Source: Promethearchaeota archaeon (GTDB taxonomy: Archaea; Asgardarchaeota; Lokiarchaeia; Sigyniarchaeales; SOKP01). From it: DNA of 64,000 nucleotides. Each line of letters opens with the position of its first letter. The stretch's first letter is position 1. The stretch is taken from assembly GCA_016839705.1 (NCBI GenBank), contig JAEOTR010000048.1, positions 24,779 to 88,778 on the forward strand, read 5' to 3'. The position numbers and the translations under genes are program-made. Shown one piece after another: positions 1-64,000 of the stretch. The notes under the pieces were generated by a model. That model ran no database searches. It saw nothing but the letters and a program-made list of their open reading frames with translations, and was not told the DNA's origin.

Positions 1-308
1 GCACCTGTTGGCTCAAGTAGGCGAGTTCGACGTTCAGGAGCAAAAACCTCCAATTGAGCCATATACTCACCCCATCTTTTATCTTGACTAGCATTAATCC
101 GAAAATTCTTCAAGGCTTGCATATCATCAAATTCAATAATTTGGATTGTTTGAAATGCCCATTCATAATACCCATTCCAAGCAGCTACTAAACGTGCTCC
201 AAGATCCTTACATGTAGGCACCAGCAATTCTTGAGCGATCTTAATATACTCGTCCCGAATATCAGGACTCGCCGGTGTAATATTTAAAGTTTGTTCTAAA
301 TAAATCAT
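1..308 (-). CDS. Partial (3' end off window) NIPSNAP/Dabb-like small protein, paralog of the next gene
   Basis: Reverse strand reads MIYLEQTLNITPASPDIRDEYIKIAQELLVPTCKDLGARLVAAWNGYYEW..., closely similar to the 462-1106 product. Confidence 0.7.
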   Translation of the reverse strand, partial: MIYLEQTLNITPASPDIRDEYIKIAQELLVPTCKDLGARLVAAWNGYYEWAFQTIQIIEFDDMQALKNFRINASQDKRWGEYMAQLEVFAPERRTRLLEPTG

Positions 309-461
309 CTTTCAAATCTACCTTTACTTTAAGAAATTAAAAAGTATATAATTATATCTGATTCAAAGAAAGGTGATTATTAAAGTTTCTATAGATTTCA
401 TTTTTAAAAAATTAAAGGATAATCTTAAATAAAGAACAATTGAGATATTAGTTAAATAAAA

Positions 462-1106
462 CTATTTTAATGCAGAATATGGGAGAGGGAATATTTGTAC
501 TAAACGCTCTTTTGGTGCCAATTCTCGAAGCCTTCGAAACCATTCTTTCAACCCTTCAATAGCAGGTTCATATTCTTTTGGTATTAAAGATCCTTTCCAT
601 AAATCATTTACTTCATTTGGATTTCCAGCAATTGGACGCCAACTGGCAATAACAGGTTCATTTTTTGACAAATTTTTAACAAATTCAACAAATTCAGGCA
701 TTTTATTTGGAGTAACCTCAAGGGTTGCGAAACTATAAACCTTTAATGCTGTCTCCTGACTTTCCTCGATTGCTTTGTGGAGTGTTGCAGGCGGAATTGC
801 CCCTATTGGCTCAAATAATCGAGAGCGACGTTCCGGAGCGAATATTTCTAATTGTGTGATATATTCACCCCATTGCTGATCTTTATTAGATTTAATTCGG
901 AATTCTTTTAAGGCTTCGAAATCACTAAATTCAAAAACATGATTAACCTGATAGTACCATTCATAAGTACTAAACCAGGCAACTACCATTCGTACTCCTA
1001 AACGCTCACATACAGGTATTAATAGATTTTGACCAACCTCTACAAAAAAATCGAGAGTTTCTGGAGTAGCCGGTGTCAAATTCAAAATTTCTTGTAGGTA
1101 AATCAT
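462..1106 (-). CDS. NIPSNAP/Dabb-like ferredoxin-fold hypothetical protein
   Basis: 214-aa ORF with two similar halves; tandem paralog upstream. Confidence 0.7.
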   Translation of the reverse strand: MIYLQEILNLTPATPETLDFFVEVGQNLLIPVCERLGVRMVVAWFSTYEWYYQVNHVFEFSDFEALKEFRIKSNKDQQWGEYITQLEIFAPERRSRLFEPIGAIPPATLHKAIEESQETALKVYSFATLEVTPNKMPEFVEFVKNLSKNEPVIASWRPIAGNPNEVNDLWKGSLIPKEYEPAIEGLKEWFRRLRELAPKERLVQIFPLPYSALK

Positions 1107-1237
1107 AATTCAAATCACGTTCTATTTTAATAGTCTAATTCTTTACAGCCATTTTAATATTAAGGATTTTATAGTAATTGAAAGATATAAATATCTTTAG
1201 TATCATTAAATAGTTAAATCAAATGGGAATTAATTAA

Positions 1238-1831
1238 ATGCCAGTATATAGAAATATCGGCGAATTTCTCGAGTTTATTAATATTAGTAATGATGAGTTC
1301 ACTATATTCGAATGGAAACCACCCAAATCTTTTAGAAGATTTGATCTAGATTTAAATATTGTTAAAGAAAATCCTCTTAGTGATATTTTTTTCCATAAAG
1401 ACAAGGGTAATATGAAGATTGTTCACATTAGGAATAATAACCTTATATATACTGTTGGAGCTAGTATAAAAGTACAATTCCAATTATTAGAAGCTTTATT
1501 GGAGCATGTAAGTTTTAAATTCCACGAAACTTACGATATAGATGTTATTTTATCCTACAGCAACTTTAATCCTAATATTTTTAATAATTTTAAAGAAATG
1601 ATTGAAGATATTATAAAAAATTTTGCCGATTTAGATCTAGTCAAGAGAATCCAAGTTGAGTGTAGGGTTTGTCGAACTGTTCTTCCATTATTTGTAAAAA
1701 GGAGTTTTATTCAAAACGCAGAATCTTATCCCGTTCCTATTGTATATGTTCATGAGGGTCACGCTATACTATGTTTTATCGATCAAAATTTTCAACACCG
1801 TGGCGTAGAGCTTGTGAATATAACAGGATAA
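1238..1831 (+). CDS. Hypothetical protein, possibly longin/roadblock-like N-terminal fold
   Basis: 197-aa ORF; alternating beta/alpha pattern (MKIVHIRNNNLIYTVGASIKVQFQLLEALLEHVSFKFHETYD); C-terminal CRVC...VPIVYVHEGHAILCFIDQNF. Confidence 0.6.
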   Translation: MPVYRNIGEFLEFINISNDEFTIFEWKPPKSFRRFDLDLNIVKENPLSDIFFHKDKGNMKIVHIRNNNLIYTVGASIKVQFQLLEALLEHVSFKFHETYDIDVILSYSNFNPNIFNNFKEMIEDIIKNFADLDLVKRIQVECRVCRTVLPLFVKRSFIQNAESYPVPIVYVHEGHAILCFIDQNFQHRGVELVNITG

Positions 1832-1979
1832 TAATAAACTAGATAATTTCCGGAGAAAATTGGCCTAAATCTAGCTTAAATGTCAAACACTTTGTAGTTT
1901 TATTATTTTAATTATAAAAAAGTAGAATCTATCATAAAGATAAGAAACAAATATAAAATTCATACTCTTTTTAATTATT

Positions 1980-3023
1980 ATGGAAGAAGATCAGAAATCT
2001 GAGGATGGCCCTTTTTTTGAAGATATTATAAAAAAAACCAAAACAGGAATAACTTTTCCAAGAAATCTCAGAGAATTATTATTTGAGGAAGACTCGGAAG
2101 TCTTTTTTAAAATTGTTGTTCCTCCCGAAAAAGATAGAATAATTTTAGAATTTTTAAGCGAAGAACAAGTAAAAGAGCTTTCTAAAGAATTAAAAACTAG
2201 AAAACCAAAGACTGAAAAAGTCCCAAGAGCACAAAAAGAAGCTAAGCAAAAAAAACCTGCCCAAGTTAGTCCTGCATGGGGGGAGTATTTTATATATGAT
2301 TTTGAGGCTAAGAATAAGATTTTACCTATATTAGAATCAGCATTTTACAAATTTGCTGAAACTCCTGTCAATTTAGAGGATGCTATGGGAAGAGTCAAAT
2401 ATGCTCTAGTTTCTTTTCTTAGTTCAACAAAAACTGAAAACGCAAAATTATATTTTTCTGTAGAAAAGTTCTTGATTGATGTAATTGATAAATTTAACCA
2501 GCCCAATTTATTAGATTGGATTTTTGAGAAGATTATTCCCAACATTGATAGTAAGTTTCTTTATGAACAAGCTTTATTAGCACTGGTGGAAGCTAGCTTG
2601 AAATTTAGGAGATGGGAAAAAGCAGAATTATATATTTTCTATGTCTTAAAAAATATTGATAATTATTCGAAATCAGAAATGTATAATATTATGAATTCTT
2701 TTAAAATGCTTGTTAAAAGTGTAAAATGGTCTGAAAGAACAGATAAAATCGATGTTCTACTTAAGGAGAAATTGATGGAGTATGAAGCAGGACTGGAAGA
2801 AATTAGTTATAAGATTCAAATTATTGAATTTTTTGAAGATTTGCAATACATAGAATTAGCATATGAACGAGCAAAAAATATCCAATTGAACTTACCTCCA
2901 GATAGTATAAAACTTGAGGATGTCCGAAAGTTAGTTAGAAGGCTACACACAACACCCATAGGAGAGAATAAACCACAGTCAAGTATTGATTTCGATTTAG
3001 AAGATGAAAGTAAGGAAAATTAA
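1980..3023 (+). CDS. Hypothetical protein with helical-repeat (TPR/alpha-solenoid-like) C-terminal half
   Basis: 347-aa ORF; paired amphipathic helices (YEQALLALVEASLKFRRWEKAELYIFYVLKNI). Confidence 0.7.
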   Translation: MEEDQKSEDGPFFEDIIKKTKTGITFPRNLRELLFEEDSEVFFKIVVPPEKDRIILEFLSEEQVKELSKELKTRKPKTEKVPRAQKEAKQKKPAQVSPAWGEYFIYDFEAKNKILPILESAFYKFAETPVNLEDAMGRVKYALVSFLSSTKTENAKLYFSVEKFLIDVIDKFNQPNLLDWIFEKIIPNIDSKFLYEQALLALVEASLKFRRWEKAELYIFYVLKNIDNYSKSEMYNIMNSFKMLVKSVKWSERTDKIDVLLKEKLMEYEAGLEEISYKIQIIEFFEDLQYIELAYERAKNIQLNLPPDSIKLEDVRKLVRRLHTTPIGENKPQSSIDFDLEDESKEN

Positions 3024-4280
3024 TTATTCATCACTTTCTTTATCCTTCTTCTTATCGTTTAATTCTCTTAATTCATCATCGACTCTTTTAGCTTCCTCTT
3101 CTAAAATTTTTTGTTCCTTCTGTTTAATAACCTTTTGTTTTATTTCTAGTTCTACTTGAGATAATTCTTTTTCCTTTTCAATTAACTCTTCTTTAATTTT
3201 TAGTGTCTTTTCTTTTTCTATAATTTCTCTTTCTTCCAGTTCTTTTTCTTTCTCTTCTAATTCGAGTTTTTTCTTTTTAATTTCCAAATCTTTTTTCTGT
3301 AATTCTAATTCTTTATCTAAAATTTCAGAAGCTTCTTTCTTTAACTTCTTTGGTACTTTTTTCTTTGGGACCTTCTCTATTAATATTTCCTCTTCGGTTA
3401 GTTTTGTCTCCTCTTCAAGAAGTTCCTCCTTTAATTTTAATACTTTTTCTTTCTCCAAGATAGTTTTTTCCTCTAATTTCTTTTCTTTTTCTTCCAGCTC
3501 CAACTTTTTCTTTTTGATCTCTAACTCTTTTTTTTTTAATTCTAATTCTTTATCTGTAAGTTCAGATTCTTCTTTCTCTAAATCAGATTCCTTTTTCTCT
3601 TCTGTAGCTTCTACAATTTCCTCAATTTTATCAATCGTTACAAAAGATTTTATAATATCATCCACAGAATTCTTTAGTTCATCAATTTCTAAATATTGCG
3701 AATTCTCTTTAACAAAATCAGTCAAAATTTTTGTCACTATTGAGTGAGATTTATTTCCTATTGCTTTTAAAGTCTGGATTGCCTTTTCTACAACAAAATC
3801 TTTCTCATCTATCAATTTTTGTGCGATACTCCTAATTAAAGACTCATTATCAATAGCAATATCTCCTCCGGCCATATAGATTAAAAGTTGTAAATCTGCT
3901 TCTCGTACATTTGGGTCATCCGAGTTTAGTAAATCCTCACTATACGGGAGAAATAGATCATACTCATTTTCACACATTGTTTTTAATAATAACAGAAAAG
4001 TATATCTCAATACTGAATCTTTTTTCGAAAGGTTTTCCAAGAGTGACGGAATATCGATCACAAGATTTTCAATTAAAAACCTCAATACAATTCTTCCACC
4101 ATGAAGCGATAATAGCAGTTCAATTATATTTTCTAGCCGGTCTATATAATTTTCATCAGTAGAGTCGCCAAGATAGAGGGCTATTAATTTAACGGCATCA
4201 TCAATTCTACTATCTTTTACAAATTCTTTTATTGAATTAATTTCTATAAGTTCTTTTTCATTTTCTTCCATTTTCATCAC
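3024..4280 (-). CDS. HEAT-like repeat protein with long charged coiled-coil C-terminus
   Basis: 418-aa ORF; N-terminal helical repeats, C-terminal K/E-rich block present twice. Confidence 0.75.
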   Translation of the reverse strand: MMKMEENEKELIEINSIKEFVKDSRIDDAVKLIALYLGDSTDENYIDRLENIIELLLSLHGGRIVLRFLIENLVIDIPSLLENLSKKDSVLRYTFLLLLKTMCENEYDLFLPYSEDLLNSDDPNVREADLQLLIYMAGGDIAIDNESLIRSIAQKLIDEKDFVVEKAIQTLKAIGNKSHSIVTKILTDFVKENSQYLEIDELKNSVDDIIKSFVTIDKIEEIVEATEEKKESDLEKEESELTDKELELKKKELEIKKKKLELEEKEKKLEEKTILEKEKVLKLKEELLEEETKLTEEEILIEKVPKKKVPKKLKKEASEILDKELELQKKDLEIKKKKLELEEKEKELEEREIIEKEKTLKIKEELIEKEKELSQVELEIKQKVIKQKEQKILEEEAKRVDDELRELNDKKKDKESDE

Positions 4281-4292
4281 ATTTTTTCCAAA

Positions 4293-5273
4293 TCATTCAA
4301 CCCAAATTATATAAAAGTCACTATAAATCCGGATTATAAAATCTAATATTCGTCTTAAATCCCTAAACCTAAGGGGTACTCTTTTCTCATCTTCAGAATA
4401 GTTACTTGTTAGAAGTGAGATAGATAAAGCAATTTCCAAATTTTGATTTTTATCCATTTGGAGATGAATTTCATCGCAGTACTGAGTTAATGCATTTAAA
4501 TCTTCCCAAAATGTATTCCAAAAATAGACATCTGCTTTAGAGTCGTTGATTTCAGCTGCCTCACTTTTTACATTTGTTAGAACATCAAAAGGGATTTTTA
4601 CAGTTATTTCTATATGTTTAGATCCATGTAACCTTAAATTTACTTCGGGAAAATAGATACCTGCATAAAGCTTACATAGACTATACAACATCTCAAGACT
4701 AACAATATTTTCGCGATTAGCATTACAAAGAACATAACCTTCATTTAAAAAGATAACATGGATTTTATCTTCGAATTTAAAGAAGAAATAATTTTCGGTT
4801 AAAAGATATTTAAAATTTTCATTTCGATTGTTAATTCTATCATCAAAAATCTTCTTAGCTTCTGCCCAATTTTGAAAGGAAATAAACTTGTTTAATTTTC
4901 GATAATCTCCATGAAAAAAAATATCTAAAAAATCAACTAAATATAAATAAGCATCATATGGTCTATATACAACTGTTTTACTTCTAAAATGTCTCTCAAC
5001 TACGCCTTTATGAACACTGTAACAGAATTGTGGTAAATCTTCTATCGTTAAATTATTTTTAATTCTCAATCTAAGTAAGAATCTTCTTGAACACATAGGA
5101 GTTAAGGTACACACTATTCTATCGCGCTCACATTCGTCAAAACATAAATTTTTGATTCTTTTATCAAGCAAATCAAGTAATTCTGATTTATCTTTTACCT
5201 CAGCTTCACTTTCCAGAAATTTTAAATAGTGTTTTGGTTCTAGGGGCATATTAATGAATTTCTTAATTTCCAT
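4293..5273 (-). CDS. Hypothetical protein with cysteine cluster
   Basis: 326-aa ORF; CFDECERDRIVCTLTPMC motif; adjacent, same strand as 3024-4280. Confidence 0.65.
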   Translation of the reverse strand: MEIKKFINMPLEPKHYLKFLESEAEVKDKSELLDLLDKRIKNLCFDECERDRIVCTLTPMCSRRFLLRLRIKNNLTIEDLPQFCYSVHKGVVERHFRSKTVVYRPYDAYLYLVDFLDIFFHGDYRKLNKFISFQNWAEAKKIFDDRINNRNENFKYLLTENYFFFKFEDKIHVIFLNEGYVLCNANRENIVSLEMLYSLCKLYAGIYFPEVNLRLHGSKHIEITVKIPFDVLTNVKSEAAEINDSKADVYFWNTFWEDLNALTQYCDEIHLQMDKNQNLEIALSISLLTSNYSEDEKRVPLRFRDLRRILDFIIRIYSDFYIIWVE

Positions 5274-5386
5274 TTAGTCTATCTAAATCTAAGAAGAAAA
5301 AAATTTGTAATCTAATATTTTTTGTGATTTTTTTAATTAGATAAATTCTAAAGAATTATTAATTAGTATTTCTTCTTCTTTTATTA

Positions 5387-6949
5387 ATGCTAAGGCAAAT
5401 TCATATCTTTTATAATCGCGAACATATCTTTGTTAAAGATTATGCAAAAGCTTTTGGACAAATGGAATTGAGAAATGTACAAGACACCATAGATAAATAT
5501 ATGGAAATGCCCCAACCCGGCAAAACTATTAACCGGAAAATTTCTTCATTTCAAATTTTCCATAAAGGGATAGGTGAGCTCTATTTTTTAATTGTTACTG
5601 ACTTAATTGATTCTCTTCAATACATAGAAGAATTAATGGATAAAACTATTGCTATATTTCAAAAATTATTCCCAAATCCTTTAAAGATTAAAGAAACAAG
5701 TTCTGAAAAGGATGAATTCTCAAGCTTTCTTAACCAAATTCAAAGAGATTTACATTCCAAAATTTCAATAATTGGTCCTTCTTATGCGGGAAAAACTACA
5801 CTTTATAATCTATTGAAAAGTGATGATGAAAAAATCTTTATGGATTTTGCAGCCTCAACTACTGTTCAGATTGACGGTTTAGGTTTTGAGCTTTGGAATT
5901 TTCGGGTAAAGGATAATTTCTCCACCCTTTGGTCTAAATTTGTCAGAGGTTCAGATCTAATAATTTTACTGTTTAATTTAGCAAATTACAATCTGAAAAT
6001 AATCAATCATTTTCTAAGTATACATAAACTAGAAAGTAACTATGCTAAATTATTAATAATCGGAAATAAGCGAGAACTAGTAAATGATGGGGATATAAAA
6101 AGAATTAAAAATGAAATAAATATCAATGATTTTAAAGAGATTTCCTTAAACTCTCCTGATGCTAAAACTCAGATACTAGAATTTATAAAGGAGGCATTAG
6201 GCTTAAAGGAAGGATTACCCCCTAGTTTTGAAGATTCCGTAAAAGAGGCAGAAGGTTTATATAGTATGGGAAACTCCCTTCAAGCTTTAGCAAAATACCG
6301 AGAATTAGTTAAATTATGTATCGAATACCAAGATTTTGAACATATCAAACTTTTTGAACAAAAAGTTCTTGATTTAACTGCAAAATTGAAAGAGCAGAAG
6401 CAGTTAAGAAAAGAAATTGAGAAAGAAAGAGCTTTTGAAATCCCAAAAGAACTAAAATTTAAAAAGAAAATTAAAGTTAAACCATTACCTACTTCTGCGC
6501 TTCCAACGGAAATCTTTAATAAAGAGGCGGTTGAGGAAGAATTACCACCTCCATCCAAGAGATTGACTAGTGAAATGATATCGTTTCAAAAGTTAGAAAG
6601 TAAGCCAGCTGGACTACAACTTTTAAAAACTTCAGAAACATCAGCTCTTCTTAAAAAACCGTCTATACCAATAAAAACTGTCAAGGAAAAATCAAAACAA
6701 TCAGGAGTAAAAATGCCTTTAGAGCTGTTCCCCCCCCATGAAGAACTTAGTAAAGAGATTAAAAAACCTCAAACTGCAGATTTCACTCAAGAATTACAGA
6801 AAATGATCTCAGAAAAAGGAAGCTCTCTTAGTTTAGCGTTATGTGAACATTTAATTACTGAATTGGCACAATCTTTAGGAAGAGCAGTTACAATTGATGA
6901 TGTTAAATTAGCTGCAGAATTTTTTGTAAAGCAAGAACAAATGGCCTAA
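5387..6949 (+). CDS. Longin-like domain fused to Arf/SR-beta-like small GTPase domain with extended C-terminus
   Basis: N-terminal MLRQIHIFYNREHIFVKDYAKAFG...ELYFLIVTDLIDSLQYIEELMDKTIAIFQKLF; P-loop IIGPSYAGKTTL; LIIGNKREL G4-like motif; C-terminal helical/coiled-coil tail. Confidence 0.7.
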   Translation: MLRQIHIFYNREHIFVKDYAKAFGQMELRNVQDTIDKYMEMPQPGKTINRKISSFQIFHKGIGELYFLIVTDLIDSLQYIEELMDKTIAIFQKLFPNPLKIKETSSEKDEFSSFLNQIQRDLHSKISIIGPSYAGKTTLYNLLKSDDEKIFMDFAASTTVQIDGLGFELWNFRVKDNFSTLWSKFVRGSDLIILLFNLANYNLKIINHFLSIHKLESNYAKLLIIGNKRELVNDGDIKRIKNEININDFKEISLNSPDAKTQILEFIKEALGLKEGLPPSFEDSVKEAEGLYSMGNSLQALAKYRELVKLCIEYQDFEHIKLFEQKVLDLTAKLKEQKQLRKEIEKERAFEIPKELKFKKKIKVKPLPTSALPTEIFNKEAVEEELPPPSKRLTSEMISFQKLESKPAGLQLLKTSETSALLKKPSIPIKTVKEKSKQSGVKMPLELFPPHEELSKEIKKPQTADFTQELQKMISEKGSSLSLALCEHLITELAQSLGRAVTIDDVKLAAEFFVKQEQMA

Positions 6950-7104
6950 TATCACTATTTATTATTATTGTTTAGTTCAGTAAAAGTTCACAATATAGTT
7001 CTTTTAAAAGTATTGAATATTGACTTAATCAATAACAAAACTTTTTTGTTTACAATTAACTAATTTTCTTAAATCTACATTAAACGTTAAAAGAGGTTTT
7101 AAAA

Positions 7105-8595
7105 ATGAGTGAAATTAATGAACTTCGAGAGTATTTTGCTGAAATAATGAGATTGAATTATATCTCATCGCTATTGAACTGGGATCAGGAAGTCAACATG
7201 ATGAATTACAAATCTGTTGATGGGAGATCAAAACAACTATCCTTAATACGTAAGTTAATTCATCGAAGAATTACATCCGAAAAAGTAGGAAAATTAATCA
7301 AAGAAGCTGAAAAACTTTCCCTTAACGAAATCGAAAGCGCTATGTTACGCGAAATCACAAGAGAATATAACCTAGAAACTAAATTACCCGAAAAATTAGT
7401 TACTGAAATTGCAGAAACTAGTGTATTGGCTGCGAAGGATTGGCAAGAAGCCAGAGCAAAAAGCGATTTTTCTATTTTTGAAAAAATATTAGAAAAAACC
7501 GTAGATTTGCAGAAAGAAAGAGCCGAGAGACTTGGTACTCATCCTGATTTATATTCGACTCTAATAGATCTCTATGAACCGGGGGTTACTTATAATTGGA
7601 TCGCTAATATTTTTAATCCCCTTAGACCAAAACTAATTGATTTTGTTAAAAAGCTAAATTCTTCTTCAGATAAACCTGATGGTTCTATATTCAAAAAGCA
7701 CTATGATGAAGATAAACAATTTGAACTAAGTAGAAAAATTATTGAAAAATTAAATTTTGATTTTGGTTATGGAAGACAGGATAAGGTAACACATCCATTC
7801 ACAACTTCGCTTGCTGCTCTGGATGTTAGAATTACAACGAGAACGACCGAACCTTTTCCAGATTGCATTACAAGCACGATCCATGAGTATGGTCACGCTA
7901 TCTATGAGATGGGAATTAAAAAAGAGCTTCACGATACGATTTTATGTACAGGTACCTCCATGGGAATTCATGAATCTCAATCAAGGATGTGGGAAAATAC
8001 TGTTGGACGAAGTAAAGAATTTTGGATGTATTGGTATCCAACTTTTCAAGAATACTTCCCCGAAAATTTAAAAAATGTCCCTATGGAAGAATTTCATCGA
8101 GCCATTAATATTGTTGAGCCATCTTTTATTAGAGTAAATGCAGATGAAGTAACATACGGTTTGCATATTATCTTAAGATTTGAAATCGAAAAAGATCTTA
8201 TTGAGGGGAAGATTCAAGTAAATGAACTACCCGAGATATGGAATTCCAAATTTGAGGATTTATTAGGAATAGTTCCTCCAAATTATGCACAAGGAGTCTT
8301 ACAGGATGTGCACTGGTCCTCTGGATATTTAGGATACTTCCCCACGTATTTTCTTGGAAATTTATATAGCGCACAAATCTATGCAAATGCCTCAGAGAAA
8401 ATGCCAAATTTACCTGATGATTACAAAAAAGGTGAATTCTCAAATTTATTATCATATTTGAAAGAAAATATTCATCAGCATGGGGCGATCTACAGAGCTA
8501 ATAATTTAATCAAAAGGGTTACTGGAGAAGACCTGAATTCAAATTACTTTTTAAAATATATTGAAGAGAAATTTACCCCAATTTATAGATTATAA
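7105..8595 (+). CDS. M32 family (Taq-type) metallocarboxypeptidase
   Basis: 496 aa; TIHEYGHAIYE zinc motif (HExxH); typical M32 length and N-terminus (SSLLNWDQEVNMM). Confidence 0.93.
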   Translation: MSEINELREYFAEIMRLNYISSLLNWDQEVNMMNYKSVDGRSKQLSLIRKLIHRRITSEKVGKLIKEAEKLSLNEIESAMLREITREYNLETKLPEKLVTEIAETSVLAAKDWQEARAKSDFSIFEKILEKTVDLQKERAERLGTHPDLYSTLIDLYEPGVTYNWIANIFNPLRPKLIDFVKKLNSSSDKPDGSIFKKHYDEDKQFELSRKIIEKLNFDFGYGRQDKVTHPFTTSLAALDVRITTRTTEPFPDCITSTIHEYGHAIYEMGIKKELHDTILCTGTSMGIHESQSRMWENTVGRSKEFWMYWYPTFQEYFPENLKNVPMEEFHRAINIVEPSFIRVNADEVTYGLHIILRFEIEKDLIEGKIQVNELPEIWNSKFEDLLGIVPPNYAQGVLQDVHWSSGYLGYFPTYFLGNLYSAQIYANASEKMPNLPDDYKKGEFSNLLSYLKENIHQHGAIYRANNLIKRVTGEDLNSNYFLKYIEEKFTPIYRL

Positions 8596-8659
8596 TTCAT
8601 TCCTTTTTTTTCTTTTGTGAAATATTTATTGTATATAGTATTAATAAAAGTAATTTCGC

Positions 8660-9256
8660 ATGTTATTACAAGTAAAAAAGTTCTCAGAAAAACTGTTATT
8701 ACCATTAGCTCGTAAAATTAAAAGAATCCCTGCTAATTTTTTTACCTCATTAGGATTATTCTTTGCTTTATTAACTTTTTTTGCGTTCCTTTTTCACAAT
8801 TTAATTTTAATTACGATTTTTTTATTTATTACTGAATTTTTCGATCAACTTGATGGTGTTGTTGCTCGACTTCAAGGACCAACACAATTGGGAGCTTTTT
8901 TAGATTCAACATTGGATAGAATCGGAGATTTCTTTATTTTCGCAGGGATTATCCTTGGTGCTTATACTACAATTGAAATAGGCCTTTTAGTTTTGATTGG
9001 TGCTTTTTTAACATCCTATAGTAGAGCAAAGATCGAAGCTTTGGGAATTGACAATCTCTATGGGATTGGGTTGATTGAAAGAACAGACCGGGTACCTATC
9101 TTATTTTTGGGATCAATTTTTCAATTTTGGTTTCCATCAGCAATTTGGTGGACGATGATAGTTTTGGCTGTAGGAACCATTTTAACCGCAATTCAGAGAA
9201 TAGTATTTGCATTTAGAAAATTTTCTAATGTTAGGCAAATAGAAGAATCAGACTAA
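8660..9256 (+). CDS. CDP-alcohol phosphatidyltransferase (archaetidylinositol phosphate synthase-like)
   Basis: FDQLDGVVARLQGPTQLGAFLDSTLDRIGD matches the D-x2-DG-x2-AR-x8-G-x3-D-x3-D motif; multi-TM. Confidence 0.88.
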   Translation: MLLQVKKFSEKLLLPLARKIKRIPANFFTSLGLFFALLTFFAFLFHNLILITIFLFITEFFDQLDGVVARLQGPTQLGAFLDSTLDRIGDFFIFAGIILGAYTTIEIGLLVLIGAFLTSYSRAKIEALGIDNLYGIGLIERTDRVPILFLGSIFQFWFPSAIWWTMIVLAVGTILTAIQRIVFAFRKFSNVRQIEESD

Positions 9257-9426
9257 TAGCGGGATCAAAATAGAAATTAGGAGAACAAATTTTTCCTAAA
9301 TCAAAATTTAATTTTTCAAATTCTTATCAGTAATTACTTGGTTAATAATTAATGTTAAAATTATTTGTAAACCTTATTAGTAAATATAATTAATTAAAAT
9401 TGATATATTTTCGGGGTAATGAAATT

Positions 9427-10743
9427 ATGGTAAATTGTTTAATAGTTGGTCATGGTGCGAGGGAACATGTTATTGGTGAGACTCTTGTTAGAGGAGGCGC
9501 TAATTTATTTGCTTTTATGAGTTTCAAAAATGCAGGATTAGAGGATTTGAGCAAAAATATTAAAATTCACTCAGAGACAGACTTTCAAGAAATCCTTAAC
9601 TTTTCAAGAAAAAATAAGATAGATTTTGCTGTTATTGGACCAGAAGCGCCATTAGTCGTAGGTATTGTAGATGCTTTAGAAAAGGGCGGTATTCCTTGTG
9701 TAGGACCTAAAATTGAAGCAGCACAATTAGAAGGCTCAAAGGTATTCATGAGAAGTCTCCTTGAAAAATACAAAATCCCCTCAAACTTGAAAAATAAAAT
9801 GTTTGATTCTATGGAGGGTGTTGAAAGCTATTTGAAGGATGTGGGTCAAGAAAATATTGTTGTCAAACCAGAAGGCTTAACTGGGGGAAAAGGAGTTAAA
9901 GTTTTCGGAGATCACCTTTTTTCAAAAGAGGATATCCTAGAGTATTGCAAAGAGTTATTAGATAACAAAAATAGATTTCTCTTAGAGGAAAGATGTGAGG
10001 GAGAAGAATTTACGCTCCAAGCATTTGTTGATGGAAAAGATGTAATTGGGTCACCCTTAGTTCAAGACCATAAAAGAGCATATGAAGATGATAAAGGTCC
10101 AAATACAGGCGGAATGGGTTCATACAGTATAGAAGATCACCTTATGCCCTTTATAACGCAAAATGATGTGAATGAGGCTCTTGCAGATATGAAAAAATCA
10201 GTAGCTGCAGTAAAAGCTGAAACGGGGACTGAGTATAAAGGATTTTTATATGGACAATTCATGAAAACTGCGGATGGCTTAAAATTGATAGAATTCAATT
10301 CTCGTTGGGGCGATCCCGAGGCTATGAATGTGTTACCTCTCCTTAAGGGTAATTTTGTTGAAATTTGTTGGGCAATTATTAATGGAAATTTATCTAAGAA
10401 TTTTGAATTTGAAAAAAAAGCAACGGTATGTAAATATCTCGCTCCCGAAGGATATCCTGTGAATCCAAAAAGAGACGAACTAATTACTATTGACAAAAAG
10501 AAATTAGAAAAGATTGGTGCAAATCACTATTACGCCTCAGTTTATCGAGAAGGAAATAACATATATACTACATCTTCAAGAGCAATAGGGATATTAGGGA
10601 TTGCTAATTCTCTTGAAGAGGCTGAAAAAATTGCCGAAAAGGGAGTGGGTTGCGTTGAAGGTAAATTATTTCATAGAAAAGATGTTGGAACACGAGAGAT
10701 TCTACAGAAACGAATAGATCATATGAAAACTCTTCTTAAGTGA
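9427..10743 (+). CDS. purD: Phosphoribosylamine--glycine ligase
   Basis: VGHGAREHVIGETL, GPNTGGMGSYS, EFNSRWGDPEAMNVLP ATP-grasp motifs; ORF opens at 9400, ATG at 9427 likelier. Confidence 0.93.
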   Translation: MVNCLIVGHGAREHVIGETLVRGGANLFAFMSFKNAGLEDLSKNIKIHSETDFQEILNFSRKNKIDFAVIGPEAPLVVGIVDALEKGGIPCVGPKIEAAQLEGSKVFMRSLLEKYKIPSNLKNKMFDSMEGVESYLKDVGQENIVVKPEGLTGGKGVKVFGDHLFSKEDILEYCKELLDNKNRFLLEERCEGEEFTLQAFVDGKDVIGSPLVQDHKRAYEDDKGPNTGGMGSYSIEDHLMPFITQNDVNEALADMKKSVAAVKAETGTEYKGFLYGQFMKTADGLKLIEFNSRWGDPEAMNVLPLLKGNFVEICWAIINGNLSKNFEFEKKATVCKYLAPEGYPVNPKRDELITIDKKKLEKIGANHYYASVYREGNNIYTTSSRAIGILGIANSLEEAEKIAEKGVGCVEGKLFHRKDVGTREILQKRIDHMKTLLK

Positions 10744-10844
10744 GATATAGAACGTATTAGATTTACTTTTCTTTCACAATTACTAATTTTATATTTTATA
10801 ATAATCAAATTATAATAATGTTGAAATTAAGCTTTACATGAACA

Positions 10845-11330
10845 ATGACTTGGCATGAACAGAATTTTAAATATAATGCTTTAGTAAAAAAACTTTTCCA
10901 CGATGAAAATTGGCAGCAACGGGCTGAAGCTGCAAGAGAATTAGGAATCATGCAAGAGGGAAGAGTTGTTAATTTACTCTGTCGTGCTTTGAGATCTGAA
11001 AAGGATTATCTAGTTGTCAACAAAATTATTGAAGCCCTTGGAAAAATTGGAGATGGTCGAGCAACTTTAAGGATTGTAGAAAAGCTGATTGAAGAATTGG
11101 ATAAGCCTGAAACAGATAAATTCAGAGTTATTTCCATTTTAGAAGCTTTGAAAGAAATTAAAGATAAACGAGCTTTAGTATATATAGGATTGTTTCTAGA
11201 ATCGTCCGACGAAACTTTGAAGAATCTTGCAGAAGATATTTTTGATGCCATAGAGCCAGATTGGCGGAACATTGTAAAGAAAGAAAGAAAAGAGAAATCC
11301 ATCCAAGAAATTTTCAGAACTAAAATCTAA
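10845..11330 (+). CDS. HEAT-repeat domain protein
   Basis: 161 aa; W-QRAEAARELGIMQEGRVVNLLCRALRSEKDYLVVNKIIEALGKIGDGRA HEAT/PBS-lyase repeats. Confidence 0.85.
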   Translation: MTWHEQNFKYNALVKKLFHDENWQQRAEAARELGIMQEGRVVNLLCRALRSEKDYLVVNKIIEALGKIGDGRATLRIVEKLIEELDKPETDKFRVISILEALKEIKDKRALVYIGLFLESSDETLKNLAEDIFDAIEPDWRNIVKKERKEKSIQEIFRTKI

Positions 11331-11440
11331 ATTAATTTAGATAAGTTAGTCAGTGACTCTGTTTAACAAGCTCTTAATAACATTGTTATAATAGATTTTT
11401 AATTTAATTATTGTTAAAGATTTCAATTCAAATCTAATTA

Positions 11441-12562
11441 TTGGTGAATTTAGTGTCAAGGAAGTTGGTATGTTGTTGGGATTTAGAAGGGCCAATAAGT
11501 ATAATAGATTTTGCTGCGGAGATTGGGAAGCTATTGAGCAATAGGTCCAAATTAAATCTACAAAAATACAACATGGGTGAATTTTTTCAAATGATATCCA
11601 ACTATGACGATTATCTTATTGAGGTTCCTGGCGTCAAAGAGCAATTGAATATTCCAGAATATCAACCCGGAGATACTCTTAGATTAATGGCACCATTGTA
11701 TGCAACTACCTATACCGATAAAGAATTAATTGATTTAGCTAAAAATAATCGTGGGTTATTGCCAGGATGCAAGGAATTAATGAGGAGATTACATGATGAA
11801 TGGGATATTTTTGTTATATCAACGAGTTACACACATTTTGCTAATATTGTCACAGCCGCATTAGGGATCTTTAAAGACCATGTTTATTGTACTGAATTAA
11901 ATATTCAAGAAATGAAAATGGGACTTTCTAATATTGAAAAAGATGTAGAAATTCTTCTAAAACAAATATTTCAAAAATATCTGAAAAATAATAAAGAATT
12001 GAGTATTGTGATTGAAGATCTAAATAACTTTTTCTGGAAAGAAGAACAATCAGATTATATAAAAGTTATGAACCAGGTGAAGGTTAGAGGTGGAAGAAGG
12101 AAAGAAATTGCGGTAGAGGATATATCAGAAAGAACAGGAGTATCGATTTCACAAATGATTGCTATAGGTGATTCAATCACGGATATAGATATGCTTCAAA
12201 GATTAAGTAATGAAAAAGGAATTGCCATTTCATTCAACGGAAATAGATTTAGCTTAAAAAGAGCAAATCTTGCAGCAACCACTCCTAATAGTCTAGGTAT
12301 ATTACCAATATTTCAATCACACTACGACATCACCAATTTTTTAGAGGAATGGGAATCAAATTTTGAAAGTTTTCGAAATAATCCAAAGAACATACCTAAA
12401 GGTCTGATTTCACGGGAAAGCAAAGAATTTTGCGTTAAATATAATTTTCTACCTGAATTTGATAATCTAACCAATAAAGATGAAAAACAATTAGCTGAAA
12501 TTATTTCAAAGCAAGAGACGATGAGAAAAAAAGTACGAGGATGGGCAGGGACTTTCGGATAA
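11441..12562 (+). CDS. HAD-superfamily hydrolase, EhaR-like
   Basis: WDLEGPISIIDFA motif I variant, VISTSYTHF, IAIGDSITDIDML motif IV; resembles archaeal EhaR-type HAD proteins. Confidence 0.65.
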   Translation: MVNLVSRKLVCCWDLEGPISIIDFAAEIGKLLSNRSKLNLQKYNMGEFFQMISNYDDYLIEVPGVKEQLNIPEYQPGDTLRLMAPLYATTYTDKELIDLAKNNRGLLPGCKELMRRLHDEWDIFVISTSYTHFANIVTAALGIFKDHVYCTELNIQEMKMGLSNIEKDVEILLKQIFQKYLKNNKELSIVIEDLNNFFWKEEQSDYIKVMNQVKVRGGRRKEIAVEDISERTGVSISQMIAIGDSITDIDMLQRLSNEKGIAISFNGNRFSLKRANLAATTPNSLGILPIFQSHYDITNFLEEWESNFESFRNNPKNIPKGLISRESKEFCVKYNFLPEFDNLTNKDEKQLAEIISKQETMRKKVRGWAGTFG

Positions 12563-12693
12563 ATTGATTGAGTTGATCAATTAAGGAAAAAATTCTAAAA
12601 TTATTCATTTATAGGAACAAATATATTTTTTATTCCTCTAATTTTACATAAAGATAGAATTATTTTACACCCTTTTATGAGGTAATCTTCAAA

Positions 12694-15486
12694 ATGGCAA
12701 GTATTGTTAAGAATATCAATAAAATAAATCAACTTATTTCCGAAAATATCGAAGATATGATTTTCATATGTAATGAAAATATTGAATGTGAATACCACAA
12801 TAATAAAGAATTGCAATATAGAAAGCATTTAATTGATTTTCTACATCCCAGTGACTCGAAACTAGTAGGTAACTTTATAAGAAATGTCTTTAAAATTGGA
12901 TATGACAGAGAAGAATTTAGGATAGCAGGTGATAATAACCTTTTCAAATGGTATGATATTAAGGGGAAAAGATTTGTTGACGATCAAAACAATAAAAAAG
13001 TTATTCTGATTTGTAGAGAAATCAGCAAGTTAAAAAAACTAGAAAAAGATATTAAAGATAGTCAAATCAGATACGCTCAATTAGCAGATACTTTACCTGA
13101 AATTAATTATTGGAAACTTCTTCAATCTAAGGATAGTTTTACTGCTGTTCAAAAAGCTAGGGAAATGTTAGAAGTAATAATTAACAATATTCCTCAATTA
13201 ATTTATTGGAAAGACATAAAGTTGAAATATTTAGGGTGTAATGCCAATTTTGCAGGAATAAATGGCTTGATTAATTCTTCTTCAATAATAGGTCGATCTG
13301 ACGATGATTTAAAATGGGAAATAGACAAGATCGCTTATATCCAAGAATGTGAACACAATGTAATAAAGAATAATGAGCCGGAATATAATGTCATTGAGCT
13401 TTTAAAAACAGTTGATGGAAAACAAGCTTGGTATGAGATAAACAGAGTACCTCTACATAATATGAGTGGAAAGGTAGTAGGAATTCTTGTCACTTATGAG
13501 GATATCACAATTAGGAAGTTTTCTGAGCAAAAATTAAAAGAATCTGAAGAAAAATATAGAACTATATTCAACTCAAGTCCCGACTACATCTTCATAACCG
13601 ATGTTGAGGGAAATATATTAGACATGAACTTAGCATTATTAGATAGAATTGGGATGACATTAGAGGAGGTTCATGGAACGAATTTTGCGCAATTTTATGC
13701 TGGTGACAATCTTGACGAATTATTATTGGCCCGGGATGAAATTGGAGCAGGAAAAGAAATTAAGGGATCTGAAGTTAAAGCCAGAGCCAAAACAGGAGAG
13801 ATTTTTGAATATGAAGTAAATTCCGTACCAATTAAGGAAAATGGAAGAGTAGTAAAAGTTATTAATTTAGCCAGAGACGTTACCGATAAAAAAATTGCTG
13901 AAAAAAAATTGCAGAAATCGCAAGAAGATTTACGAGTTTTGAATAAGGAATTAGAACAAAAAATTAAAGAAAGAACTAAAGATTTAATAGAATCTGAAAG
14001 ACAATATCGCACAACCATTGATTTCTTGGGAGATCCTTTACATGTTGTAGACAGAGATCTAAGAATAATTTTGGTAAATCAACCATTCAAGAGATGGCTA
14101 AATGAACTAAATATTGAAGCCGAAATACTTAGAAAGAAAATTCCTGAGATTTTTCCATTTTTACCCCCTAAAATATATGATGAATACGCGAAAGTATTTG
14201 ATACTGGTAGTCCTCTTATTACAATGGAATCTACTTCGGTACAAGAACGTAATTTGATCACAGAAACTCGAAAAATTCCGATTTTTAGTGAAGGAAGGGT
14301 TGAACAGGTAATTACAATAATTAGAGATGTCACTGAGAGTAGGGAAATGGAACATCAATTAAAAGAATCTGAGGAAAAGTATAGAAACATGGTAAATTAC
14401 TTAGATCTAGGATTTTATAAAGGGGAATACAGAGGTAAGCTTCTAATGCATAATCAAGCATTTAATGAAATGTTAGGACTTAGACCAAATGAGAGTATCG
14501 TTGGTTTAGAATCATCTCAATTTTTTGTTAATCCAGAAGTGCAAAATAAATATTATTCAGAATTAGATGAAAAAGGAATTGTGAAACACTTCATTGCCCA
14601 AATTAAGAACTTTAATGAGGAAATTATCGTTGTAGATTTGAATGCTCATGTAATATATGATTCAGATGGAAAACCTATGGAAATTGAGGGTACATTTGCA
14701 GATATTACTGAAAAATTCAAATTGCAGCAAGATCTATTGGAATCTGAGAAAAAATTAAGAGAAAAAAATATTGAATTAATGAAGTTGGATGAAATTAAAA
14801 ATGATTTTATAACAATGGCTGCACATGAATTAAAAACACCATTAATCTCAATCTCAGGATATACTGATTATATATTAATAAAACATCGGAGTTATTTAAC
14901 CCCTGAAATTACAGAAGATTTGAAGACTGTTCAAAGAAATGTCACTAGACTTGAGGTTTTAATGGACCAGTTATTAGAGGTCATGAAGATTGATGAAAAT
15001 AAATTAAAACTCCAGAAACAAAAAGTTAACATCACAAAGATAATTAATGATTGTCTAGATGAATTAAGCTATTTGATTAATGAAAAAAATCTTGAGGTAA
15101 TATTAAATATCAATCATGAAATAATACTAAGCGTTGACCCAACTCGAATTTTCACTGTTTTTACAAATTTAATCTCTAACGCTATTAAATTTACACCAGA
15201 TTATGGATGGATTGAAATTTCGAGTAAAAAAGCTGATAAGGAGTATGTCTTTGAAGTAAAAGATAATGGAATAGGATTGGCTGAAGATGAAATATCTCGA
15301 TTATTTATAAAATTCGAAAGGATTAAACAACCAAATCTTAATGAAAGCGTTACTATAAATGATAGCGGAACGGGTTTAGGTTTATATATCACTAAAGGAA
15401 TTGTTAATTTACATAAGGGGGAGATTCGAGCAAGTTCTGATGGATTAGATAAAGGAGCTACATTTACCTTTACTTTGCCAATTTAA
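12694..15486 (+). CDS. Multi-PAS sensor histidine kinase
   Basis: Several PAS/PAC repeats; H-box MAAHELKTPLISISGY; N-box NLISNAIKFTP; G-boxes DNGIGLAEDE and DSGTGLGLYITKGI. Confidence 0.95.
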   Translation: MASIVKNINKINQLISENIEDMIFICNENIECEYHNNKELQYRKHLIDFLHPSDSKLVGNFIRNVFKIGYDREEFRIAGDNNLFKWYDIKGKRFVDDQNNKKVILICREISKLKKLEKDIKDSQIRYAQLADTLPEINYWKLLQSKDSFTAVQKAREMLEVIINNIPQLIYWKDIKLKYLGCNANFAGINGLINSSSIIGRSDDDLKWEIDKIAYIQECEHNVIKNNEPEYNVIELLKTVDGKQAWYEINRVPLHNMSGKVVGILVTYEDITIRKFSEQKLKESEEKYRTIFNSSPDYIFITDVEGNILDMNLALLDRIGMTLEEVHGTNFAQFYAGDNLDELLLARDEIGAGKEIKGSEVKARAKTGEIFEYEVNSVPIKENGRVVKVINLARDVTDKKIAEKKLQKSQEDLRVLNKELEQKIKERTKDLIESERQYRTTIDFLGDPLHVVDRDLRIILVNQPFKRWLNELNIEAEILRKKIPEIFPFLPPKIYDEYAKVFDTGSPLITMESTSVQERNLITETRKIPIFSEGRVEQVITIIRDVTESREMEHQLKESEEKYRNMVNYLDLGFYKGEYRGKLLMHNQAFNEMLGLRPNESIVGLESSQFFVNPEVQNKYYSELDEKGIVKHFIAQIKNFNEEIIVVDLNAHVIYDSDGKPMEIEGTFADITEKFKLQQDLLESEKKLREKNIELMKLDEIKNDFITMAAHELKTPLISISGYTDYILIKHRSYLTPEITEDLKTVQRNVTRLEVLMDQLLEVMKIDENKLKLQKQKVNITKIINDCLDELSYLINEKNLEVILNINHEIILSVDPTRIFTVFTNLISNAIKFTPDYGWIEISSKKADKEYVFEVKDNGIGLAEDEISRLFIKFERIKQPNLNESVTINDSGTGLGLYITKGIVNLHKGEIRASSDGLDKGATFTFTLPI

Positions 15487-15614
15487 AAATATTTCATTCG
15501 AGCGAATAATATACCAATATAGTAATTTGGATATTTTTTCTTTAATAACAAACAGAAATTTATTTATCTGTTATAATTTATTATTTGAATTTCGGAACAT
15601 ATCATACAGTCATT

Positions 15615-17765
15615 ATGTCAACATTAATAATAGCTGAGAAAAATAAAGCAGCAGAGGCTATAGCAAAAGCAATTGGGACAGTTAAAGTAATAAATAAAAC
15701 CAAATCGTTAAAGATCTACTCAATTCCATCAAAAAATATATATGTAGTTCCGTTACGTGGTCATCTTCTCGAATATAGAAATACGGATGCGTATAAAAGT
15801 TGGACAAAATCAAATCCTAGAGAAATTATCACTAATTCTAATGCAATTGAAAAAGTCCCTGTAAGTTATGCACCTCCCTATATTAGTGCTTTAAAAGAAT
15901 ATTCTAAAATTTCGGATCATTGCATTATTGGAACTGATGCTGACATTGAAGGATGTAACATTGGGTTTTTTGACGCTCTCCCTTATGTTAAGAACATAAA
16001 CCCAAATATAAAAATCTCACAAATGTGGCTTAGTTCACTCCAACCTAACGAAATTAACACTAAATTCAAAAATTTAATAACCCCAAAATACAGTTGGGGT
16101 GAATCAGGTGAGGCAAGAGCAATTATTGATGCGATTATTGGTTTTTCTGCTACTAGAGAAGTCACCAATACTCTTCGTCTTTTATTAAATAAATTTGGCG
16201 TTAAGTTTACTTCAATTGGTAGAGTTCAGACCAGTCTTCTCTATTTAATCTATTTGAAAGAAAAAGATACCGAGAACTTTGTCCCAGAACTCTATTTTTT
16301 AATAGATGCGGTTTTACATCATCAAAATGGGACATTTAAAGCACATCATTTATCAAATCCTTTTAAACATAATTTTGAATCCAAGGCACGACAAATTTTT
16401 CAAAAAATTCAAAAGGAAAAAATTGCTAAAGTTGTGGATATATCTAAAAAACCTAGAAAAAGAAAACCACCGAGTCCTTTAAATACGTCAAAAGCACTAA
16501 TCCTTCTGACTAAAAATTTAAAAATTCCCGCAAATTTTGCCTTGAAAACTATGAATGCGTTATACCTTAATAAAATAATATCCTACCCTCGGACAGATAG
16601 TGATGTCTACACACCAGAATTCAATCATACAGATATTTTAGATAAATTCACATCTCATTCTCAATTTGGCTCATATAGTATTAGTTTAATTAGAAATAAG
16701 AGAAAAACACCCACTAAGGGAAAAAAAGATGCAGGGGACCATCCACCAATTACTCCTCTTGAGAGTGTAGAAGAAAATAGTACAAAATTTGAAAATGAAT
16801 TACAGAAAAAAGTATATAATCTACTTGCACGACATTACTTAGCCTTATTTGGTGAAGACGCAACTGAGTCTACTCAAGTTTTAAATCTTCTTATTAAGGA
16901 TGAAGCTTTTAAAGCTCAGCGAGTTTCATTAATCATAAAAGGATTTTTAGAAATTGCTCCGTTTCTCACACCCAAATATGAAGAAGAAATACAAATTTCG
17001 AGAAATGAATTACCAATAGAAGAAATTACCTTCAACCAAAAAGAAACCACACCACCCCCAAGATTCAATGATACATCCTTACTAAAATTGATGGAAAAAA
17101 ATCATCTTGGAACAAAATCCACACGACCTCAAATAATTTACCTATTACAAAAGCGACAAGTGATAAAAAGAGTTAAATATCAATATTTAATAACAGATTT
17201 GGGTAAATTTATTATCGAAAGTTTGATTTCAATATGGTTACCCTTCCTTAAACCTGATTTTACAAAAATGATTGAAGAAAAGCTCGAAGATATTAAAGAA
17301 ATGAGAGAAAAAATGCACAACGTTGTGGATGAAATAAGAATAGAGTTTTTGAAACTATTCGACAAGTTTCTAGCCAAAAAACAAGAGTTAACTTCGAAAG
17401 CTAATAATTATAAAATGAACTTCACGATACCTCTGACATCAACCAATTGTCCATTTTGCCATACTAACCCTATGAAATTTATTAATTTAAAAGCTAAAAG
17501 ATTTCTAGTGTGCTCAGATGAAAGTTGTAAAAAATTTTTATCATTACCCAAGAAAGGAAAATTAGAATTATTAGATTCTGTTTGCTCGATTTGTAATTTC
17601 AATATTTTTAAAATATCCCTTCAGAAAAATCAAAAATTTTATACCTATTATCTGTGCCCTAAATGTTGGAATGATGGGTTTCAAGATAATCCTGAAAAAG
17701 GAAAAGGTTTCTGTTCTAACTGTAAAGACTTCAAAATTTCTAAAGATCAATGTATAAAAAAGTAA
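15615..17765 (+). CDS. topA: Type IA DNA topoisomerase with C-terminal zinc ribbons
   Basis: MSTLIIAEKNKAAEAIAKAIG Toprim, GTDADIEG, SIGRVQTSLL, ISYPRTDSDVY active-site Tyr, C-terminal CxxC ribbons; ORF opens at 15585, ATG at 15615. Confidence 0.93.
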   Translation: MSTLIIAEKNKAAEAIAKAIGTVKVINKTKSLKIYSIPSKNIYVVPLRGHLLEYRNTDAYKSWTKSNPREIITNSNAIEKVPVSYAPPYISALKEYSKISDHCIIGTDADIEGCNIGFFDALPYVKNINPNIKISQMWLSSLQPNEINTKFKNLITPKYSWGESGEARAIIDAIIGFSATREVTNTLRLLLNKFGVKFTSIGRVQTSLLYLIYLKEKDTENFVPELYFLIDAVLHHQNGTFKAHHLSNPFKHNFESKARQIFQKIQKEKIAKVVDISKKPRKRKPPSPLNTSKALILLTKNLKIPANFALKTMNALYLNKIISYPRTDSDVYTPEFNHTDILDKFTSHSQFGSYSISLIRNKRKTPTKGKKDAGDHPPITPLESVEENSTKFENELQKKVYNLLARHYLALFGEDATESTQVLNLLIKDEAFKAQRVSLIIKGFLEIAPFLTPKYEEEIQISRNELPIEEITFNQKETTPPPRFNDTSLLKLMEKNHLGTKSTRPQIIYLLQKRQVIKRVKYQYLITDLGKFIIESLISIWLPFLKPDFTKMIEEKLEDIKEMREKMHNVVDEIRIEFLKLFDKFLAKKQELTSKANNYKMNFTIPLTSTNCPFCHTNPMKFINLKAKRFLVCSDESCKKFLSLPKKGKLELLDSVCSICNFNIFKISLQKNQKFYTYYLCPKCWNDGFQDNPEKGKGFCSNCKDFKISKDQCIKK

Positions 17766-17811
17766 TAATTAGTATAGAATAACCTTTTGATTTCTTTACG
17801 ATTTCATTCTC

Positions 17812-18150
17812 CTAAAAGAATTTCTTAACATCAAACCGATAAGCTGCTCTTGTTAAGCCAACATAATTGTCCGTAATCTTGTAAAACAGTTTTTCATTAA
17901 CAAGTTTTTTCTGTAAATAGTTATTTTTAATCAAATGATTTAAAGAATTAATCATGGTTCCTAACGTAACCGCGCCAACAAATCCATGTTGTTTCTTGGT
18001 AACCCTAATTAATTCAAGTTCAGAATGCCATTGTCCATCAAGAAGAGCCCTTAAAATATCATTCTTAATAGGGGTTTTTATATCTTTAATTTTATTGAAC
18101 AAAACTGAATATATAGGATTATAATATCTTTCCTGCTCTTTTTCTTCCAT
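17812..18150 (-). CDS. Winged-helix (wHTH) DNA-binding protein
   Basis: 112 aa; NDILRALLDGQWHSELELIRVTKKQ...TLGTMINSLNHLIKNNYLQKKLVNEKLFYKIT wHTH pattern. Confidence 0.7.
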   Translation of the reverse strand: MEEKEQERYYNPIYSVLFNKIKDIKTPIKNDILRALLDGQWHSELELIRVTKKQHGFVGAVTLGTMINSLNHLIKNNYLQKKLVNEKLFYKITDNYVGLTRAAYRFDVKKFF

Positions 18151-18218
18151 TCTTCAATATCACTTTGCAAAACGCTTCTAATGTGATTTTATACTTAACC
18201 TTATTATTTAACTAAATG

Positions 18219-18326
18219 TAATATCGCTGTAATACCTAATTTTTGTCTTAATATTGTAATAATGTTTTTTTATCTTGTATGTTATGATTAACTCATAACA
18301 TTTTGTACATAATATCGCTGTAATAC
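18219..18326. promoter_or_regulatory. Candidate operator: two perfect 17-bp direct repeats (TAATATCGCTGTAATAC) around a 9+9-bp inverted repeat
   Basis: Repeats at 18219-18235 and 18310-18326; palindrome ATGTTATGA-TTAAC-TCATAACAT at 18279-18301; upstream of the wHTH gene. Confidence 0.6.
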
Positions 18327-18341
18327 TGATGAATGTGGTAT

Positions 18342-19463
18342 CTAAAGTAAATTAGGTGGAATCCCCTCATCAAAATATTTTACACGGGATATCCAGTTTT
18401 CTGAAAATTCCGGGATCTTTGCTAATATAGAACCTCCAATCCATACAGAAAAAGTTCTCTCTTGAGGAGCAATAATTCTTACGCTCTGGTTTTTTTTCTT
18501 CCTCCTGGCTAATTCAAGTTCTAATTCCTGATACATTCTTGATTTTAAATTAGGAAACATTGAAGAACCACCACTTAAAAAAATATTATTTAATAATTCT
18601 GGTCGAATATCCAAATCACAAGCTTCTATTACATCCAAAATTGCCACCGGTAGGGAATCCTCCTCTAATTCAGGAGATGGATTAAATAAAAGCTCTGGAA
18701 CTATAAACCGTTCATTATGCAATGAGATTGTTGAACCATCTGGTAAAGAATAGTCTTTATTATACTGTTCACTTCTTTTCAAATCCTCTTTATAATCTAA
18801 AGAAACAAAACAAGCTTTTTCTTTTAAAACTCTTACTAATTCTCTTCGAATAGAAGAATCAACCGACCAGCCAATAGATTCCAAGATTTTTTCCATATAA
18901 TGAGTCAGTACCCTACCCCCAATTTCTAGAATTCTTACCGCATGATTTAATTTATATCCTTCATAAATGGGTACAATTCTGGTATTGCTATCTCCAATTT
19001 CAATAATTAAACCTGTTTGAAATCCCCCTGAATATAAAGTAAGCATCGAATCTAAAACAGGATAAAAATTCATACACTGAAGTCTTCCTAAAAAAAGTTC
19101 AAAAATTTTTTCCAAATCCTTACGGGGGAATAAGGGATGGACGGCTAGTAGGACATTAACTAGAGAGGGATCAACTCTTAAATTATAGAAAATATAATCC
19201 ACAATGTTTTCAAAATGCTTCCAATCAATAATAATCCCTTTTTCTATTGGATGAAAAATCTTATAAAGGCCAATAGATTGGATTTCATCTCCTACATAAA
19301 GTTCATCTTCTCGACTTTTAGCAGTTGAATAATCAATGCTTACACTTTGATATTTCGGTTTCCCAACCATCGTTAAGAAAACTTGAGCTGGAGAATCCTC
19401 TCCTGCAAATCCTATTTTAGTAGAAAATTGGCCAATATCAATAACAACAGTAAGATTTACCAT
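18342..19463 (-). CDS. Actin-related protein (eukaryotic-like actin family)
   Basis: DIGQFSTKIGFAGEDSPAQVF, YVGDEIQS, LTLYSGGFQTGLIIEIGDSNTRIVPIYEGY, LPDGSTISLHNERFIVPELLF, NNIFLSGGSSMFPNLKSRM, IIAPQERTFSVWIGGSILA. Confidence 0.95.
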   Translation of the reverse strand: MVNLTVVIDIGQFSTKIGFAGEDSPAQVFLTMVGKPKYQSVSIDYSTAKSREDELYVGDEIQSIGLYKIFHPIEKGIIIDWKHFENIVDYIFYNLRVDPSLVNVLLAVHPLFPRKDLEKIFELFLGRLQCMNFYPVLDSMLTLYSGGFQTGLIIEIGDSNTRIVPIYEGYKLNHAVRILEIGGRVLTHYMEKILESIGWSVDSSIRRELVRVLKEKACFVSLDYKEDLKRSEQYNKDYSLPDGSTISLHNERFIVPELLFNPSPELEEDSLPVAILDVIEACDLDIRPELLNNIFLSGGSSMFPNLKSRMYQELELELARRKKKNQSVRIIAPQERTFSVWIGGSILAKIPEFSENWISRVKYFDEGIPPNLL

Positions 19464-19805
19464 TCTTCCCTTCGAAAATTGCTTATTATTTAATTTCTAA
19501 TTAATATTATAATCCTAATTATTTTAATTAGTATTACACTACCAAAACTTTCTAGAAGACCTTTAATATAAAACTCTTTTTTTTCCTATAAAAAATCTTA
19601 TACTATCAATACGATAAATTTATCTAAAAGTACATTAAAATAATTGATATTTTTCCTTCAAAGGTTTCCCCTCAACTAAATCATAAATAACAAGCGTACT
19701 ATAATACATGTCCAAAAATGTTAAGATATATATTAAAAGGAGTTTTAAATGATATTACAACAAATGAAATTCTAATTCAAATGAATTAAATAAGTGATTT
19801 TAAGT

Positions 19806-20354
19806 ATGGAAAAAAGATACATACCTCTTTTTATAATGCTGGGATTTATTATCATTCTGATTATAACCGCATTTGTCGCTGCTGTTTTTGGCGTTCCGAT
19901 CATAGCATTAGATCAGTCAGAAATCTCGATCGCATCATTTGATTATTGGTCATTAGGACATTTCCTATGGGGAGTTGGACTTTTCGTTATATTCTTCACA
20001 TTTGGTTGGATTATCAAAAATTTAACGGATAGCCCAAAAGATCCTATTAATGAACCAGAGGTTAGAAGCTTCATCATATATTGGATAATTATTCTTATTA
20101 TTGCGGGTCTTTGGGAAGTTGTTGAAAATACAATTCTTCATATGGTTAGTATCAAAGTTAAATTCGACAGTGCGGCAAATATAATAACTGATATAATTAC
20201 ATGGGGCATTGGTGGATGTGTGAGTTGGTATATGACAGATCTAATGTTTTTAAGCGACAAATATCTCAGAGCTTATTACCTCTATGGATTTATGTGCCTC
20301 GCAATGGGTATAATCATATTCGTATTCTTTGGTTTTGTTACAACTAATTACTAA
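19806..20354 (+). CDS. Four-TM-helix integral membrane protein
   Basis: Hydrophobic segments IPLFIMLGFIIILIITAFVAAVFG, FLWGVGLFVIFFTFGWII, FIIYWIIILIIAGLWEVVE, FMCLAMGIIIFVFFGF; GTG alternative start at 19794. Confidence 0.75.
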   Translation: MEKRYIPLFIMLGFIIILIITAFVAAVFGVPIIALDQSEISIASFDYWSLGHFLWGVGLFVIFFTFGWIIKNLTDSPKDPINEPEVRSFIIYWIIILIIAGLWEVVENTILHMVSIKVKFDSAANIITDIITWGIGGCVSWYMTDLMFLSDKYLRAYYLYGFMCLAMGIIIFVFFGFVTTNY

Positions 20355-20555
20355 CCTCATTTTTTTTTCTTTCGTGGTGGATTTCATTTAAAATAGGAAA
20401 ATTTATTCTTTAGTTACAAGAATGCAATTTTCAGTTTTTTCGAATAAAAAGAATAAGATTTGAAAAGCTTTTCTAATGAGTATGTTATATTTCTGTTGAT
20501 TTTATTGCTTTGGAAATATAATAGGTTGAACTAGACAGCCCATTCGATGGATTGA

Positions 20556-21287
20556 TTATTCTCCGCGCATAATCTTTTTCAAACGGTTAAGCTCATCGAG
20601 CATCTCATCACGAAGAGAGCTTAAACCACCCCCCGTTTGAGGGGCTGCTGCTGCCGGAGGTGCTCCAGGTGTTTGAGGTGGACTAGCTGGAGGTGTGGCT
20701 CGTGGACCACTTGGAGGTGCGGCTGGTGGACCACTTGGTCTTTTCGCGAACGCAGGAGTTGCTGTTGGAGGTATAGGTGGTGCACCAGAGCTTGGAGCTT
20801 TAGGTGGTGCACCAGAGCTTGGAGCTTTAGGTGGTCCCGATGGAGGTAATTTTGGAGCAGGTGGTAGACTGCCGGCTTTCGGTGGGCCGCTAGGCGGTGC
20901 ACTCGGTGGCGCACTAGGAGGCCCTGCAGGAGCCTTAGGCGGGCCACCACTAGTAGGAGGTACTGGTGCTGCGGTTAGTGATGCTGGTGCTGTTGTTGGT
21001 GCTGCTTGGCTTTCAGCACCCCCACTTAAAAGAGAAAACAAAGTACTAGCTGCTGCAGTTTTGGCGGTCCCCGATGATGAGGCAACAATCTTTTTCGAGG
21101 AAGTACTAACAGTTTGGACGTCTTCTCCAACAGTAATTTCCTTTAAGTCTTTTTGGGCTTTTGATAATGACTTGATAAAATCATTAATTCCTTTAACTGT
21201 TTCTCCTAAGTCATCAGCGAGGCTAGTTAAGCCTTTTTTCATAAAATTAATAACACGTTCGATCTTTTTTTGTTCTTTTGAAACCAC
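20556..21287 (-). CDS. Proline-rich low-complexity protein with short N- and C-terminal helices
   Basis: GPPKAP/GPPSAPPSAPP/KAPSSGAPP polyproline stretch; N-terminal EQKKIERVINFMKKGLTSLADDLGETVKGINDFIKSL; C-terminal LSSLRDEMLDELNRLKKIMRGE. Confidence 0.85.
   Translation of the reverse strand: MVSKEQKKIERVINFMKKGLTSLADDLGETVKGINDFIKSLSKAQKDLKEITVGEDVQTVSTSSKKIVASSSGTAKTAAASTLFSLLSGGAESQAAPTTAPASLTAAPVPPTSGGPPKAPAGPPSAPPSAPPSGPPKAGSLPPAPKLPPSGPPKAPSSGAPPKAPSSGAPPIPPTATPAFAKRPSGPPAAPPSGPRATPPASPPQTPGAPPAAAAPQTGGGLSSLRDEMLDELNRLKKIMRGE
20776..20829. repeat. Two perfect tandem copies of a 27-bp unit encoding KAPSSGAPP
   Basis: ggtggtgcaccagagcttggagcttta at 20776-20802 and 20803-20829. Confidence 0.9.
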
Positions 21288-21710
21288 GTCTCACTCAATT
21301 CCTCTGATTATGTTGTAATTATGATTATAATTTTTATTATTAGTATTTTAATTATATTAATATCTATATATATAATAGACTTTTTCGTAATTTACTTATT
21401 GATATTTTTTTTTAAAATTTTTTTTTATAATTGCATTATAATTGTTTGATTATAAAAAATTATGTAGGTTTCGTATTGAACGTGTGATATTCATAGATAA
21501 AAAGAGAAAAAGCGATATTATTCGTAAATGATTTTTTAATCCCTCCTTAAATGATTCTTGAAACTACACAGTTTCCCAATCGTAAAAAAACGTTAATTAT
21601 TAAAAAACCTAAACTAATAATATTATATAACATATTTCATTAGTAAGTTTAAAAATTTTAAAAAATTCAATCCTCCAAAAATTCTTCAGAATTGAATAAA
21701 TATAAAATAG

Positions 21711-21986
21711 GTGTTCAAAATACCAAAACGAGAACTTTTTATTAAGCGGGTCTATGAGATCGTCAATGAGCTTAAAATCCCATTAATTGATGAGAGAGTA
21801 TATGACAAAGTAAATTTCAATACGGGAGCTTCAATCGCTAACGTAATTTTTAGATTCGAGGAAGATGAGTCAGTAATCCGAGGGTTTCTTGGTCTTGCGG
21901 AATATTTTCACACTGTGGTGATCAAGAAAAAAGACGAGTTCTATATTCCGCATGCTTCAATTTTATTTCGTTTGCTGAGCGCATGA
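21711..21986 (+). CDS. Small hypothetical protein
   Basis: 91-aa ORF with GTG start; no recognised domain. Confidence 0.5.
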   Translation: MFKIPKRELFIKRVYEIVNELKIPLIDERVYDKVNFNTGASIANVIFRFEEDESVIRGFLGLAEYFHTVVIKKKDEFYIPHASILFRLLSA

Positions 21987-22036
21987 GCGCACAAATCATT
22001 TTTTTTTTACTTTATTTTATGTTATAGCTCTTTATA

Positions 22037-22747
22037 TTATTTCATTGAAGAAATGTAGAATTTTGATTTGTTAATAATTTCTATTACTTCTGATTCTGGA
22101 ACATCATACCAATTCTTGTAGGCGTCAGCAACTGCGAACCACATTACATCTCTAATATTTGGGCAAAAAATTTCGTTTACTTTAGTCTTAATATTGTTTA
22201 TAGTTCTCAAGGGTGCTGTCGGAACCGCAATAAATATCTTAGCAGGATAATATTTTTTAATCATATTAATTGCTGCTAGCATCGTAAAACCTGAAGCTAA
22301 CCCGTCATCTAGTATAAATATATTTTTGTCCTTAATGTTCTGTATATAGAAATCTTCCAAATTATCCTTCTTTCCATAATATTTTAATCTTTCCTTAATT
22401 TCCTTCTTAGTTAACTCGATAGAATTTTGTACTGCTTGCTCTGATAAATTTAGACGCGACAGAAGTTGTTTATTAATTAAAATAGTTCCATCTGTGGTTA
22501 CTGATCCAAAGCCCGCTTCAGTATTATAAGGGATCTTTATTTTTCGAACAATAAGTATGTCATAATTCAAGTTATAACGAGAACAAAAACCTTCGCTAAC
22601 TGGTACACCACCATTTGGAATTGAGAAACAAAAACATTTATCTCTATTTTCAACAATAAAGGTATGTAATTGCTTATTTTCTTGTAAAATGAATTCTGCT
22701 AGTAATTCCCCCGCTTTAATACGCGACGAGTATTTAACAAATTTCAT
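22037..22747 (-). CDS. Phosphoribosyltransferase-family protein
   Basis: NIFILDDGLASGFTMLAAINMI PRPP-binding loop; IPNGGVPVSEGF; VPTAP. Confidence 0.87.
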   Translation of the reverse strand: MKFVKYSSRIKAGELLAEFILQENKQLHTFIVENRDKCFCFSIPNGGVPVSEGFCSRYNLNYDILIVRKIKIPYNTEAGFGSVTTDGTILINKQLLSRLNLSEQAVQNSIELTKKEIKERLKYYGKKDNLEDFYIQNIKDKNIFILDDGLASGFTMLAAINMIKKYYPAKIFIAVPTAPLRTINNIKTKVNEIFCPNIRDVMWFAVADAYKNWYDVPESEVIEIINKSKFYISSMK

Positions 22748-22938
22748 TCTTGCTCTTACTATAAAATATCAAAAGATCTCATATAAAAATTACAGTTTGA
22801 AGACTGTATAAAATTAGATTATCATCTTTATTAATTATTGAATCAATTGTTCAACGTAACTTTAAATATCCGAATTTGAATAATATTTATAACATTATAA
22901 TTTAATAAAATAAATCCAAAACCTTAATTGAAGGAATT

Positions 22939-24606
22939 ATGAGGAAAAATAAACGTTTAGTTGTTTTATTATTGCCTTTATTTCTATTGCTTCCTTTTAG
23001 TAATTATGCCAATGCGCAGACTCCTAGTTATGTTGGTGTTGCCGCAGGAGAACAATATACTTGGAAAGCTAGAATAAATTTTGGGAATGTTGATGAGTTA
23101 TTAACTAATGCTAGAGACGTTTTAGTTGATTGGAAAGCTAATCTGCCCTCAATTGATTTAGGTGGATTAGAATCAATGACAGTTGAGGATATATATCAAG
23201 AAATAGCAGAAGTGTATTTATCTTATGTACTTCCTACTGGTTGGGAAAGTATGAATATAACCGATTTAATTACAGCAACATTTGTGGATTACATTGAGCA
23301 ATTTAATGCAACCTTTCTTTCAGGGATGATACCCTCTAATTGGCTAACCCTAAACTTTACAGATTTTTACAATCTAGCAGTAGAAGGAATTAATGCTACA
23401 TTATATACGCCTGGTTGGCATGATAATCCGCTCCCAGAATTATATAAGTTGGCTATTAACGAACTTAACTCTACTATTTTATATGGGCTAATTCCTGCTG
23501 GTTGGGAGGCTATGACTATAGAGGACCTTATCGGAACCCTTTTGAAGGCGAATGCTCCTCCATTAGCGGAAAGTTTTGTAGTTAATATGATGATTGATGC
23601 AATGTTGTCTTTAGGCATTCCCGCTGACATGTTAGATGATACAATAAGCGATTTGATAGATCAATTAATGGCGATGTTACCTCCTATAAATGCTACTGAT
23701 TTATTTGATGGAATCTTTTTTGGAATAAATCAAACTATACCTGGTATTGAATCAGAAAATATGACATATGTTCTCGATATGCTTGGTGAAACGGTTAATA
23801 TGACAATGCCCACCGGATATGGTGCACTTAATATATCCACCTTACTCGAAACAGTAATCGAAAATGATCTTATTGAGATACTTTATCCCCCAGAATTGGC
23901 GGGTATGACATATGTAGAATTATTAAATATGTCTTATACCCAAGCTATAGATGCACTTAATACCGTTATAATACCAGAATGGATCAATATGTATACAGGG
24001 CTTCAAGGGATGGGGATGACAAGTTATGAAGTAGGATTAAGAGTAAAAATAAATACTATAGGAACGGAGATTGAGGCATACCCTGGTGGTCCAAAAGGTG
24101 TCCCTATTACCATGAATTATTCCATTTCCATGGATTTTGAAGAATGGATAGATTTATCGACATTCATCGGTTTACCTGGTGGTTTTAGCCCACTGACGAT
24201 TTTTTTCGGTTATACAATGTTTTTTCCAGGAACAATTACTTTAAATCCTTATATTGTTGATCCATCTACATATTCATTAACCCAGACAGCATTAACGGAT
24301 CAAGCAGTCTTTACTGGAGCTTTAATCGTAGCAAATAATTATGATTGGGGGACTGTTCAAACTGATATTATAATGCCAACAACTGGAAATGCTGATGCTA
24401 TTACAATGTCATCAGCTTGGAATACTAAGGGTGTTCTAAGCAGTGCTTCTGTAAAAGCAGACGGACTGGTAGTCGCATCAATTACATTAGTTGGTGCAGG
24501 GGGAGAAATCCCGGGATATGAAACTCTGATTGTTCTGGGTGTCGCCAGCATTGGATTAATCGCAATAATTTACAACATGAAAAGGAAAAAAAAATTAATT
24601 AAATAA
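22939..24606 (+). CDS. Secreted protein with C-terminal membrane anchor (IPGYE-TM-basic tail)
   Basis: N-terminal signal peptide; C-terminal GGEIPGYETLIVLGVASIGLIAIIYNMKRKKKLIK. Confidence 0.75.
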   Translation: MRKNKRLVVLLLPLFLLLPFSNYANAQTPSYVGVAAGEQYTWKARINFGNVDELLTNARDVLVDWKANLPSIDLGGLESMTVEDIYQEIAEVYLSYVLPTGWESMNITDLITATFVDYIEQFNATFLSGMIPSNWLTLNFTDFYNLAVEGINATLYTPGWHDNPLPELYKLAINELNSTILYGLIPAGWEAMTIEDLIGTLLKANAPPLAESFVVNMMIDAMLSLGIPADMLDDTISDLIDQLMAMLPPINATDLFDGIFFGINQTIPGIESENMTYVLDMLGETVNMTMPTGYGALNISTLLETVIENDLIEILYPPELAGMTYVELLNMSYTQAIDALNTVIIPEWINMYTGLQGMGMTSYEVGLRVKINTIGTEIEAYPGGPKGVPITMNYSISMDFEEWIDLSTFIGLPGGFSPLTIFFGYTMFFPGTITLNPYIVDPSTYSLTQTALTDQAVFTGALIVANNYDWGTVQTDIIMPTTGNADAITMSSAWNTKGVLSSASVKADGLVVASITLVGAGGEIPGYETLIVLGVASIGLIAIIYNMKRKKKLIK

Positions 24607-24673
24607 TCCTTTTTTTTTTATATTTTGTTTTATTTTTTTATGTCATTTAAAGATTTAAATTATCAGAATTCTT

Positions 24674-24946
24674 TTGTACATTATGGAGTTAGAAATAGCA
24701 GTATTGTTTATTTTTTTCATTATTCTAATTCTCTGGGAAATCAAGGCTGATTTTGTATTACTAATATTTGGATTTGCTGCCTATTTATTCCTTTTATTCT
24801 ATATCGGATCATCCGATCCTTTAGGAAGTATTATTTCAATAATAGACTTTCTTATCTTTAATCCATTGGGATTATTATTATTGATAGTTCCCTTAGGATT
24901 ATTCGGTGTATACAAATATAGTAAAAGAAAAAATAATAATGTCTGA
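24674..24946 (+). CDS. Small membrane protein
   Basis: 90 aa, hydrophobic segments. Confidence 0.5.
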   Translation: MYIMELEIAVLFIFFIILILWEIKADFVLLIFGFAAYLFLLFYIGSSDPLGSIISIIDFLIFNPLGLLLLIVPLGLFGVYKYSKRKNNNV

Positions 24947-24987
24947 GAATATAATCTCTCCTTAAATTTCAGCTATTTTGTGTAAAA

Positions 24988-26619
24988 TTATTCTAGTTTT
25001 TGTATTTTCCTTAAGCCAAGAAGTATTATTAAGAATGAGAATCCTGATGTAATGGCTAAATTAATTAGGAGAATATACATTAGTCCTAAGGAATTATTCA
25101 TTGTTTCTGGAGCAAATGGTATAAAAATAATAAGTGCTAGAAAAAAAGACACTACCTGTAAAAGAATTACAAAATAGCTGATTAAATAGGCATGTTTACC
25201 CCGTTCTTCGAATAAGGGATTAAAGCATTGTACTCCAATTGCTTGTAATTGAATTACAAAACAATATACCATAAAGGTAATAAAAAAGATTAGTGAATAG
25301 ATTATTTCTAAATGAAATAGTAACGTGAAAATGAATGTAAGGAGGATATTTAAAATCAATATCAAATAAAAAACTTCATAGATATAAGAATAGACAAGTG
25401 CTTTTACTCCTCTTGGAGTACTTTTGTATTGGAATACTATTTGTTTGGAATCAATAAAAATATGTAACCCCATTAATACACCAAATAATAACCCCCCAAC
25501 CCATGATACAATAATTACGACTAATAGTTTAAGGTTTAGAATATCATAACCTGCTAAAGTAGGATTTTCAAGAGAGAAAATTATTATTACGCCAATAACA
25601 GAAATTAGTGCCCCGATATAAATTATTTTAAAAAGATTCTCTTTTTTCCTTAAAAATTGCTTAAACTGTGTAGTTATTAATCCTCTCCACTTCTGAGGAG
25701 TAATTTTTCTTATTAATTTATAGAATCTTCCTTCTTTTTTATTAATAAAAACCTCATTTTCAGTGTATCCTTCAAGAGTGTAAAACGTATCTGCCTTTTT
25801 ATACGAAAGATATAGGATTAAAAAAGGAATAATGATGCCTAAAGAAATATTCGCTATAACAAACACATAATTGGATAAAGCATTAAAAAGATTTAAGGAT
25901 GGGTCAATTCCAAACAAGATTACATTTGAATACCAAAAAGAAGGATATAACATTAACCACATTCTATATACTGGATTAGATAAAATAATATCAAAAAAAA
26001 ACCGTAACATGTAAAACAACGCAATTACGATAATTGACAATAGGAGCAAGAAAGTCTTACCTAGATCTTTAGCAACTGTACTTTTGGTCATCTTATTTTC
26101 AAGCAAATTAGCTAGAATCAACCCAATTAAGAAACTAAAAGCCAGTAGCATAAATAAACTTAAATAAATAACAATATATTGGAAAAAATTCAAAGTTTGT
26201 ATTTGGTTCAATAAACTGATAATAACAGGTCCAAATCCTAAAATAAGTAAAAAATAAAATATTAACTTTCCTAGAAATTCACCAAGAAAAATATCTCCAG
26301 GTTTGATGGGAGACGCTAATAACATCTCGCTATGCCCTATTTCTGCCTTTCTATAAAGGTTATAAAGGGGATATATCAGAATAATTAAAAAAAAGGATGT
26401 AAAAAAATATTCTATAAATTTAACTGAAATAGAGACATACTCACTTGGGATATCTTGGGCAATATTAGATATTATTATATCAAATGTACTTGGCCCTAAG
26501 TAAAATCCCCAATATAGAAAAATGGCATATATTACTACCATAAATAATGCCCGATTTTTTCGATACCGATACGTCTTTAAACGAATTTCATGTTTTACAA
26601 TTTTTTTCCAAAGGCTCAT
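24988..26619 (-). CDS. Polytopic membrane protein, ABC-2-type permease-like
   Basis: About 12 hydrophobic segments; EIGHSEMLLASPIKPGDIFLGEFLGK resembles ABC-2 permease loops. Confidence 0.65.
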   Translation of the reverse strand: MSLWKKIVKHEIRLKTYRYRKNRALFMVVIYAIFLYWGFYLGPSTFDIIISNIAQDIPSEYVSISVKFIEYFFTSFFLIILIYPLYNLYRKAEIGHSEMLLASPIKPGDIFLGEFLGKLIFYFLLILGFGPVIISLLNQIQTLNFFQYIVIYLSLFMLLAFSFLIGLILANLLENKMTKSTVAKDLGKTFLLLLSIIVIALFYMLRFFFDIILSNPVYRMWLMLYPSFWYSNVILFGIDPSLNLFNALSNYVFVIANISLGIIIPFLILYLSYKKADTFYTLEGYTENEVFINKKEGRFYKLIRKITPQKWRGLITTQFKQFLRKKENLFKIIYIGALISVIGVIIIFSLENPTLAGYDILNLKLLVVIIVSWVGGLLFGVLMGLHIFIDSKQIVFQYKSTPRGVKALVYSYIYEVFYLILILNILLTFIFTLLFHLEIIYSLIFFITFMVYCFVIQLQAIGVQCFNPLFEERGKHAYLISYFVILLQVVSFFLALIIFIPFAPETMNNSLGLMYILLINLAITSGFSFLIILLGLRKIQKLE

Positions 26620-27980
26620 TGTGCTTTTTTAAATTTACCGATATGATCTCTTGAATCATAAAAACCTAATATACATATGGATATCAAACCTATTATCGTA
26701 AAAACAAAAATTATAAGAAATTCAATATCCCATCCTCTTACTGAAGTAATTAATATTTCTTTTATTACCTCTCCTGAGCCACCTTTAATTTTAACTTTTA
26801 ATATATGTTCTCCATAAAGCTGACTATCGATATCCCTTTCCCATAATGGATCACTAGCATTAATGTTTATTAATGGTGCCCATTTCGTAATTTGAGTTTC
26901 ATTATTACTACTATAGAGAGAAAATTCAACGGAATTTATCCCGTTGGGATCCCAAGCTAAAACTCGTATTTTATTTTTACTTTGAATTATGGGAATTTCA
27001 CTTGAAGGATATGTAATTATCCCTTGTGGCCATTTCCCCACATTTTCTATTGACATTGAGAGCTGGTTGTGATCTAAAGAAATTATTCTATAGGTGCCAC
27101 CATTTAGGATAAAATTACTTGTAGTAATTGTGAGAAAGTTGTCTTCTTTATGAAAAGAATTAAAGTGTACGTGCCCAGATAAATAGTACGATACATCAAA
27201 TTCTTCATTTAAATCAAAGAAGGTTTTACCGCTAGAGCTTAAGTTAGAGTTAATTAAGAAGGGTGGAGGATATTTATGAGGATGATGTCCAAAAACAAAA
27301 ATTCTATTAAAATTTCGATATTTTTCTAATTCCTTCTCATACCAATCTAATTCCGTGGTGTTTAAAAACCCAAATAAAGCAAACTCGTACAGGTTATATA
27401 AATTTTTAGCAGTATTAATTCCTATGAATGCATAATTCCCAAATGAAAAAGACTTGTTAAATGAGTATTGTAAAGTATTGTAACTGCTCCCAATCATTGA
27501 ATAGTTAAGATAATGATTATATCCGGGATCATTTGCGGCATCATGATTCCCAACGAGATCAATGTATATTGATGAATTCATATTATTATCTTTTAAAGCC
27601 TTCTCATATAATTTCCATTCTTCTACGTCTTGTTGGGCGCCATTATTAGCATCAACTAAATCTCCAGTATTGTAGATGAAAAGAGGATCAATTGCTTGAA
27701 ATGTTTCATTCAATAATTGATAAAAAAGAGCGATACTTTCATTCGCAGACCAGATAAACTGAGTGTCTGTGATATGTATAAACCAAAATAGTTCCTGCTC
27801 ACTATAATCTATACTACCTTGATTTGATGTTTTATATTTGTCAAAACTTGAATTATGGGAATTTTGTGAAATAAAATTAATATCTGAAACAAGATACGGA
27901 GATAATATCAAAAATAAATCTATTCCGTTAAATATTAAGATGAAAATTATGATAAATCTTAAATTCTTTTTCTTTTTCAT
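26616..27980 (-). CDS. Membrane-anchored metallophosphoesterase, TMEM62-like
   Basis: FIHITDTQF, YNTGDLVDA, VGNHDAAN, FGHHPH, SGHVH calcineurin-like motifs; C-terminal Ig-like region and TM helix; overlaps permease gene by 4 bp. Confidence 0.85.
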   Translation of the reverse strand: MKKKKNLRFIIIFILIFNGIDLFLILSPYLVSDINFISQNSHNSSFDKYKTSNQGSIDYSEQELFWFIHITDTQFIWSANESIALFYQLLNETFQAIDPLFIYNTGDLVDANNGAQQDVEEWKLYEKALKDNNMNSSIYIDLVGNHDAANDPGYNHYLNYSMIGSSYNTLQYSFNKSFSFGNYAFIGINTAKNLYNLYEFALFGFLNTTELDWYEKELEKYRNFNRIFVFGHHPHKYPPPFLINSNLSSSGKTFFDLNEEFDVSYYLSGHVHFNSFHKEDNFLTITTSNFILNGGTYRIISLDHNQLSMSIENVGKWPQGIITYPSSEIPIIQSKNKIRVLAWDPNGINSVEFSLYSSNNETQITKWAPLININASDPLWERDIDSQLYGEHILKVKIKGGSGEVIKEILITSVRGWDIEFLIIFVFTIIGLISICILGFYDSRDHIGKFKKAQ

Positions 27981-28273
27981 TTTGTGGATTTATTTATATT
28001 AAGCAACTTATATCTTAAAGGCTTAATTTGAATTTTGGTATAAATAGTTAATTAATTTTTAAAAATTCTTTGTAGGCTATGTTACAAATAAAAAATTTGG
28101 TTGATGAAGAATAATAAAATGAATAAAAAGATATAGTATACATTTTAATCAAAGAAATTACCATAATATAATCCAAAATAGCTTCAATATAATTTTATTA
28201 ATAATCATCTATGCTTAGAAACTTTATTTATTGAATAAACTTATGTTCCAATTCTAATAAAAAATTTTATAAA

Positions 28274-28287
28274 TTAGGTTTACCTAA
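28274..28287. promoter_or_regulatory. DtxR-family-like metal box TTAGGTTTACCTAA
   Basis: 6+6-bp inverted repeat about 100 bp upstream of the SLC41/MgtE-like genes. Confidence 0.4.
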
Positions 28288-28390
28288 ATAAATATGTATA
28301 ATAAATTTTTAATGCATTTCACCATACAATATTATTAAAAATGTTAGAAATGAGTATTTTAAATTCAACAGAATCTGATGAGGATGGCAT

Positions 28391-28945
28391 ATGGAGTCTC
28401 AAGATTCTAAAGGAAAAATTATCAAGGAAACCTTTCCTTCAGAAATTATTTCTATCGTTGGCGATATCCTCGCAGGAATAATCCTATCCTTTTTAATAAT
28501 ACGTTTTGCTAGTTTTTTAGTTTTAATACTAATGATTCCGGCTCTATTGTCCCTAAGAGGTAATTTGAGTGGTCCGTTCATAGCTCGTACCTCTCGGGAC
28601 TTAGTTATTGGTGCATTTTCTAAAAGGACTTGGTTCGAAAATGTTCTTGCTACCTATACCCTCGCTCTAATCACCGCAGTTTTTATAGGTATTTTCTCTA
28701 TTATCTTTAATTTAACGATTTTTAAGTTAACTATTCTCCCCATTCAGTATTTCATTCTTATCCCGATAATATCAATTATTTTAACATTATCTATTTCAAT
28801 TCCTTGTTCCGTAGGATTAAATTATTTAGCTTTTAAAAAAGGATTAAATCCAAATAATGTCGTAAATCCCGTGATGACGGCTATTGACGATTTTTCTACA
28901 GTGTTATGCTTTTTTTTAACGATTATAATGTTGGGGGTGCCATGA
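28391..28945 (+). CDS. SLC41/MgtE-type divalent cation transporter half (first)
   Basis: LSLRGNLSGPFIARTSRDLVIGAF, LNPNNVVNPVMTAIDDFSTVL signature. Confidence 0.8.
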   Translation: MESQDSKGKIIKETFPSEIISIVGDILAGIILSFLIIRFASFLVLILMIPALLSLRGNLSGPFIARTSRDLVIGAFSKRTWFENVLATYTLALITAVFIGIFSIIFNLTIFKLTILPIQYFILIPIISIILTLSISIPCSVGLNYLAFKKGLNPNNVVNPVMTAIDDFSTVLCFFLTIIMLGVP

Positions 28946-29497
28946 TTGAAATACTTCTTAAAAATTTTCAAGGAATCGATAATAATTGTTATTATATCAT
29001 CTTTAATGGGTTTAATCTCGGGAACATTACTATCTTTTAATGAAAATCTACTTTATACAGTTCCTATAATGCTCTTGATATTGCCTGCATTGAATTCTTT
29101 AATTGGGGATATTTCTACAGTTTTAGTTTCACGGTTAACAACTCATTTATACTTAGGAACCCTTCAACCTAAAGTTCAACGATCCGAAAGATTGAAAGAA
29201 GATTTTTATGGTTTGCTAATAACTCTTTTGCTAAGCACAATAGTTTTAATTATTTTAGGATTTGTAGTCAGTCTGTCTTCAGGAATTCAAATTGTGAGCC
29301 CTTTTATAATTATCTTTATATTATGTTTTACTATACTCTTAATTTTTGCTATAATGTTTATATTATCATTTGTTAGTGCGATAGTTTTATTCAAGCGAGG
29401 GATGGATCCAAATAATTTTCTTATACCCTTTATTACATCGTTAGCTGATTTCCTTACTCCCCTTTTCTTAATTATATTCATATTAATATTTATCTAA
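28946..29497 (+). CDS. SLC41/MgtE-type divalent cation transporter half (second)
   Basis: LPALNSLIGDISTVLVSRLTTHLYLG, MDPNNFLIPFITSLADFLTPL; abuts the preceding stop; TTG start. Confidence 0.78.
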   Translation: MKYFLKIFKESIIIVIISSLMGLISGTLLSFNENLLYTVPIMLLILPALNSLIGDISTVLVSRLTTHLYLGTLQPKVQRSERLKEDFYGLLITLLLSTIVLIILGFVVSLSSGIQIVSPFIIIFILCFTILLIFAIMFILSFVSAIVLFKRGMDPNNFLIPFITSLADFLTPLFLIIFILIFI

Positions 29498-29528
29498 AAT
29501 TTTATATAAAATCAAATTTATATGAAAC

Positions 29529-30794
29529 GTGAGTGAAGATTACAACATGACCAAGCAAAGTAAAAAATTCAAATATAAACCGCTTTCTCTAAAAGATATT
29601 ATTAGAGAAATGAAACAAAATATTGATTTAATGATTGATTTGGCATATAGCGCAATTAAATTCGGCAGCAAAGAATTAGCTGATGAAGCCTATAAAATGG
29701 AACAAAGAATTCATGAACTTACTTTTTTGTTGAATTTTCAAATAATTCAAGCACATCCAGGAGGACTAAAAGATGCTAAACAGTTGGAACCTGTAGTCGT
29801 AATGGGTTATTCTATTGATAGAATCTCTGATGCATTATCCGACATTGCAAGAACAGTTTATATCAATAGTGATATCTCATATTTTATTCAATTATTAACT
29901 GATATAAGTTATGTACCTGAACCTATAGTTAATATTGTTGTAAATAAAAACTGCGACCTTATAGATCAATCGAGGAAAGAGATACATTTCAGATCAAAAC
30001 ATGGAGTTGATTTAATAGCAATTAGAAGGAGAAATAACTGGCTTTTTGATAAAAATGAAAAAGTATTACTAAATGATATTTTAATTGTAAAAGGTGAAAT
30101 TCAACCTATCATTGATTTGAAAAGACAATGTAATGATCAAGATCCCTTCTCCTTTGATATTGGATTACAGAAAAAAGAACCGATGTTTGATCTTGACAAT
30201 CCTGATATCTGTGAAAAATTCGAAGAACTTCAGAAAAATTATGTTTTAATGACAGATATCTCAGAGACAATGATAGAATTAGCATTAGCAGCACTTTTCT
30301 TTAATAATGAAGAATTGGCAGAAGATATTTTAGAAATGGAAGAATTAATGGACGGACTAAACATAGCTTTTGAAAAAGATGTTCTAGATTTAGCGCAACT
30401 AGTTAAAATCCCTCGAAATCTTACAGGGATTATGAGGATTATTTTTTCCTGCGAATTAATCGCGGATGCAGCAGCTCATATAGCAGAAAACATAATTAGG
30501 GGATTTGAACCTCATAGTATTTTACAGCAAGCTATCCGAGAAACTGCGGAGGTTGTAGTAAGAGAAACTCTTTCTGAAGACTCATATTTTAAAGATAAAA
30601 CTTATAATGAATTACAAGATAGCCGATATAAACGAGGATTTCACATTATAGCCTTAAAAAGAGAAGATAAATGGATCTACAGTTTCAAACCAGAATTTGT
30701 ACTTGAGGAAGGAGATCTTTTAATCGGTTTAGGTCCCGAGGAAACTCTTTTAGAATGGAGAAGATGTGTCAATCCTGAGAAGTTTAAAGAATAA
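29529..30794 (+). CDS. PhoU / TrkA-C domain regulatory protein (duplicated PhoU + TrkA-C units)
   Basis: Two PhoU-like helical segments (IDRISDALSDIARTV; CELIADAAAHIAENI) each followed by TrkA-C-like segments (GVDLIAIRRRNNWLFDKNEKVLLNDILIVKG; GFHIIALKREDKWIYSFKPEFVLEEGDLLIGLG). Confidence 0.88.
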   Translation: MSEDYNMTKQSKKFKYKPLSLKDIIREMKQNIDLMIDLAYSAIKFGSKELADEAYKMEQRIHELTFLLNFQIIQAHPGGLKDAKQLEPVVVMGYSIDRISDALSDIARTVYINSDISYFIQLLTDISYVPEPIVNIVVNKNCDLIDQSRKEIHFRSKHGVDLIAIRRRNNWLFDKNEKVLLNDILIVKGEIQPIIDLKRQCNDQDPFSFDIGLQKKEPMFDLDNPDICEKFEELQKNYVLMTDISETMIELALAALFFNNEELAEDILEMEELMDGLNIAFEKDVLDLAQLVKIPRNLTGIMRIIFSCELIADAAAHIAENIIRGFEPHSILQQAIRETAEVVVRETLSEDSYFKDKTYNELQDSRYKRGFHIIALKREDKWIYSFKPEFVLEEGDLLIGLGPEETLLEWRRCVNPEKFKE

Positions 30795-30827
30795 GGCTTC
30801 TCTTGAATGTAATGAGTGATAGTATTT

Positions 30828-31223
30828 ATGAATGATTTAATAGAAGTAAGGTTTATTTCTCCTAAAAAGGGAAAGGGAGTTTTTGCTAAAGAAGAAATTA
30901 AGAAAGGAGCTATTATTGATGTAGCACACGTCATTCCTTTACCAAATAAAGATTGGAAGAAAATAAGTAAAACCATTTTGTATAACTATTGCTATATCTG
31001 GGAGGATCCTAAACATAAATCAGAATTTACTAATGCGATTTCATTAAGTATTAGTCAATTTATCAACCATTCCTATAATCCAAATATTAAATATATTTAT
31101 GATTATGATAATAACTGTATTGAATTTGAAGCATTACGTGATATTTTAGTGGGAGAAGAAATCCTTGTTAATTATAATGGGTTTGTTGATGATAAAAGTC
31201 CTGTCTGGTTTGATATAGAATGA
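30828..31223 (+). CDS. SET-domain protein
   Basis: KGKGVFAKEEIKKGAII, SQFINHSYNPN, VGEEILVNYN SET motifs. Confidence 0.85.
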   Translation: MNDLIEVRFISPKKGKGVFAKEEIKKGAIIDVAHVIPLPNKDWKKISKTILYNYCYIWEDPKHKSEFTNAISLSISQFINHSYNPNIKYIYDYDNNCIEFEALRDILVGEEILVNYNGFVDDKSPVWFDIE

Positions 31224-31227
31224 TATT

Positions 31228-32100
31228 TTAATTTTTCTTTCTTAAACTTTTTAGGGTTTTCAGATTCATTATATCTAGTTTATTATCATTTCCCTTAGGT
31301 GTTTCAAGTATACCTGGCATATTTTGAAATCTTTCGTCATTAATGAAGAAGCCAAAAGGTTCCTTCCCTATTTTCCCTTGACCAATATGGGTATGTCTAT
31401 CGACCCTAGAACCACAATCCTTATCGGTATCATTTAAATGAAAAGCAAATAGATATTTTAAACCGATTAGATCATCAAACTCATTCCACATATCCTCAAA
31501 TTTTTTCTTTGTTGTAAAATCATAACCCGCTGCAAAGGAATGGGCTGTGTCAAAACAAATTCCAATTCTATTCTTATTTTGTATTCTACCAATTAATGTT
31601 TTAAGATGATGGAATTTATTACCTAAACCTTTCCCTTGCCCTGCCGTGGTTTCAAGTAGTATAATTGCTTTTGAGGATTTAGTTGCATCCATTAATCGAT
31701 TCAATTGATCAGCAATTTGACTTAATGCTTCTTCCTTGGTGATTTCCTTCTTATTAATGATGGGAATAACTCCAAGGTGCATGTTCTCGTATTCTATATT
31801 TAATTGATCAACTTTGGTGAGTTCATCAATCATGGCATTATAGGATTTTTCCAACTTTTCTTTATCTAAGGTAGCCAAATTGACTAAATATGAATTATGA
31901 CTTATTACGGGCCAAATTTCATCCTTAAATGCTTCCTTTGTATTAATAAAATCCTCAACCTCTTTCTGTTTTAAAGGTCCCGACGACCAACCACGTACGT
32001 TTCTAACAAAAACTTGAAATGTTTCGCATCTTAATTCTCTCGCCCTCCCAAAAGCCTTATATTTACCTCCTGAAACACTCATATGTGCGCCAATTCTCAC
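31228..32100 (-). CDS. nfo: Endonuclease IV (AP endonuclease)
   Basis: MRIGAHMSVSGG, ILLETTAGQG, IGICFDTAHSFAAGYD, FHLNDTDKDCGSRVDRHTHIGQG. Confidence 0.95.
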   Translation of the reverse strand: MRIGAHMSVSGGKYKAFGRARELRCETFQVFVRNVRGWSSGPLKQKEVEDFINTKEAFKDEIWPVISHNSYLVNLATLDKEKLEKSYNAMIDELTKVDQLNIEYENMHLGVIPIINKKEITKEEALSQIADQLNRLMDATKSSKAIILLETTAGQGKGLGNKFHHLKTLIGRIQNKNRIGICFDTAHSFAAGYDFTTKKKFEDMWNEFDDLIGLKYLFAFHLNDTDKDCGSRVDRHTHIGQGKIGKEPFGFFINDERFQNMPGILETPKGNDNKLDIMNLKTLKSLRKKN

Positions 32101-32239
32101 TTTAATCTCCGAAGCAATTTTTATTTTTTTAGATCTTATATATATTATACTTTATTTTCTTTTGTATCAATTAATCATATTAAACAGTTTTAGTTTTAAC
32201 TATAGGATATATAAATGAGAAAAGAGTTATGTATGAAAT

Positions 32240-32764
32240 ATGAAAGACTTCTTAAATTATTGGAATGCATTATCTTTTGCATTTAATAAATACGGTAGTT
32301 TAAAACGAAAATCAAAAGATATTCCTTATATCATCCATCCAATTCGAATTATCACGATGTTACGTGCAGTGGGATTCAATGAATTTGACCATGAAGATCT
32401 AATGATTGCTGCCTTGTTTCATGATCTTCTTGAGGATACTGATACAGATTTAAAAGAAATTGAAGACAATTTTGGGAAAAAGGTTGGGGAAATTATTGTT
32501 GAACTCACAAAACCTGAAGGTGCAAAAGATCGCAAAAAAGATAATTGGATAAAAAATTTCGTAAATAAATCAATAGAAGCAAAAACCATCAAACTTGCTG
32601 ATAGGATTGACAATCTTATGGATATGAGAGATATTTGGGATGTAGAAAAACAGAGATCTTACATCGATCAAGCAAGAATTATACTAAAATCTTGTGGGGA
32701 TGCTAATGAACAATTAGCGCATAAATTAACTGAATTTATCAATGAAATATTAAGTAAATTGTAA
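32240..32764 (+). CDS. HD-domain (RelA/SpoT hydrolase-like, MESH1-type) protein
   Basis: YIIHPIRIITML, AALFHDLLEDTDTD, KLADRIDNLMDM. Confidence 0.85.
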   Translation: MKDFLNYWNALSFAFNKYGSLKRKSKDIPYIIHPIRIITMLRAVGFNEFDHEDLMIAALFHDLLEDTDTDLKEIEDNFGKKVGEIIVELTKPEGAKDRKKDNWIKNFVNKSIEAKTIKLADRIDNLMDMRDIWDVEKQRSYIDQARIILKSCGDANEQLAHKLTEFINEILSKL

Positions 32765-32769
32765 AATAT

Positions 32770-34485
32770 TTACTCTAACTTATTCCAGAACTGGCTTAAT
32801 TCTTCTTTTGTAAATGTAAATTTCAAACCTGTAGGTATGGAGGGTTCGGTTCTTAAGAATTCTGGTATATAATTTATTTCATGTGGTATTCCTGCTTTTT
32901 CATTAAATTCTAATTCAGTCTTTATAATTCTCTTCCCAATGTTAATCACATCTTCTCTGGTTAATTTTAAATTATACATTGCGTTTAATGCTCCTTTCAC
33001 AATTTCCATATTCTCAAAACTCGGTCCTATGAAATAACAGCAGCCTAAAGAATCTAAAATAACTGTGTAAAGCTGCAATTCATATGATAAGTCTAGTTTT
33101 CCTTTATTCTCTGTGAGTTCACCATAATCTTTTGTTTGGCTTGCAACTCTCCCAGCGATAGCAGCACCTGCAGTGTGATCTGCGCCCATAGGAGTTGTAG
33201 CATATGTTATACTCATAGCTTTAAAGACTCTTGGGTCATATCCGGAAATTCCTTGCCCTTTTACATGAGGAATTCTTTTGACATTGAGATCTTCTCCTAA
33301 GTGACATACACCATTTCCATATTGCTTTCCTAGTTCAGATCCCTGTTTTATTTCTCCTAATGTTTCAAAAACTCTTTTCGCATCACCCCAGGGAACCTCA
33401 CCAGCATCCATCGCAACTCCCATAGTAACCCCCAATTCTATTGTATCAATACCTATATCATCGCATAAATGATCAATTTTTGCTATATCATCCAGATTAT
33501 TAATGAGGAGGTTAGAACCATTAGCAAAAATTGTTTCATATTCAAGACTAGACGTTAAATGAACCCCATCCTCATCAACAAATATATTAGAACATTTAAT
33601 AACACAGGTAGGACTACATGGAACGCGTTTTTTCCCACCTCTAGCAGATACAAGCTCATGAAGTCTCTCTCCGGATATATCAATAGCATCATCAAAGGAA
33701 CCCCTCTTAAAATTTTTGGTTGGCAAACCCCCATAAGCACTCATCCCCCTAACCATATTTGGAGTACCATAGATTGAAAAATTCTTCTTGGATTCTGCCA
33801 GTTCTTTGGCAAATGGTTTTGAGACTTCTCGAAATTTTTTTAAATCAAATATTCGGACTTCTGAATTTCTCCTAGGGAAAATAATGATTGCTTTAATCCT
33901 CTTTGATCCCATAACCGCACCTAGGCCCCCTCGAGCTGCATGACGACTTGGGTACCCTTCTAAATCGTTCACGGCAACACTGGCAGTCTTCATTAGATGC
34001 TCTCCAGCAGGACCAATTGAATAAATTCCTATCCTATTTCCGTATTTTCTATATAACTCCTCATGAAGCTTGTAGTTGCCTAATTTTTCATACTCTTCAG
34101 CAGAATCAAATTTAATACCATCTTCATCAACAAATATCAATTTTATTGCTGATGATTTCCCTTCTAACACCAATGCTCTTATCCCATAAGAAGCCAGCAT
34201 TATAGAAGCTCTACCACCTACGTTTGCTTCCTTTATTCCATTAGTTAACGGACTTTTTGCCCCAACTGAAGTACGACCAGAACAAGGAAAAGGACTCCCT
34301 GTTAGTAAACCATTAGCAAAAATTAATTTGTTTTTTTCACCCAAGGGATCACATAATGGGGGAACTTCATCAGCAATAATTTTAGAGGATAAACCTCGCC
34401 CACCTAATAAAAAATATTTTGAATCTTCTGAAATTTCTTCATAGATTGTTTCTTCTGTCTGTACATTAACTCGTGCGATTTTCAT
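32770..34485 (-). CDS. Tungsten-containing aldehyde ferredoxin oxidoreductase family
   Basis: FLLGGRGLSSKI, SGRTSVGAKSPLTNGIKEANVGG, ARGGLGAVMGSKRIKAI, CSPTCVIKC; 571 aa. Confidence 0.93.
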   Translation of the reverse strand: MKIARVNVQTEETIYEEISEDSKYFLLGGRGLSSKIIADEVPPLCDPLGEKNKLIFANGLLTGSPFPCSGRTSVGAKSPLTNGIKEANVGGRASIMLASYGIRALVLEGKSSAIKLIFVDEDGIKFDSAEEYEKLGNYKLHEELYRKYGNRIGIYSIGPAGEHLMKTASVAVNDLEGYPSRHAARGGLGAVMGSKRIKAIIIFPRRNSEVRIFDLKKFREVSKPFAKELAESKKNFSIYGTPNMVRGMSAYGGLPTKNFKRGSFDDAIDISGERLHELVSARGGKKRVPCSPTCVIKCSNIFVDEDGVHLTSSLEYETIFANGSNLLINNLDDIAKIDHLCDDIGIDTIELGVTMGVAMDAGEVPWGDAKRVFETLGEIKQGSELGKQYGNGVCHLGEDLNVKRIPHVKGQGISGYDPRVFKAMSITYATTPMGADHTAGAAIAGRVASQTKDYGELTENKGKLDLSYELQLYTVILDSLGCCYFIGPSFENMEIVKGALNAMYNLKLTREDVINIGKRIIKTELEFNEKAGIPHEINYIPEFLRTEPSIPTGLKFTFTKEELSQFWNKLE

Positions 34486-34760
34486 GAAAATCCCTTTTAG
34501 AGAATTGATTAATTAAAAATTATTTAGAAACCTTAAAACCATTAATGAAATTATTTTACTATCATTTAATTTTGTATAGTACTGTAAAAACAAATTAATA
34601 AAATTATATTTATTCTCTGAAAATCATTATACCCAAGACATAGATTTAAATATACAACTAGACCATATATTCATATCACATCTTTTTATTAAAATCATAA
34701 TAATGTGTAATTTTTCTAAGTTGCCCTATTCTTTTGTAATTTAATATTTTGTGAACAAAT

Positions 34761-35678
34761 ATGAATCGAAACTTTGTAAGAAGTAATAACAAGAGTGAAA
34801 CAGATTTTTCTCAATCTCATTGTTGCGACAATCCCTTCATTGAATCTCGAGATGGTAATGAAATTTGTATAAATTGTGGTTTAATCTTTGAAAGGACATT
34901 CGTGGGAAATGAACGGCGCGCATATACTGTAGAGGAGATACAGACGCGCCGAAGGACTGAGCCGCGATGGAGAGATTTCGGCCCCCGAACAATGTTGCCA
35001 AACACTAAGACAGATAGCAAAGGGAAGAGTATCGGAGCTAAAGAACAAGCATTATTCTCGCGATTATCCAAAATTCAGAACTCATTAATTTCAAGTATTG
35101 AACGTAATTTCTGGGAAGCAAAGCCGAAATTAAAGATGTTAACGAGTAAATTAAATGTACCCGAATACATCTCAGAAACCGCATGGAAAATATATAGTAT
35201 TGTAGCAAAGAAAAAATTAACGATGGGGCGTTCAATTAACGGATTCATCGCAGGATCCTTATATGCAGCGATTCGCGTTCATGATTTTCCTCGTTTACTG
35301 GATGAAGTATGTGAAGCTTCTTTAACCCCAAGAAGAACCGTTCATAGAAGTCTAGCAATGATAATTAGGGAAGTATTACCTGAACTAAAACTTCGATATC
35401 AGCCAATTACTGCTGAATGTTTAGTATTTAGATTTGGTAATGAATTAAACTTACCAATTCAGATACAAAAAATTGCTATTAATATGCTAAAAGATGCTTC
35501 AAAAAATGGCTTACAGAGAACTGGAAAAGATCCTAAAGGATTAGCAGCTGCTTGTATTTACATTGCAGCAAAAAATGGATCGATTAGAAAAACTCAATCC
35601 AAGGTCGCTGACATTGCTAAGATCACAGAAGTAACTCTCCGAAGTCGTGCTAAGCAGATTAAGAATAAGCTTAGATAG
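34761..35678 (+). CDS. tfb: Transcription initiation factor IIB (TFB)
   Basis: Zn-ribbon-like N-terminus (ICINCGLIFE), B-finger region (RRTEPRWRDFGPRTM), two cyclin repeats ending KVADIAKITEVTLRSRAKQIKNKL. Confidence 0.95.
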   Translation: MNRNFVRSNNKSETDFSQSHCCDNPFIESRDGNEICINCGLIFERTFVGNERRAYTVEEIQTRRRTEPRWRDFGPRTMLPNTKTDSKGKSIGAKEQALFSRLSKIQNSLISSIERNFWEAKPKLKMLTSKLNVPEYISETAWKIYSIVAKKKLTMGRSINGFIAGSLYAAIRVHDFPRLLDEVCEASLTPRRTVHRSLAMIIREVLPELKLRYQPITAECLVFRFGNELNLPIQIQKIAINMLKDASKNGLQRTGKDPKGLAAACIYIAAKNGSIRKTQSKVADIAKITEVTLRSRAKQIKNKLR

Positions 35679-35807
35679 AGAAATGCATTAATCTGGGTTA
35701 AATATTTAAATCTTTTTTATTTTTCTATGTTCCCCCAAAATAGATAACCCATTAAATTTAGAGCAAATTATTAGGTTCTTTTTAAGTTAACTTCCCACTT
35801 AGTTTCT

Positions 35808-36392
35808 TTATTCTTTTTTAGTTTCTAATTCTTCAATATCTAGCGTCCATTTAACGCCAAAAGCAGTAATTATTAGTGAAATAATCATTAAAAAACAATT
35901 CACAGCAATAAAGTATGTCCAAAATATCGCAGGCATGAGAGGTGTTATATCTGAACGATATAACGCAGTTTGGAATGCTACTGATCCACTACCTGTTGAC
36001 AAAGGTGTTTTTCCTAATAGAACAAGATAATTCATTTTTATAAACGCTCCTAAAAGTATTACCATTCCAATAACAATCATTAATTTAGCTAGTGATTTAC
36101 TTTCAATCTTGTTAGTTTTAGCTGTCTTGAATATAAAGAATCCTAAAATTAAGAATAAGATCATAGAAATGATAAAAAAGAGCCATAAGACGGTTCCTGT
36201 TAATGAAATATAACTTGATCCATACATAAATTCTGATAACAGAATTAGACTACCATTAAGATTAAATTCAGTAAAATTTAATGTAATAAAAAAAGCAATT
36301 TCTATAATAGAAAGACACATAAAGATAAGGCCATTAATTTTAAGAAATTTTGTTAATTTTTTATGGTCCATATTTATCAACACAAGTAGCAA
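35808..36392 (-). CDS. Four-TM membrane protein
   Basis: Hydrophobic segments; no recognised family. Confidence 0.65.
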   Translation of the reverse strand: MLLVLINMDHKKLTKFLKINGLIFMCLSIIEIAFFITLNFTEFNLNGSLILLSEFMYGSSYISLTGTVLWLFFIISMILFLILGFFIFKTAKTNKIESKSLAKLMIVIGMVILLGAFIKMNYLVLLGKTPLSTGSGSVAFQTALYRSDITPLMPAIFWTYFIAVNCFLMIISLIITAFGVKWTLDIEELETKKE

Positions 36393-36493
36393 GAAAAATT
36401 TTTTATTCTATTATATTTTTACTTATTATTGTTTTTGAAATTTTTAACAATTTTTAATATTATTGTTTTTTTCTGCAAGTCTAATTTATTCAT

Positions 36494-37522
36494 TTGAACA
36501 AGATCGTTGATTTTTTGAAAGAAAAAAGAAACAATACAAAGGAGCAGTCGTTATGTCTTCATAAAAATATGAAGAAAGTTAAGGGACATTATCACTGTCA
36601 AGATTGTGGGAAACGATTATCTCTTAAAGAATATTACAAATTAAAAAAAACAAAAGAATCCCTTCCTGAACAAAACCTTACATTTGAAGAACCTACTAGT
36701 GATTTCTATTCAGAGTCCCAGATTGATTATGAAAGAAAGATAAAAATGAGTGATTCAAAAGCTTTACAAGACCCGGTAATTAAGGAAAAGTATGAGCGTC
36801 TGAAAACATTAGAAAAATGGTTTCGGGATTATGAAACTGATTTCACAGAACAAAAAAAAACGATCGAACTTCTAAAAAACCATGGAATAGGATTAACTAT
36901 TGATAATGTAAAATATCGAGAAATTCGAGATCTTTACCTACGCTATAATAAATATCATCGTCATAGCTACCAAAATATGGTCATTATTTTTCTCGCAATA
37001 ATATGGATGGAAATAAAGGACACCACCAATATTCGGATTGATGAATTCATTAAAGTGTCGAAAGAATTAGGTCATAAAATTAATAAGAAAATGATTACAA
37101 ATGCAATGTTAAAAGTGAAGAGAACTGAAAATTTGATACAACAGAAAAAAAGCATTCCTGAATTAGAAAAAGAAATCAAAGAAAAAATAAAATTGGTCTT
37201 TCAAAAAGACATAAATACCATTCCGTTTGAGGAAGTCAAAGAATTCTTCCAGAGCACTTCTGAATTTGAAAAGATGAAAATTACTATGCAGTTAAACGCA
37301 GATAAGATACTACAACAGATTACCTATGAAGCAATCCATAGCTTAAATTATAAAGCCTTTGTGGCAGGTTTAATTTATTATATTGGTCAAATGTTTGAAA
37401 ACCGCAAGATTTTTACGCAGAATTTAATCGAAAAATACACCAAATTCTCAAGCACAACAATAAGAAAAAAATTTCACACCCTTATAGATCTCTTAGGGGA
37501 ACCTCAAAAATTTCAACTCTAA
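36494..37522 (+). CDS. Zn-ribbon plus cyclin-fold-like protein, possible divergent TFB paralog
   Basis: CLHKNMKKVKGHYHCQDCGKRL; KAFVAGLIYYIGQMFENRKIFTQNLIEKYTKFSSTTIRKKFHTLIDLLG resembles TFIIB cyclin repeat 2. Confidence 0.6.
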   Translation: MNKIVDFLKEKRNNTKEQSLCLHKNMKKVKGHYHCQDCGKRLSLKEYYKLKKTKESLPEQNLTFEEPTSDFYSESQIDYERKIKMSDSKALQDPVIKEKYERLKTLEKWFRDYETDFTEQKKTIELLKNHGIGLTIDNVKYREIRDLYLRYNKYHRHSYQNMVIIFLAIIWMEIKDTTNIRIDEFIKVSKELGHKINKKMITNAMLKVKRTENLIQQKKSIPELEKEIKEKIKLVFQKDINTIPFEEVKEFFQSTSEFEKMKITMQLNADKILQQITYEAIHSLNYKAFVAGLIYYIGQMFENRKIFTQNLIEKYTKFSSTTIRKKFHTLIDLLGEPQKFQL

Positions 37523-37627
37523 TTTTTTTAAAATAATAATTTTAAATGAATTCCATACCATTAAAAACCTTTAAATCTATACTATTTATTATTCTAACTA
37601 TATTTACCAGAACTAGTACCAATCAAT

Positions 37628-40483
37628 ATGTCAGAGGTAAAAACATCTAAAGGGACTTATTATCATCAACCCCTCAATGAATTACTGAGAGAATTTAAGA
37701 CTGATTTTGATCGTGGATTAAAATCGTCTGAGTTAGAGGATAGATATCTAAACTATGGTCATAATGAATTGCCAAAGATCAAGAAATCTATATGGAAAAT
37801 ATATTTTGCCCCAATTTTTAATTTCCTAATCTTAATTCTCCTTGTAACAGGAATAATCGTAGTTATCTTAGGTTCGCCCGGAGAAACCGTCATAACTTTT
37901 ACTGTTGTGTTTATAAATTCTGCAACCGTGATCATCCAGCAGTATAGAGCCCAAAAGGCGCTTGAATCTTTACGACAAATCTCCGCTTTGAAAGCGACAG
38001 TTCTGAGAGATGGAAAACAATTTGAAATACCGAACAGGGAATTAGTTCCAGGAGATATTGTAATCTTAAATCAAGGAGACAAGATTCCCGCAGATGGGAG
38101 AATTGTCGACCAAGTCAATTTAACAATAGATGAAGCTCCTTTAACTGGAGAAAGTGAACCTGTAGAAAAGAATAACAATATCCTCAGTAAAGATGATGTA
38201 TCCATCCAAAAACAGTCAAATATGATGTTTATGGGTACATATGTGCATACTGGAAGGGCAAAAGCTTTAATAACTGGTACTGCCGCAAATACTGAAATAG
38301 GAAAAATCTCTGTTACTTTGAATGAGATGGGAAGTATTGAAGAGATTCCCCTAACCCGAAAATTAAATAGATTAGGACATATTTTGGGAATAATAGTAAT
38401 AATCAATTTATTTGTATTAATAACTTATAAATTCATTCTCTTAGCTGACAATAATAATTTAATTCAATCAGAAATTACACACGCTTTAGTAAGTTCTATT
38501 ATTAGGGCAACAAATGTACTTCCAATAAATTTGCCTCTATTAAGCACTCTTGTTCTCATAACAGGCGTTTTAAGTATGGCTCAACACGGAGTAATTATTA
38601 AAAATTTATCCGCAATTGAATCACTGGGACGCGTATCCGTAATCTGTTCGGATAAAACTGGTACAATTACCAAAAACGAGATGACCGTTGAAAAGTTTTG
38701 GATAGGTGAGAAAGAGTATGATGTTAGTGGCTCCGGGTATGATGCAGAAGGTGAGATATTATTCAATGGGCAAAAATTTAATCTTAACGATAATTCTACA
38801 TTCCAAAAATTCATCGATTCAATTGTTTTGAATAATAATGCACAACTTATTTTTGAAGATGTAAAAATTCGGGTAGCTGAACGAAAAGAAATGGCAGTAA
38901 GACGTGCTTTAGGATCTCCTACCGAAGCAGCATTGCTAGTTTTAGCAGAAAAGGCAGGATATATCCCATATGATGTGAAAAAAAAGTATACTCTTTTGAC
39001 TGAATTTTCTTTTAGCTCCGAATTAAAACGTATGAGTTCGATCTATGAATTAAAGGAGAATAATAAACAGAAATTTGTATTCTCTAAAGGAGCTCCTGAA
39101 AAAATTCTAACAATCTGCTCCCAGATTGAAATAGATGGAAGTATTGAAAATCTAGATAATAACCATAAAGAAAAAGTTTTAGAAAAAATAAGAGATCGAG
39201 CAAATCAAGGTTTTAGAACATTAGCAATAGCGTATAAAATGTTAGGTGATACTAATCAATCAAAGCGCGAAAATATCGAAAAAAACCTAATATTATTAGG
39301 ATATGTTTCAATTATGGACCCACCCCGTAGTGGTGTTAAGCAATCGGTGGAAGAATGCAAATCGGGTGGTATCCAGGTAATTATGATTACAGGGGATCAT
39401 CCTGCTACAGCAAAAACTATTGCTGCGCAGATGGGTATTTATAATGAAGGAGAAATAGTGGCAGAGGGAAAACAAATCAAGGATTTTAACGACCAAGAAT
39501 TCAAAAAAATATCTGTATTTGCGCGTGTAGAGCCCTCTGACAAGGAAATCATTGTAAATCATTATCAAGATAAAAATCATGTGGTAGCAATGACGGGAGA
39601 TGGAATAAATGATTCACTTGCTTTAAAATTAGCAAACGCGGGTATCGCTATGGGAATAACTGGAACTGATGTTGCCAAAGAAACAGCAGACATGGTCATT
39701 TCAGATGATAATTTCACATCAATTGAAAAGGGTGTTAAAATCGGTCGGGGTCTCTTTTCTAAAATTAGAGTAATAATCTATTTTTTTATCTGTTTAAATA
39801 TCATGGAAGCAATTATATTCTTTACTTATGAATTTATTCCTACATTTGAGCTTTTTAGCTCTGAATGGCAACATATTTATATATTTGGAATTGTTCATTC
39901 GCTTCCTTCATTAGCGTTAGTTATAGACTCACATCCTAAAGATATTATGCTTGAACCACCCAGAGATGAGGAAGAAATCTTAAACAAAAAGATATGGGTA
40001 ATGTTATTAGCACAAGCGTTTTTGATGGGTATAGGGTTAGTCTTGGCGTTACAACTAACTTTAGGGGGTGTTAATCCATTAAATGAATGGAATCTAAACC
40101 CAAATATTAGTTATATAGTACCTGGACAAGAATTAGCTCAAAAAGCAAGAACCATGTTTATTACTACATTATTTATTGTTGAAACCAATTTCATTTGGAG
40201 TTTTAGACGACCAAACAAATCTATGTACAAAAGTATAAAGGAAGAATTTAATATTTCCTTATTTACGATTTGTTTTCTTACATTAGGATTGCATATTCTC
40301 TATATTTTATTTTCATATAGCGTTAATTATTATGTGAACATTGTTTTTGGGTTAGATTTACAGATAAACTTCATGTTCCTTAGTGGATTAGACTGGTTAA
40401 TTTGTATTTCGCTTGCATTACCAGGGATAATAGGTATAGAAATATTAAAATATTTCGCACGTAAAAGAAAAATCTACTTTTGA
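37628..40483 (+). CDS. P-type cation-transport ATPase (P2-like)
   Basis: CSDKTGTITKNEM phosphorylation site, LTGESEPV, GSPTEAALL, MITGDHPATA, MTGDGINDSLAL. Confidence 0.95.
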   Translation: MSEVKTSKGTYYHQPLNELLREFKTDFDRGLKSSELEDRYLNYGHNELPKIKKSIWKIYFAPIFNFLILILLVTGIIVVILGSPGETVITFTVVFINSATVIIQQYRAQKALESLRQISALKATVLRDGKQFEIPNRELVPGDIVILNQGDKIPADGRIVDQVNLTIDEAPLTGESEPVEKNNNILSKDDVSIQKQSNMMFMGTYVHTGRAKALITGTAANTEIGKISVTLNEMGSIEEIPLTRKLNRLGHILGIIVIINLFVLITYKFILLADNNNLIQSEITHALVSSIIRATNVLPINLPLLSTLVLITGVLSMAQHGVIIKNLSAIESLGRVSVICSDKTGTITKNEMTVEKFWIGEKEYDVSGSGYDAEGEILFNGQKFNLNDNSTFQKFIDSIVLNNNAQLIFEDVKIRVAERKEMAVRRALGSPTEAALLVLAEKAGYIPYDVKKKYTLLTEFSFSSELKRMSSIYELKENNKQKFVFSKGAPEKILTICSQIEIDGSIENLDNNHKEKVLEKIRDRANQGFRTLAIAYKMLGDTNQSKRENIEKNLILLGYVSIMDPPRSGVKQSVEECKSGGIQVIMITGDHPATAKTIAAQMGIYNEGEIVAEGKQIKDFNDQEFKKISVFARVEPSDKEIIVNHYQDKNHVVAMTGDGINDSLALKLANAGIAMGITGTDVAKETADMVISDDNFTSIEKGVKIGRGLFSKIRVIIYFFICLNIMEAIIFFTYEFIPTFELFSSEWQHIYIFGIVHSLPSLALVIDSHPKDIMLEPPRDEEEILNKKIWVMLLAQAFLMGIGLVLALQLTLGGVNPLNEWNLNPNISYIVPGQELAQKARTMFITTLFIVETNFIWSFRRPNKSMYKSIKEEFNISLFTICFLTLGLHILYILFSYSVNYYVNIVFGLDLQINFMFLSGLDWLICISLALPGIIGIEILKYFARKRKIYF

Positions 40484-40531
40484 GTTTTTATAGTTAATTT
40501 TAAATAATTTGAGCCTTCTTTAAGGTATATC

Positions 40532-41071
40532 ATGACTAATAATACTTCTACCCAAAACGATATCCGTAAGCAATTTGAAGAAAAACTGATGGAATTAAAG
40601 AATTCACTCCCACCTTTAGGAAAAAATATAGGAAATAGTTGTGCTGCTGATACTCTTAACAGTATCTTAGAAATTTTAAATTTAAAAGATATAAAAAATG
40701 ACTACTTTAACAATCTAGCGGTCCCTTTTAGTGGATTTGCTCATTTTATTGGTAAGAATGGGTGGAAAGGTCCATGTGGTGCGATTTTTGGTGCTCTTGC
40801 GGCTATTGGGATTATATCAGGAGGACAAAGTAAAATTGAAGATTTGGATGTTCCCAAAGTATATGGTAAAGCTTTAAAATTTGCTAAAAGGTTCGAAGAA
40901 GAATTTGGATCTGTAATGTGTGAAGAATTGTGTGGTTTTGATTTAAATACTGATCTTAAGCAATACGTTAAAACTAGAGCGTGGGAAAATAAATGTTGTA
41001 ATTTCATTCTTTTCGCAGTTGATCAGGTGTCGAAAATTACTCGAAAAGAACTTAGACAACTTTGGAGTTAA
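40532..41071 (+). CDS. C_GCAxxG_C_C family (redox-type) protein
   Basis: CAADTL..., GPCGAIFGALAAIGII, CEELCGF, CC near C-terminus. Confidence 0.8.
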   Translation: MTNNTSTQNDIRKQFEEKLMELKNSLPPLGKNIGNSCAADTLNSILEILNLKDIKNDYFNNLAVPFSGFAHFIGKNGWKGPCGAIFGALAAIGIISGGQSKIEDLDVPKVYGKALKFAKRFEEEFGSVMCEELCGFDLNTDLKQYVKTRAWENKCCNFILFAVDQVSKITRKELRQLWS

Positions 41072-41228
41072 ATTAGATAAATTTATCTGATTTTATCAAT
41101 TAAATGGAAATAGAGTTAAATTAATTATCCTCAAATATTAAAAGTCATGATTATTATAGGATATTTATTATATTGAATTGATTTTCAAACTCATACATAT
41201 AAAAAAAACTGTGGAAGTAAAATTCAAC

Positions 41229-44147
41229 ATGGAATCTACAGAAGATAAATATTATAATCTTGAATTGAGTCAAATCTACAAAAATCTTGAAACAAATCCT
41301 GATAATGGTTTGACTGAAAAAGAAGCTAAAAAACGATTAGAAGAAGATGGTTTAAATGAAATCCCTAAAGTGTCAAAAGGATTCATTAAAATATATCTAG
41401 CGCCATTGTTTAACTGGTTAATCGTTATTTATCTTATAGGAGCATTAATATTATTTTTAGCTTGGGTTTTAGGCGGTGAGGGACAATTAATTTTTATTAC
41501 TTTAACTTTATTTATTGTATTTTTAAATTGCTTAGTTGCTATTGTTCAACAATATAGAGCTACTAAAAAGCTTAAAGCATTACGAGAATTAACCGCACCT
41601 ACATCTACTCTTATGAGAAATGGACAAAAATTAGAAGTTCCAACTAAAGAGATAGTTAAAGGAGATCTATTGATTTTAAATCAAGGAGATAAAGTACCTG
41701 CCGATGCTAGAATAATTAAAGGGTTTAATCTTGAAGTGAATGAGGCATCATTAACAGGAGAAAGCGAACCAGTAAAGAAGGATGAAACCGGTAAAGTGAT
41801 ATCTGAAAAAGATCTTGCTATTGCTGACCGAATTAACATGATTTTTTATGGTACATTTATAACAACAGGTAATGGTAAAGCAATAGTAGTAAAAACTGGG
41901 GGGAAAACTGAAATTGGGAAAATTTCACATGGTTTAGAAGAAGCTGGAACGAGTGAGATTCCAATTCGACAAAAAATGAACAATTTTGGCAAATGGTTAG
42001 GGCTCGGAGTTTTTATATTTTGGTTTATAATTCTAATGATTTTATGGGTTTTACCCCCACACGAGCTTGATGTTGTTAAAAGCCTAAATTCTGCTCTTGA
42101 TTTAATGCCAATAAATATTCCATTATTGGTTACTATTGTTTTGATAACTGGTGTTCTTGCGATGGCTCATCATGGAGTTATAATAAGAAACCTAGCCTCA
42201 GTTGATAGTTTAGGGCGTGTAAGTGTTGTTTGTTCTGATAAAACAGGTACTTTAACCAAAAATCAGATGTCTATTCAGCACGTTTGGACAAACGGCTCAA
42301 TATTTCGAGTTACAGGAAGTGGTTATTCTCCTGATGGTGATATTGTTCTAATGGATGATCCCAAAAATCATACATATGTAAAACATATAGATGAATATCC
42401 TCATCTCAAATTACTTTTGACTTCAGGTTTTTTGAATAATAATTCTGCGTTAGTGAAACATGAAATTGAGATATCTGGGAAAACCATTTATGATTGGAGT
42501 GTGATTGGTTCTCCTACAGAAGGGGCACTTATGGTTTTATTTCAGAAAGGGATGGGAGACTACCTCCTTGATGAATTTGAGGCAATTACAGAATATCCCT
42601 TTGATAGTTCATTAAAAAGAATGACCAAACTTTATAAAAGAGATCATGTATATGTTTCCTTTACAAAAGGAGCAAGTGAAATTCTAATACCTCTGTGTAC
42701 CAAAATTATATATAATGATAAAGAAATTGAGTTTGGGCAAAGTATCAAAAATAAAGTAATGGAAATAGTTGATCTATATGCAAATCAAGGATATCGGATT
42801 CTAAGCTTATGTTATAAAGAAATGGATGATATTCCCCTGGAAGGAGAAGAGGGGAGAAAAGTTAGTGAATCAGCCTTAACATTCATTGGTTTTGTAACAA
42901 TATTAGATCCTCCTAGGGAGGGAGTAAAAGAATCAGTTGAGCAATGTCATGAAGCAGGAGTAGATGTTGTAATGATTACCGGTGATTCACCGGCTACAGC
43001 TAAAGCTATTGCTTCACAAATCTCAATTATTACTCAAGAAAGTGAAATTGTGATAGAAGGAAAAGAAGTTAAAGATATCAAATCATACGAGGATTTTTCA
43101 AAAATTAAAGTCTTTGCTCGTGTCGAACCGGCTGATAAAGAAATAATTGTACAAAAATATCAGGAACAGAAAAAAGTTGTAGCCATGACAGGTGATGGTG
43201 TAAACGACGCTTTAGCCTTAAACTTGGCTGATGCCGGGGTGGCAATGGGAATTTCGGGAACGGATGTAGCTAAAGAAGCCTCAGACATGGTAATTTCCGA
43301 CGATTCATTTAATTCGATAGTTACAGGTATCCATGAAGGGAGGGGAATCTTCGCAAGAATCCGTGCTGTCGTGATATTTTATATCTGCACTAATGTTTTT
43401 GAAGGCCTTATTCAATTCATTTTAGCAATAATTTTAAAAAAACCCTATTTTTTAGATGATCCCTTTTATTATCAATGGATTTTTCTTTCAATAACCTTAC
43501 ATATATTTCCAGGTTTAATTCTTACGTTTGACATTACATCAAAAGATGTAATGAAAGAAAAACCACGCGACTCAGAAGAAATTCTTTCGAAAAACACAAT
43601 TGTTCTTTTATTCATCTTTGGCATTTTACTCGCAGTGAGCATGGTTATAGTATATTTTATTACAATAAGCGGAATATATCCTGTTTTTCCCGAGAATATA
43701 GATATAAGTGGATTAAACTATGCATATCTCTATACTCCAGAAACTGAGCCATTTTGGGGTGATATACTTCGTGATTTCTATCCTTTGGTAACTGATCCAG
43801 AACTATTTCAATATGGGAAAGCACTCACAATGCTAATGGTGACTCTATTTTTCTGCGAATCCTTCTTAGTATTTCAGATTCGACGTCCAAATAAATCATT
43901 AATAAGAAGTTTACTTGAAGATAGTAATAGAAGAATGTACTACATCATTGGTTTTCTATTTGCGCTATTTTTAATGCTCATGTATATTCCAGGGGTACAA
44001 GTAACTCTTGCAGATTGGGGTATTAATTTCATGTTCATGTATTTAACAGGATTAGATTGGTTCGTCTGTTTCTTAATATCCCTAGTCTGTATCGTTTCCT
44101 TTGAGATTGTCAAATACGTGGCTCGTAATTATGGTATAACTTTTTAA
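41229..44147 (+). CDS. P-type cation-transport ATPase, paralog of 37628-40483
   Basis: CSDKTGTLTKNQM, LTGESEPV, GSPTEGALM, MITGDSPATA, MTGDGVNDALAL; ORF opens at 41178, ATG at 41229 likely. Confidence 0.95.
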   Translation: MESTEDKYYNLELSQIYKNLETNPDNGLTEKEAKKRLEEDGLNEIPKVSKGFIKIYLAPLFNWLIVIYLIGALILFLAWVLGGEGQLIFITLTLFIVFLNCLVAIVQQYRATKKLKALRELTAPTSTLMRNGQKLEVPTKEIVKGDLLILNQGDKVPADARIIKGFNLEVNEASLTGESEPVKKDETGKVISEKDLAIADRINMIFYGTFITTGNGKAIVVKTGGKTEIGKISHGLEEAGTSEIPIRQKMNNFGKWLGLGVFIFWFIILMILWVLPPHELDVVKSLNSALDLMPINIPLLVTIVLITGVLAMAHHGVIIRNLASVDSLGRVSVVCSDKTGTLTKNQMSIQHVWTNGSIFRVTGSGYSPDGDIVLMDDPKNHTYVKHIDEYPHLKLLLTSGFLNNNSALVKHEIEISGKTIYDWSVIGSPTEGALMVLFQKGMGDYLLDEFEAITEYPFDSSLKRMTKLYKRDHVYVSFTKGASEILIPLCTKIIYNDKEIEFGQSIKNKVMEIVDLYANQGYRILSLCYKEMDDIPLEGEEGRKVSESALTFIGFVTILDPPREGVKESVEQCHEAGVDVVMITGDSPATAKAIASQISIITQESEIVIEGKEVKDIKSYEDFSKIKVFARVEPADKEIIVQKYQEQKKVVAMTGDGVNDALALNLADAGVAMGISGTDVAKEASDMVISDDSFNSIVTGIHEGRGIFARIRAVVIFYICTNVFEGLIQFILAIILKKPYFLDDPFYYQWIFLSITLHIFPGLILTFDITSKDVMKEKPRDSEEILSKNTIVLLFIFGILLAVSMVIVYFITISGIYPVFPENIDISGLNYAYLYTPETEPFWGDILRDFYPLVTDPELFQYGKALTMLMVTLFFCESFLVFQIRRPNKSLIRSLLEDSNRRMYYIIGFLFALFLMLMYIPGVQVTLADWGINFMFMYLTGLDWFVCFLISLVCIVSFEIVKYVARNYGITF

Positions 44148-44220
44148 AGAGCTTGCCTCTAATTTTATTTTTTTAATTCATTTCATTAAATTTTTATCCA
44201 AACACTCATTTTTTTCCTTT

Positions 44221-44760
44221 ATGTTAATAGGAGAGCGAATTACTCTTGGACCTGTTAAAAGAGAATATATTGATCCTTATCTTAAGTGGTTTAATGACCC
44301 AGAGATAATCCAATATTTATCTATGTTTCGGCCAATGACTCGCATGATGGAGGAAGATTGGATTGAAAACTTAAAGAATCGAGATGATACTATTGCTTTT
44401 GCTATTCTTATTACCAATGAAAATGTAGGAGAAAAGCTTATTGGAAATTGTGGGCTCCATGCAATAGATTGGAAAAATCGAGTGGCGGAAGTAGGAATCA
44501 CTATAGGAGAAAAAGAATATCAAGGTAAAGGTTATGGAACAGAAGCTATGGAATTATTAGTAGATTATGGATTCAAATCTGTAAATTTAAACCGAATCCA
44601 GTTACGTGTTTATCAATTCAACAGTAGAGCTATAAATTCTTATAATAAAATAGGTTTTGTAGAAGAAGGCCGAATGAGAAAAGCAATTTTTATTAATGGA
44701 GAATATCACGATATTATTTTTATGAGTATTCTAAAAGAAGAGTGGTTAAAAGAAAAGTAA
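44221..44760 (+). CDS. GNAT family N-acetyltransferase
   Basis: EKEYQGKGYGTEAMELLVDYGF acetyl-CoA motif; NSRAINSYNKIGFVEEG. Confidence 0.92.
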   Translation: MLIGERITLGPVKREYIDPYLKWFNDPEIIQYLSMFRPMTRMMEEDWIENLKNRDDTIAFAILITNENVGEKLIGNCGLHAIDWKNRVAEVGITIGEKEYQGKGYGTEAMELLVDYGFKSVNLNRIQLRVYQFNSRAINSYNKIGFVEEGRMRKAIFINGEYHDIIFMSILKEEWLKEK

Positions 44761-44798
44761 TAAGTACGGAAGAGGTCTTAAATTTTAAAGATAAAATC

Positions 44799-45335
44799 AT
44801 GCTGAAAGGAGTCAAAGTAAGACTGGTTCCTCCAAAAAAAGAATATATTGATCGTTTTCAAAAGTGGATGAATGACCTTGAGATTACTCAACATCTTACG
44901 GTTTTCAGGCCAATTACTAAAGAAATGCAAAAAGATTGGTATGATTCAATGATTAAGAGCGAGAATAACATTCTTTTTTCAATCGTAGTATCTGATGACG
45001 ATAATAACGAAAAACTAATAGGAAATTGTGACATTGATGTTGATTGGAAAAACAGAGTAGGATCGTGTGGAATTGTAATAGGAGAAAAGGAATATCATGG
45101 AAAAGGGTATGGAACTGAAGCTATGAAGTTACTGGTGGAATATGGCTTTACAACATTAAACCTTAATAGAATTGATCTGGAGGCACACAGTTTCAATTCT
45201 CGAGCATTACAATCATATATGAAAGTTGGATTTAAAAAAGAAGTAATTCGGCGACATGCTGTTTATATAAATGGTGTATACCACGATTCTATCGTGCTTA
45301 GCATTTTAAGGGATGAATGGCAGAGGAATAAATAA
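44799..45335 (+). CDS. GNAT family N-acetyltransferase (tandem paralog)
   Basis: EKEYHGKGYGTEAMKLLVEYGF; NSRALQSYMKVGFKKE; ORF opens at 44742. Confidence 0.92.
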   Translation: MLKGVKVRLVPPKKEYIDRFQKWMNDLEITQHLTVFRPITKEMQKDWYDSMIKSENNILFSIVVSDDDNNEKLIGNCDIDVDWKNRVGSCGIVIGEKEYHGKGYGTEAMKLLVEYGFTTLNLNRIDLEAHSFNSRALQSYMKVGFKKEVIRRHAVYINGVYHDSIVLSILRDEWQRNK

Positions 45336-45550
45336 CGAATTATGTCTATAAATTATCATCCTTATTTGATGACAAAATAAAATTTAAATTACACTTTGAT
45401 GTAACTAAAATTATAAGTGAAGAAATCATCCCGATATTTAAAGATTCTAATTAATGATATCTTATTTTTTGTTTTTTCTTAATTTTGATACTAATTAATT
45501 TTTTAAGAAATATCATTGATAACACCAATGAAAAGAAAATAAAAATAGAA

Positions 45551-46597
45551 TTATTTCTCTAATTCTTTAAAATACGGTATTATTTTATCTCGAAATATCT
45601 CATATACTTTATTTATATCAGGACCTCTATTCATTACACTTATGTGGGTTATTCCCGCTTCTTTATATTTTTCTATACTTGCAATAACATCATCTGTTGT
45701 TCCTAAGCAGTTGAAATCTTGGAGAATTGTTTCAGGTAATCGATTTAAGTGACCAAGTAACTCTACTACGAGATTACCGCTCATATCAAAATCATGAACA
45801 CTAATTCCTTCTGGTAAATTTAAGTTTGGGTATGCTTCATTCGTGATCCAAGAATTTAATAAATAAGAAGACTTAAAAAATTCACATCTTTTTACAGCAT
45901 TATCAGGATTATCATCATCTATGGCTACAAAACAATCATACACATAATCAATTTCATTGGGATCTCGATCAGCCTTTTTTGCCGCTTCCCTCACTTCTTT
46001 TACGTTCCTTTTTATAACCCATGGTGGTTGATAAAGCGGGTACCACCCATCTCCTAATTCTCCTGTTATTTGACGCGTCTTTGGTCCATTAGCCGCAATA
46101 TAGATTTGTGGACTCTCCTGAACTGGTCTTATATCAATGTAAGCATTTTTCATTTCTCCCCAGAAATCACTTTTATGATTAACTTTTTTCTTAGTCCAAA
46201 ATTTTCTTAACAAGATAATATATTCGCGCAATTTTGAAATCGATCTCTTTCGATTTAACCCATACATGTCTATATTCATTGCTTCACCTGCTCCAAGTCC
46301 GATCATACCTCGACCATTAGAAATTTGATCTAGTGTTGCAACTTTATGTGCCATTAGTGCAGGATGAAAGCGATGACAATCAGATACTCCAGTGCATAAT
46401 TTGATCTTTTTGGTTATCATTGCTAAAGCTGTTAGAAAACAATAGGCATCATAACAAGTTCCTGTACGTGGTGGAAACATTGTTGTATGATCTGCATAAA
46501 AAACTCCAAAAAAACCACTTTCCTCAGCCTTTTTAGTCCCTTCGAACATATATTCAAGACGAGGGGTTGGTACAGGTATATGGAAACTAAATCTCAT
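45551..46597 (-). CDS. LLM-class (F420-dependent-type) oxidoreductase
   Basis: FSFHIPVPTP...GFFGVFYADHTTMFPPR; LCTGVSDCHRFHPALMAHKVATLDQISNGRGMIGLGAGEA. Confidence 0.9.
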   Translation of the reverse strand: MRFSFHIPVPTPRLEYMFEGTKKAEESGFFGVFYADHTTMFPPRTGTCYDAYCFLTALAMITKKIKLCTGVSDCHRFHPALMAHKVATLDQISNGRGMIGLGAGEAMNIDMYGLNRKRSISKLREYIILLRKFWTKKKVNHKSDFWGEMKNAYIDIRPVQESPQIYIAANGPKTRQITGELGDGWYPLYQPPWVIKRNVKEVREAAKKADRDPNEIDYVYDCFVAIDDDNPDNAVKRCEFFKSSYLLNSWITNEAYPNLNLPEGISVHDFDMSGNLVVELLGHLNRLPETILQDFNCLGTTDDVIASIEKYKEAGITHISVMNRGPDINKVYEIFRDKIIPYFKELEK

Positions 46598-46746
46598 TAA
46601 ATATCAATCTCCTCTAATAAATTTTAAAAATTTTAGTTCAAAATTATTTTATATTTATTTTATTTTGATAACTGTGGAAATTCTATAGGTTTTTAAAATT
46701 TTTAGAATTTCAATATAATATTCATAAAATATAATAAAGTGATAAA

Positions 46747-47868
46747 ATGGATCTTGATATAAAAATCGGAACAGAGGGAACTTTTATACCTCCCTTTGAT
46801 AGAGGTATGGAAACTGTTAAAAGAATCGAAGCTAGCGGTTATGATTCAGTGTGGTTTGCTGATCATCTAATGGGTTGGATACCCGAATCAATATGGACTC
46901 CTGATCTCATTCAAATGTCAACAATTCAGAATAGTCCTCATGATTTTTATGATGTTTATTCTATGATGGCAATTGCTGCGTGGACTACTCAAAAAATTCA
47001 AATCGGTACTAGTGTTACTGAATCATTTAGGAGGCATCCCGCCATTCTTGCTCAAACTTTTCTAACAATGGACCATGCATCAAAAGGACGAGCCATTCTC
47101 GGCATTGGAACAGGAGAAGGGGAAAATGTTATTCCTTATGGTATAAAATGGGAAAAACCTGTTAGTAGACTAGAGGAAGCAATTAAAATAATTAAACTTC
47201 TTTGGGAAAATGAAGGTCGAGTTAGTTATAACGGTGAATTTTGGAAATTAAAAAATGCTGTTATTTCTCTAAAACCTTATAGAGAAGGAAAATTCCCTCC
47301 AATATGGGTCGCAGCACATGGACCTAAGATGTGTGAATTAACCGGTAGATTAGCAGATGGATGGTTACCTACGAACTTCAATCTTTCAACTTATAAAGAA
47401 AAGCTTGATATTATTCGAAATTCTGCTAAAAAAGCAGGGAGAAATCCAGATGATATTACTCCTGGTCTCTGGCATAATATAATTATTGATGAGGATCATA
47501 ATGAATGTGATAGATTATTAGAAACTGCATTTGTAAAAAACTATAGTCTTCTTCAATCAAATGAGTATTTTAAACAATTTGGAGTTTCGCATCCCCTTGG
47601 TGAGGATTTTTATGGTCTTCTTGAGTACATTCCTACAGAATATACCCGAGAAACAATGCTTAAGGCTTTTGAGAAAATTCCGTCAAATTTATGCGAAGAA
47701 ACATTTTTACATGGCACTCCAGATGAGATTATATCTAAAATTGAAGATTATGCTAAGATCGGTTTAAAGCACATCGTTCTTTATAATATGACCTATTCTT
47801 GTGATACAAGCAAAGTAAAAAGCTCATTCGGGTGTGTGAAGAAAGTTTTACAGTATTTTAAAGGTTAA
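46747..47868 (+). CDS. LLM-class (F420-dependent-type) oxidoreductase
   Basis: GYDSVWFADHLMGW; IGTSVTESFRRHPAILAQTFLTMDHASKGRAILGIGTGE. Confidence 0.92.
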   Translation: MDLDIKIGTEGTFIPPFDRGMETVKRIEASGYDSVWFADHLMGWIPESIWTPDLIQMSTIQNSPHDFYDVYSMMAIAAWTTQKIQIGTSVTESFRRHPAILAQTFLTMDHASKGRAILGIGTGEGENVIPYGIKWEKPVSRLEEAIKIIKLLWENEGRVSYNGEFWKLKNAVISLKPYREGKFPPIWVAAHGPKMCELTGRLADGWLPTNFNLSTYKEKLDIIRNSAKKAGRNPDDITPGLWHNIIIDEDHNECDRLLETAFVKNYSLLQSNEYFKQFGVSHPLGEDFYGLLEYIPTEYTRETMLKAFEKIPSNLCEETFLHGTPDEIISKIEDYAKIGLKHIVLYNMTYSCDTSKVKSSFGCVKKVLQYFKG

Positions 47869-48033
47869 ACAATTGAAACCTTTCATTTTCATTATGAAGG
47901 GATCTACTTGTTTCAGAATTTCTTGCTGTATCATTCTTTTTTCTTTAGTTTTAACATCGGAAAAATCAGTAAAATAAACGGTAAGAAATCTTTATAAGCA
48001 TAGGTAATTTATTTAAAATTCAACATTTTAAAG

Positions 48034-49758
48034 GTGAAAATGATGAAAGATTATTCAGACTGGAAACCGGTGTTAGATTATGAGAATGAATCGCCATATA
48101 TCGAGAATCCAAATAGACCTTGGTTAAAACATCGACCGCCTACTGTACCAAAATCGATACGATTTGATCCTATACCTATCAGTGAGTTTATAAAATTATC
48201 TGCTAGAGAATTTCCTAATAATGTATGTATCATTGATAAACCAAATAATAAAAAATACACCTATCGTGAATTAATTTATTATGCGGATAAGATAGCAAAT
48301 GCCTTAGATGAATTAGGTATAGGAAAAGGGGATTTTGTTGGTTTAATGTCAATTAATTGTCCTGAATTCCTTTTTTCATGGTTAGGTATCCTTTCAACTG
48401 GGGCTGCAGTCGTACCGATAAATTCTTTACTCAATGATTCAGATGTTATCCACATTGTTCGAGAAACTGGAAATATTAATGTTATCTTTGTTCATAAAAC
48501 TAATTATAGGATAATTAAAAAGACCAGAACTCAAGTTGAAGTAAAGCATGTGATTGTATTAGGTGCTAAGGAAGCAAGAGATGATGCTATTACTCTTGAA
48601 GATTTTATAGATGGAAAAGCACCTAAATCTCCCGATGTTGAAATAGATCCAATGAACGATATTGCAGCATTAATGTTTACTGGTGGTACAACGGGACTCC
48701 CAAAAGGTGTAATGCTAACCCATAATAATTTGGTTCATGATCTGCTTATATCATTGCATAATACAGAGGATACTTATGAAGAATTTGAGGCTCGAAGGGG
48801 TAAAGAAACAAGCTTAGGAATCTTACCATTATGCCATGTTATGGGGCATGAAGCATTAATTTGGGCATTATATGGAGCAGCAACAATTATTATGTTTTCA
48901 TTCAATCCTTCCGAAGTTTTAGAAGTTATCGAGCATTACAAACCAAAAATATTTGCAGGTGTACCCGTGATGTATCAGATGATTATTAATAATCCAGATT
49001 TTACGGAGCGAGATCTTTCAAGTCTTGAAACTGCTGCGACAGGTTCAGCAGCTCTAGCCCCAGAATTATCAAAGAAATGGGAGGAAGTTGTAGGGTTTAG
49101 GGTTAGTCAAGGATTTGGTCTCACTGAAGCAACAGCATTTACTCATGGTGCAACTCTTTGGATGCCAGAAATTAAATCAGAAAGTATAGGTATTCCCGAT
49201 ATCGAAACAGATAGTATAATTGTGAATCCAGACACATTAGAAGAACTGAAACCAGGTGAAATTGGGGAAATGTTAATAAAGGGCCCCCAGATAATGAAGG
49301 GTTACTGGAAAAAACCGGAAGAGACAAAAAAAGATATCGTAAATGGTTGGCTTAGGACGGGAGATCTCGCCAGAATGGATGAAGATGGATATTTCTATAT
49401 CGAAGGACGAACAAAAGACATGATTAAATACAAAAGTTATAAAGTAATGGCAAAAGAAGTTGAAATGAAATTAATGGAACATCCGGCAATTTTAGAAGTT
49501 GGTGTGGTAGGTGTTCCAGATCCTAATATCGGCGAGACAATTAAGGCTTTTGTAGTACTTAAACCAGAATATCAAGATGGAAAGGTTACAGAAAAAGATA
49601 TTATTGAATGGGCTAAGGAACGATTAGCTGGATATAAATATCCTCGTAAGGTAGAATTCATCAAAATATTACCACGAACTACTATTGGTAAACCGTTTCG
49701 AAGAAAATTACGAGAAATGGAAGAAGAAAAGAAAGAGAAACCTATATCTCCGGTATAA
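48034..49758 (+). CDS. AMP-forming acyl-CoA synthetase
   Basis: MFTGGTTGLPKGVMLTHNN, QGFGLTEATAF, GWLRTGDLARMDEDGYFYIEGRTKDMIKY, PRTTIGKPFRRKL. Confidence 0.95.
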   Translation: MKMMKDYSDWKPVLDYENESPYIENPNRPWLKHRPPTVPKSIRFDPIPISEFIKLSAREFPNNVCIIDKPNNKKYTYRELIYYADKIANALDELGIGKGDFVGLMSINCPEFLFSWLGILSTGAAVVPINSLLNDSDVIHIVRETGNINVIFVHKTNYRIIKKTRTQVEVKHVIVLGAKEARDDAITLEDFIDGKAPKSPDVEIDPMNDIAALMFTGGTTGLPKGVMLTHNNLVHDLLISLHNTEDTYEEFEARRGKETSLGILPLCHVMGHEALIWALYGAATIIMFSFNPSEVLEVIEHYKPKIFAGVPVMYQMIINNPDFTERDLSSLETAATGSAALAPELSKKWEEVVGFRVSQGFGLTEATAFTHGATLWMPEIKSESIGIPDIETDSIIVNPDTLEELKPGEIGEMLIKGPQIMKGYWKKPEETKKDIVNGWLRTGDLARMDEDGYFYIEGRTKDMIKYKSYKVMAKEVEMKLMEHPAILEVGVVGVPDPNIGETIKAFVVLKPEYQDGKVTEKDIIEWAKERLAGYKYPRKVEFIKILPRTTIGKPFRRKLREMEEEKKEKPISPV

Positions 49759-49802
49759 ACTCTAAAAGGAGGTTTTAAACAACTTTTTTTTTAATTATTT
49801 TT

Positions 49803-49845
49803 GCATTTCCAGTTAAATTTTCAAATGCATTTGATAATTCAATTG
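49803..49845. repeat. 43-bp near-identical repeat, copy 1
   Basis: catttccagttaaattttcaaatgcatttgataattcaattg vs 54161-54203 with 2 mismatches. Confidence 0.85.
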
Positions 49846-49977
49846 TTCTTGGATAAGCAGATTGTTAGCTTTCATGCAAAAACATCGAATATAATTAGCA
49901 CATATTTTTTCGATATTTCAATACTTTTATTAGTTTATATAATTATGTATAGTCATAAAAATTCCCTCAGAAATCAA

Positions 49978-52900
49978 ATGAAATATCCTCATATTAAATC
50001 AATTGTAAAGAAAAAAAAAGGAATAGTTATTCTAGTTTCTATCTTTATTATATTATTTTTCCTTAACATACCTAATTTTTCTATGATTAGTTTTAACAAT
50101 CAAAAACTAACTACTGATAAATCAAAAAATTTTAGGAATCCTAATATCTCTTCAGACGGTACAAATTCAAGACCTTTACTAGTATATCAACATACCACCA
50201 TTTCTAACATCTATTACCCTCTTTCTTTACCTTCTGATATAAGTTTCACCTTAATAGAAGGATGGACTTCAAAAAATGTTACTATAACTTATGATGGAGT
50301 ATCACATCAAAAAGATTGGGTAATAAATGGTACATTCCCTACAGGTGAAGCCCCATGGGAATATTATGACAATAATTCGAATTTTATTAAAGAAGCTTGG
50401 CAAGTGATTGATGGTCAAGATTGTGTTGGAATCACAATAAACAAAGGTCAAAGCTTTCTCCAAGGAGATTATAGTTATTTCGAAGAAAATTTAACTATTC
50501 ATGAACCATCAGCATTAAATACGTTAGCAACCTTATCTATGGATTATTATTTTATTCACGAATTAGGAGTTTCATCTAATAATATTAGTACTTTTGTATC
50601 TATTGATATTGAAGGGGAAGAAAAAAGCACTGAAGCAAAATTTATTGATTTAGTTGAAGAATCTTGGAGTGAGATAAGTGTAACCTATGACCTTTCTGCT
50701 TACAATCAATTGATTCATGGTAATAATGAAAATATTACAATAAGAGCAGGAGTTATTACTCAAAATGATACTAGTCAAACTCCATCAAGTAAAGATCAAA
50801 GAATATTTTTTAACAATATACAATTTACCGTTTGGACTAAACCTAGCTTACCAAATTTATTAATCGCTAATGATATAGATAATAATTATAATTTCGATTT
50901 TTATAATTATACTAACAGTACTTTTGGTAAAGGGAGCGCTTTTATTAATGAATCAATTATTAAAAGCGGAAGTAGTGATATTACGTTCACAATTTTAAAA
51001 AATAATACATTTACTGAGGAATTTGAAGTCCATAACATTACCATTACATCAGAAGCAATAAAAATCTTTAATTCAACTTTAAACGGGCAAGAAGGTAGTC
51101 TCTATATTAATAATATAAATGTAGATTGGCGAACTGAATGCTCATTCTTCATCCCTTTTGGATATATAGATAATTGGGTTGAAATATTTAAACCAGATGA
51201 TTGGAATACAACTTCTATCCTAGATGGTTTTGGGGTTGATACAAAAGGAAGTTGTACTGGTATAACTCTTGGTTCAGAGAGAATAATCATACCGAATGGA
51301 GTTTTAAGCCCAGGGTTATGGACACTTGAGTTTACTAGCTCGAATTATATCGTTGAGGGAGGTATCATTGTTTGGAATGGAACTTTTTTTAATGAAGAAT
51401 CGAGTATTGCAATTGGAGATATATTTCAAATCAACGCAACGTTAAATAATACAGTCCCATTTGCTAATACGCAAGTAAATTGTACTATTAAATATCCGAA
51501 TGGTACTATTTTCTGGCAAATGAGTAAAACACTAGGATCTTACAACATTAATTTTGGTGATTTTACTGTTGGACTTAATATGTCCGTAGGAAATTATCAG
51601 ACAACATTAGTATGGACAAATAACCAATCTCAATCTGATAGGGATAAAGTTGGCTTCTTACAATTCGGATTTGAAGTGTGGCATCATACAAGTCTCACAG
51701 CCGTAAATGATCTTGAAGAGAAGGTTTCGGGAGATCCTTTTCTTATGAAAGTAAATTTCAGTGATATTGATTCAAATTCATATGTAGATTTTGCTACAGT
51801 TACCTTTAATTCCACTTTTGGAGCCTCTGGTGATATGATATACTTTGGTTCAGGAATTTACGTTGCTGATTTAGATATTAGTGGTTTATCATTGGGTAGT
51901 TATTATTTCTCATTCAATGCTTCAAAACAATATTACGAAAATCAAACTATAATGAATTTAGTTCATTTAAGAATTGTTTCACAACCATTAGCATTAGATG
52001 TTCCTCATGAAGTTATAAATGCGGATGCGAATAGCTATGCTATTTGCCAAGTAAATGTCACTGGGGCGATTTCTGGCTCTTTGATAACTGGGAGTGTTAA
52101 TGTAACTACTGATTGGCAAAAAAATTATACAATTATTGATCATCTTAATGGTTCTGTAACACTTAATTTCTCTACAAATCATCTACCACTTGAAGGTATT
52201 ATTGAAACATATACAGTGACTATATTTGCTAATAAAATCAATTATAGTATTACTTCAGGGTTCATATCTATAGCAGTACATCCTATTCCTGCTGTAGTAA
52301 ACGTCAATACATCTATAGTTGAGGTTAAATTGTATGAGAATTTCTCATTAAACTTAAATTATACTGTTGGTGAATCAGGTGAATTAATTAGTGAAGCCAT
52401 ATTAAATGTATCTTGGGTATCTTCCGTTAACATTTTCCCAAGTGGAAATAACTATATAATTAATTTTTCTACAACTGGTCTTAGTTTAGGAAATTATATT
52501 GTGTTATTGAGATTAAACCATCCCGGCTATGAAACAGCTTTCAAAAGTGTTTATGTGACCATTTTACCTCTTGAAATTAATGTAGAAACAATTGAATACA
52601 ACAATACGATTGAAGTAATCGCTGGAAGCTCTTATTTAATAAGTATACGTCTTACTGAAGAAGGTTCTGGAAATTTAATTGAAAATGCTAACATAACCTA
52701 TTCATGGAGATTTGAATTTGGAGAGGTTACGAATGTTGGAAGTGGGATTTATGAATTGATGTTACATATTCCTGAAAGTGCTGATGGTGCCTATATTATA
52801 GATATAATAATTATATCTGAAGATGTAGAGCTTAAGAATCGAAATTTTCCTCTAAATATATACGTTTTACAAAAACCGACTCCAAATTACCTGATATGGA

Positions 52901-53742
52901 TAATTTTAGGAGTTTCAATAGCCATAATCGGTGTTTTAAGTGCTTTAAGTTTAAGAAGCTATGTGATCGCCCCGCGTAAGAGAAAGAAAGAACGACTATT
53001 TATGAATACAATACAAGTTTTTAAAGATGTTAAAAATATTCAAGCGATAATGCTTATTCATAAGGAAAGTGGGATGCCATTTTTCACTAAAAATATCTCT
53101 GGATTCGATTTTGAAGATAATTTTCTAATTTCTGGTTTTATTCAGGCAATTACGTTATTTGGGAAGCAAATGATTAAAGGTGAAATAATAGATGAAAAAA
53201 AAAGTAAACATAGAGCCTCCTATTCCAAAACTATTACGGAATTGGATTTTAAATTTTTCAGAATCCTCATATGTGACTATTTATCATTAAGAACTGTATT
53301 GATTACTAAAGGTGAATCATCGGTCAGATTAAAAAAGCAATTTCATTTAATGACAGTGGAAATAGAGGCAAAATATGGAGAAAAAGTAAGTACATTCCAG
53401 GGAAAAGTCGATATAATTCAATCAAAAATTGATACACTACTAAATGAATTCTTATTTTTATATTACCAAGAACCATTTAAATTAATAGATGATGCGAGTT
53501 ACATGAGATTTCTGAAAAAAGGTGGGGAATTACAGGCAATAGAGTCCCGAATCCTTAATGTTATAATCTCTGTAACTAAATTAAATAAAGAATTTACTAT
53601 TAATAGGATAATTGAGGAAATTGATGAAAAGGACGTTGATAAAATCTATGGTGGTCTACATACGCTCATTCAAAGAAATATAATTATTCCCGCTACTCAA
53701 AAGGACGAAGATTCACATCCCTTATTAGGTGGATTGAAATAA
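49978..53742 (+). CDS. Large secreted/TM protein with Ig-like ectodomains and cytosolic longin-like + winged-helix-like tail
   Basis: Signal-anchor (KKKKGIVILVSIFIILFFLNI), N-glycosylation-rich beta ectodomain, TM (YLIWIILGVSIAIIGVLSALSL), cytosolic IQAIMLIHKESGMPFFTKNISGFDFEDNFLISGFIQAITLFGKQM...; ORF opens at 49801 but M60 (49978) likely start. Confidence 0.85.
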   Translation: MKYPHIKSIVKKKKGIVILVSIFIILFFLNIPNFSMISFNNQKLTTDKSKNFRNPNISSDGTNSRPLLVYQHTTISNIYYPLSLPSDISFTLIEGWTSKNVTITYDGVSHQKDWVINGTFPTGEAPWEYYDNNSNFIKEAWQVIDGQDCVGITINKGQSFLQGDYSYFEENLTIHEPSALNTLATLSMDYYFIHELGVSSNNISTFVSIDIEGEEKSTEAKFIDLVEESWSEISVTYDLSAYNQLIHGNNENITIRAGVITQNDTSQTPSSKDQRIFFNNIQFTVWTKPSLPNLLIANDIDNNYNFDFYNYTNSTFGKGSAFINESIIKSGSSDITFTILKNNTFTEEFEVHNITITSEAIKIFNSTLNGQEGSLYINNINVDWRTECSFFIPFGYIDNWVEIFKPDDWNTTSILDGFGVDTKGSCTGITLGSERIIIPNGVLSPGLWTLEFTSSNYIVEGGIIVWNGTFFNEESSIAIGDIFQINATLNNTVPFANTQVNCTIKYPNGTIFWQMSKTLGSYNINFGDFTVGLNMSVGNYQTTLVWTNNQSQSDRDKVGFLQFGFEVWHHTSLTAVNDLEEKVSGDPFLMKVNFSDIDSNSYVDFATVTFNSTFGASGDMIYFGSGIYVADLDISGLSLGSYYFSFNASKQYYENQTIMNLVHLRIVSQPLALDVPHEVINADANSYAICQVNVTGAISGSLITGSVNVTTDWQKNYTIIDHLNGSVTLNFSTNHLPLEGIIETYTVTIFANKINYSITSGFISIAVHPIPAVVNVNTSIVEVKLYENFSLNLNYTVGESGELISEAILNVSWVSSVNIFPSGNNYIINFSTTGLSLGNYIVLLRLNHPGYETAFKSVYVTILPLEINVETIEYNNTIEVIAGSSYLISIRLTEEGSGNLIENANITYSWRFEFGEVTNVGSGIYELMLHIPESADGAYIIDIIIISEDVELKNRNFPLNIYVLQKPTPNYLIWIILGVSIAIIGVLSALSLRSYVIAPRKRKKERLFMNTIQVFKDVKNIQAIMLIHKESGMPFFTKNISGFDFEDNFLISGFIQAITLFGKQMIKGEIIDEKKSKHRASYSKTITELDFKFFRILICDYLSLRTVLITKGESSVRLKKQFHLMTVEIEAKYGEKVSTFQGKVDIIQSKIDTLLNEFLFLYYQEPFKLIDDASYMRFLKKGGELQAIESRILNVIISVTKLNKEFTINRIIEEIDEKDVDKIYGGLHTLIQRNIIIPATQKDEDSHPLLGGLK

Positions 53743-53781
53743 CCTGGAATTATGTTTTATGACTTTCATCAGTTTTTCTAT

Positions 53782-54135
53782 CTAAATCCTTGACAGAAGG
53801 AAAAAACATTCTTAGGTAAAACGCTGTGATTGTATCCTCCCTCTAATAAAGCATATCGTCTTCCCTTGCTCAAATTTTCCGAATACTCTTTCATTAATCT
53901 GCCCAATTCAAAATAATCTTAAGGATATAAGAGATTACCCCAGTCTTCAATTCCTTGATCAAAACCCGCACTAGCAACAAAAATATCAATATCCTTTAAA
54001 TTTTGCATAGATTTTTCGACTTCTTTAATGTAATTAACATGCCCACTTGAGCTTGGATTTAGAATCTTTACTTTAAACCCATCACTTCTATTTTTCAGAA
54101 TATTGATATTACCATCACCAGTATGAATAATAAAC
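53782..54135 (-). pseudogene. Truncated degraded copy of the HDAC-like gene at 56809-57579
   Basis: Reverse strand reads HTGDGNINILKNRSDGFKVKILNPSSSGHVNYIKEVEKSMQNLKDIDIFVASAGFDQGIEDWGNLLYP*DYFELGRLMKEYSENLSKGRRYALLEGGYNHSVLPKNVFSFCQGF; in-frame TAA near 53919-53921; 5' half missing. Confidence 0.92.
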
Positions 54136-54160
54136 TATGTTTGGTTTAAGAAACACTTTT

Positions 54161-54203
54161 TCATTTCCAGTGAAATTTTCGAATGCATTTGATAATTCAA
54201 TTG
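54161..54203. repeat. 43-bp near-identical repeat, copy 2
   Basis: tcatttccagtgaaattttcgaatgcatttgataattcaattg vs 49803-49845. Confidence 0.85.
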
Positions 54204-54554
54204 CTTATTGTAAAGATTTAGTTTTCCTCCTATAGGGATTAATCGCTACTCGATACGGTTTCATGAAAATCATCTAATTATTTAATCTTTAGAAGAAAAA
54301 TAATTCACGTAATCAATACTTTTTTTTTCTTTATATCATCTTAAAAAATTTCATCAAATGGCTGAAAAGTTTCTTCTAATAATGGTAATTATAAATTTAT
54401 TCTAAGATAAGAATAGGTTTTAGATAATATTTTTATACTTGTTCACTCTACTCATTTTCCAATTCTAAAACTTAAATTATTTTTTTTGAACAAAACTGGA
54501 AAGATTTATCAGAGTGTTTTAAGATCATTTTGATATAGAAACTCGAGAATAAAA

Positions 54555-55592
54555 ATGGGAACTTTAGATTTATTACTAGGATTATTCTTTTCATCAGAAG
54601 ACAGTATTATATATGAAAAGATTAAACTATCTAAAAAAATATCACAAACAAATAAACAACACATAAAGCAATTACCTTTGCGGTTTCTTGGACCTTTATT
54701 CATGACGTTAGCTTATGATGCTGAAAAAAAATGGAATATTAATTTTATTGAATCGACATTATCATCAAATCAGGAATATATTGTTGAAGAAACTTTTATG
54801 CAATCATTCATATGTCTTAATTCTTCAGTTGATGAAGGAGATAATATGACTTATCTCTTTGCGTTTATTGGATCTCCATATACAGAAGATCCTAAAATGA
54901 TATATGAAAAAATGAGTAAATATATTCATCAAAGTATCATTCAAGGAAGATTTGTAGCCCAAAAGACTTATGGGGTTGCGTTTAATTATGATAAATTCGT
55001 AAATGGAGAGTTAAAAAGAGGTGTAAAATTGATAAATCACTCATTAGGATCTCCAAGAAAGATGCACTGGGAAGAAAAAAAAAAATATTATTCAGTAGGA
55101 TTAATAGAGAGAAAAAAAATGGGAGATTATGTTGAATCTAACTTATATACATTTGATACTGATGATCCATTAAGAACAAGGTCTTTAAACGCTATTCCTT
55201 CCTACTATTTGATGGCAATATTACCTAATTACTTTGAAACTCGTATAGTTGAAACCTTAAAGCTATTTGAAAAAACAGAAATTTATCCTAACATTAGAAC
55301 GATAAAATTAAGTAACTCTAATAGTGAGGTTTTATATATAGAAGAATTTTTAATTGAGAATCAAATCAGAAAGAGCTATGGTTTAATACTAATTTCAACA
55401 AATGAAGAATTCTCAGAAAGTTATGATATTTCATTTTTTAAGAAAAAATTAAGGCTCCTTTTAGGTAAGAAGAAGAATTTTGAAGAAACTGTCATTGAAA
55501 TAAATTCAAGAATTAACCCGTTCTATAAATGGAGTACTAATTCTGAAGAAACACTTAGAAATATTATAGAATTACTCGATAGCAAAAATTAA
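54555..55592 (+). CDS. Hypothetical protein
   Basis: 345-aa ORF; no recognised motif; paired with following ORF. Confidence 0.65.
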   Translation: MGTLDLLLGLFFSSEDSIIYEKIKLSKKISQTNKQHIKQLPLRFLGPLFMTLAYDAEKKWNINFIESTLSSNQEYIVEETFMQSFICLNSSVDEGDNMTYLFAFIGSPYTEDPKMIYEKMSKYIHQSIIQGRFVAQKTYGVAFNYDKFVNGELKRGVKLINHSLGSPRKMHWEEKKKYYSVGLIERKKMGDYVESNLYTFDTDDPLRTRSLNAIPSYYLMAILPNYFETRIVETLKLFEKTEIYPNIRTIKLSNSNSEVLYIEEFLIENQIRKSYGLILISTNEEFSESYDISFFKKKLRLLLGKKKNFEETVIEINSRINPFYKWSTNSEETLRNIIELLDSKN

Positions 55593-55618
55593 GATAACAG
55601 GGAAATGAGGTAAGTTTT

Positions 55619-56620
55619 TTGGAAAAGATCGAATTCAAGCAATTGTTTAAGATTGAAAAAGAAAGATTATTATGGAATTACCAGAGAATAAATCGTATGT
55701 TTAAAAATTTAGAACCTACAGAGATCATAGCTAAATTCTTAATAAATCAATCAGTAGAATTTTCCCCCAATAGAATGATAGATATACTCAATTATTACTC
55801 ACCTAAAATTAGGAAAGATAAAACATTATTAGATTTTGCATTTGAATGGGTTCGAGCGAATAGAATTCGATTTGATTATAAGAAATTTATAAATTTAGGG
55901 ACATATGAAGACCAAAATAGTGCCATCGATGATTCCATTTTTCTTTTCTTTTTAGATTATGATAATTATATTAGAGAATGCTTAATAGAAAATATAAGTG
56001 AACTTGAAATTTGCGCGTTATATGAAATATTCTTTAATCCTAATCAAGTAGATTCTACAAATATGGACGCTTTCTTGAAAAATAAGGAGTTAAAAGTACA
56101 CACAATTTTTAAAGGAAAAGAAAAAGTAAATACTAGTATCTTTACATTACGAGAGGGTTTATCAGCGATGATCAAGAAAGATTATAATGAATTACACTCA
56201 TCAAAAGTCAAAATAAAAAGTGATCAGCAAAAATCAGGCAATGAAGTTTTATCAACAATAACAGAGTTCGATGGGACAATGTTAGAAAGATTGGTTAAAT
56301 CATACTGCTTTAACAAACGGAAAATAGTTGATAGGGAACTTGAAAACTCAATTTCTAGGTTTTTATCTTCTTTTTTCAAATTTGGCCAATTTTATAAATA
56401 TGAAGATTTTAAAGATAAATTGATTCAAAATTTAACAGATAGTTTATATTCTGGATTAACAGAAAATCATAAGTTTATTTCATTAGATATTCTCAATTCT
56501 GATAATTTATTTAATTTTGAAAAAACTGTAGAAACACAAAAATTAGATGGTTTGGCTTGGATTAAGGATTTAATCCCAATTTTAAAAGAATTTGCTGTAA
56601 AATTCATTGATAGGTTATAA
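55619..56620 (+). CDS. Hypothetical protein
   Basis: 333-aa ORF with TTG start, 26 bp after the previous stop. Confidence 0.6.
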   Translation: MEKIEFKQLFKIEKERLLWNYQRINRMFKNLEPTEIIAKFLINQSVEFSPNRMIDILNYYSPKIRKDKTLLDFAFEWVRANRIRFDYKKFINLGTYEDQNSAIDDSIFLFFLDYDNYIRECLIENISELEICALYEIFFNPNQVDSTNMDAFLKNKELKVHTIFKGKEKVNTSIFTLREGLSAMIKKDYNELHSSKVKIKSDQQKSGNEVLSTITEFDGTMLERLVKSYCFNKRKIVDRELENSISRFLSSFFKFGQFYKYEDFKDKLIQNLTDSLYSGLTENHKFISLDILNSDNLFNFEKTVETQKLDGLAWIKDLIPILKEFAVKFIDRL

Positions 56621-56648
56621 ATCTTATTTCTACTTCTGTTGTGAAGTC

Positions 56649-56800
56649 TTATTGAGATTTTTCTATCATTACAAATAAGTGATAACTTTCTCCGAATTTG
56701 GGAGGATTCTTGTGCCAATTTTGACTAATGATTTTATACCCAACATGCTGAACCATTTTTAAATAAGTTGCTTTGTCAGATTTTTCCTCATTAATTAAAG
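56649..56800 (-). pseudogene. Possible remnant of a methyltransferase-like C-terminus
   Basis: Reading frame ...YLKMVQHVGYKIISQNWHKNPPKFGESYHLFVMIEKSQ* resembles a SAM-methyltransferase C-terminus but has no N-terminal part. Confidence 0.3.
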
Positions 56801-56808
56801 AAATTCCT

Positions 56809-57579
56809 TTATTTAAATCCTTGACAGAATGAATCCACATTTTTAGGTAATACTTCATGGTTGTACCCTCCCTCCAGCAAAGCAAATCGTCTACCTTTAC
56901 TTAATTTTTCGGAATATTTTTTCATTAAGCTACCTAATTCATGATAATCTTCAGGATATAATTTATTACCCCAGTCTTCGATTCCTTCATCAAATCCTGC
57001 ACTAGCAACAAAAATATCAATATCTTTTAAATTTTGCATAAATTTTTCCACTTCTTTAATGTAATTGACATTCCCACTTGAGCTTGGATTTAATATTTTT
57101 ACTTTAAATCCATCGTTCCTATTTTTGAGAATGTTCAATGTCCCGTCACCAGTATGAAGATCAAAATCTAACACAAAAGCAGTGGCAATTTTTCCTTCTG
57201 AATATAATTTCAGTAAGCTTATACTTATATTGTTGAAATAACAAAATCCCCAGCATGAATCTGCTGAAGCATGGTGCCCTGGAGGACGAACTACGGCAAA
57301 GGTTGGATTTTCGTTATAACCTTCTTCAGCAGCTAAAATTGAACCCCCTGCAGCTAAAGATGCTAACTCAAACAATAGTGGTTCTCTCTTAATATAGTTA
57401 AAATGCCTTTCCGAATGAGCTCGTAGTATATCTTCTTTCTTCGCAGGCTTGGGTTTTATAAATTCATATTCTTTTCTTTTGGATAATAAATTAACAATTC
57501 CCTCTAAACGACCTGGTTCAGCCGCAGGATCCCTTGCATAATCTGAATTAAAATACCGTTCATGAAATACAATCTTCAT
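56809..57579 (-). CDS. Histone deacetylase / AcuC-family deacetylase
   Basis: EPGRLEGIVNLL, VRPPGHHASADSCWGFCYFNN, LDFDLHTGDGT, ASAGFDEG, LEGGYN. Confidence 0.93.
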   Translation of the reverse strand: MKIVFHERYFNSDYARDPAAEPGRLEGIVNLLSKRKEYEFIKPKPAKKEDILRAHSERHFNYIKREPLLFELASLAAGGSILAAEEGYNENPTFAVVRPPGHHASADSCWGFCYFNNISISLLKLYSEGKIATAFVLDFDLHTGDGTLNILKNRNDGFKVKILNPSSSGNVNYIKEVEKFMQNLKDIDIFVASAGFDEGIEDWGNKLYPEDYHELGSLMKKYSEKLSKGRRFALLEGGYNHEVLPKNVDSFCQGFK

Positions 57580-57581
57580 CT

Positions 57582-58526
57582 TTACAATCTCTTACTTAAT
57601 TTTTCAATCATGTCTTTTGTCATCATTTCGAGATCATAGTGAGGATTCCAACCCCAATCTTCTCTTGCGAAGGAATCATCAATTGTTTTCGGCCAAGAAT
57701 TTGCTATTTCTTGCCTAAAATCTGGTTTAAATTTAATTTTAAAATCCGGTATATGTTTTTTTATCTCAGCAGCTAATTCTCCTACAGAAAAACTCATGCT
57801 AGTAACATTATATACACGTCGCCTTAATTTTTTAGGGTCTGCTTCCAAAAGATCTATCATACATTTAATGCAATCATCTACATACATCATTGGTAAAATA
57901 GTATTTTCATCTAGAAAAGAAGTATATTCTTTTTCTCGAATGGCACCATAGAAGATTTCTACTGCGTAATCCGTGGTCCCCCCTTCTGGATAAGTCTTGC
58001 TACTAATTATTCCAGGAAGTCTCATAGACCTAGTATCAAGAGAATAATTTTTGTAATAATATTTTGCCAAGAGTTCACCTGTTACTTTTGTTATACCATA
58101 CATAGTCGTAGGAGATAAAATTGTTTCATTTGGTGTATTGGTTTGAGGTGTAGTGGGACCAAAGGCAGCAATAGAACTTGGCCAAATAATACTATCTATA
58201 TTATTCTCCTTACTTACTTCTAATACATTTATAAGGCCGTTTAAATTTACATCCCAGGCTTTTAATGGTGATTTCTCTCCACTTGCAGAGAGAATAGAAG
58301 CCATATTAAATATTGTATCTATATTAAAATCGCTAATACATTTAGATAAAGCTTCTTTATTTAAGATGTCGAGTTGTACAAACGGTGTAGAGTTAATGGC
58401 GTTTTCATGTGTGGGTATTTTTATGTCAGATGTAACTACATTCTCTTTACCGTACCTTGTTCTTAACTCTGGTACAATTTCAGAACCGAGTTGACCCGCT
58501 GAACCTATTACTAGAATCCTTCTCAT
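57582..58526 (-). CDS. NAD-dependent epimerase-family protein, L-threonine 3-dehydrogenase-like
   Basis: ILVIGSAGQLGSEIVPELRTRYG, TMYGITKVTGELLAKYY, YNVTSMSFSVGELAAEI; divergent to kbl-like gene. Confidence 0.88.
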   Translation of the reverse strand: MRRILVIGSAGQLGSEIVPELRTRYGKENVVTSDIKIPTHENAINSTPFVQLDILNKEALSKCISDFNIDTIFNMASILSASGEKSPLKAWDVNLNGLINVLEVSKENNIDSIIWPSSIAAFGPTTPQTNTPNETILSPTTMYGITKVTGELLAKYYYKNYSLDTRSMRLPGIISSKTYPEGGTTDYAVEIFYGAIREKEYTSFLDENTILPMMYVDDCIKCMIDLLEADPKKLRRRVYNVTSMSFSVGELAAEIKKHIPDFKIKFKPDFRQEIANSWPKTIDDSFAREDWGWNPHYDLEMMTKDMIEKLSKRL

Positions 58527-58710
58527 TGTTTTTATTCGTAAGTTGATGTATATCTAGTATAGTTCTTAATTTACTTAATTAAAAAAGGTTTATCTAGCAT
58601 ATTCCCATTTTTTGCCCCCTTCTGTCATTATAGGAAAAACTAATATATTTATGTAGATACCTTTAAAATATCAATTTTCTCATTATTAAAAAGTTTAAAG
58701 TGATGATTTA

Positions 58711-59898
58711 ATGAAAAGAGATCCAGAAGCTTTTCTCAAGGAAGAAATGAATGAATTAAGAAATAACAACCTTGAATGGATTATTCGATATCTTGAGCAA
58801 GGATCAAAACCCCATTCTGTTGTTGATGGAAAAGAAGTGCTAATGCTTAACACCAATAATTATCTTGGGTTAGCTACACATCCAAAAATAATTCAGGCTG
58901 CAATTGATGCAACAAAAAAATATGGTGCTGGAGCGGGAGCTGTACCCGTTATAGCAGGTTCCTTTGATTTAACAAAAGAATTCCAAGAAAAATTTGCTAA
59001 GTTCAAAGAAGTAGAAGCCTCAATTTTATGTCAAACAGGTTTTGCGGTCAATTCGGGACTAATACCTATGTTAGTTGGAAAACAAGATGTTGTTGTTTCT
59101 GATGAATTAAATCATGGTTCCATTATTGATGGAGTAAGATTATCAGGTGCAAACCGTGTTATCTATAAACATAACGATGTTGGAGATTTAGAAAGACAGT
59201 TAAAAGAAGTTGAAAAGAACACTCCCAGAAGAATTTGTATAATAACTGATGGTGTTTTCTCAATGGATGGGGATATGGCACCCTTACCGGGTATTGCAAA
59301 AGTAGCCGAAGATTTCGGAGCTATGATTTTTGTGGATGATTGCCATGGGGAAGGCGTGTTAGGGAGAGGTAGAGGAATTGTTGCTCATTTTAATTTACAA
59401 GGAAAAGTACATGTTGAGGGAGGATCAATGAGTAAAGGATTCGGGGTTTTTGGGGGAACTGTAGCTGGTTCACGAGATTTAATTGAATTTTGTGCAAATA
59501 AAAGTAGAACATATTTATTAAGTACTGCACACCCTCCCGGAGTCGTTGCTGCTTGCATTGCTTCTATAGACGTCGTTGAGAATGAACCAGAACATGTTGA
59601 GAGAGTTTGGGAAAATACAAACTATTTCAAGAAAGAGGTTCAAAGTATGGGCTATAATACTGGCAATTCTCAAACTCCAATAATCCCTCTAATTATTGGA
59701 GATCCAGGGAAAGCTCAAGAGCTTGCTCGAATCTTATTTGAGCAAGAAAACATATATGGCACACCAATTGTATTTCCAATGGTTGCTCGAGAATTGTCTC
59801 GAATAAGAGTTCAGATGAACGCTTTACTCACAAAAGACGACTTAAACATGGCATTAAGCGCTATAGAAAAAGTTGGTAAAAAATTAAAGGTAATTTAA
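58711..59898 (+). CDS. kbl: Glycine C-acetyltransferase (2-amino-3-ketobutyrate CoA ligase)-like
   Basis: NNYLGLATHPKI, DELNHGSIIDGVRLSGA, FVDDCHGEGVLGRGRG, GGSMSKGFGVFGG. Confidence 0.93.
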   Translation: MKRDPEAFLKEEMNELRNNNLEWIIRYLEQGSKPHSVVDGKEVLMLNTNNYLGLATHPKIIQAAIDATKKYGAGAGAVPVIAGSFDLTKEFQEKFAKFKEVEASILCQTGFAVNSGLIPMLVGKQDVVVSDELNHGSIIDGVRLSGANRVIYKHNDVGDLERQLKEVEKNTPRRICIITDGVFSMDGDMAPLPGIAKVAEDFGAMIFVDDCHGEGVLGRGRGIVAHFNLQGKVHVEGGSMSKGFGVFGGTVAGSRDLIEFCANKSRTYLLSTAHPPGVVAACIASIDVVENEPEHVERVWENTNYFKKEVQSMGYNTGNSQTPIIPLIIGDPGKAQELARILFEQENIYGTPIVFPMVARELSRIRVQMNALLTKDDLNMALSAIEKVGKKLKVI

Positions 59899-59945
59899 GG
59901 ATTAATTATAAGAAAAAAAAGATTTAGGATTTCAAATTATATCGT

Positions 59946-60329
59946 TTAGGATATATAAATAATTTGAAATGAAGCTCCTAATACCAATAGCGCTATAACT
60001 CCTATAGCTGAAGCAATAATCATTCCTGTTCTAGCTTCTTTTGAAAGTCTTTGGTCAGTAATTGCTCCTAAAAAAGTAGACAATGAAAAAAAAGTTATTC
60101 CTATATTCCGAAGAAGTACTGAACTTGTTGTAAGATTATTTATTAGTGTTACATAATCTTCGTAACCTGGATCTCCCCAATCAACACTCGGAATAAAACT
60201 GGTAATACTCAGTAAAATGGCCCCAACTATTATTAAAAGTACAAAGATTAAAAAGATAATTACATATCCTTTCTTTAAATTAGATTTACCCATCGATTCT
60301 CTTGATTCTAAATTGGAAATAAATCTCAC
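59946..60329 (-). CDS. Small membrane protein
   Basis: 127 aa; three hydrophobic segments. Confidence 0.6.
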   Translation of the reverse strand: MRFISNLESRESMGKSNLKKGYVIIFLIFVLLIIVGAILLSITSFIPSVDWGDPGYEDYVTLINNLTTSSVLLRNIGITFFSLSTFLGAITDQRLSKEARTGMIIASAIGVIALLVLGASFQIIYIS

Positions 60330-60507
60330 CTTTGCTTTGGTAAGTAAGACTTAAGTAATAACAGAATATTTAAGTTTTTACATTTTAGTAGAATGATAAG
60401 GTAGGATTTAATGAAGGAATTAAACAAATTTAAGGTATAAAGATTTTCAACTTTCATTATCAGAAATTTATTTTTTAAAACCCTAAATTATGAGAATTCT
60501 TTAAGGT

Positions 60508-60582
60508 TTTATCGCTAGAGAAGTTTCGAGAAATAGAGTGCAGATGAATGTATTGTTAATAAAAGAAGATTTAAATATGTAA
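60508..60582 (+). pseudogene. Remnant of kbl-like C-terminal coding sequence
   Basis: FIAREVSRNRVQMNVLLIKEDLNM* vs FPMVARELSRIRVQMNALLTKDDLNM in the intact gene (about 59770-59850). Confidence 0.82.
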
Positions 60583-60665
60583 TGATTATTGTTTTTCCAT
60601 CAACGGCAATGTTAGAACTGAAAAAGAAAATGTTTGGTGAAGAATAATAAATTATTTGTTTTTCA

Positions 60666-61250
60666 TTATAAGGGTTTTGCCAAAATTGCTTTAACTCGTA
60701 ATTTATCAAATAAACTGGTCGTTGCTGGTTTAATTAGGCACACGGTGTCTGCACCACGTCCAGTACCACCTATACAAATAATATCTTGTTCAATATCTTC
60801 TATTAGACCAGCATCCACCGCCATGATTGCAATTTCCATACAAACTTTAGTGCCTTGGCTAAAAATAGTCCTAAAATATTTAGCCATTAATTCTACAGGC
60901 CCCCATTGCTTCAAAGCGATTCTAAAACTCCTTTCTGTACCAGCAAAAGCATGAGTTCCAATTAGAAATTTAATACCTTTACTCTTAAGAGCAGTGATTT
61001 TATCTTCAGGAAATTCCTGTCTTTTGTCTGGTCCCATGAAATAATACGAATGAGTAACAACCACAAGATTATAAATTGTTGGATCAAAAATTTCGGTAGA
61101 TTTCTCAGCAGTGGTACCAGTGGTACTTGCCATAATAATATCTTTGATGCCAAACTGATCAGCATATTTTTTAGCAATTTCTAACGCTTTGTCAGTATTG
61201 TGAGGGCCACCCCTCTCAAAATAAGTCACTTCTAAATTTAAATCTCCCAT
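60666..61250 (-). CDS. Pyruvate kinase alpha/beta (C-terminal)-domain-like protein
   Basis: GGPHNTDKALEIAKKYADQFGIKDIIMASTTGTTAEKSTEIF; CIGGTGRGADTVCLIKPA. Confidence 0.8.
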   Translation of the reverse strand: MGDLNLEVTYFERGGPHNTDKALEIAKKYADQFGIKDIIMASTTGTTAEKSTEIFDPTIYNLVVVTHSYYFMGPDKRQEFPEDKITALKSKGIKFLIGTHAFAGTERSFRIALKQWGPVELMAKYFRTIFSQGTKVCMEIAIMAVDAGLIEDIEQDIICIGGTGRGADTVCLIKPATTSLFDKLRVKAILAKPL

Positions 61251-61401
61251 ATTATGTCAGACTTTTTTCGTATAATTTTTTTTATTATTAGTATAGAATA
61301 TATTTCCAAATTAATGAAACTTATTTGATAAAATTACACTAGGCAAATTTAAAAATTCATGATCTATAGTTAATTACAGGTTTCAATTAAAATAAAAAAA
61401 G

Positions 61402-61923
61402 ATGGAGAAAATGGGAAAAGGTAGTAATATTGTTGCGGTAATTGCTCTCATCATGAGTCTTGGGTTAGGAGGTTTTATTATATATGACAATTATATTGCG
61501 ATACCTTCTACATTACCAGCAGAAAATCAATGGTATGATCCATCTACATCTGCGTTGTACATGCCAGCAAGTGAAGCTTGGGGGACTATTTCTAGTATAT
61601 CTATAATTTTTGAGGTTTTTTCAGGACAAAATGTGTATTTTTCATTTATGGCTGAATTAAATTTTGATGATAGCTCGAATCCTGGAAGTTATATTGAAAT
61701 TCATTTTGAAGTAGATGGCATTTTCTGGTCTCAACCTCGAATGTATGTAAGCAGATATAATATTCCACCTGCTTCTGCTCATGGTTTACGCATGTCTGCA
61801 TCATTACAGCATTATAACTCAACCATGACTTCAGGAAATCATACTGTTACATTAGTATACAAGGGAGATAGTACCGCTGATTCAGTTAGATCTGGTTCTT
61901 TATTTGTCCAAACTTTTAATTAA
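61402..61923 (+). CDS. Membrane-anchored/secreted hypothetical protein
   Basis: N-terminal TM (IVAVIALIMSLGLGGFIIYDNY); beta-rich remainder. Confidence 0.65.
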   Translation: MEKMGKGSNIVAVIALIMSLGLGGFIIYDNYIAIPSTLPAENQWYDPSTSALYMPASEAWGTISSISIIFEVFSGQNVYFSFMAELNFDDSSNPGSYIEIHFEVDGIFWSQPRMYVSRYNIPPASAHGLRMSASLQHYNSTMTSGNHTVTLVYKGDSTADSVRSGSLFVQTFN

Positions 61924-62086
61924 TTTTTTCTATTCTTCATATTTTAAACCGGTTGTTCTAATTAGACGTGTATTATTAAGATCGAAGTTAGTATTAATAA
62001 GTATTAATATAGTTTTAAAAAGATAAAAATCTAAATACACATAATAGCAATTTATTGCAAATTTAAACACAAATACGGGATATAAT

Positions 62087-63496
62087 ATGAGTGAAAGAGA
62101 ATTAACTTTAAAAGAAAAAGTATTATTTGGGTTAAGCGCTTTCCCAGACCAGTTGACTTATCAGGCATTCACTATTTACGTTTTTACCTTTTACTTTGCA
62201 ATTGTAGGTCTTACAGTCCTTGAAATGTGGATTGGGTTCGTTTTATGGGGTTTGTGGAACATGTTCAATGACCCTCTTTTAGGAGCATTAAGTGAAAAAA
62301 CCAAGTATAAAGGAAAATTAGGAAAACGGAAATTCTATTTAATTATTTCATTTATTCCTTTATCATTAATGATGATTTTTCTCTATACAACACCCCCCAG
62401 CTTTGAATTCTTGTATTTTATTTTTATAATTTTTACATTTGAATTCTTTTATACAATGTTCTCAGTAAATACAAATGCAGTATTTCCCGAAATGTTTCCA
62501 ACAGAAGAGCAAAGAGGGCAGGTAAATGTTTTCATAAAAGCTTTTACCATGATTGGGATCATTTTAGCTTCATTGGTTCCAACATTTATTATTGATCCTC
62601 TAGTTCCTAATAAAGAAGATGCAATACCAGATACGTTTGAAGCAGCACAGATTCATCCGAATTACATTATAGCAGGTATAATTTTATGTGTTATAGTATT
62701 GGTTATGGCAATATTATTCGTTTTTTTTGCTGTCAAGGAGAAAGAAGAAGATCAATCAGATTTTCAAAAAAGACCAGGATTTTTTGAATCCTTGAAAATA
62801 ACCTTTTCTAATAAAACCTTTATTAAATTCACATTAGGGAATATGCTTATTTGGTATTGTTTTAATGTGTTATTAACTGTTTTTCCTCTGTTTTCCGTTG
62901 AGGTTCTCGGAAGAACTCAAGGATCTCTGCTCATTGGAATAACATTGATGTTGGCATTGTTATCTGCTACTTTCTTTCTGCCACTTCAAGAGTGGATCAG
63001 AAAAAAAGTAGGTACTCGGAAAGGGCTTATGATAGGTATGGGCATATGGATTATCACCTTGTTTCCTTTAGTTTTCCTCTCAAATAATGACATAAGCAGA
63101 ATACTTTCAATGGTAATTTTTGTTACTATAGGTTTTGGATTGTCAGCGGCATTATATTTTATCGATTTAATTCATGGAGACGTAATTGATCAAGACGCTC
63201 TTAATTTTGGAGTAAAAAGAGCTGCTAGTTATTATGGAGTAAATGCATTTATTCATCGATTTTCAATGATACTTGGTATTACAACAATTTACATAATATT
63301 CACAGGCACTGGATGGGAAGGATATTCTATTAATGTAGATCCTGCTTTAATAGATTTAGGTTTGAAATTAATAATGTTTGTCTTTCCCGCAATCGCACTT
63401 GTAGGATCGATCATTATGTTTAAACTTTATGATTTACACGGGGAAAAACTCGAAAACATGAGGAATGAATTGGAAAAGCATCCTGAATTAAAGTAA
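62087..63496 (+). CDS. MFS transporter, GPH (glycoside-pentoside-hexuronide):cation symporter-like
   Basis: 12-TM pattern; FVLWGLWNMFNDPLLGALSEKTKYKGKLGKRKFYL signature. Confidence 0.9.
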   Translation: MSERELTLKEKVLFGLSAFPDQLTYQAFTIYVFTFYFAIVGLTVLEMWIGFVLWGLWNMFNDPLLGALSEKTKYKGKLGKRKFYLIISFIPLSLMMIFLYTTPPSFEFLYFIFIIFTFEFFYTMFSVNTNAVFPEMFPTEEQRGQVNVFIKAFTMIGIILASLVPTFIIDPLVPNKEDAIPDTFEAAQIHPNYIIAGIILCVIVLVMAILFVFFAVKEKEEDQSDFQKRPGFFESLKITFSNKTFIKFTLGNMLIWYCFNVLLTVFPLFSVEVLGRTQGSLLIGITLMLALLSATFFLPLQEWIRKKVGTRKGLMIGMGIWIITLFPLVFLSNNDISRILSMVIFVTIGFGLSAALYFIDLIHGDVIDQDALNFGVKRAASYYGVNAFIHRFSMILGITTIYIIFTGTGWEGYSINVDPALIDLGLKLIMFVFPAIALVGSIIMFKLYDLHGEKLENMRNELEKHPELK

Positions 63497-63551
63497 AAAT
63501 AATTAATTTCATTTTTATTTTTTATTTTGAAATATATTTTTTTGTAGGGAT

Positions 63552-64000
63552 ATGAACAGTAAAGATAGAGTCTGGTCCGCATTAAATTTAGAAACTGTTG
63601 ATAGGATTCCAATACATGCTGTTGCTGTAGATGGAAATATTTGTGATGAAGTACTTGGAAAACCACCTAGGACAGCGTTCGATATCTTTGATGAATTTGA
63701 GGACCAATATCCCACTGATTGGATTGAGCGGGTTAACAATATAATAGCAGAAATAGAAATTAACGTCTTTTCACGGTCAATGGAAACTGCAGCAGCAATA
63801 GGCTATGATACGTGTGGAGTTGGGTATATCCCATTTAAATTTGAGAGTAAGGAAAAAATGACGGATATTTTTGGACGAGTTTACAAAATAATGAATGATC
63901 ATGGTCATATTTTTCCATATTATATTGATGGATTGATTAAAAATCAGCAAGATTGGGAAAACTTTCCAAAACCTGATATACCTGAAATCTACAAACGAGC
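63552..64000 (+). CDS. Partial uroporphyrinogen decarboxylase-family (methyltransferase-like) protein
   Basis: MNSKDRVWSALNLETVDRIPIHAV...; runs off the window end. Confidence 0.8.
   Translation, partial: MNSKDRVWSALNLETVDRIPIHAVAVDGNICDEVLGKPPRTAFDIFDEFEDQYPTDWIERVNNIIAEIEINVFSRSMETAAAIGYDTCGVGYIPFKFESKEKMTDIFGRVYKIMNDHGHIFPYYIDGLIKNQQDWENFPKPDIPEIYKR

Follow-up and report, generated by a model that had tools for sequence, protein, structure and literature searches.

In the genome of a Lokiarchaeial archaeon (assembly GCA_016839705.1), a proline-rich protein is encoded two genes away from an actin-related gene, which raises the question of whether this protein is an actin regulator and, if so, through which of its parts it acts. 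An initial annotation had proposed a profilin- and actin-regulating scaffold with a C-terminal helix that oligomerises as in Ena/VASP. Here we examine that proposal in the window, by which we mean the whole stretch of DNA analysed, 64,000 nucleotides of contig JAEOTR010000048.1, and among related Asgard genomes.

The gene and its predicted architecture

The scaffold gene lies at 20556..21287 on the minus strand and encodes 243 amino acids from a GTG start. The open reading frame is real, and its translation contains the repeats quoted in the initial annotation as well as the C-terminal sequence LRDEMLDELNRLKKIMRGE. Orthologues L010, L012 and L016 have an ATG at the matching position, which supports the GTG start, and the 39 distinct homologous sequences found in Lokiarchaeia have conserved ends and a linker that is not conserved, indicating that this is not a chance reading frame. 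Close homologues are present in 33 of 39 related genomes, counting that of the window itself. The rise in GC content that had been remarked upon does exist (0.55 over 20500-20999 versus about 0.30 around it). The excess is confined to the first and second codon positions; at third positions the GC content is 0.25, similar to the 0.22-0.37 of neighbouring genes. The rise therefore reflects amino-acid content only, and foreign DNA was ruled out as its source. No domain above the cut-off was found in a Pfam scan of the whole protein, and no description of the family was found in the literature searched, in Pfam or in NCBIfam. Matches to MCPsignal in Pfam (0.29) and to TatA in NCBIfam (0.054) were far under the cut-off and were dismissed as chance resemblance between coiled coils.

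An AlphaFold2 model built from an alignment of 26 sequences contains a helix over residues 4-51 (mean pLDDT about 90), a weak helix over residues 75-87, a disordered linker and a helix over residues 222-240 (about 90). The centre rich in G, A, S and P is composed as first described and is flanked by a predicted helix at each end, and its disordered proline-rich arm is predicted to span about 130 residues. The long N-terminal helix (21135..21278, minus strand) has conserved bulky hydrophobic positions, and its profile, A1, matches across Lokiarchaeia, f7, f18 and f25. This helix is probably an oligomerisation coiled coil, and it is a likelier oligomeriser than the helix at the other end of the protein. 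The weakly predicted helix corresponds to a short conserved segment, TAAASTLFSLLSG (21021..21059, minus strand), in which A79, A80, L83 and L87 are invariant in alignment A1. Neither a signal peptide nor a transmembrane segment was found in the protein (the maximum 19-residue Kyte-Doolittle mean is 0.73), and the extracellular or cell-wall setting that would have spoken against the original proposal gives way to an intracellular one. Conservation of the termini in Asgard relatives, which had been suggested as a further check, is very strong. We have high confidence in this architecture, taken alone.

The C-terminal helix across the Asgard archaea

The invariant part of the scaffold is its C-terminus, LRxEMLxELxRLKx[IL]M, which forms the putative docking helix LRDEMLDELNRLKKIMRGE (20559..20615, minus strand) and coincides with the AlphaFold2 helix at residues 222-240. 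Of 227 Asgard genomes, 196 matched a profile of the 28 C-terminal residues at E<=0.1 and 172 did so at E<=1e-3; as chance matches are expected at the looser threshold, genomes were counted at the stricter one. No match was obtained in a reversed-sequence control of 0.9 million residues, versus 141 matches at 15 bits or more in the real set. Among 45 distinct 17-residue cores, free variation is seen only at positions 3, 7, 10, 14 and 17, which make up one exposed stripe, while L1, R2, E4, M5, L6, E8, L9, R11, L12 and K13 are kept. The fixed residues, which include the charged E4, E8, R11 and K13, span approximately 220 degrees of the helix, or about 60 percent of its surface.

In the matched Asgard proteins the motif lies 1-7 residues from the C-terminus of proline-rich proteins whose N-termini are unrelated. 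Two architectures with this ending are found in different lineages: a soluble type with an N-terminal helix, in Lokiarchaeia families f1-f7 as well as f18, f19, f20 and f25, and a membrane-anchored type with a transmembrane segment and a helical region, in f8, f10, f12-f15, f17, f28 and f29. Proteins of the membrane-anchored type (L117, L118, L119, L144 and others) usually occur once per genome. Unrelated proteins carry the motif as well, in one copy or in tandem copies. Among others, its core was found in a Sec23/24-like protein (L134:3365-5041, Pfam Sec23_trunk 3.7e-8) and in a small Zn-finger protein (L140). In the Lokiarchaeial Sec23/24-like proteins, L134 and the similar L136:2-1510, the motif is C-terminal to a beta-sandwich region. 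A Zn-ribbon family (CPxCGxxNH; L131:9156-10430, L132:8717-9916 and L156:1228-1689) carries one or two scored copies in the N-terminal part, and one of its members belongs to the window's own genome. No relative of the motif was found in viral contigs, and a profile search of the PDB yielded no credible relative, its matches being short and attributable to chance (LERLKTIMR in IL-4, repeats in 3jqh).

An ending shared across the phylum by soluble and membrane-anchored proline-rich proteins probably serves as a peptide that docks onto one common partner, and we hold this view of the C-terminal helix with reasonable confidence. The initial annotation had instead likened the helix to the oligomerisation coiled coil of Ena/VASP. 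In such a homo-oligomer the C-terminal helices would self-associate and the proline arms would recruit profilin-actin. The helix is indeed predicted to be amphipathic, as that comparison had it, but the invariant, charged E4 and R11 fall outside a normal coiled-coil core, some 60 percent of the helix surface is fixed, and the motif stands singly or in tandem on proteins that are otherwise unrelated. A charged, invariant face of this width on unrelated carriers fits a docking peptide better than self-association, and from its sequence the C-terminal helix is disfavoured as an oligomeriser of the Ena/VASP type.

The proline-rich linker and the neighbouring genes

The second element of the Ena/VASP-like reading, the recruitment of profilin by the proline arms, bears on the linker. 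In 37 linkers, PPP is avoided (19 occurrences versus 140 expected by shuffling), and the canonical profilin/ABM-2 site XPPPPP (X = A, G, L or S) is present in none of the 37. The linker in the window has no PPP at all and is built of spaced PP doublets, in the family most often GPP, so that the word polyproline here can only refer to such doublets. Within the otherwise variable linker only LPPAPKLPP and FAKRP are conserved. The first (20841..20867, minus strand) has its core pattern in 29 of the 37 linkers versus at most one in shuffles; the second is FAKRPSGPP in the window (20724..20750, minus strand), and FAKR is found in 24 of the 37 versus a shuffle mean of 1.1 and a maximum of 5. PSAP/PTAP is also enriched in the linkers (61 versus 11.5).

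A profilin gene and three actin homologues are present in the window's genome, an actin-related gene is linked to the scaffold gene, and heimProfilin and thorProfilin bind VASP polyproline weakly (PMC8410842), all of which would suit profilin recruitment. Loki profilins, however, are reported to lack such binding (as cited in PMC8410842), and the composition of the linkers also argues against it. The initial proposal of a profilin and actin regulator therefore holds in part: the protein is intracellular, scaffold-like and linked to an actin-related gene, but a profilin scaffold is unsupported by the motif content of its sequence, although the profilin gene and the conserved LPPAPKLPP leave some room for one. 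Taking helix and linker together, we regard an Ena/VASP-like homo-oligomer as unlikely.

The actin-related gene (18342..19463, minus strand) encodes a protein of 373 amino acids (Pfam Actin 9.4e-89) that shares 43% identity with the genome's own Lokiactin. The third actin homologue of this genome (L159) is a 508-aa frame unlike Lokiactin. The scaffold gene does lie two genes from the actin-related gene, with a single unrelated open reading frame between them (19794-20354, plus strand), which encodes a multi-pass membrane protein of 186 amino acids. This frame has no homologue in the loci of relatives and is probably a local insertion. In 29 of the 29 loci of family f1 with enough flank, a few of which are the same locus counted twice, the scaffold gene has the actin-related gene downstream of it in the same orientation. 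About half of these loci have it directly next to the scaffold gene, and in most of the rest a PIG-L deacetylase gene intervenes (for example L001:1757-2512 and L024:10779-11555); the deacetylase gene is found in many relatives and is absent from the window. A 112-aa protein (17812-18150, minus strand) with no Pfam or NCBIfam match holds its place beside the actin-related gene in the 29 loci.

Outside f1 the two genes are not adjacent. In f2, orthologues of the actin-related gene (47-58 percent identity) sit at other places in the genome. Families f4 and f7 keep the scaffold but have no apparent orthologue, and their best matches are at the level of Lokiactin. The actin-related protein is therefore not an obligate partner of the scaffold. 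The linkage is real but local to f1, and part of it may be ordinary conservation of gene order. Actin was found in 45 of 45 high-quality genomes and the motif in 41 of them, and because both are nearly universal their co-occurrence is weak evidence. Among families whose Lokiactin is standard, 13 of 14 have the motif, versus 2 of 6 among those whose actin is divergent, a difference in favour of an actin partner (p=0.014, with phylogeny and genome size as confounders).

It is possible, at somewhat less than even chances in our estimation, that the scaffold is the same kind of tether but uses its C-terminal helix to bind a different pan-Asgard hub, the actin gene being a mere neighbour. Such a hub could be an ESCRT or Vps4 MIT domain, a factor in trafficking or a regulator of small GTPases. 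Both in age and in distribution the motif goes beyond its linkage with the actin-related gene, and it is also carried by the Sec23/24-like and Zn-finger proteins. The MIM motifs of ESCRT-III proteins are C-terminal helices that follow a disordered linker, and the scaffold shares this layout, with its helix at the extreme C-terminus. However, the charges of the scaffold consensus are off the MIM1 pattern in a comparison made by eye, none of the examined frames with the motif was recognised as an ESCRT-III protein, and the data point to no specific hub.

The most widely conserved neighbour of the scaffold, spanning several Asgard classes, is a divergent gene for a 91-aa protein (21711..21986, plus strand), found beside it in f1, f3, f6, f7, f18, f20 and f25. 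The GTG-start frame in the window is longer than the ATG-start orthologues. The phyletic profile of this protein follows the soluble architecture, as it is present in 10 of 11 families of the soluble type versus 0 of 9 of the transmembrane type (p ~1e-4, kinship ignored). The exception is genus g53 of f28, a transmembrane lineage that has the 91-aa gene, with a soluble A1-like protein encoded within 6 kb. The membrane-anchored type has no common neighbour other than housekeeping genes, one of which resembles rpiA by eye. The AlphaFold2 model of the 91-aa protein (pLDDT 92) gave nothing above Z 3.9 with Foldseek and VIA-align, and the matches were mostly to a VOC-like half-sheet; the order of strands and helices is reminiscent of Roadblock, by topology only. 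This pairing, together with the adjacency of the two genes in distant classes, would suit an entropic spacer or condensate-forming protein whose function lies with the 91-aa protein and not with actin. That explanation leaves unaccounted for both the invariant C-terminal helix and the presence of the motif on transmembrane proteins in lineages without the 91-aa protein, and we consider it improbable.

A possible mechanism and its likeness to known systems

The reading that we favour, tentatively, is that the scaffold is a cytosolic multivalent tether and that its terminal helix engages a shared partner, most plausibly the groove of an actin-family protein, in the manner of arcadin-2. The N-terminal helices would oligomerise and so present several arms, the proline-rich arm would act as a flexible spacer, and each terminal helix would dock into a groove of a protein common to the phylum. 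Elsewhere among the Asgard lineages the N-terminal helix would give way to a transmembrane segment, and the same arm and helix would then act from the membrane. The most plausible partner would be the hydrophobic groove of an actin-family protein, namely Lokiactin, and in Lokiarchaeia perhaps that of the neighbouring actin-related protein too, while LPPAPKLPP would bind a further partner. A bolder and more doubtful extension, for which we would give about one chance in three, is that in Asgard archaea LRxEMLxELxRLKx[IL]M serves as a short linear motif that binds actin, independent of WH2, and tips proline arms that are either membrane-anchored or carried by soluble oligomers.

If true, this family would be the first of its kind, a set of tethers or nucleation scaffolds for Asgard actin that is phylum-wide and older than the split of the classes. 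The localisation and regulation of Asgard actin is an open question that bears on how the eukaryotic cytoskeleton arose, and a single, nearly invariant 17-residue peptide offers a cheap and decisive reagent for identifying the partner. Even with a partner other than actin, a conserved Asgard interaction hub would emerge that is undescribed in the libraries used.

Among actin regulators, the proteins of the WASP/WIP/verprolin group also combine a proline-rich arm with a short amphipathic helix. The WH2 core RxxLLxxI and the scaffold's RxxMLxxL have the same spacing when compared by eye with an N-WASP segment. In the scaffold, however, LKK follows after two residues without a linker, three residues too early and within a continuous helix, and the arms lack XPPPPP runs. 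Nine motif peptides gave no match to Pfam WH2 (PF02205) at E<=10, versus 1.4e-8 for the N-WASP control, which rules out a WH2 protein by profile; there was no other credible Pfam match to the motif either. The F-actin motif of ITPKA and Lifeact, VxxLxxxFE (PMC13364712), does not fit the sequence. Ena/VASP proteins share the proline-rich centre and the C-terminal helix, but the scaffold has no EVH1 domain in the Pfam scan and no proline runs of the profilin type, its likely oligomeriser is N-terminal, and its C-terminal helix is a phylum-wide motif.

The closest layout is that of arcadin-2, from the crenactin (arcade) cluster, which is encoded near an actin-family gene and ends in a conserved helix of about 17 residues, preceded by a linker that is not conserved (PMC5173319). 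The linker is unstructured, and the 17 residues beyond it bind to the groove of crenactin with a Kd of 31 nM (PMC5173319). Linkage to an actin-family gene is likewise found for the scaffold in 29 of 29 f1 loci and is absent outside f1. The likeness is one of layout, from which binding of the Asgard helix to actin would follow by analogy; the linker of arcadin-2 is not described as proline-rich, whereas the Asgard motif is phylum-wide and carried by many proteins. By this analogy, the scaffold may work like arcadin-2 or like a tether of the WASP family.

Follow-up and report, generated by a model that had tools for sequence, protein, structure and literature searches.

The gene and its membrane topology

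In the window, the 64-kb stretch of DNA analyzed here, one reading frame is open to position 53742 from either a TTG at 49801 or an ATG at 49978. Since the alignment with the ortholog L048 begins at the ATG residue, we prefer ATG 49978 as the start. The open reading frame that a first-pass annotation had placed at 49978-53742 is thereby borne out, and we regard it as a genuine gene for a Lokiarchaeal two-span protein. Searches of the full protein and of its tail against Pfam and NCBIfam gave zero significant family matches; a match to TcA_RBD (E 0.019 over 34 residues), far under the cut-off, was dismissed as due to chance. The features of the gene are as follows.

49978..53742, + strand: whole gene, 1,254 amino acids, two-span surface protein with a predicted longin-like and winged-helix tail (open reading frame, hydropathy, ortholog L048)
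50023..50079, + strand: N-terminal hydrophobic segment, residues 16-34, after KKKKG (hydropathy; also in full-length relatives)
50086..52887, + strand: ectodomain, residues 37-970, predicted all-β, 39 N-glycosylation sequons (sequon count, AF2, Foldseek)
51166..52875, + strand: predicted tandem Ig/macroglobulin-like β-sandwich modules of about 100 residues each, limits approximate (AF2 strands; ortholog insertions)
52888..52947, + strand: transmembrane (TM) helix, residues 971-990 (hydropathy)
52948..52998, + strand: basic stop-transfer SLRSYVIAPRKRKKERL (sequence; Lys+Arg asymmetry in the family)
52984..53037, + strand: predicted juxtamembrane helix, tail residues 2-19, with conserved Q-x-F-x-D-x-x-N (AF2; conservation)
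53038..53454, + strand: predicted longin-like domain, tail residues 20-158, β1-β2-α1-β3-β4-β5-α2-α3 (AF2, Foldseek, profile comparison)
53125..53151, + strand: L-x-S-G-F-x-Q-A-I motif in helix α1, the peak of conservation in the family (conservation)
53530..53700, + strand: predicted C-terminal winged-helix domain with an acidic helix-turn-helix, tail residues 184-240 (AF2; charge)

Hydropathy analysis finds two membrane-length hydrophobic segments, at residues 16-34 and 971-990. The former, directly following KKKKG, is a signal peptide or signal anchor, in line with the first-pass annotation. For the latter, the side of the membrane on which each flank lies can be read from two asymmetries across 44 relatives from named Lokiarchaeota genomes. 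Their ectodomains hold 1,368 N-x-S/T sites versus 638 expected and their tails 39 versus 59, while Lys+Arg averages 0.8 in the 20 residues that lead into the TM helix and 6.7 in the 20 that follow; the tail of the window protein itself has one such site versus 1.0 expected. Because of these asymmetries, the ectodomain is predicted to lie outside and the tail, of about 250 residues, in the cytosol. This comparison could equally have placed the tail outside; instead, it agrees with hydropathy in supporting the TM helix, basic stop-transfer and cytosolic tail proposed earlier. The label "outside-to-inside receptor" is therefore sound for the predicted architecture, and as a function it is a prediction only.

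The ectodomain, of about 935 residues, is rich in Asn, Ser and Thr. Its 39 N-x-S/T sites compare with 17.7 ± 3.6 in composition-preserving shuffles, none of 2,000 of which reached 39. Archaea glycosylate such sites on the outer face, and the ectodomain is probably sugar coated. An AF2 model of residues 37-971, built from 21 sequences, is all-β (pLDDT 76, pTM 0.40), and Foldseek matches it to tandem Ig proteins, complement/macroglobulin stacks, titin and S-layer β-sandwich proteins (E about 1e-15 to 1e-13). The Ig-like, β-strand character ascribed to this region thus finds support in the model, though the whole-length TM-scores of these matches are low (0.1-0.2). We conclude that the ectodomain is, as modeled, a series of tandem β-sandwich domains whose matches point to no specific ligand class. 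Ortholog ectodomains vary by inserted units of about 100 residues, as judged by BLAST offsets; we took the repeat size from these insertions because a BLAST self-comparison found no internal repeats at an E value of ≤1. A paralog gives weak matches to MG4 and Big_1.

Two adjoining genes lie downstream of the receptor gene (54555-55592 and 55619-56620), both without a Pfam family; homologs of the first are present in 15 of 39 relatives, at most two per genome and all inside the same family. Farther on are a histone-deacetylase-family gene (56809-57579), which adjoins the receptor gene in several relatives (L042, L043, L046, L047, and L048), and a gene for a stand-alone pyruvate-kinase C-terminal-like domain (60666-61250; PF02887, slightly below its cut-off).

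Predicted fold of the cytosolic tail

The AF2 model of the tail, built from 46 natural relatives (pLDDT 79, pTM 0.77), begins with the juxtamembrane helix, followed by the longin core, a linker, and a final part whose three helices and one strand are ordered as in a winged helix. In tail numbering, the core consists of strands 20-27 and 33-38, helix 48-64, strands 85-89, 94-100 and 103-109, and helices 115-137 and 147-158. The segment IQAIMLIHKESG, with which the first-pass annotation had begun the tail, corresponds to β1 of the longin-like domain and is preceded by the juxtamembrane helix. A Foldseek search of the PDB ranks the longin domain of Sec22b first (E 1.3e-4, TM-score 0.72 on the target), followed by TRAPP subunits, LAMTOR roadblocks, AP-2 sigma, AP-1, zeta-COP and SRX; the MK-D1 protein Roadblock2 (9jq8) is also among the matches, and roadblocks rank close behind longins. 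All of the top matches are GTPase- or traffic-linked proteins. The proposal of a longin/roadblock fold with a winged helix at its end appears largely right, since modeling returned both parts.

We use the name "longin-like" for two reasons. In the model, the tail mixes a leading helix, as in roadblocks, with a second C-terminal helix, as in longins (compare PMC10933270). Moreover, longin models are reached by sequence only through relatives of the tail: neither the window tail nor the 26 family tails matched a longin family at E values up to 1, and a PDB sequence search with the single tail or the tail profile gave nothing meaningful, its hits being confined to a desaturase, a designed binder and designed helical bundles. 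Such a direct sequence match marks a limit of detection; it is no part of what defines the longin superfamily structurally. The tail is thus tied to longins by its fold and, via its relatives, by sequence. Conservation peaks in helix α1, where G52, F53 and A56 are invariant in 26 diverse tails; in roadblock proteins, the central helix is the dimer interface (PMC10933270).

A receptor family and its proposed link to Arf-type GTPases

A tail profile built from the 26 sequences found 28 matches in the window's own genome (E ≤ 0.01) and, at an E value of ≤1e-6, detected the domain in 139 of the 148 Asgard genomes sampled, including 45 of the 45 best assemblies. A scan of GTDB contigs, with a narrow query made from the closer tail set, placed all 44 of its 44 loci in "Ca. 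Lokiarchaeota" or Lokiarchaeia metagenome-assembled genomes; the receptor architecture with a sequon-rich ectodomain is also found outside the class Lokiarchaeia (L137 and L139). Eight single-span receptors in the window's own genome share the tail, and their ectodomains fall into at least four unrelated types by BLAST: the window protein with L170; L171 alone; L172 with L175; and two receptors of L173 with L174. BLAST relates the ectodomains solely within a type, while the tails of all eight align. It is because ectodomains of at least four unrelated types, every one sequon enriched, share one tail that we read these proteins as a receptor family. Four-match clusters on a single contig occur in three other genomes (G005:C30, G017:C71, and G019:C13), with frames of 755 to 779 amino acids, the length of the short-ectodomain receptors, which suggests recent expansion.

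The same domain occurs in other settings in this genome. It follows about ten TM helices in L176:3303-5522, a protein without a Pfam family, and five in L105. A divergent version follows TPR repeats, Pfam confirmed in L100, and ends proteins similar to L100 (L097, L101, L104, L107, L108, and L112). Small soluble proteins also carry the tail domain (L096, L098, L102, and L106), and a soluble relative with a Cys-rich start, L177:2771-4144 (contig C52), has the same longin and winged-helix domains; its C-terminal end weakly resembles MIT, a domain of ESCRT-linked proteins (E 3.7e-4, short of the curated cut-off). Frames of L177-like length (about 455 to 475 amino acids) recur among the matches in many related genomes. 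Finally, in L103 (the same as L140), the longin-like domain precedes a P-loop GTPase.

This last arrangement provides an indirect link to GTPases. The longin-GTPase fusion family of L103 (L140-L169) has a match in 58 of the 58 Asgard genomes searched. In its deeper lineages, the GTPase half carries the canonical motifs GxxGVGKT, WDxxGQ and NKQD; members match Pfam Arf, down to an E value of 1.7e-21, and a sequence search with the family profile also finds Arf1 structures. In many Lokiarchaeal members the GTPase half is degenerate (NFQD instead of NKxD), suggesting a pseudo-GTPase branch. Comparing the receptor tails with the N-terminal domain of the fusions, hhalign gave probabilities of 98.7% (E 3e-16) and 98.9% (E 2.5e-17), whereas 16 alignments of other families, compared in the same way, reached 0.4% or less; the relatives scored 96.9% (TPR-linked domains) and 68.8% (small soluble paralogs). 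Among the fusion members, one hits the first longin of FUZ/MON1/HPS1 at 32.4 bits (curated cut-off, 26.1), a second reaches 21.5 bits, below the cut-off, and others give weak matches to SNARE longin models. Judged by these profiles, the tail domain is homologous to the longin domain fused to Arf-type GTPases, from which we infer that the receptor tail may itself be coupled to a GTPase. Lokiarchaeum was reported to have 41 longin-like domains, five of them fused to Arf-like GTPases (PMC4917890), and the structures and domain fusions of Asgard roadblocks, longins and GTPases, as well as dimeric GTPase platforms, have been described (PMC10933270).

Other observations weigh against this link. Several longin proteins work independently of GTPases, SNAREs being a case in point (PMC10933270), and gene order gives no support, although a neighboring GTPase gene would be supporting evidence only and is no requirement for a GTPase regulator. 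The window's own genome has 68 Ras-superfamily matches in 3.36 Mb, none of them a GTPase gene in the 64-kb window or its contig, and of the eight receptor genes a single one has a Ras-superfamily gene within 5 kb, about the rate expected by chance at that density. Some syntenic loci of the sister group have GTPase genes, one for a Ras GTPase upstream and one for the Rag-like c3 at a distance of about 7 kb, but we dropped the neighborhood argument: this is one inherited locus with mixed strands and intervening genes, and the receptors of the window's own genome are unenriched. By profile comparison, c3 is unrelated to the tail. Gene order was found to fail in pairing GTPases with their regulators in Asgards (PMC10933270). 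The conserved neighborhood of the sister receptors (L170 and relatives) also includes a small Cys-rich protein downstream and a small soluble longin-like and winged-helix protein (c7).

Interpretation and comparison with known systems

We propose that the window protein belongs to a modular Asgard family of receptors or adhesion sensors, in which a glycosylated β-sandwich stack is joined through a TM helix to a longin-like and winged-helix tail that recruits or switches GTPases, and we give this reading a probability of about 0.5. It builds on the predicted topology and fold, the family expansion, the variable ectodomains on a conserved tail and the homology to GTPase-fused longins. Ligand binding or clustering outside would draw the tails together; helix α1, with its L-x-S-G-F-x-Q-A-I motif, would then mediate longin dimerization, the partner being a second tail or the longin part of a longin-Arf GTPase. 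Such a platform could recruit a small GTPase of the Arf/Rab type to the plasma membrane or alter its nucleotide state, under the control of the ectodomain, by analogy with the SRX longin of the signal recognition particle receptor on the Arf-like SR-β and with the longin pairs of TRAPP and Mon1-Ccz1, which hold Rabs. The winged helix may serve as a protein-protein or dimerization module. The more specific proposal, that these proteins form an Asgard class of outside-in signaling proteins with swappable glycosylated ectodomains and a common tail through which Arf/Rab-type GTPases are recruited to the plasma membrane or switched there, is more tentative still. If true, it would provide a pre-eukaryotic membrane-receptor counterpart of the longin platforms SRX, TRAPP and Mon1-Ccz1.

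The strongest competitor, which we nevertheless consider rather unlikely, is that the protein is a surface adhesin or S-layer-associated anchor whose ectodomain is structural and whose tail ties the envelope to the cytoskeleton or to ESCRT-like or coat-like scaffolds, without GTPase signaling. The ectodomain model fits titin-like arrays and S-layer proteins no less well than receptors, its module number differs among orthologs, the soluble longin and winged-helix paralog has the weak MIT-like match described above, and SNARE longins with non-GTPase roles are known (PMC10933270). However, one tail on eight receptor genes with at least four ectodomain types fits varied sensing better, and the fusion of the tail domain to Arf-type GTPases also speaks against an anchor of this kind. 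It is improbable that the protein is instead a cargo or trafficking receptor whose tail, comparable to a longin SNARE or an adaptor subunit, would be a platform for sorting the protein's own ectodomain into forming membrane buds or protrusions: the tail model does match Sec22b, AP-2 sigma, AP-1 and zeta-COP, but its longin is followed by no SNARE motif and preceded by the TM helix, the reverse of longin SNAREs, and Lokiarchaeum has been listed as being without coat proteins and SNAREs (PMC4917890). Least probable is a membrane-tethered transcription regulator, with a DNA-binding winged helix and a longin that dimerizes or holds it at the membrane, since, despite the winged helix predicted by AF2 and weak matches of soluble longin relatives to TrmB (E 0.0048) and HTH_47 (E 0.0025), α2-α3 of the winged helix is acidic (mean net charge of -2.5 in 26 family members) and not the basic helix-turn-helix that such a regulator would need, which argues against DNA binding, and each HTH family hit a stray tail at most.

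Returning to the receptor reading, its interest lies in the many Ras-superfamily GTPases and dozens of longin/roadblock domains that Asgards hold: the receptor family offers a testable way into their control and points to protein-GTPase pairs for pull-down experiments. The receptors may be sensors wired to switches that were later put to use in eukaryotic membrane traffic. The family also suggests that surface sensing could have become tied to the GTPase machinery ahead of internal membranes. The longin superfamily and the longin-Arf fusions of Lokiarchaeota were already known; the architecture of a longin-tailed surface receptor is probably new. In the literature searched, which took in few subscription journals and had bioRxiv outside its coverage, such receptors were not described, and the word "transmembrane" is absent from the main text of PMC10933270.

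Among known systems, the roadblock/LC7 proteins (LAMTOR, MglB, and Asgard roadblocks) share the core fold and leading helix of the tail model, whereas the tail has the extra longin C-terminal helix and lacks a roadblock family sequence match. The tri-longin RabGEFs (MON1-CCZ1, HPS1-HPS4, and FUZ-INTU; PF19036), whose first longin is recognizable by sequence in the longin-Arf relatives, are soluble eukaryotic heterodimers with three longins per subunit, while the receptor tail has one, without a PF19036 match of its own. Sec22b, the best structural match, is also a single-span membrane protein, but it has no ectodomain and runs from longin through SNARE motif to a C-terminal TM helix; the receptor order is opposite, with the TM helix before the longin, the winged helix after it and no SNARE motif between longin and TM helix. 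SRX of SR-α, in complex with the Arf-like SR-β (PDB 1nrj), provides a membrane longin with an Arf-family GTPase and matches the tail structurally (E 1.6e-3), a likeness of structure without a demonstrated sequence relation. SR-α has neither TM helix nor ectodomain, the TM anchor being in SR-β. The longin-Arf fusions of Lokiarchaeota (PMC4917890) have a longin that is homologous to that of the tail (hhalign probability, 98.7%) and shares its S-G-F-[LI]-x-A-[IF] helix. In the fusions, however, a soluble longin is attached directly to the GTPase, whereas in the receptor it is borne on a TM helix below a large ectodomain, with a winged helix instead.
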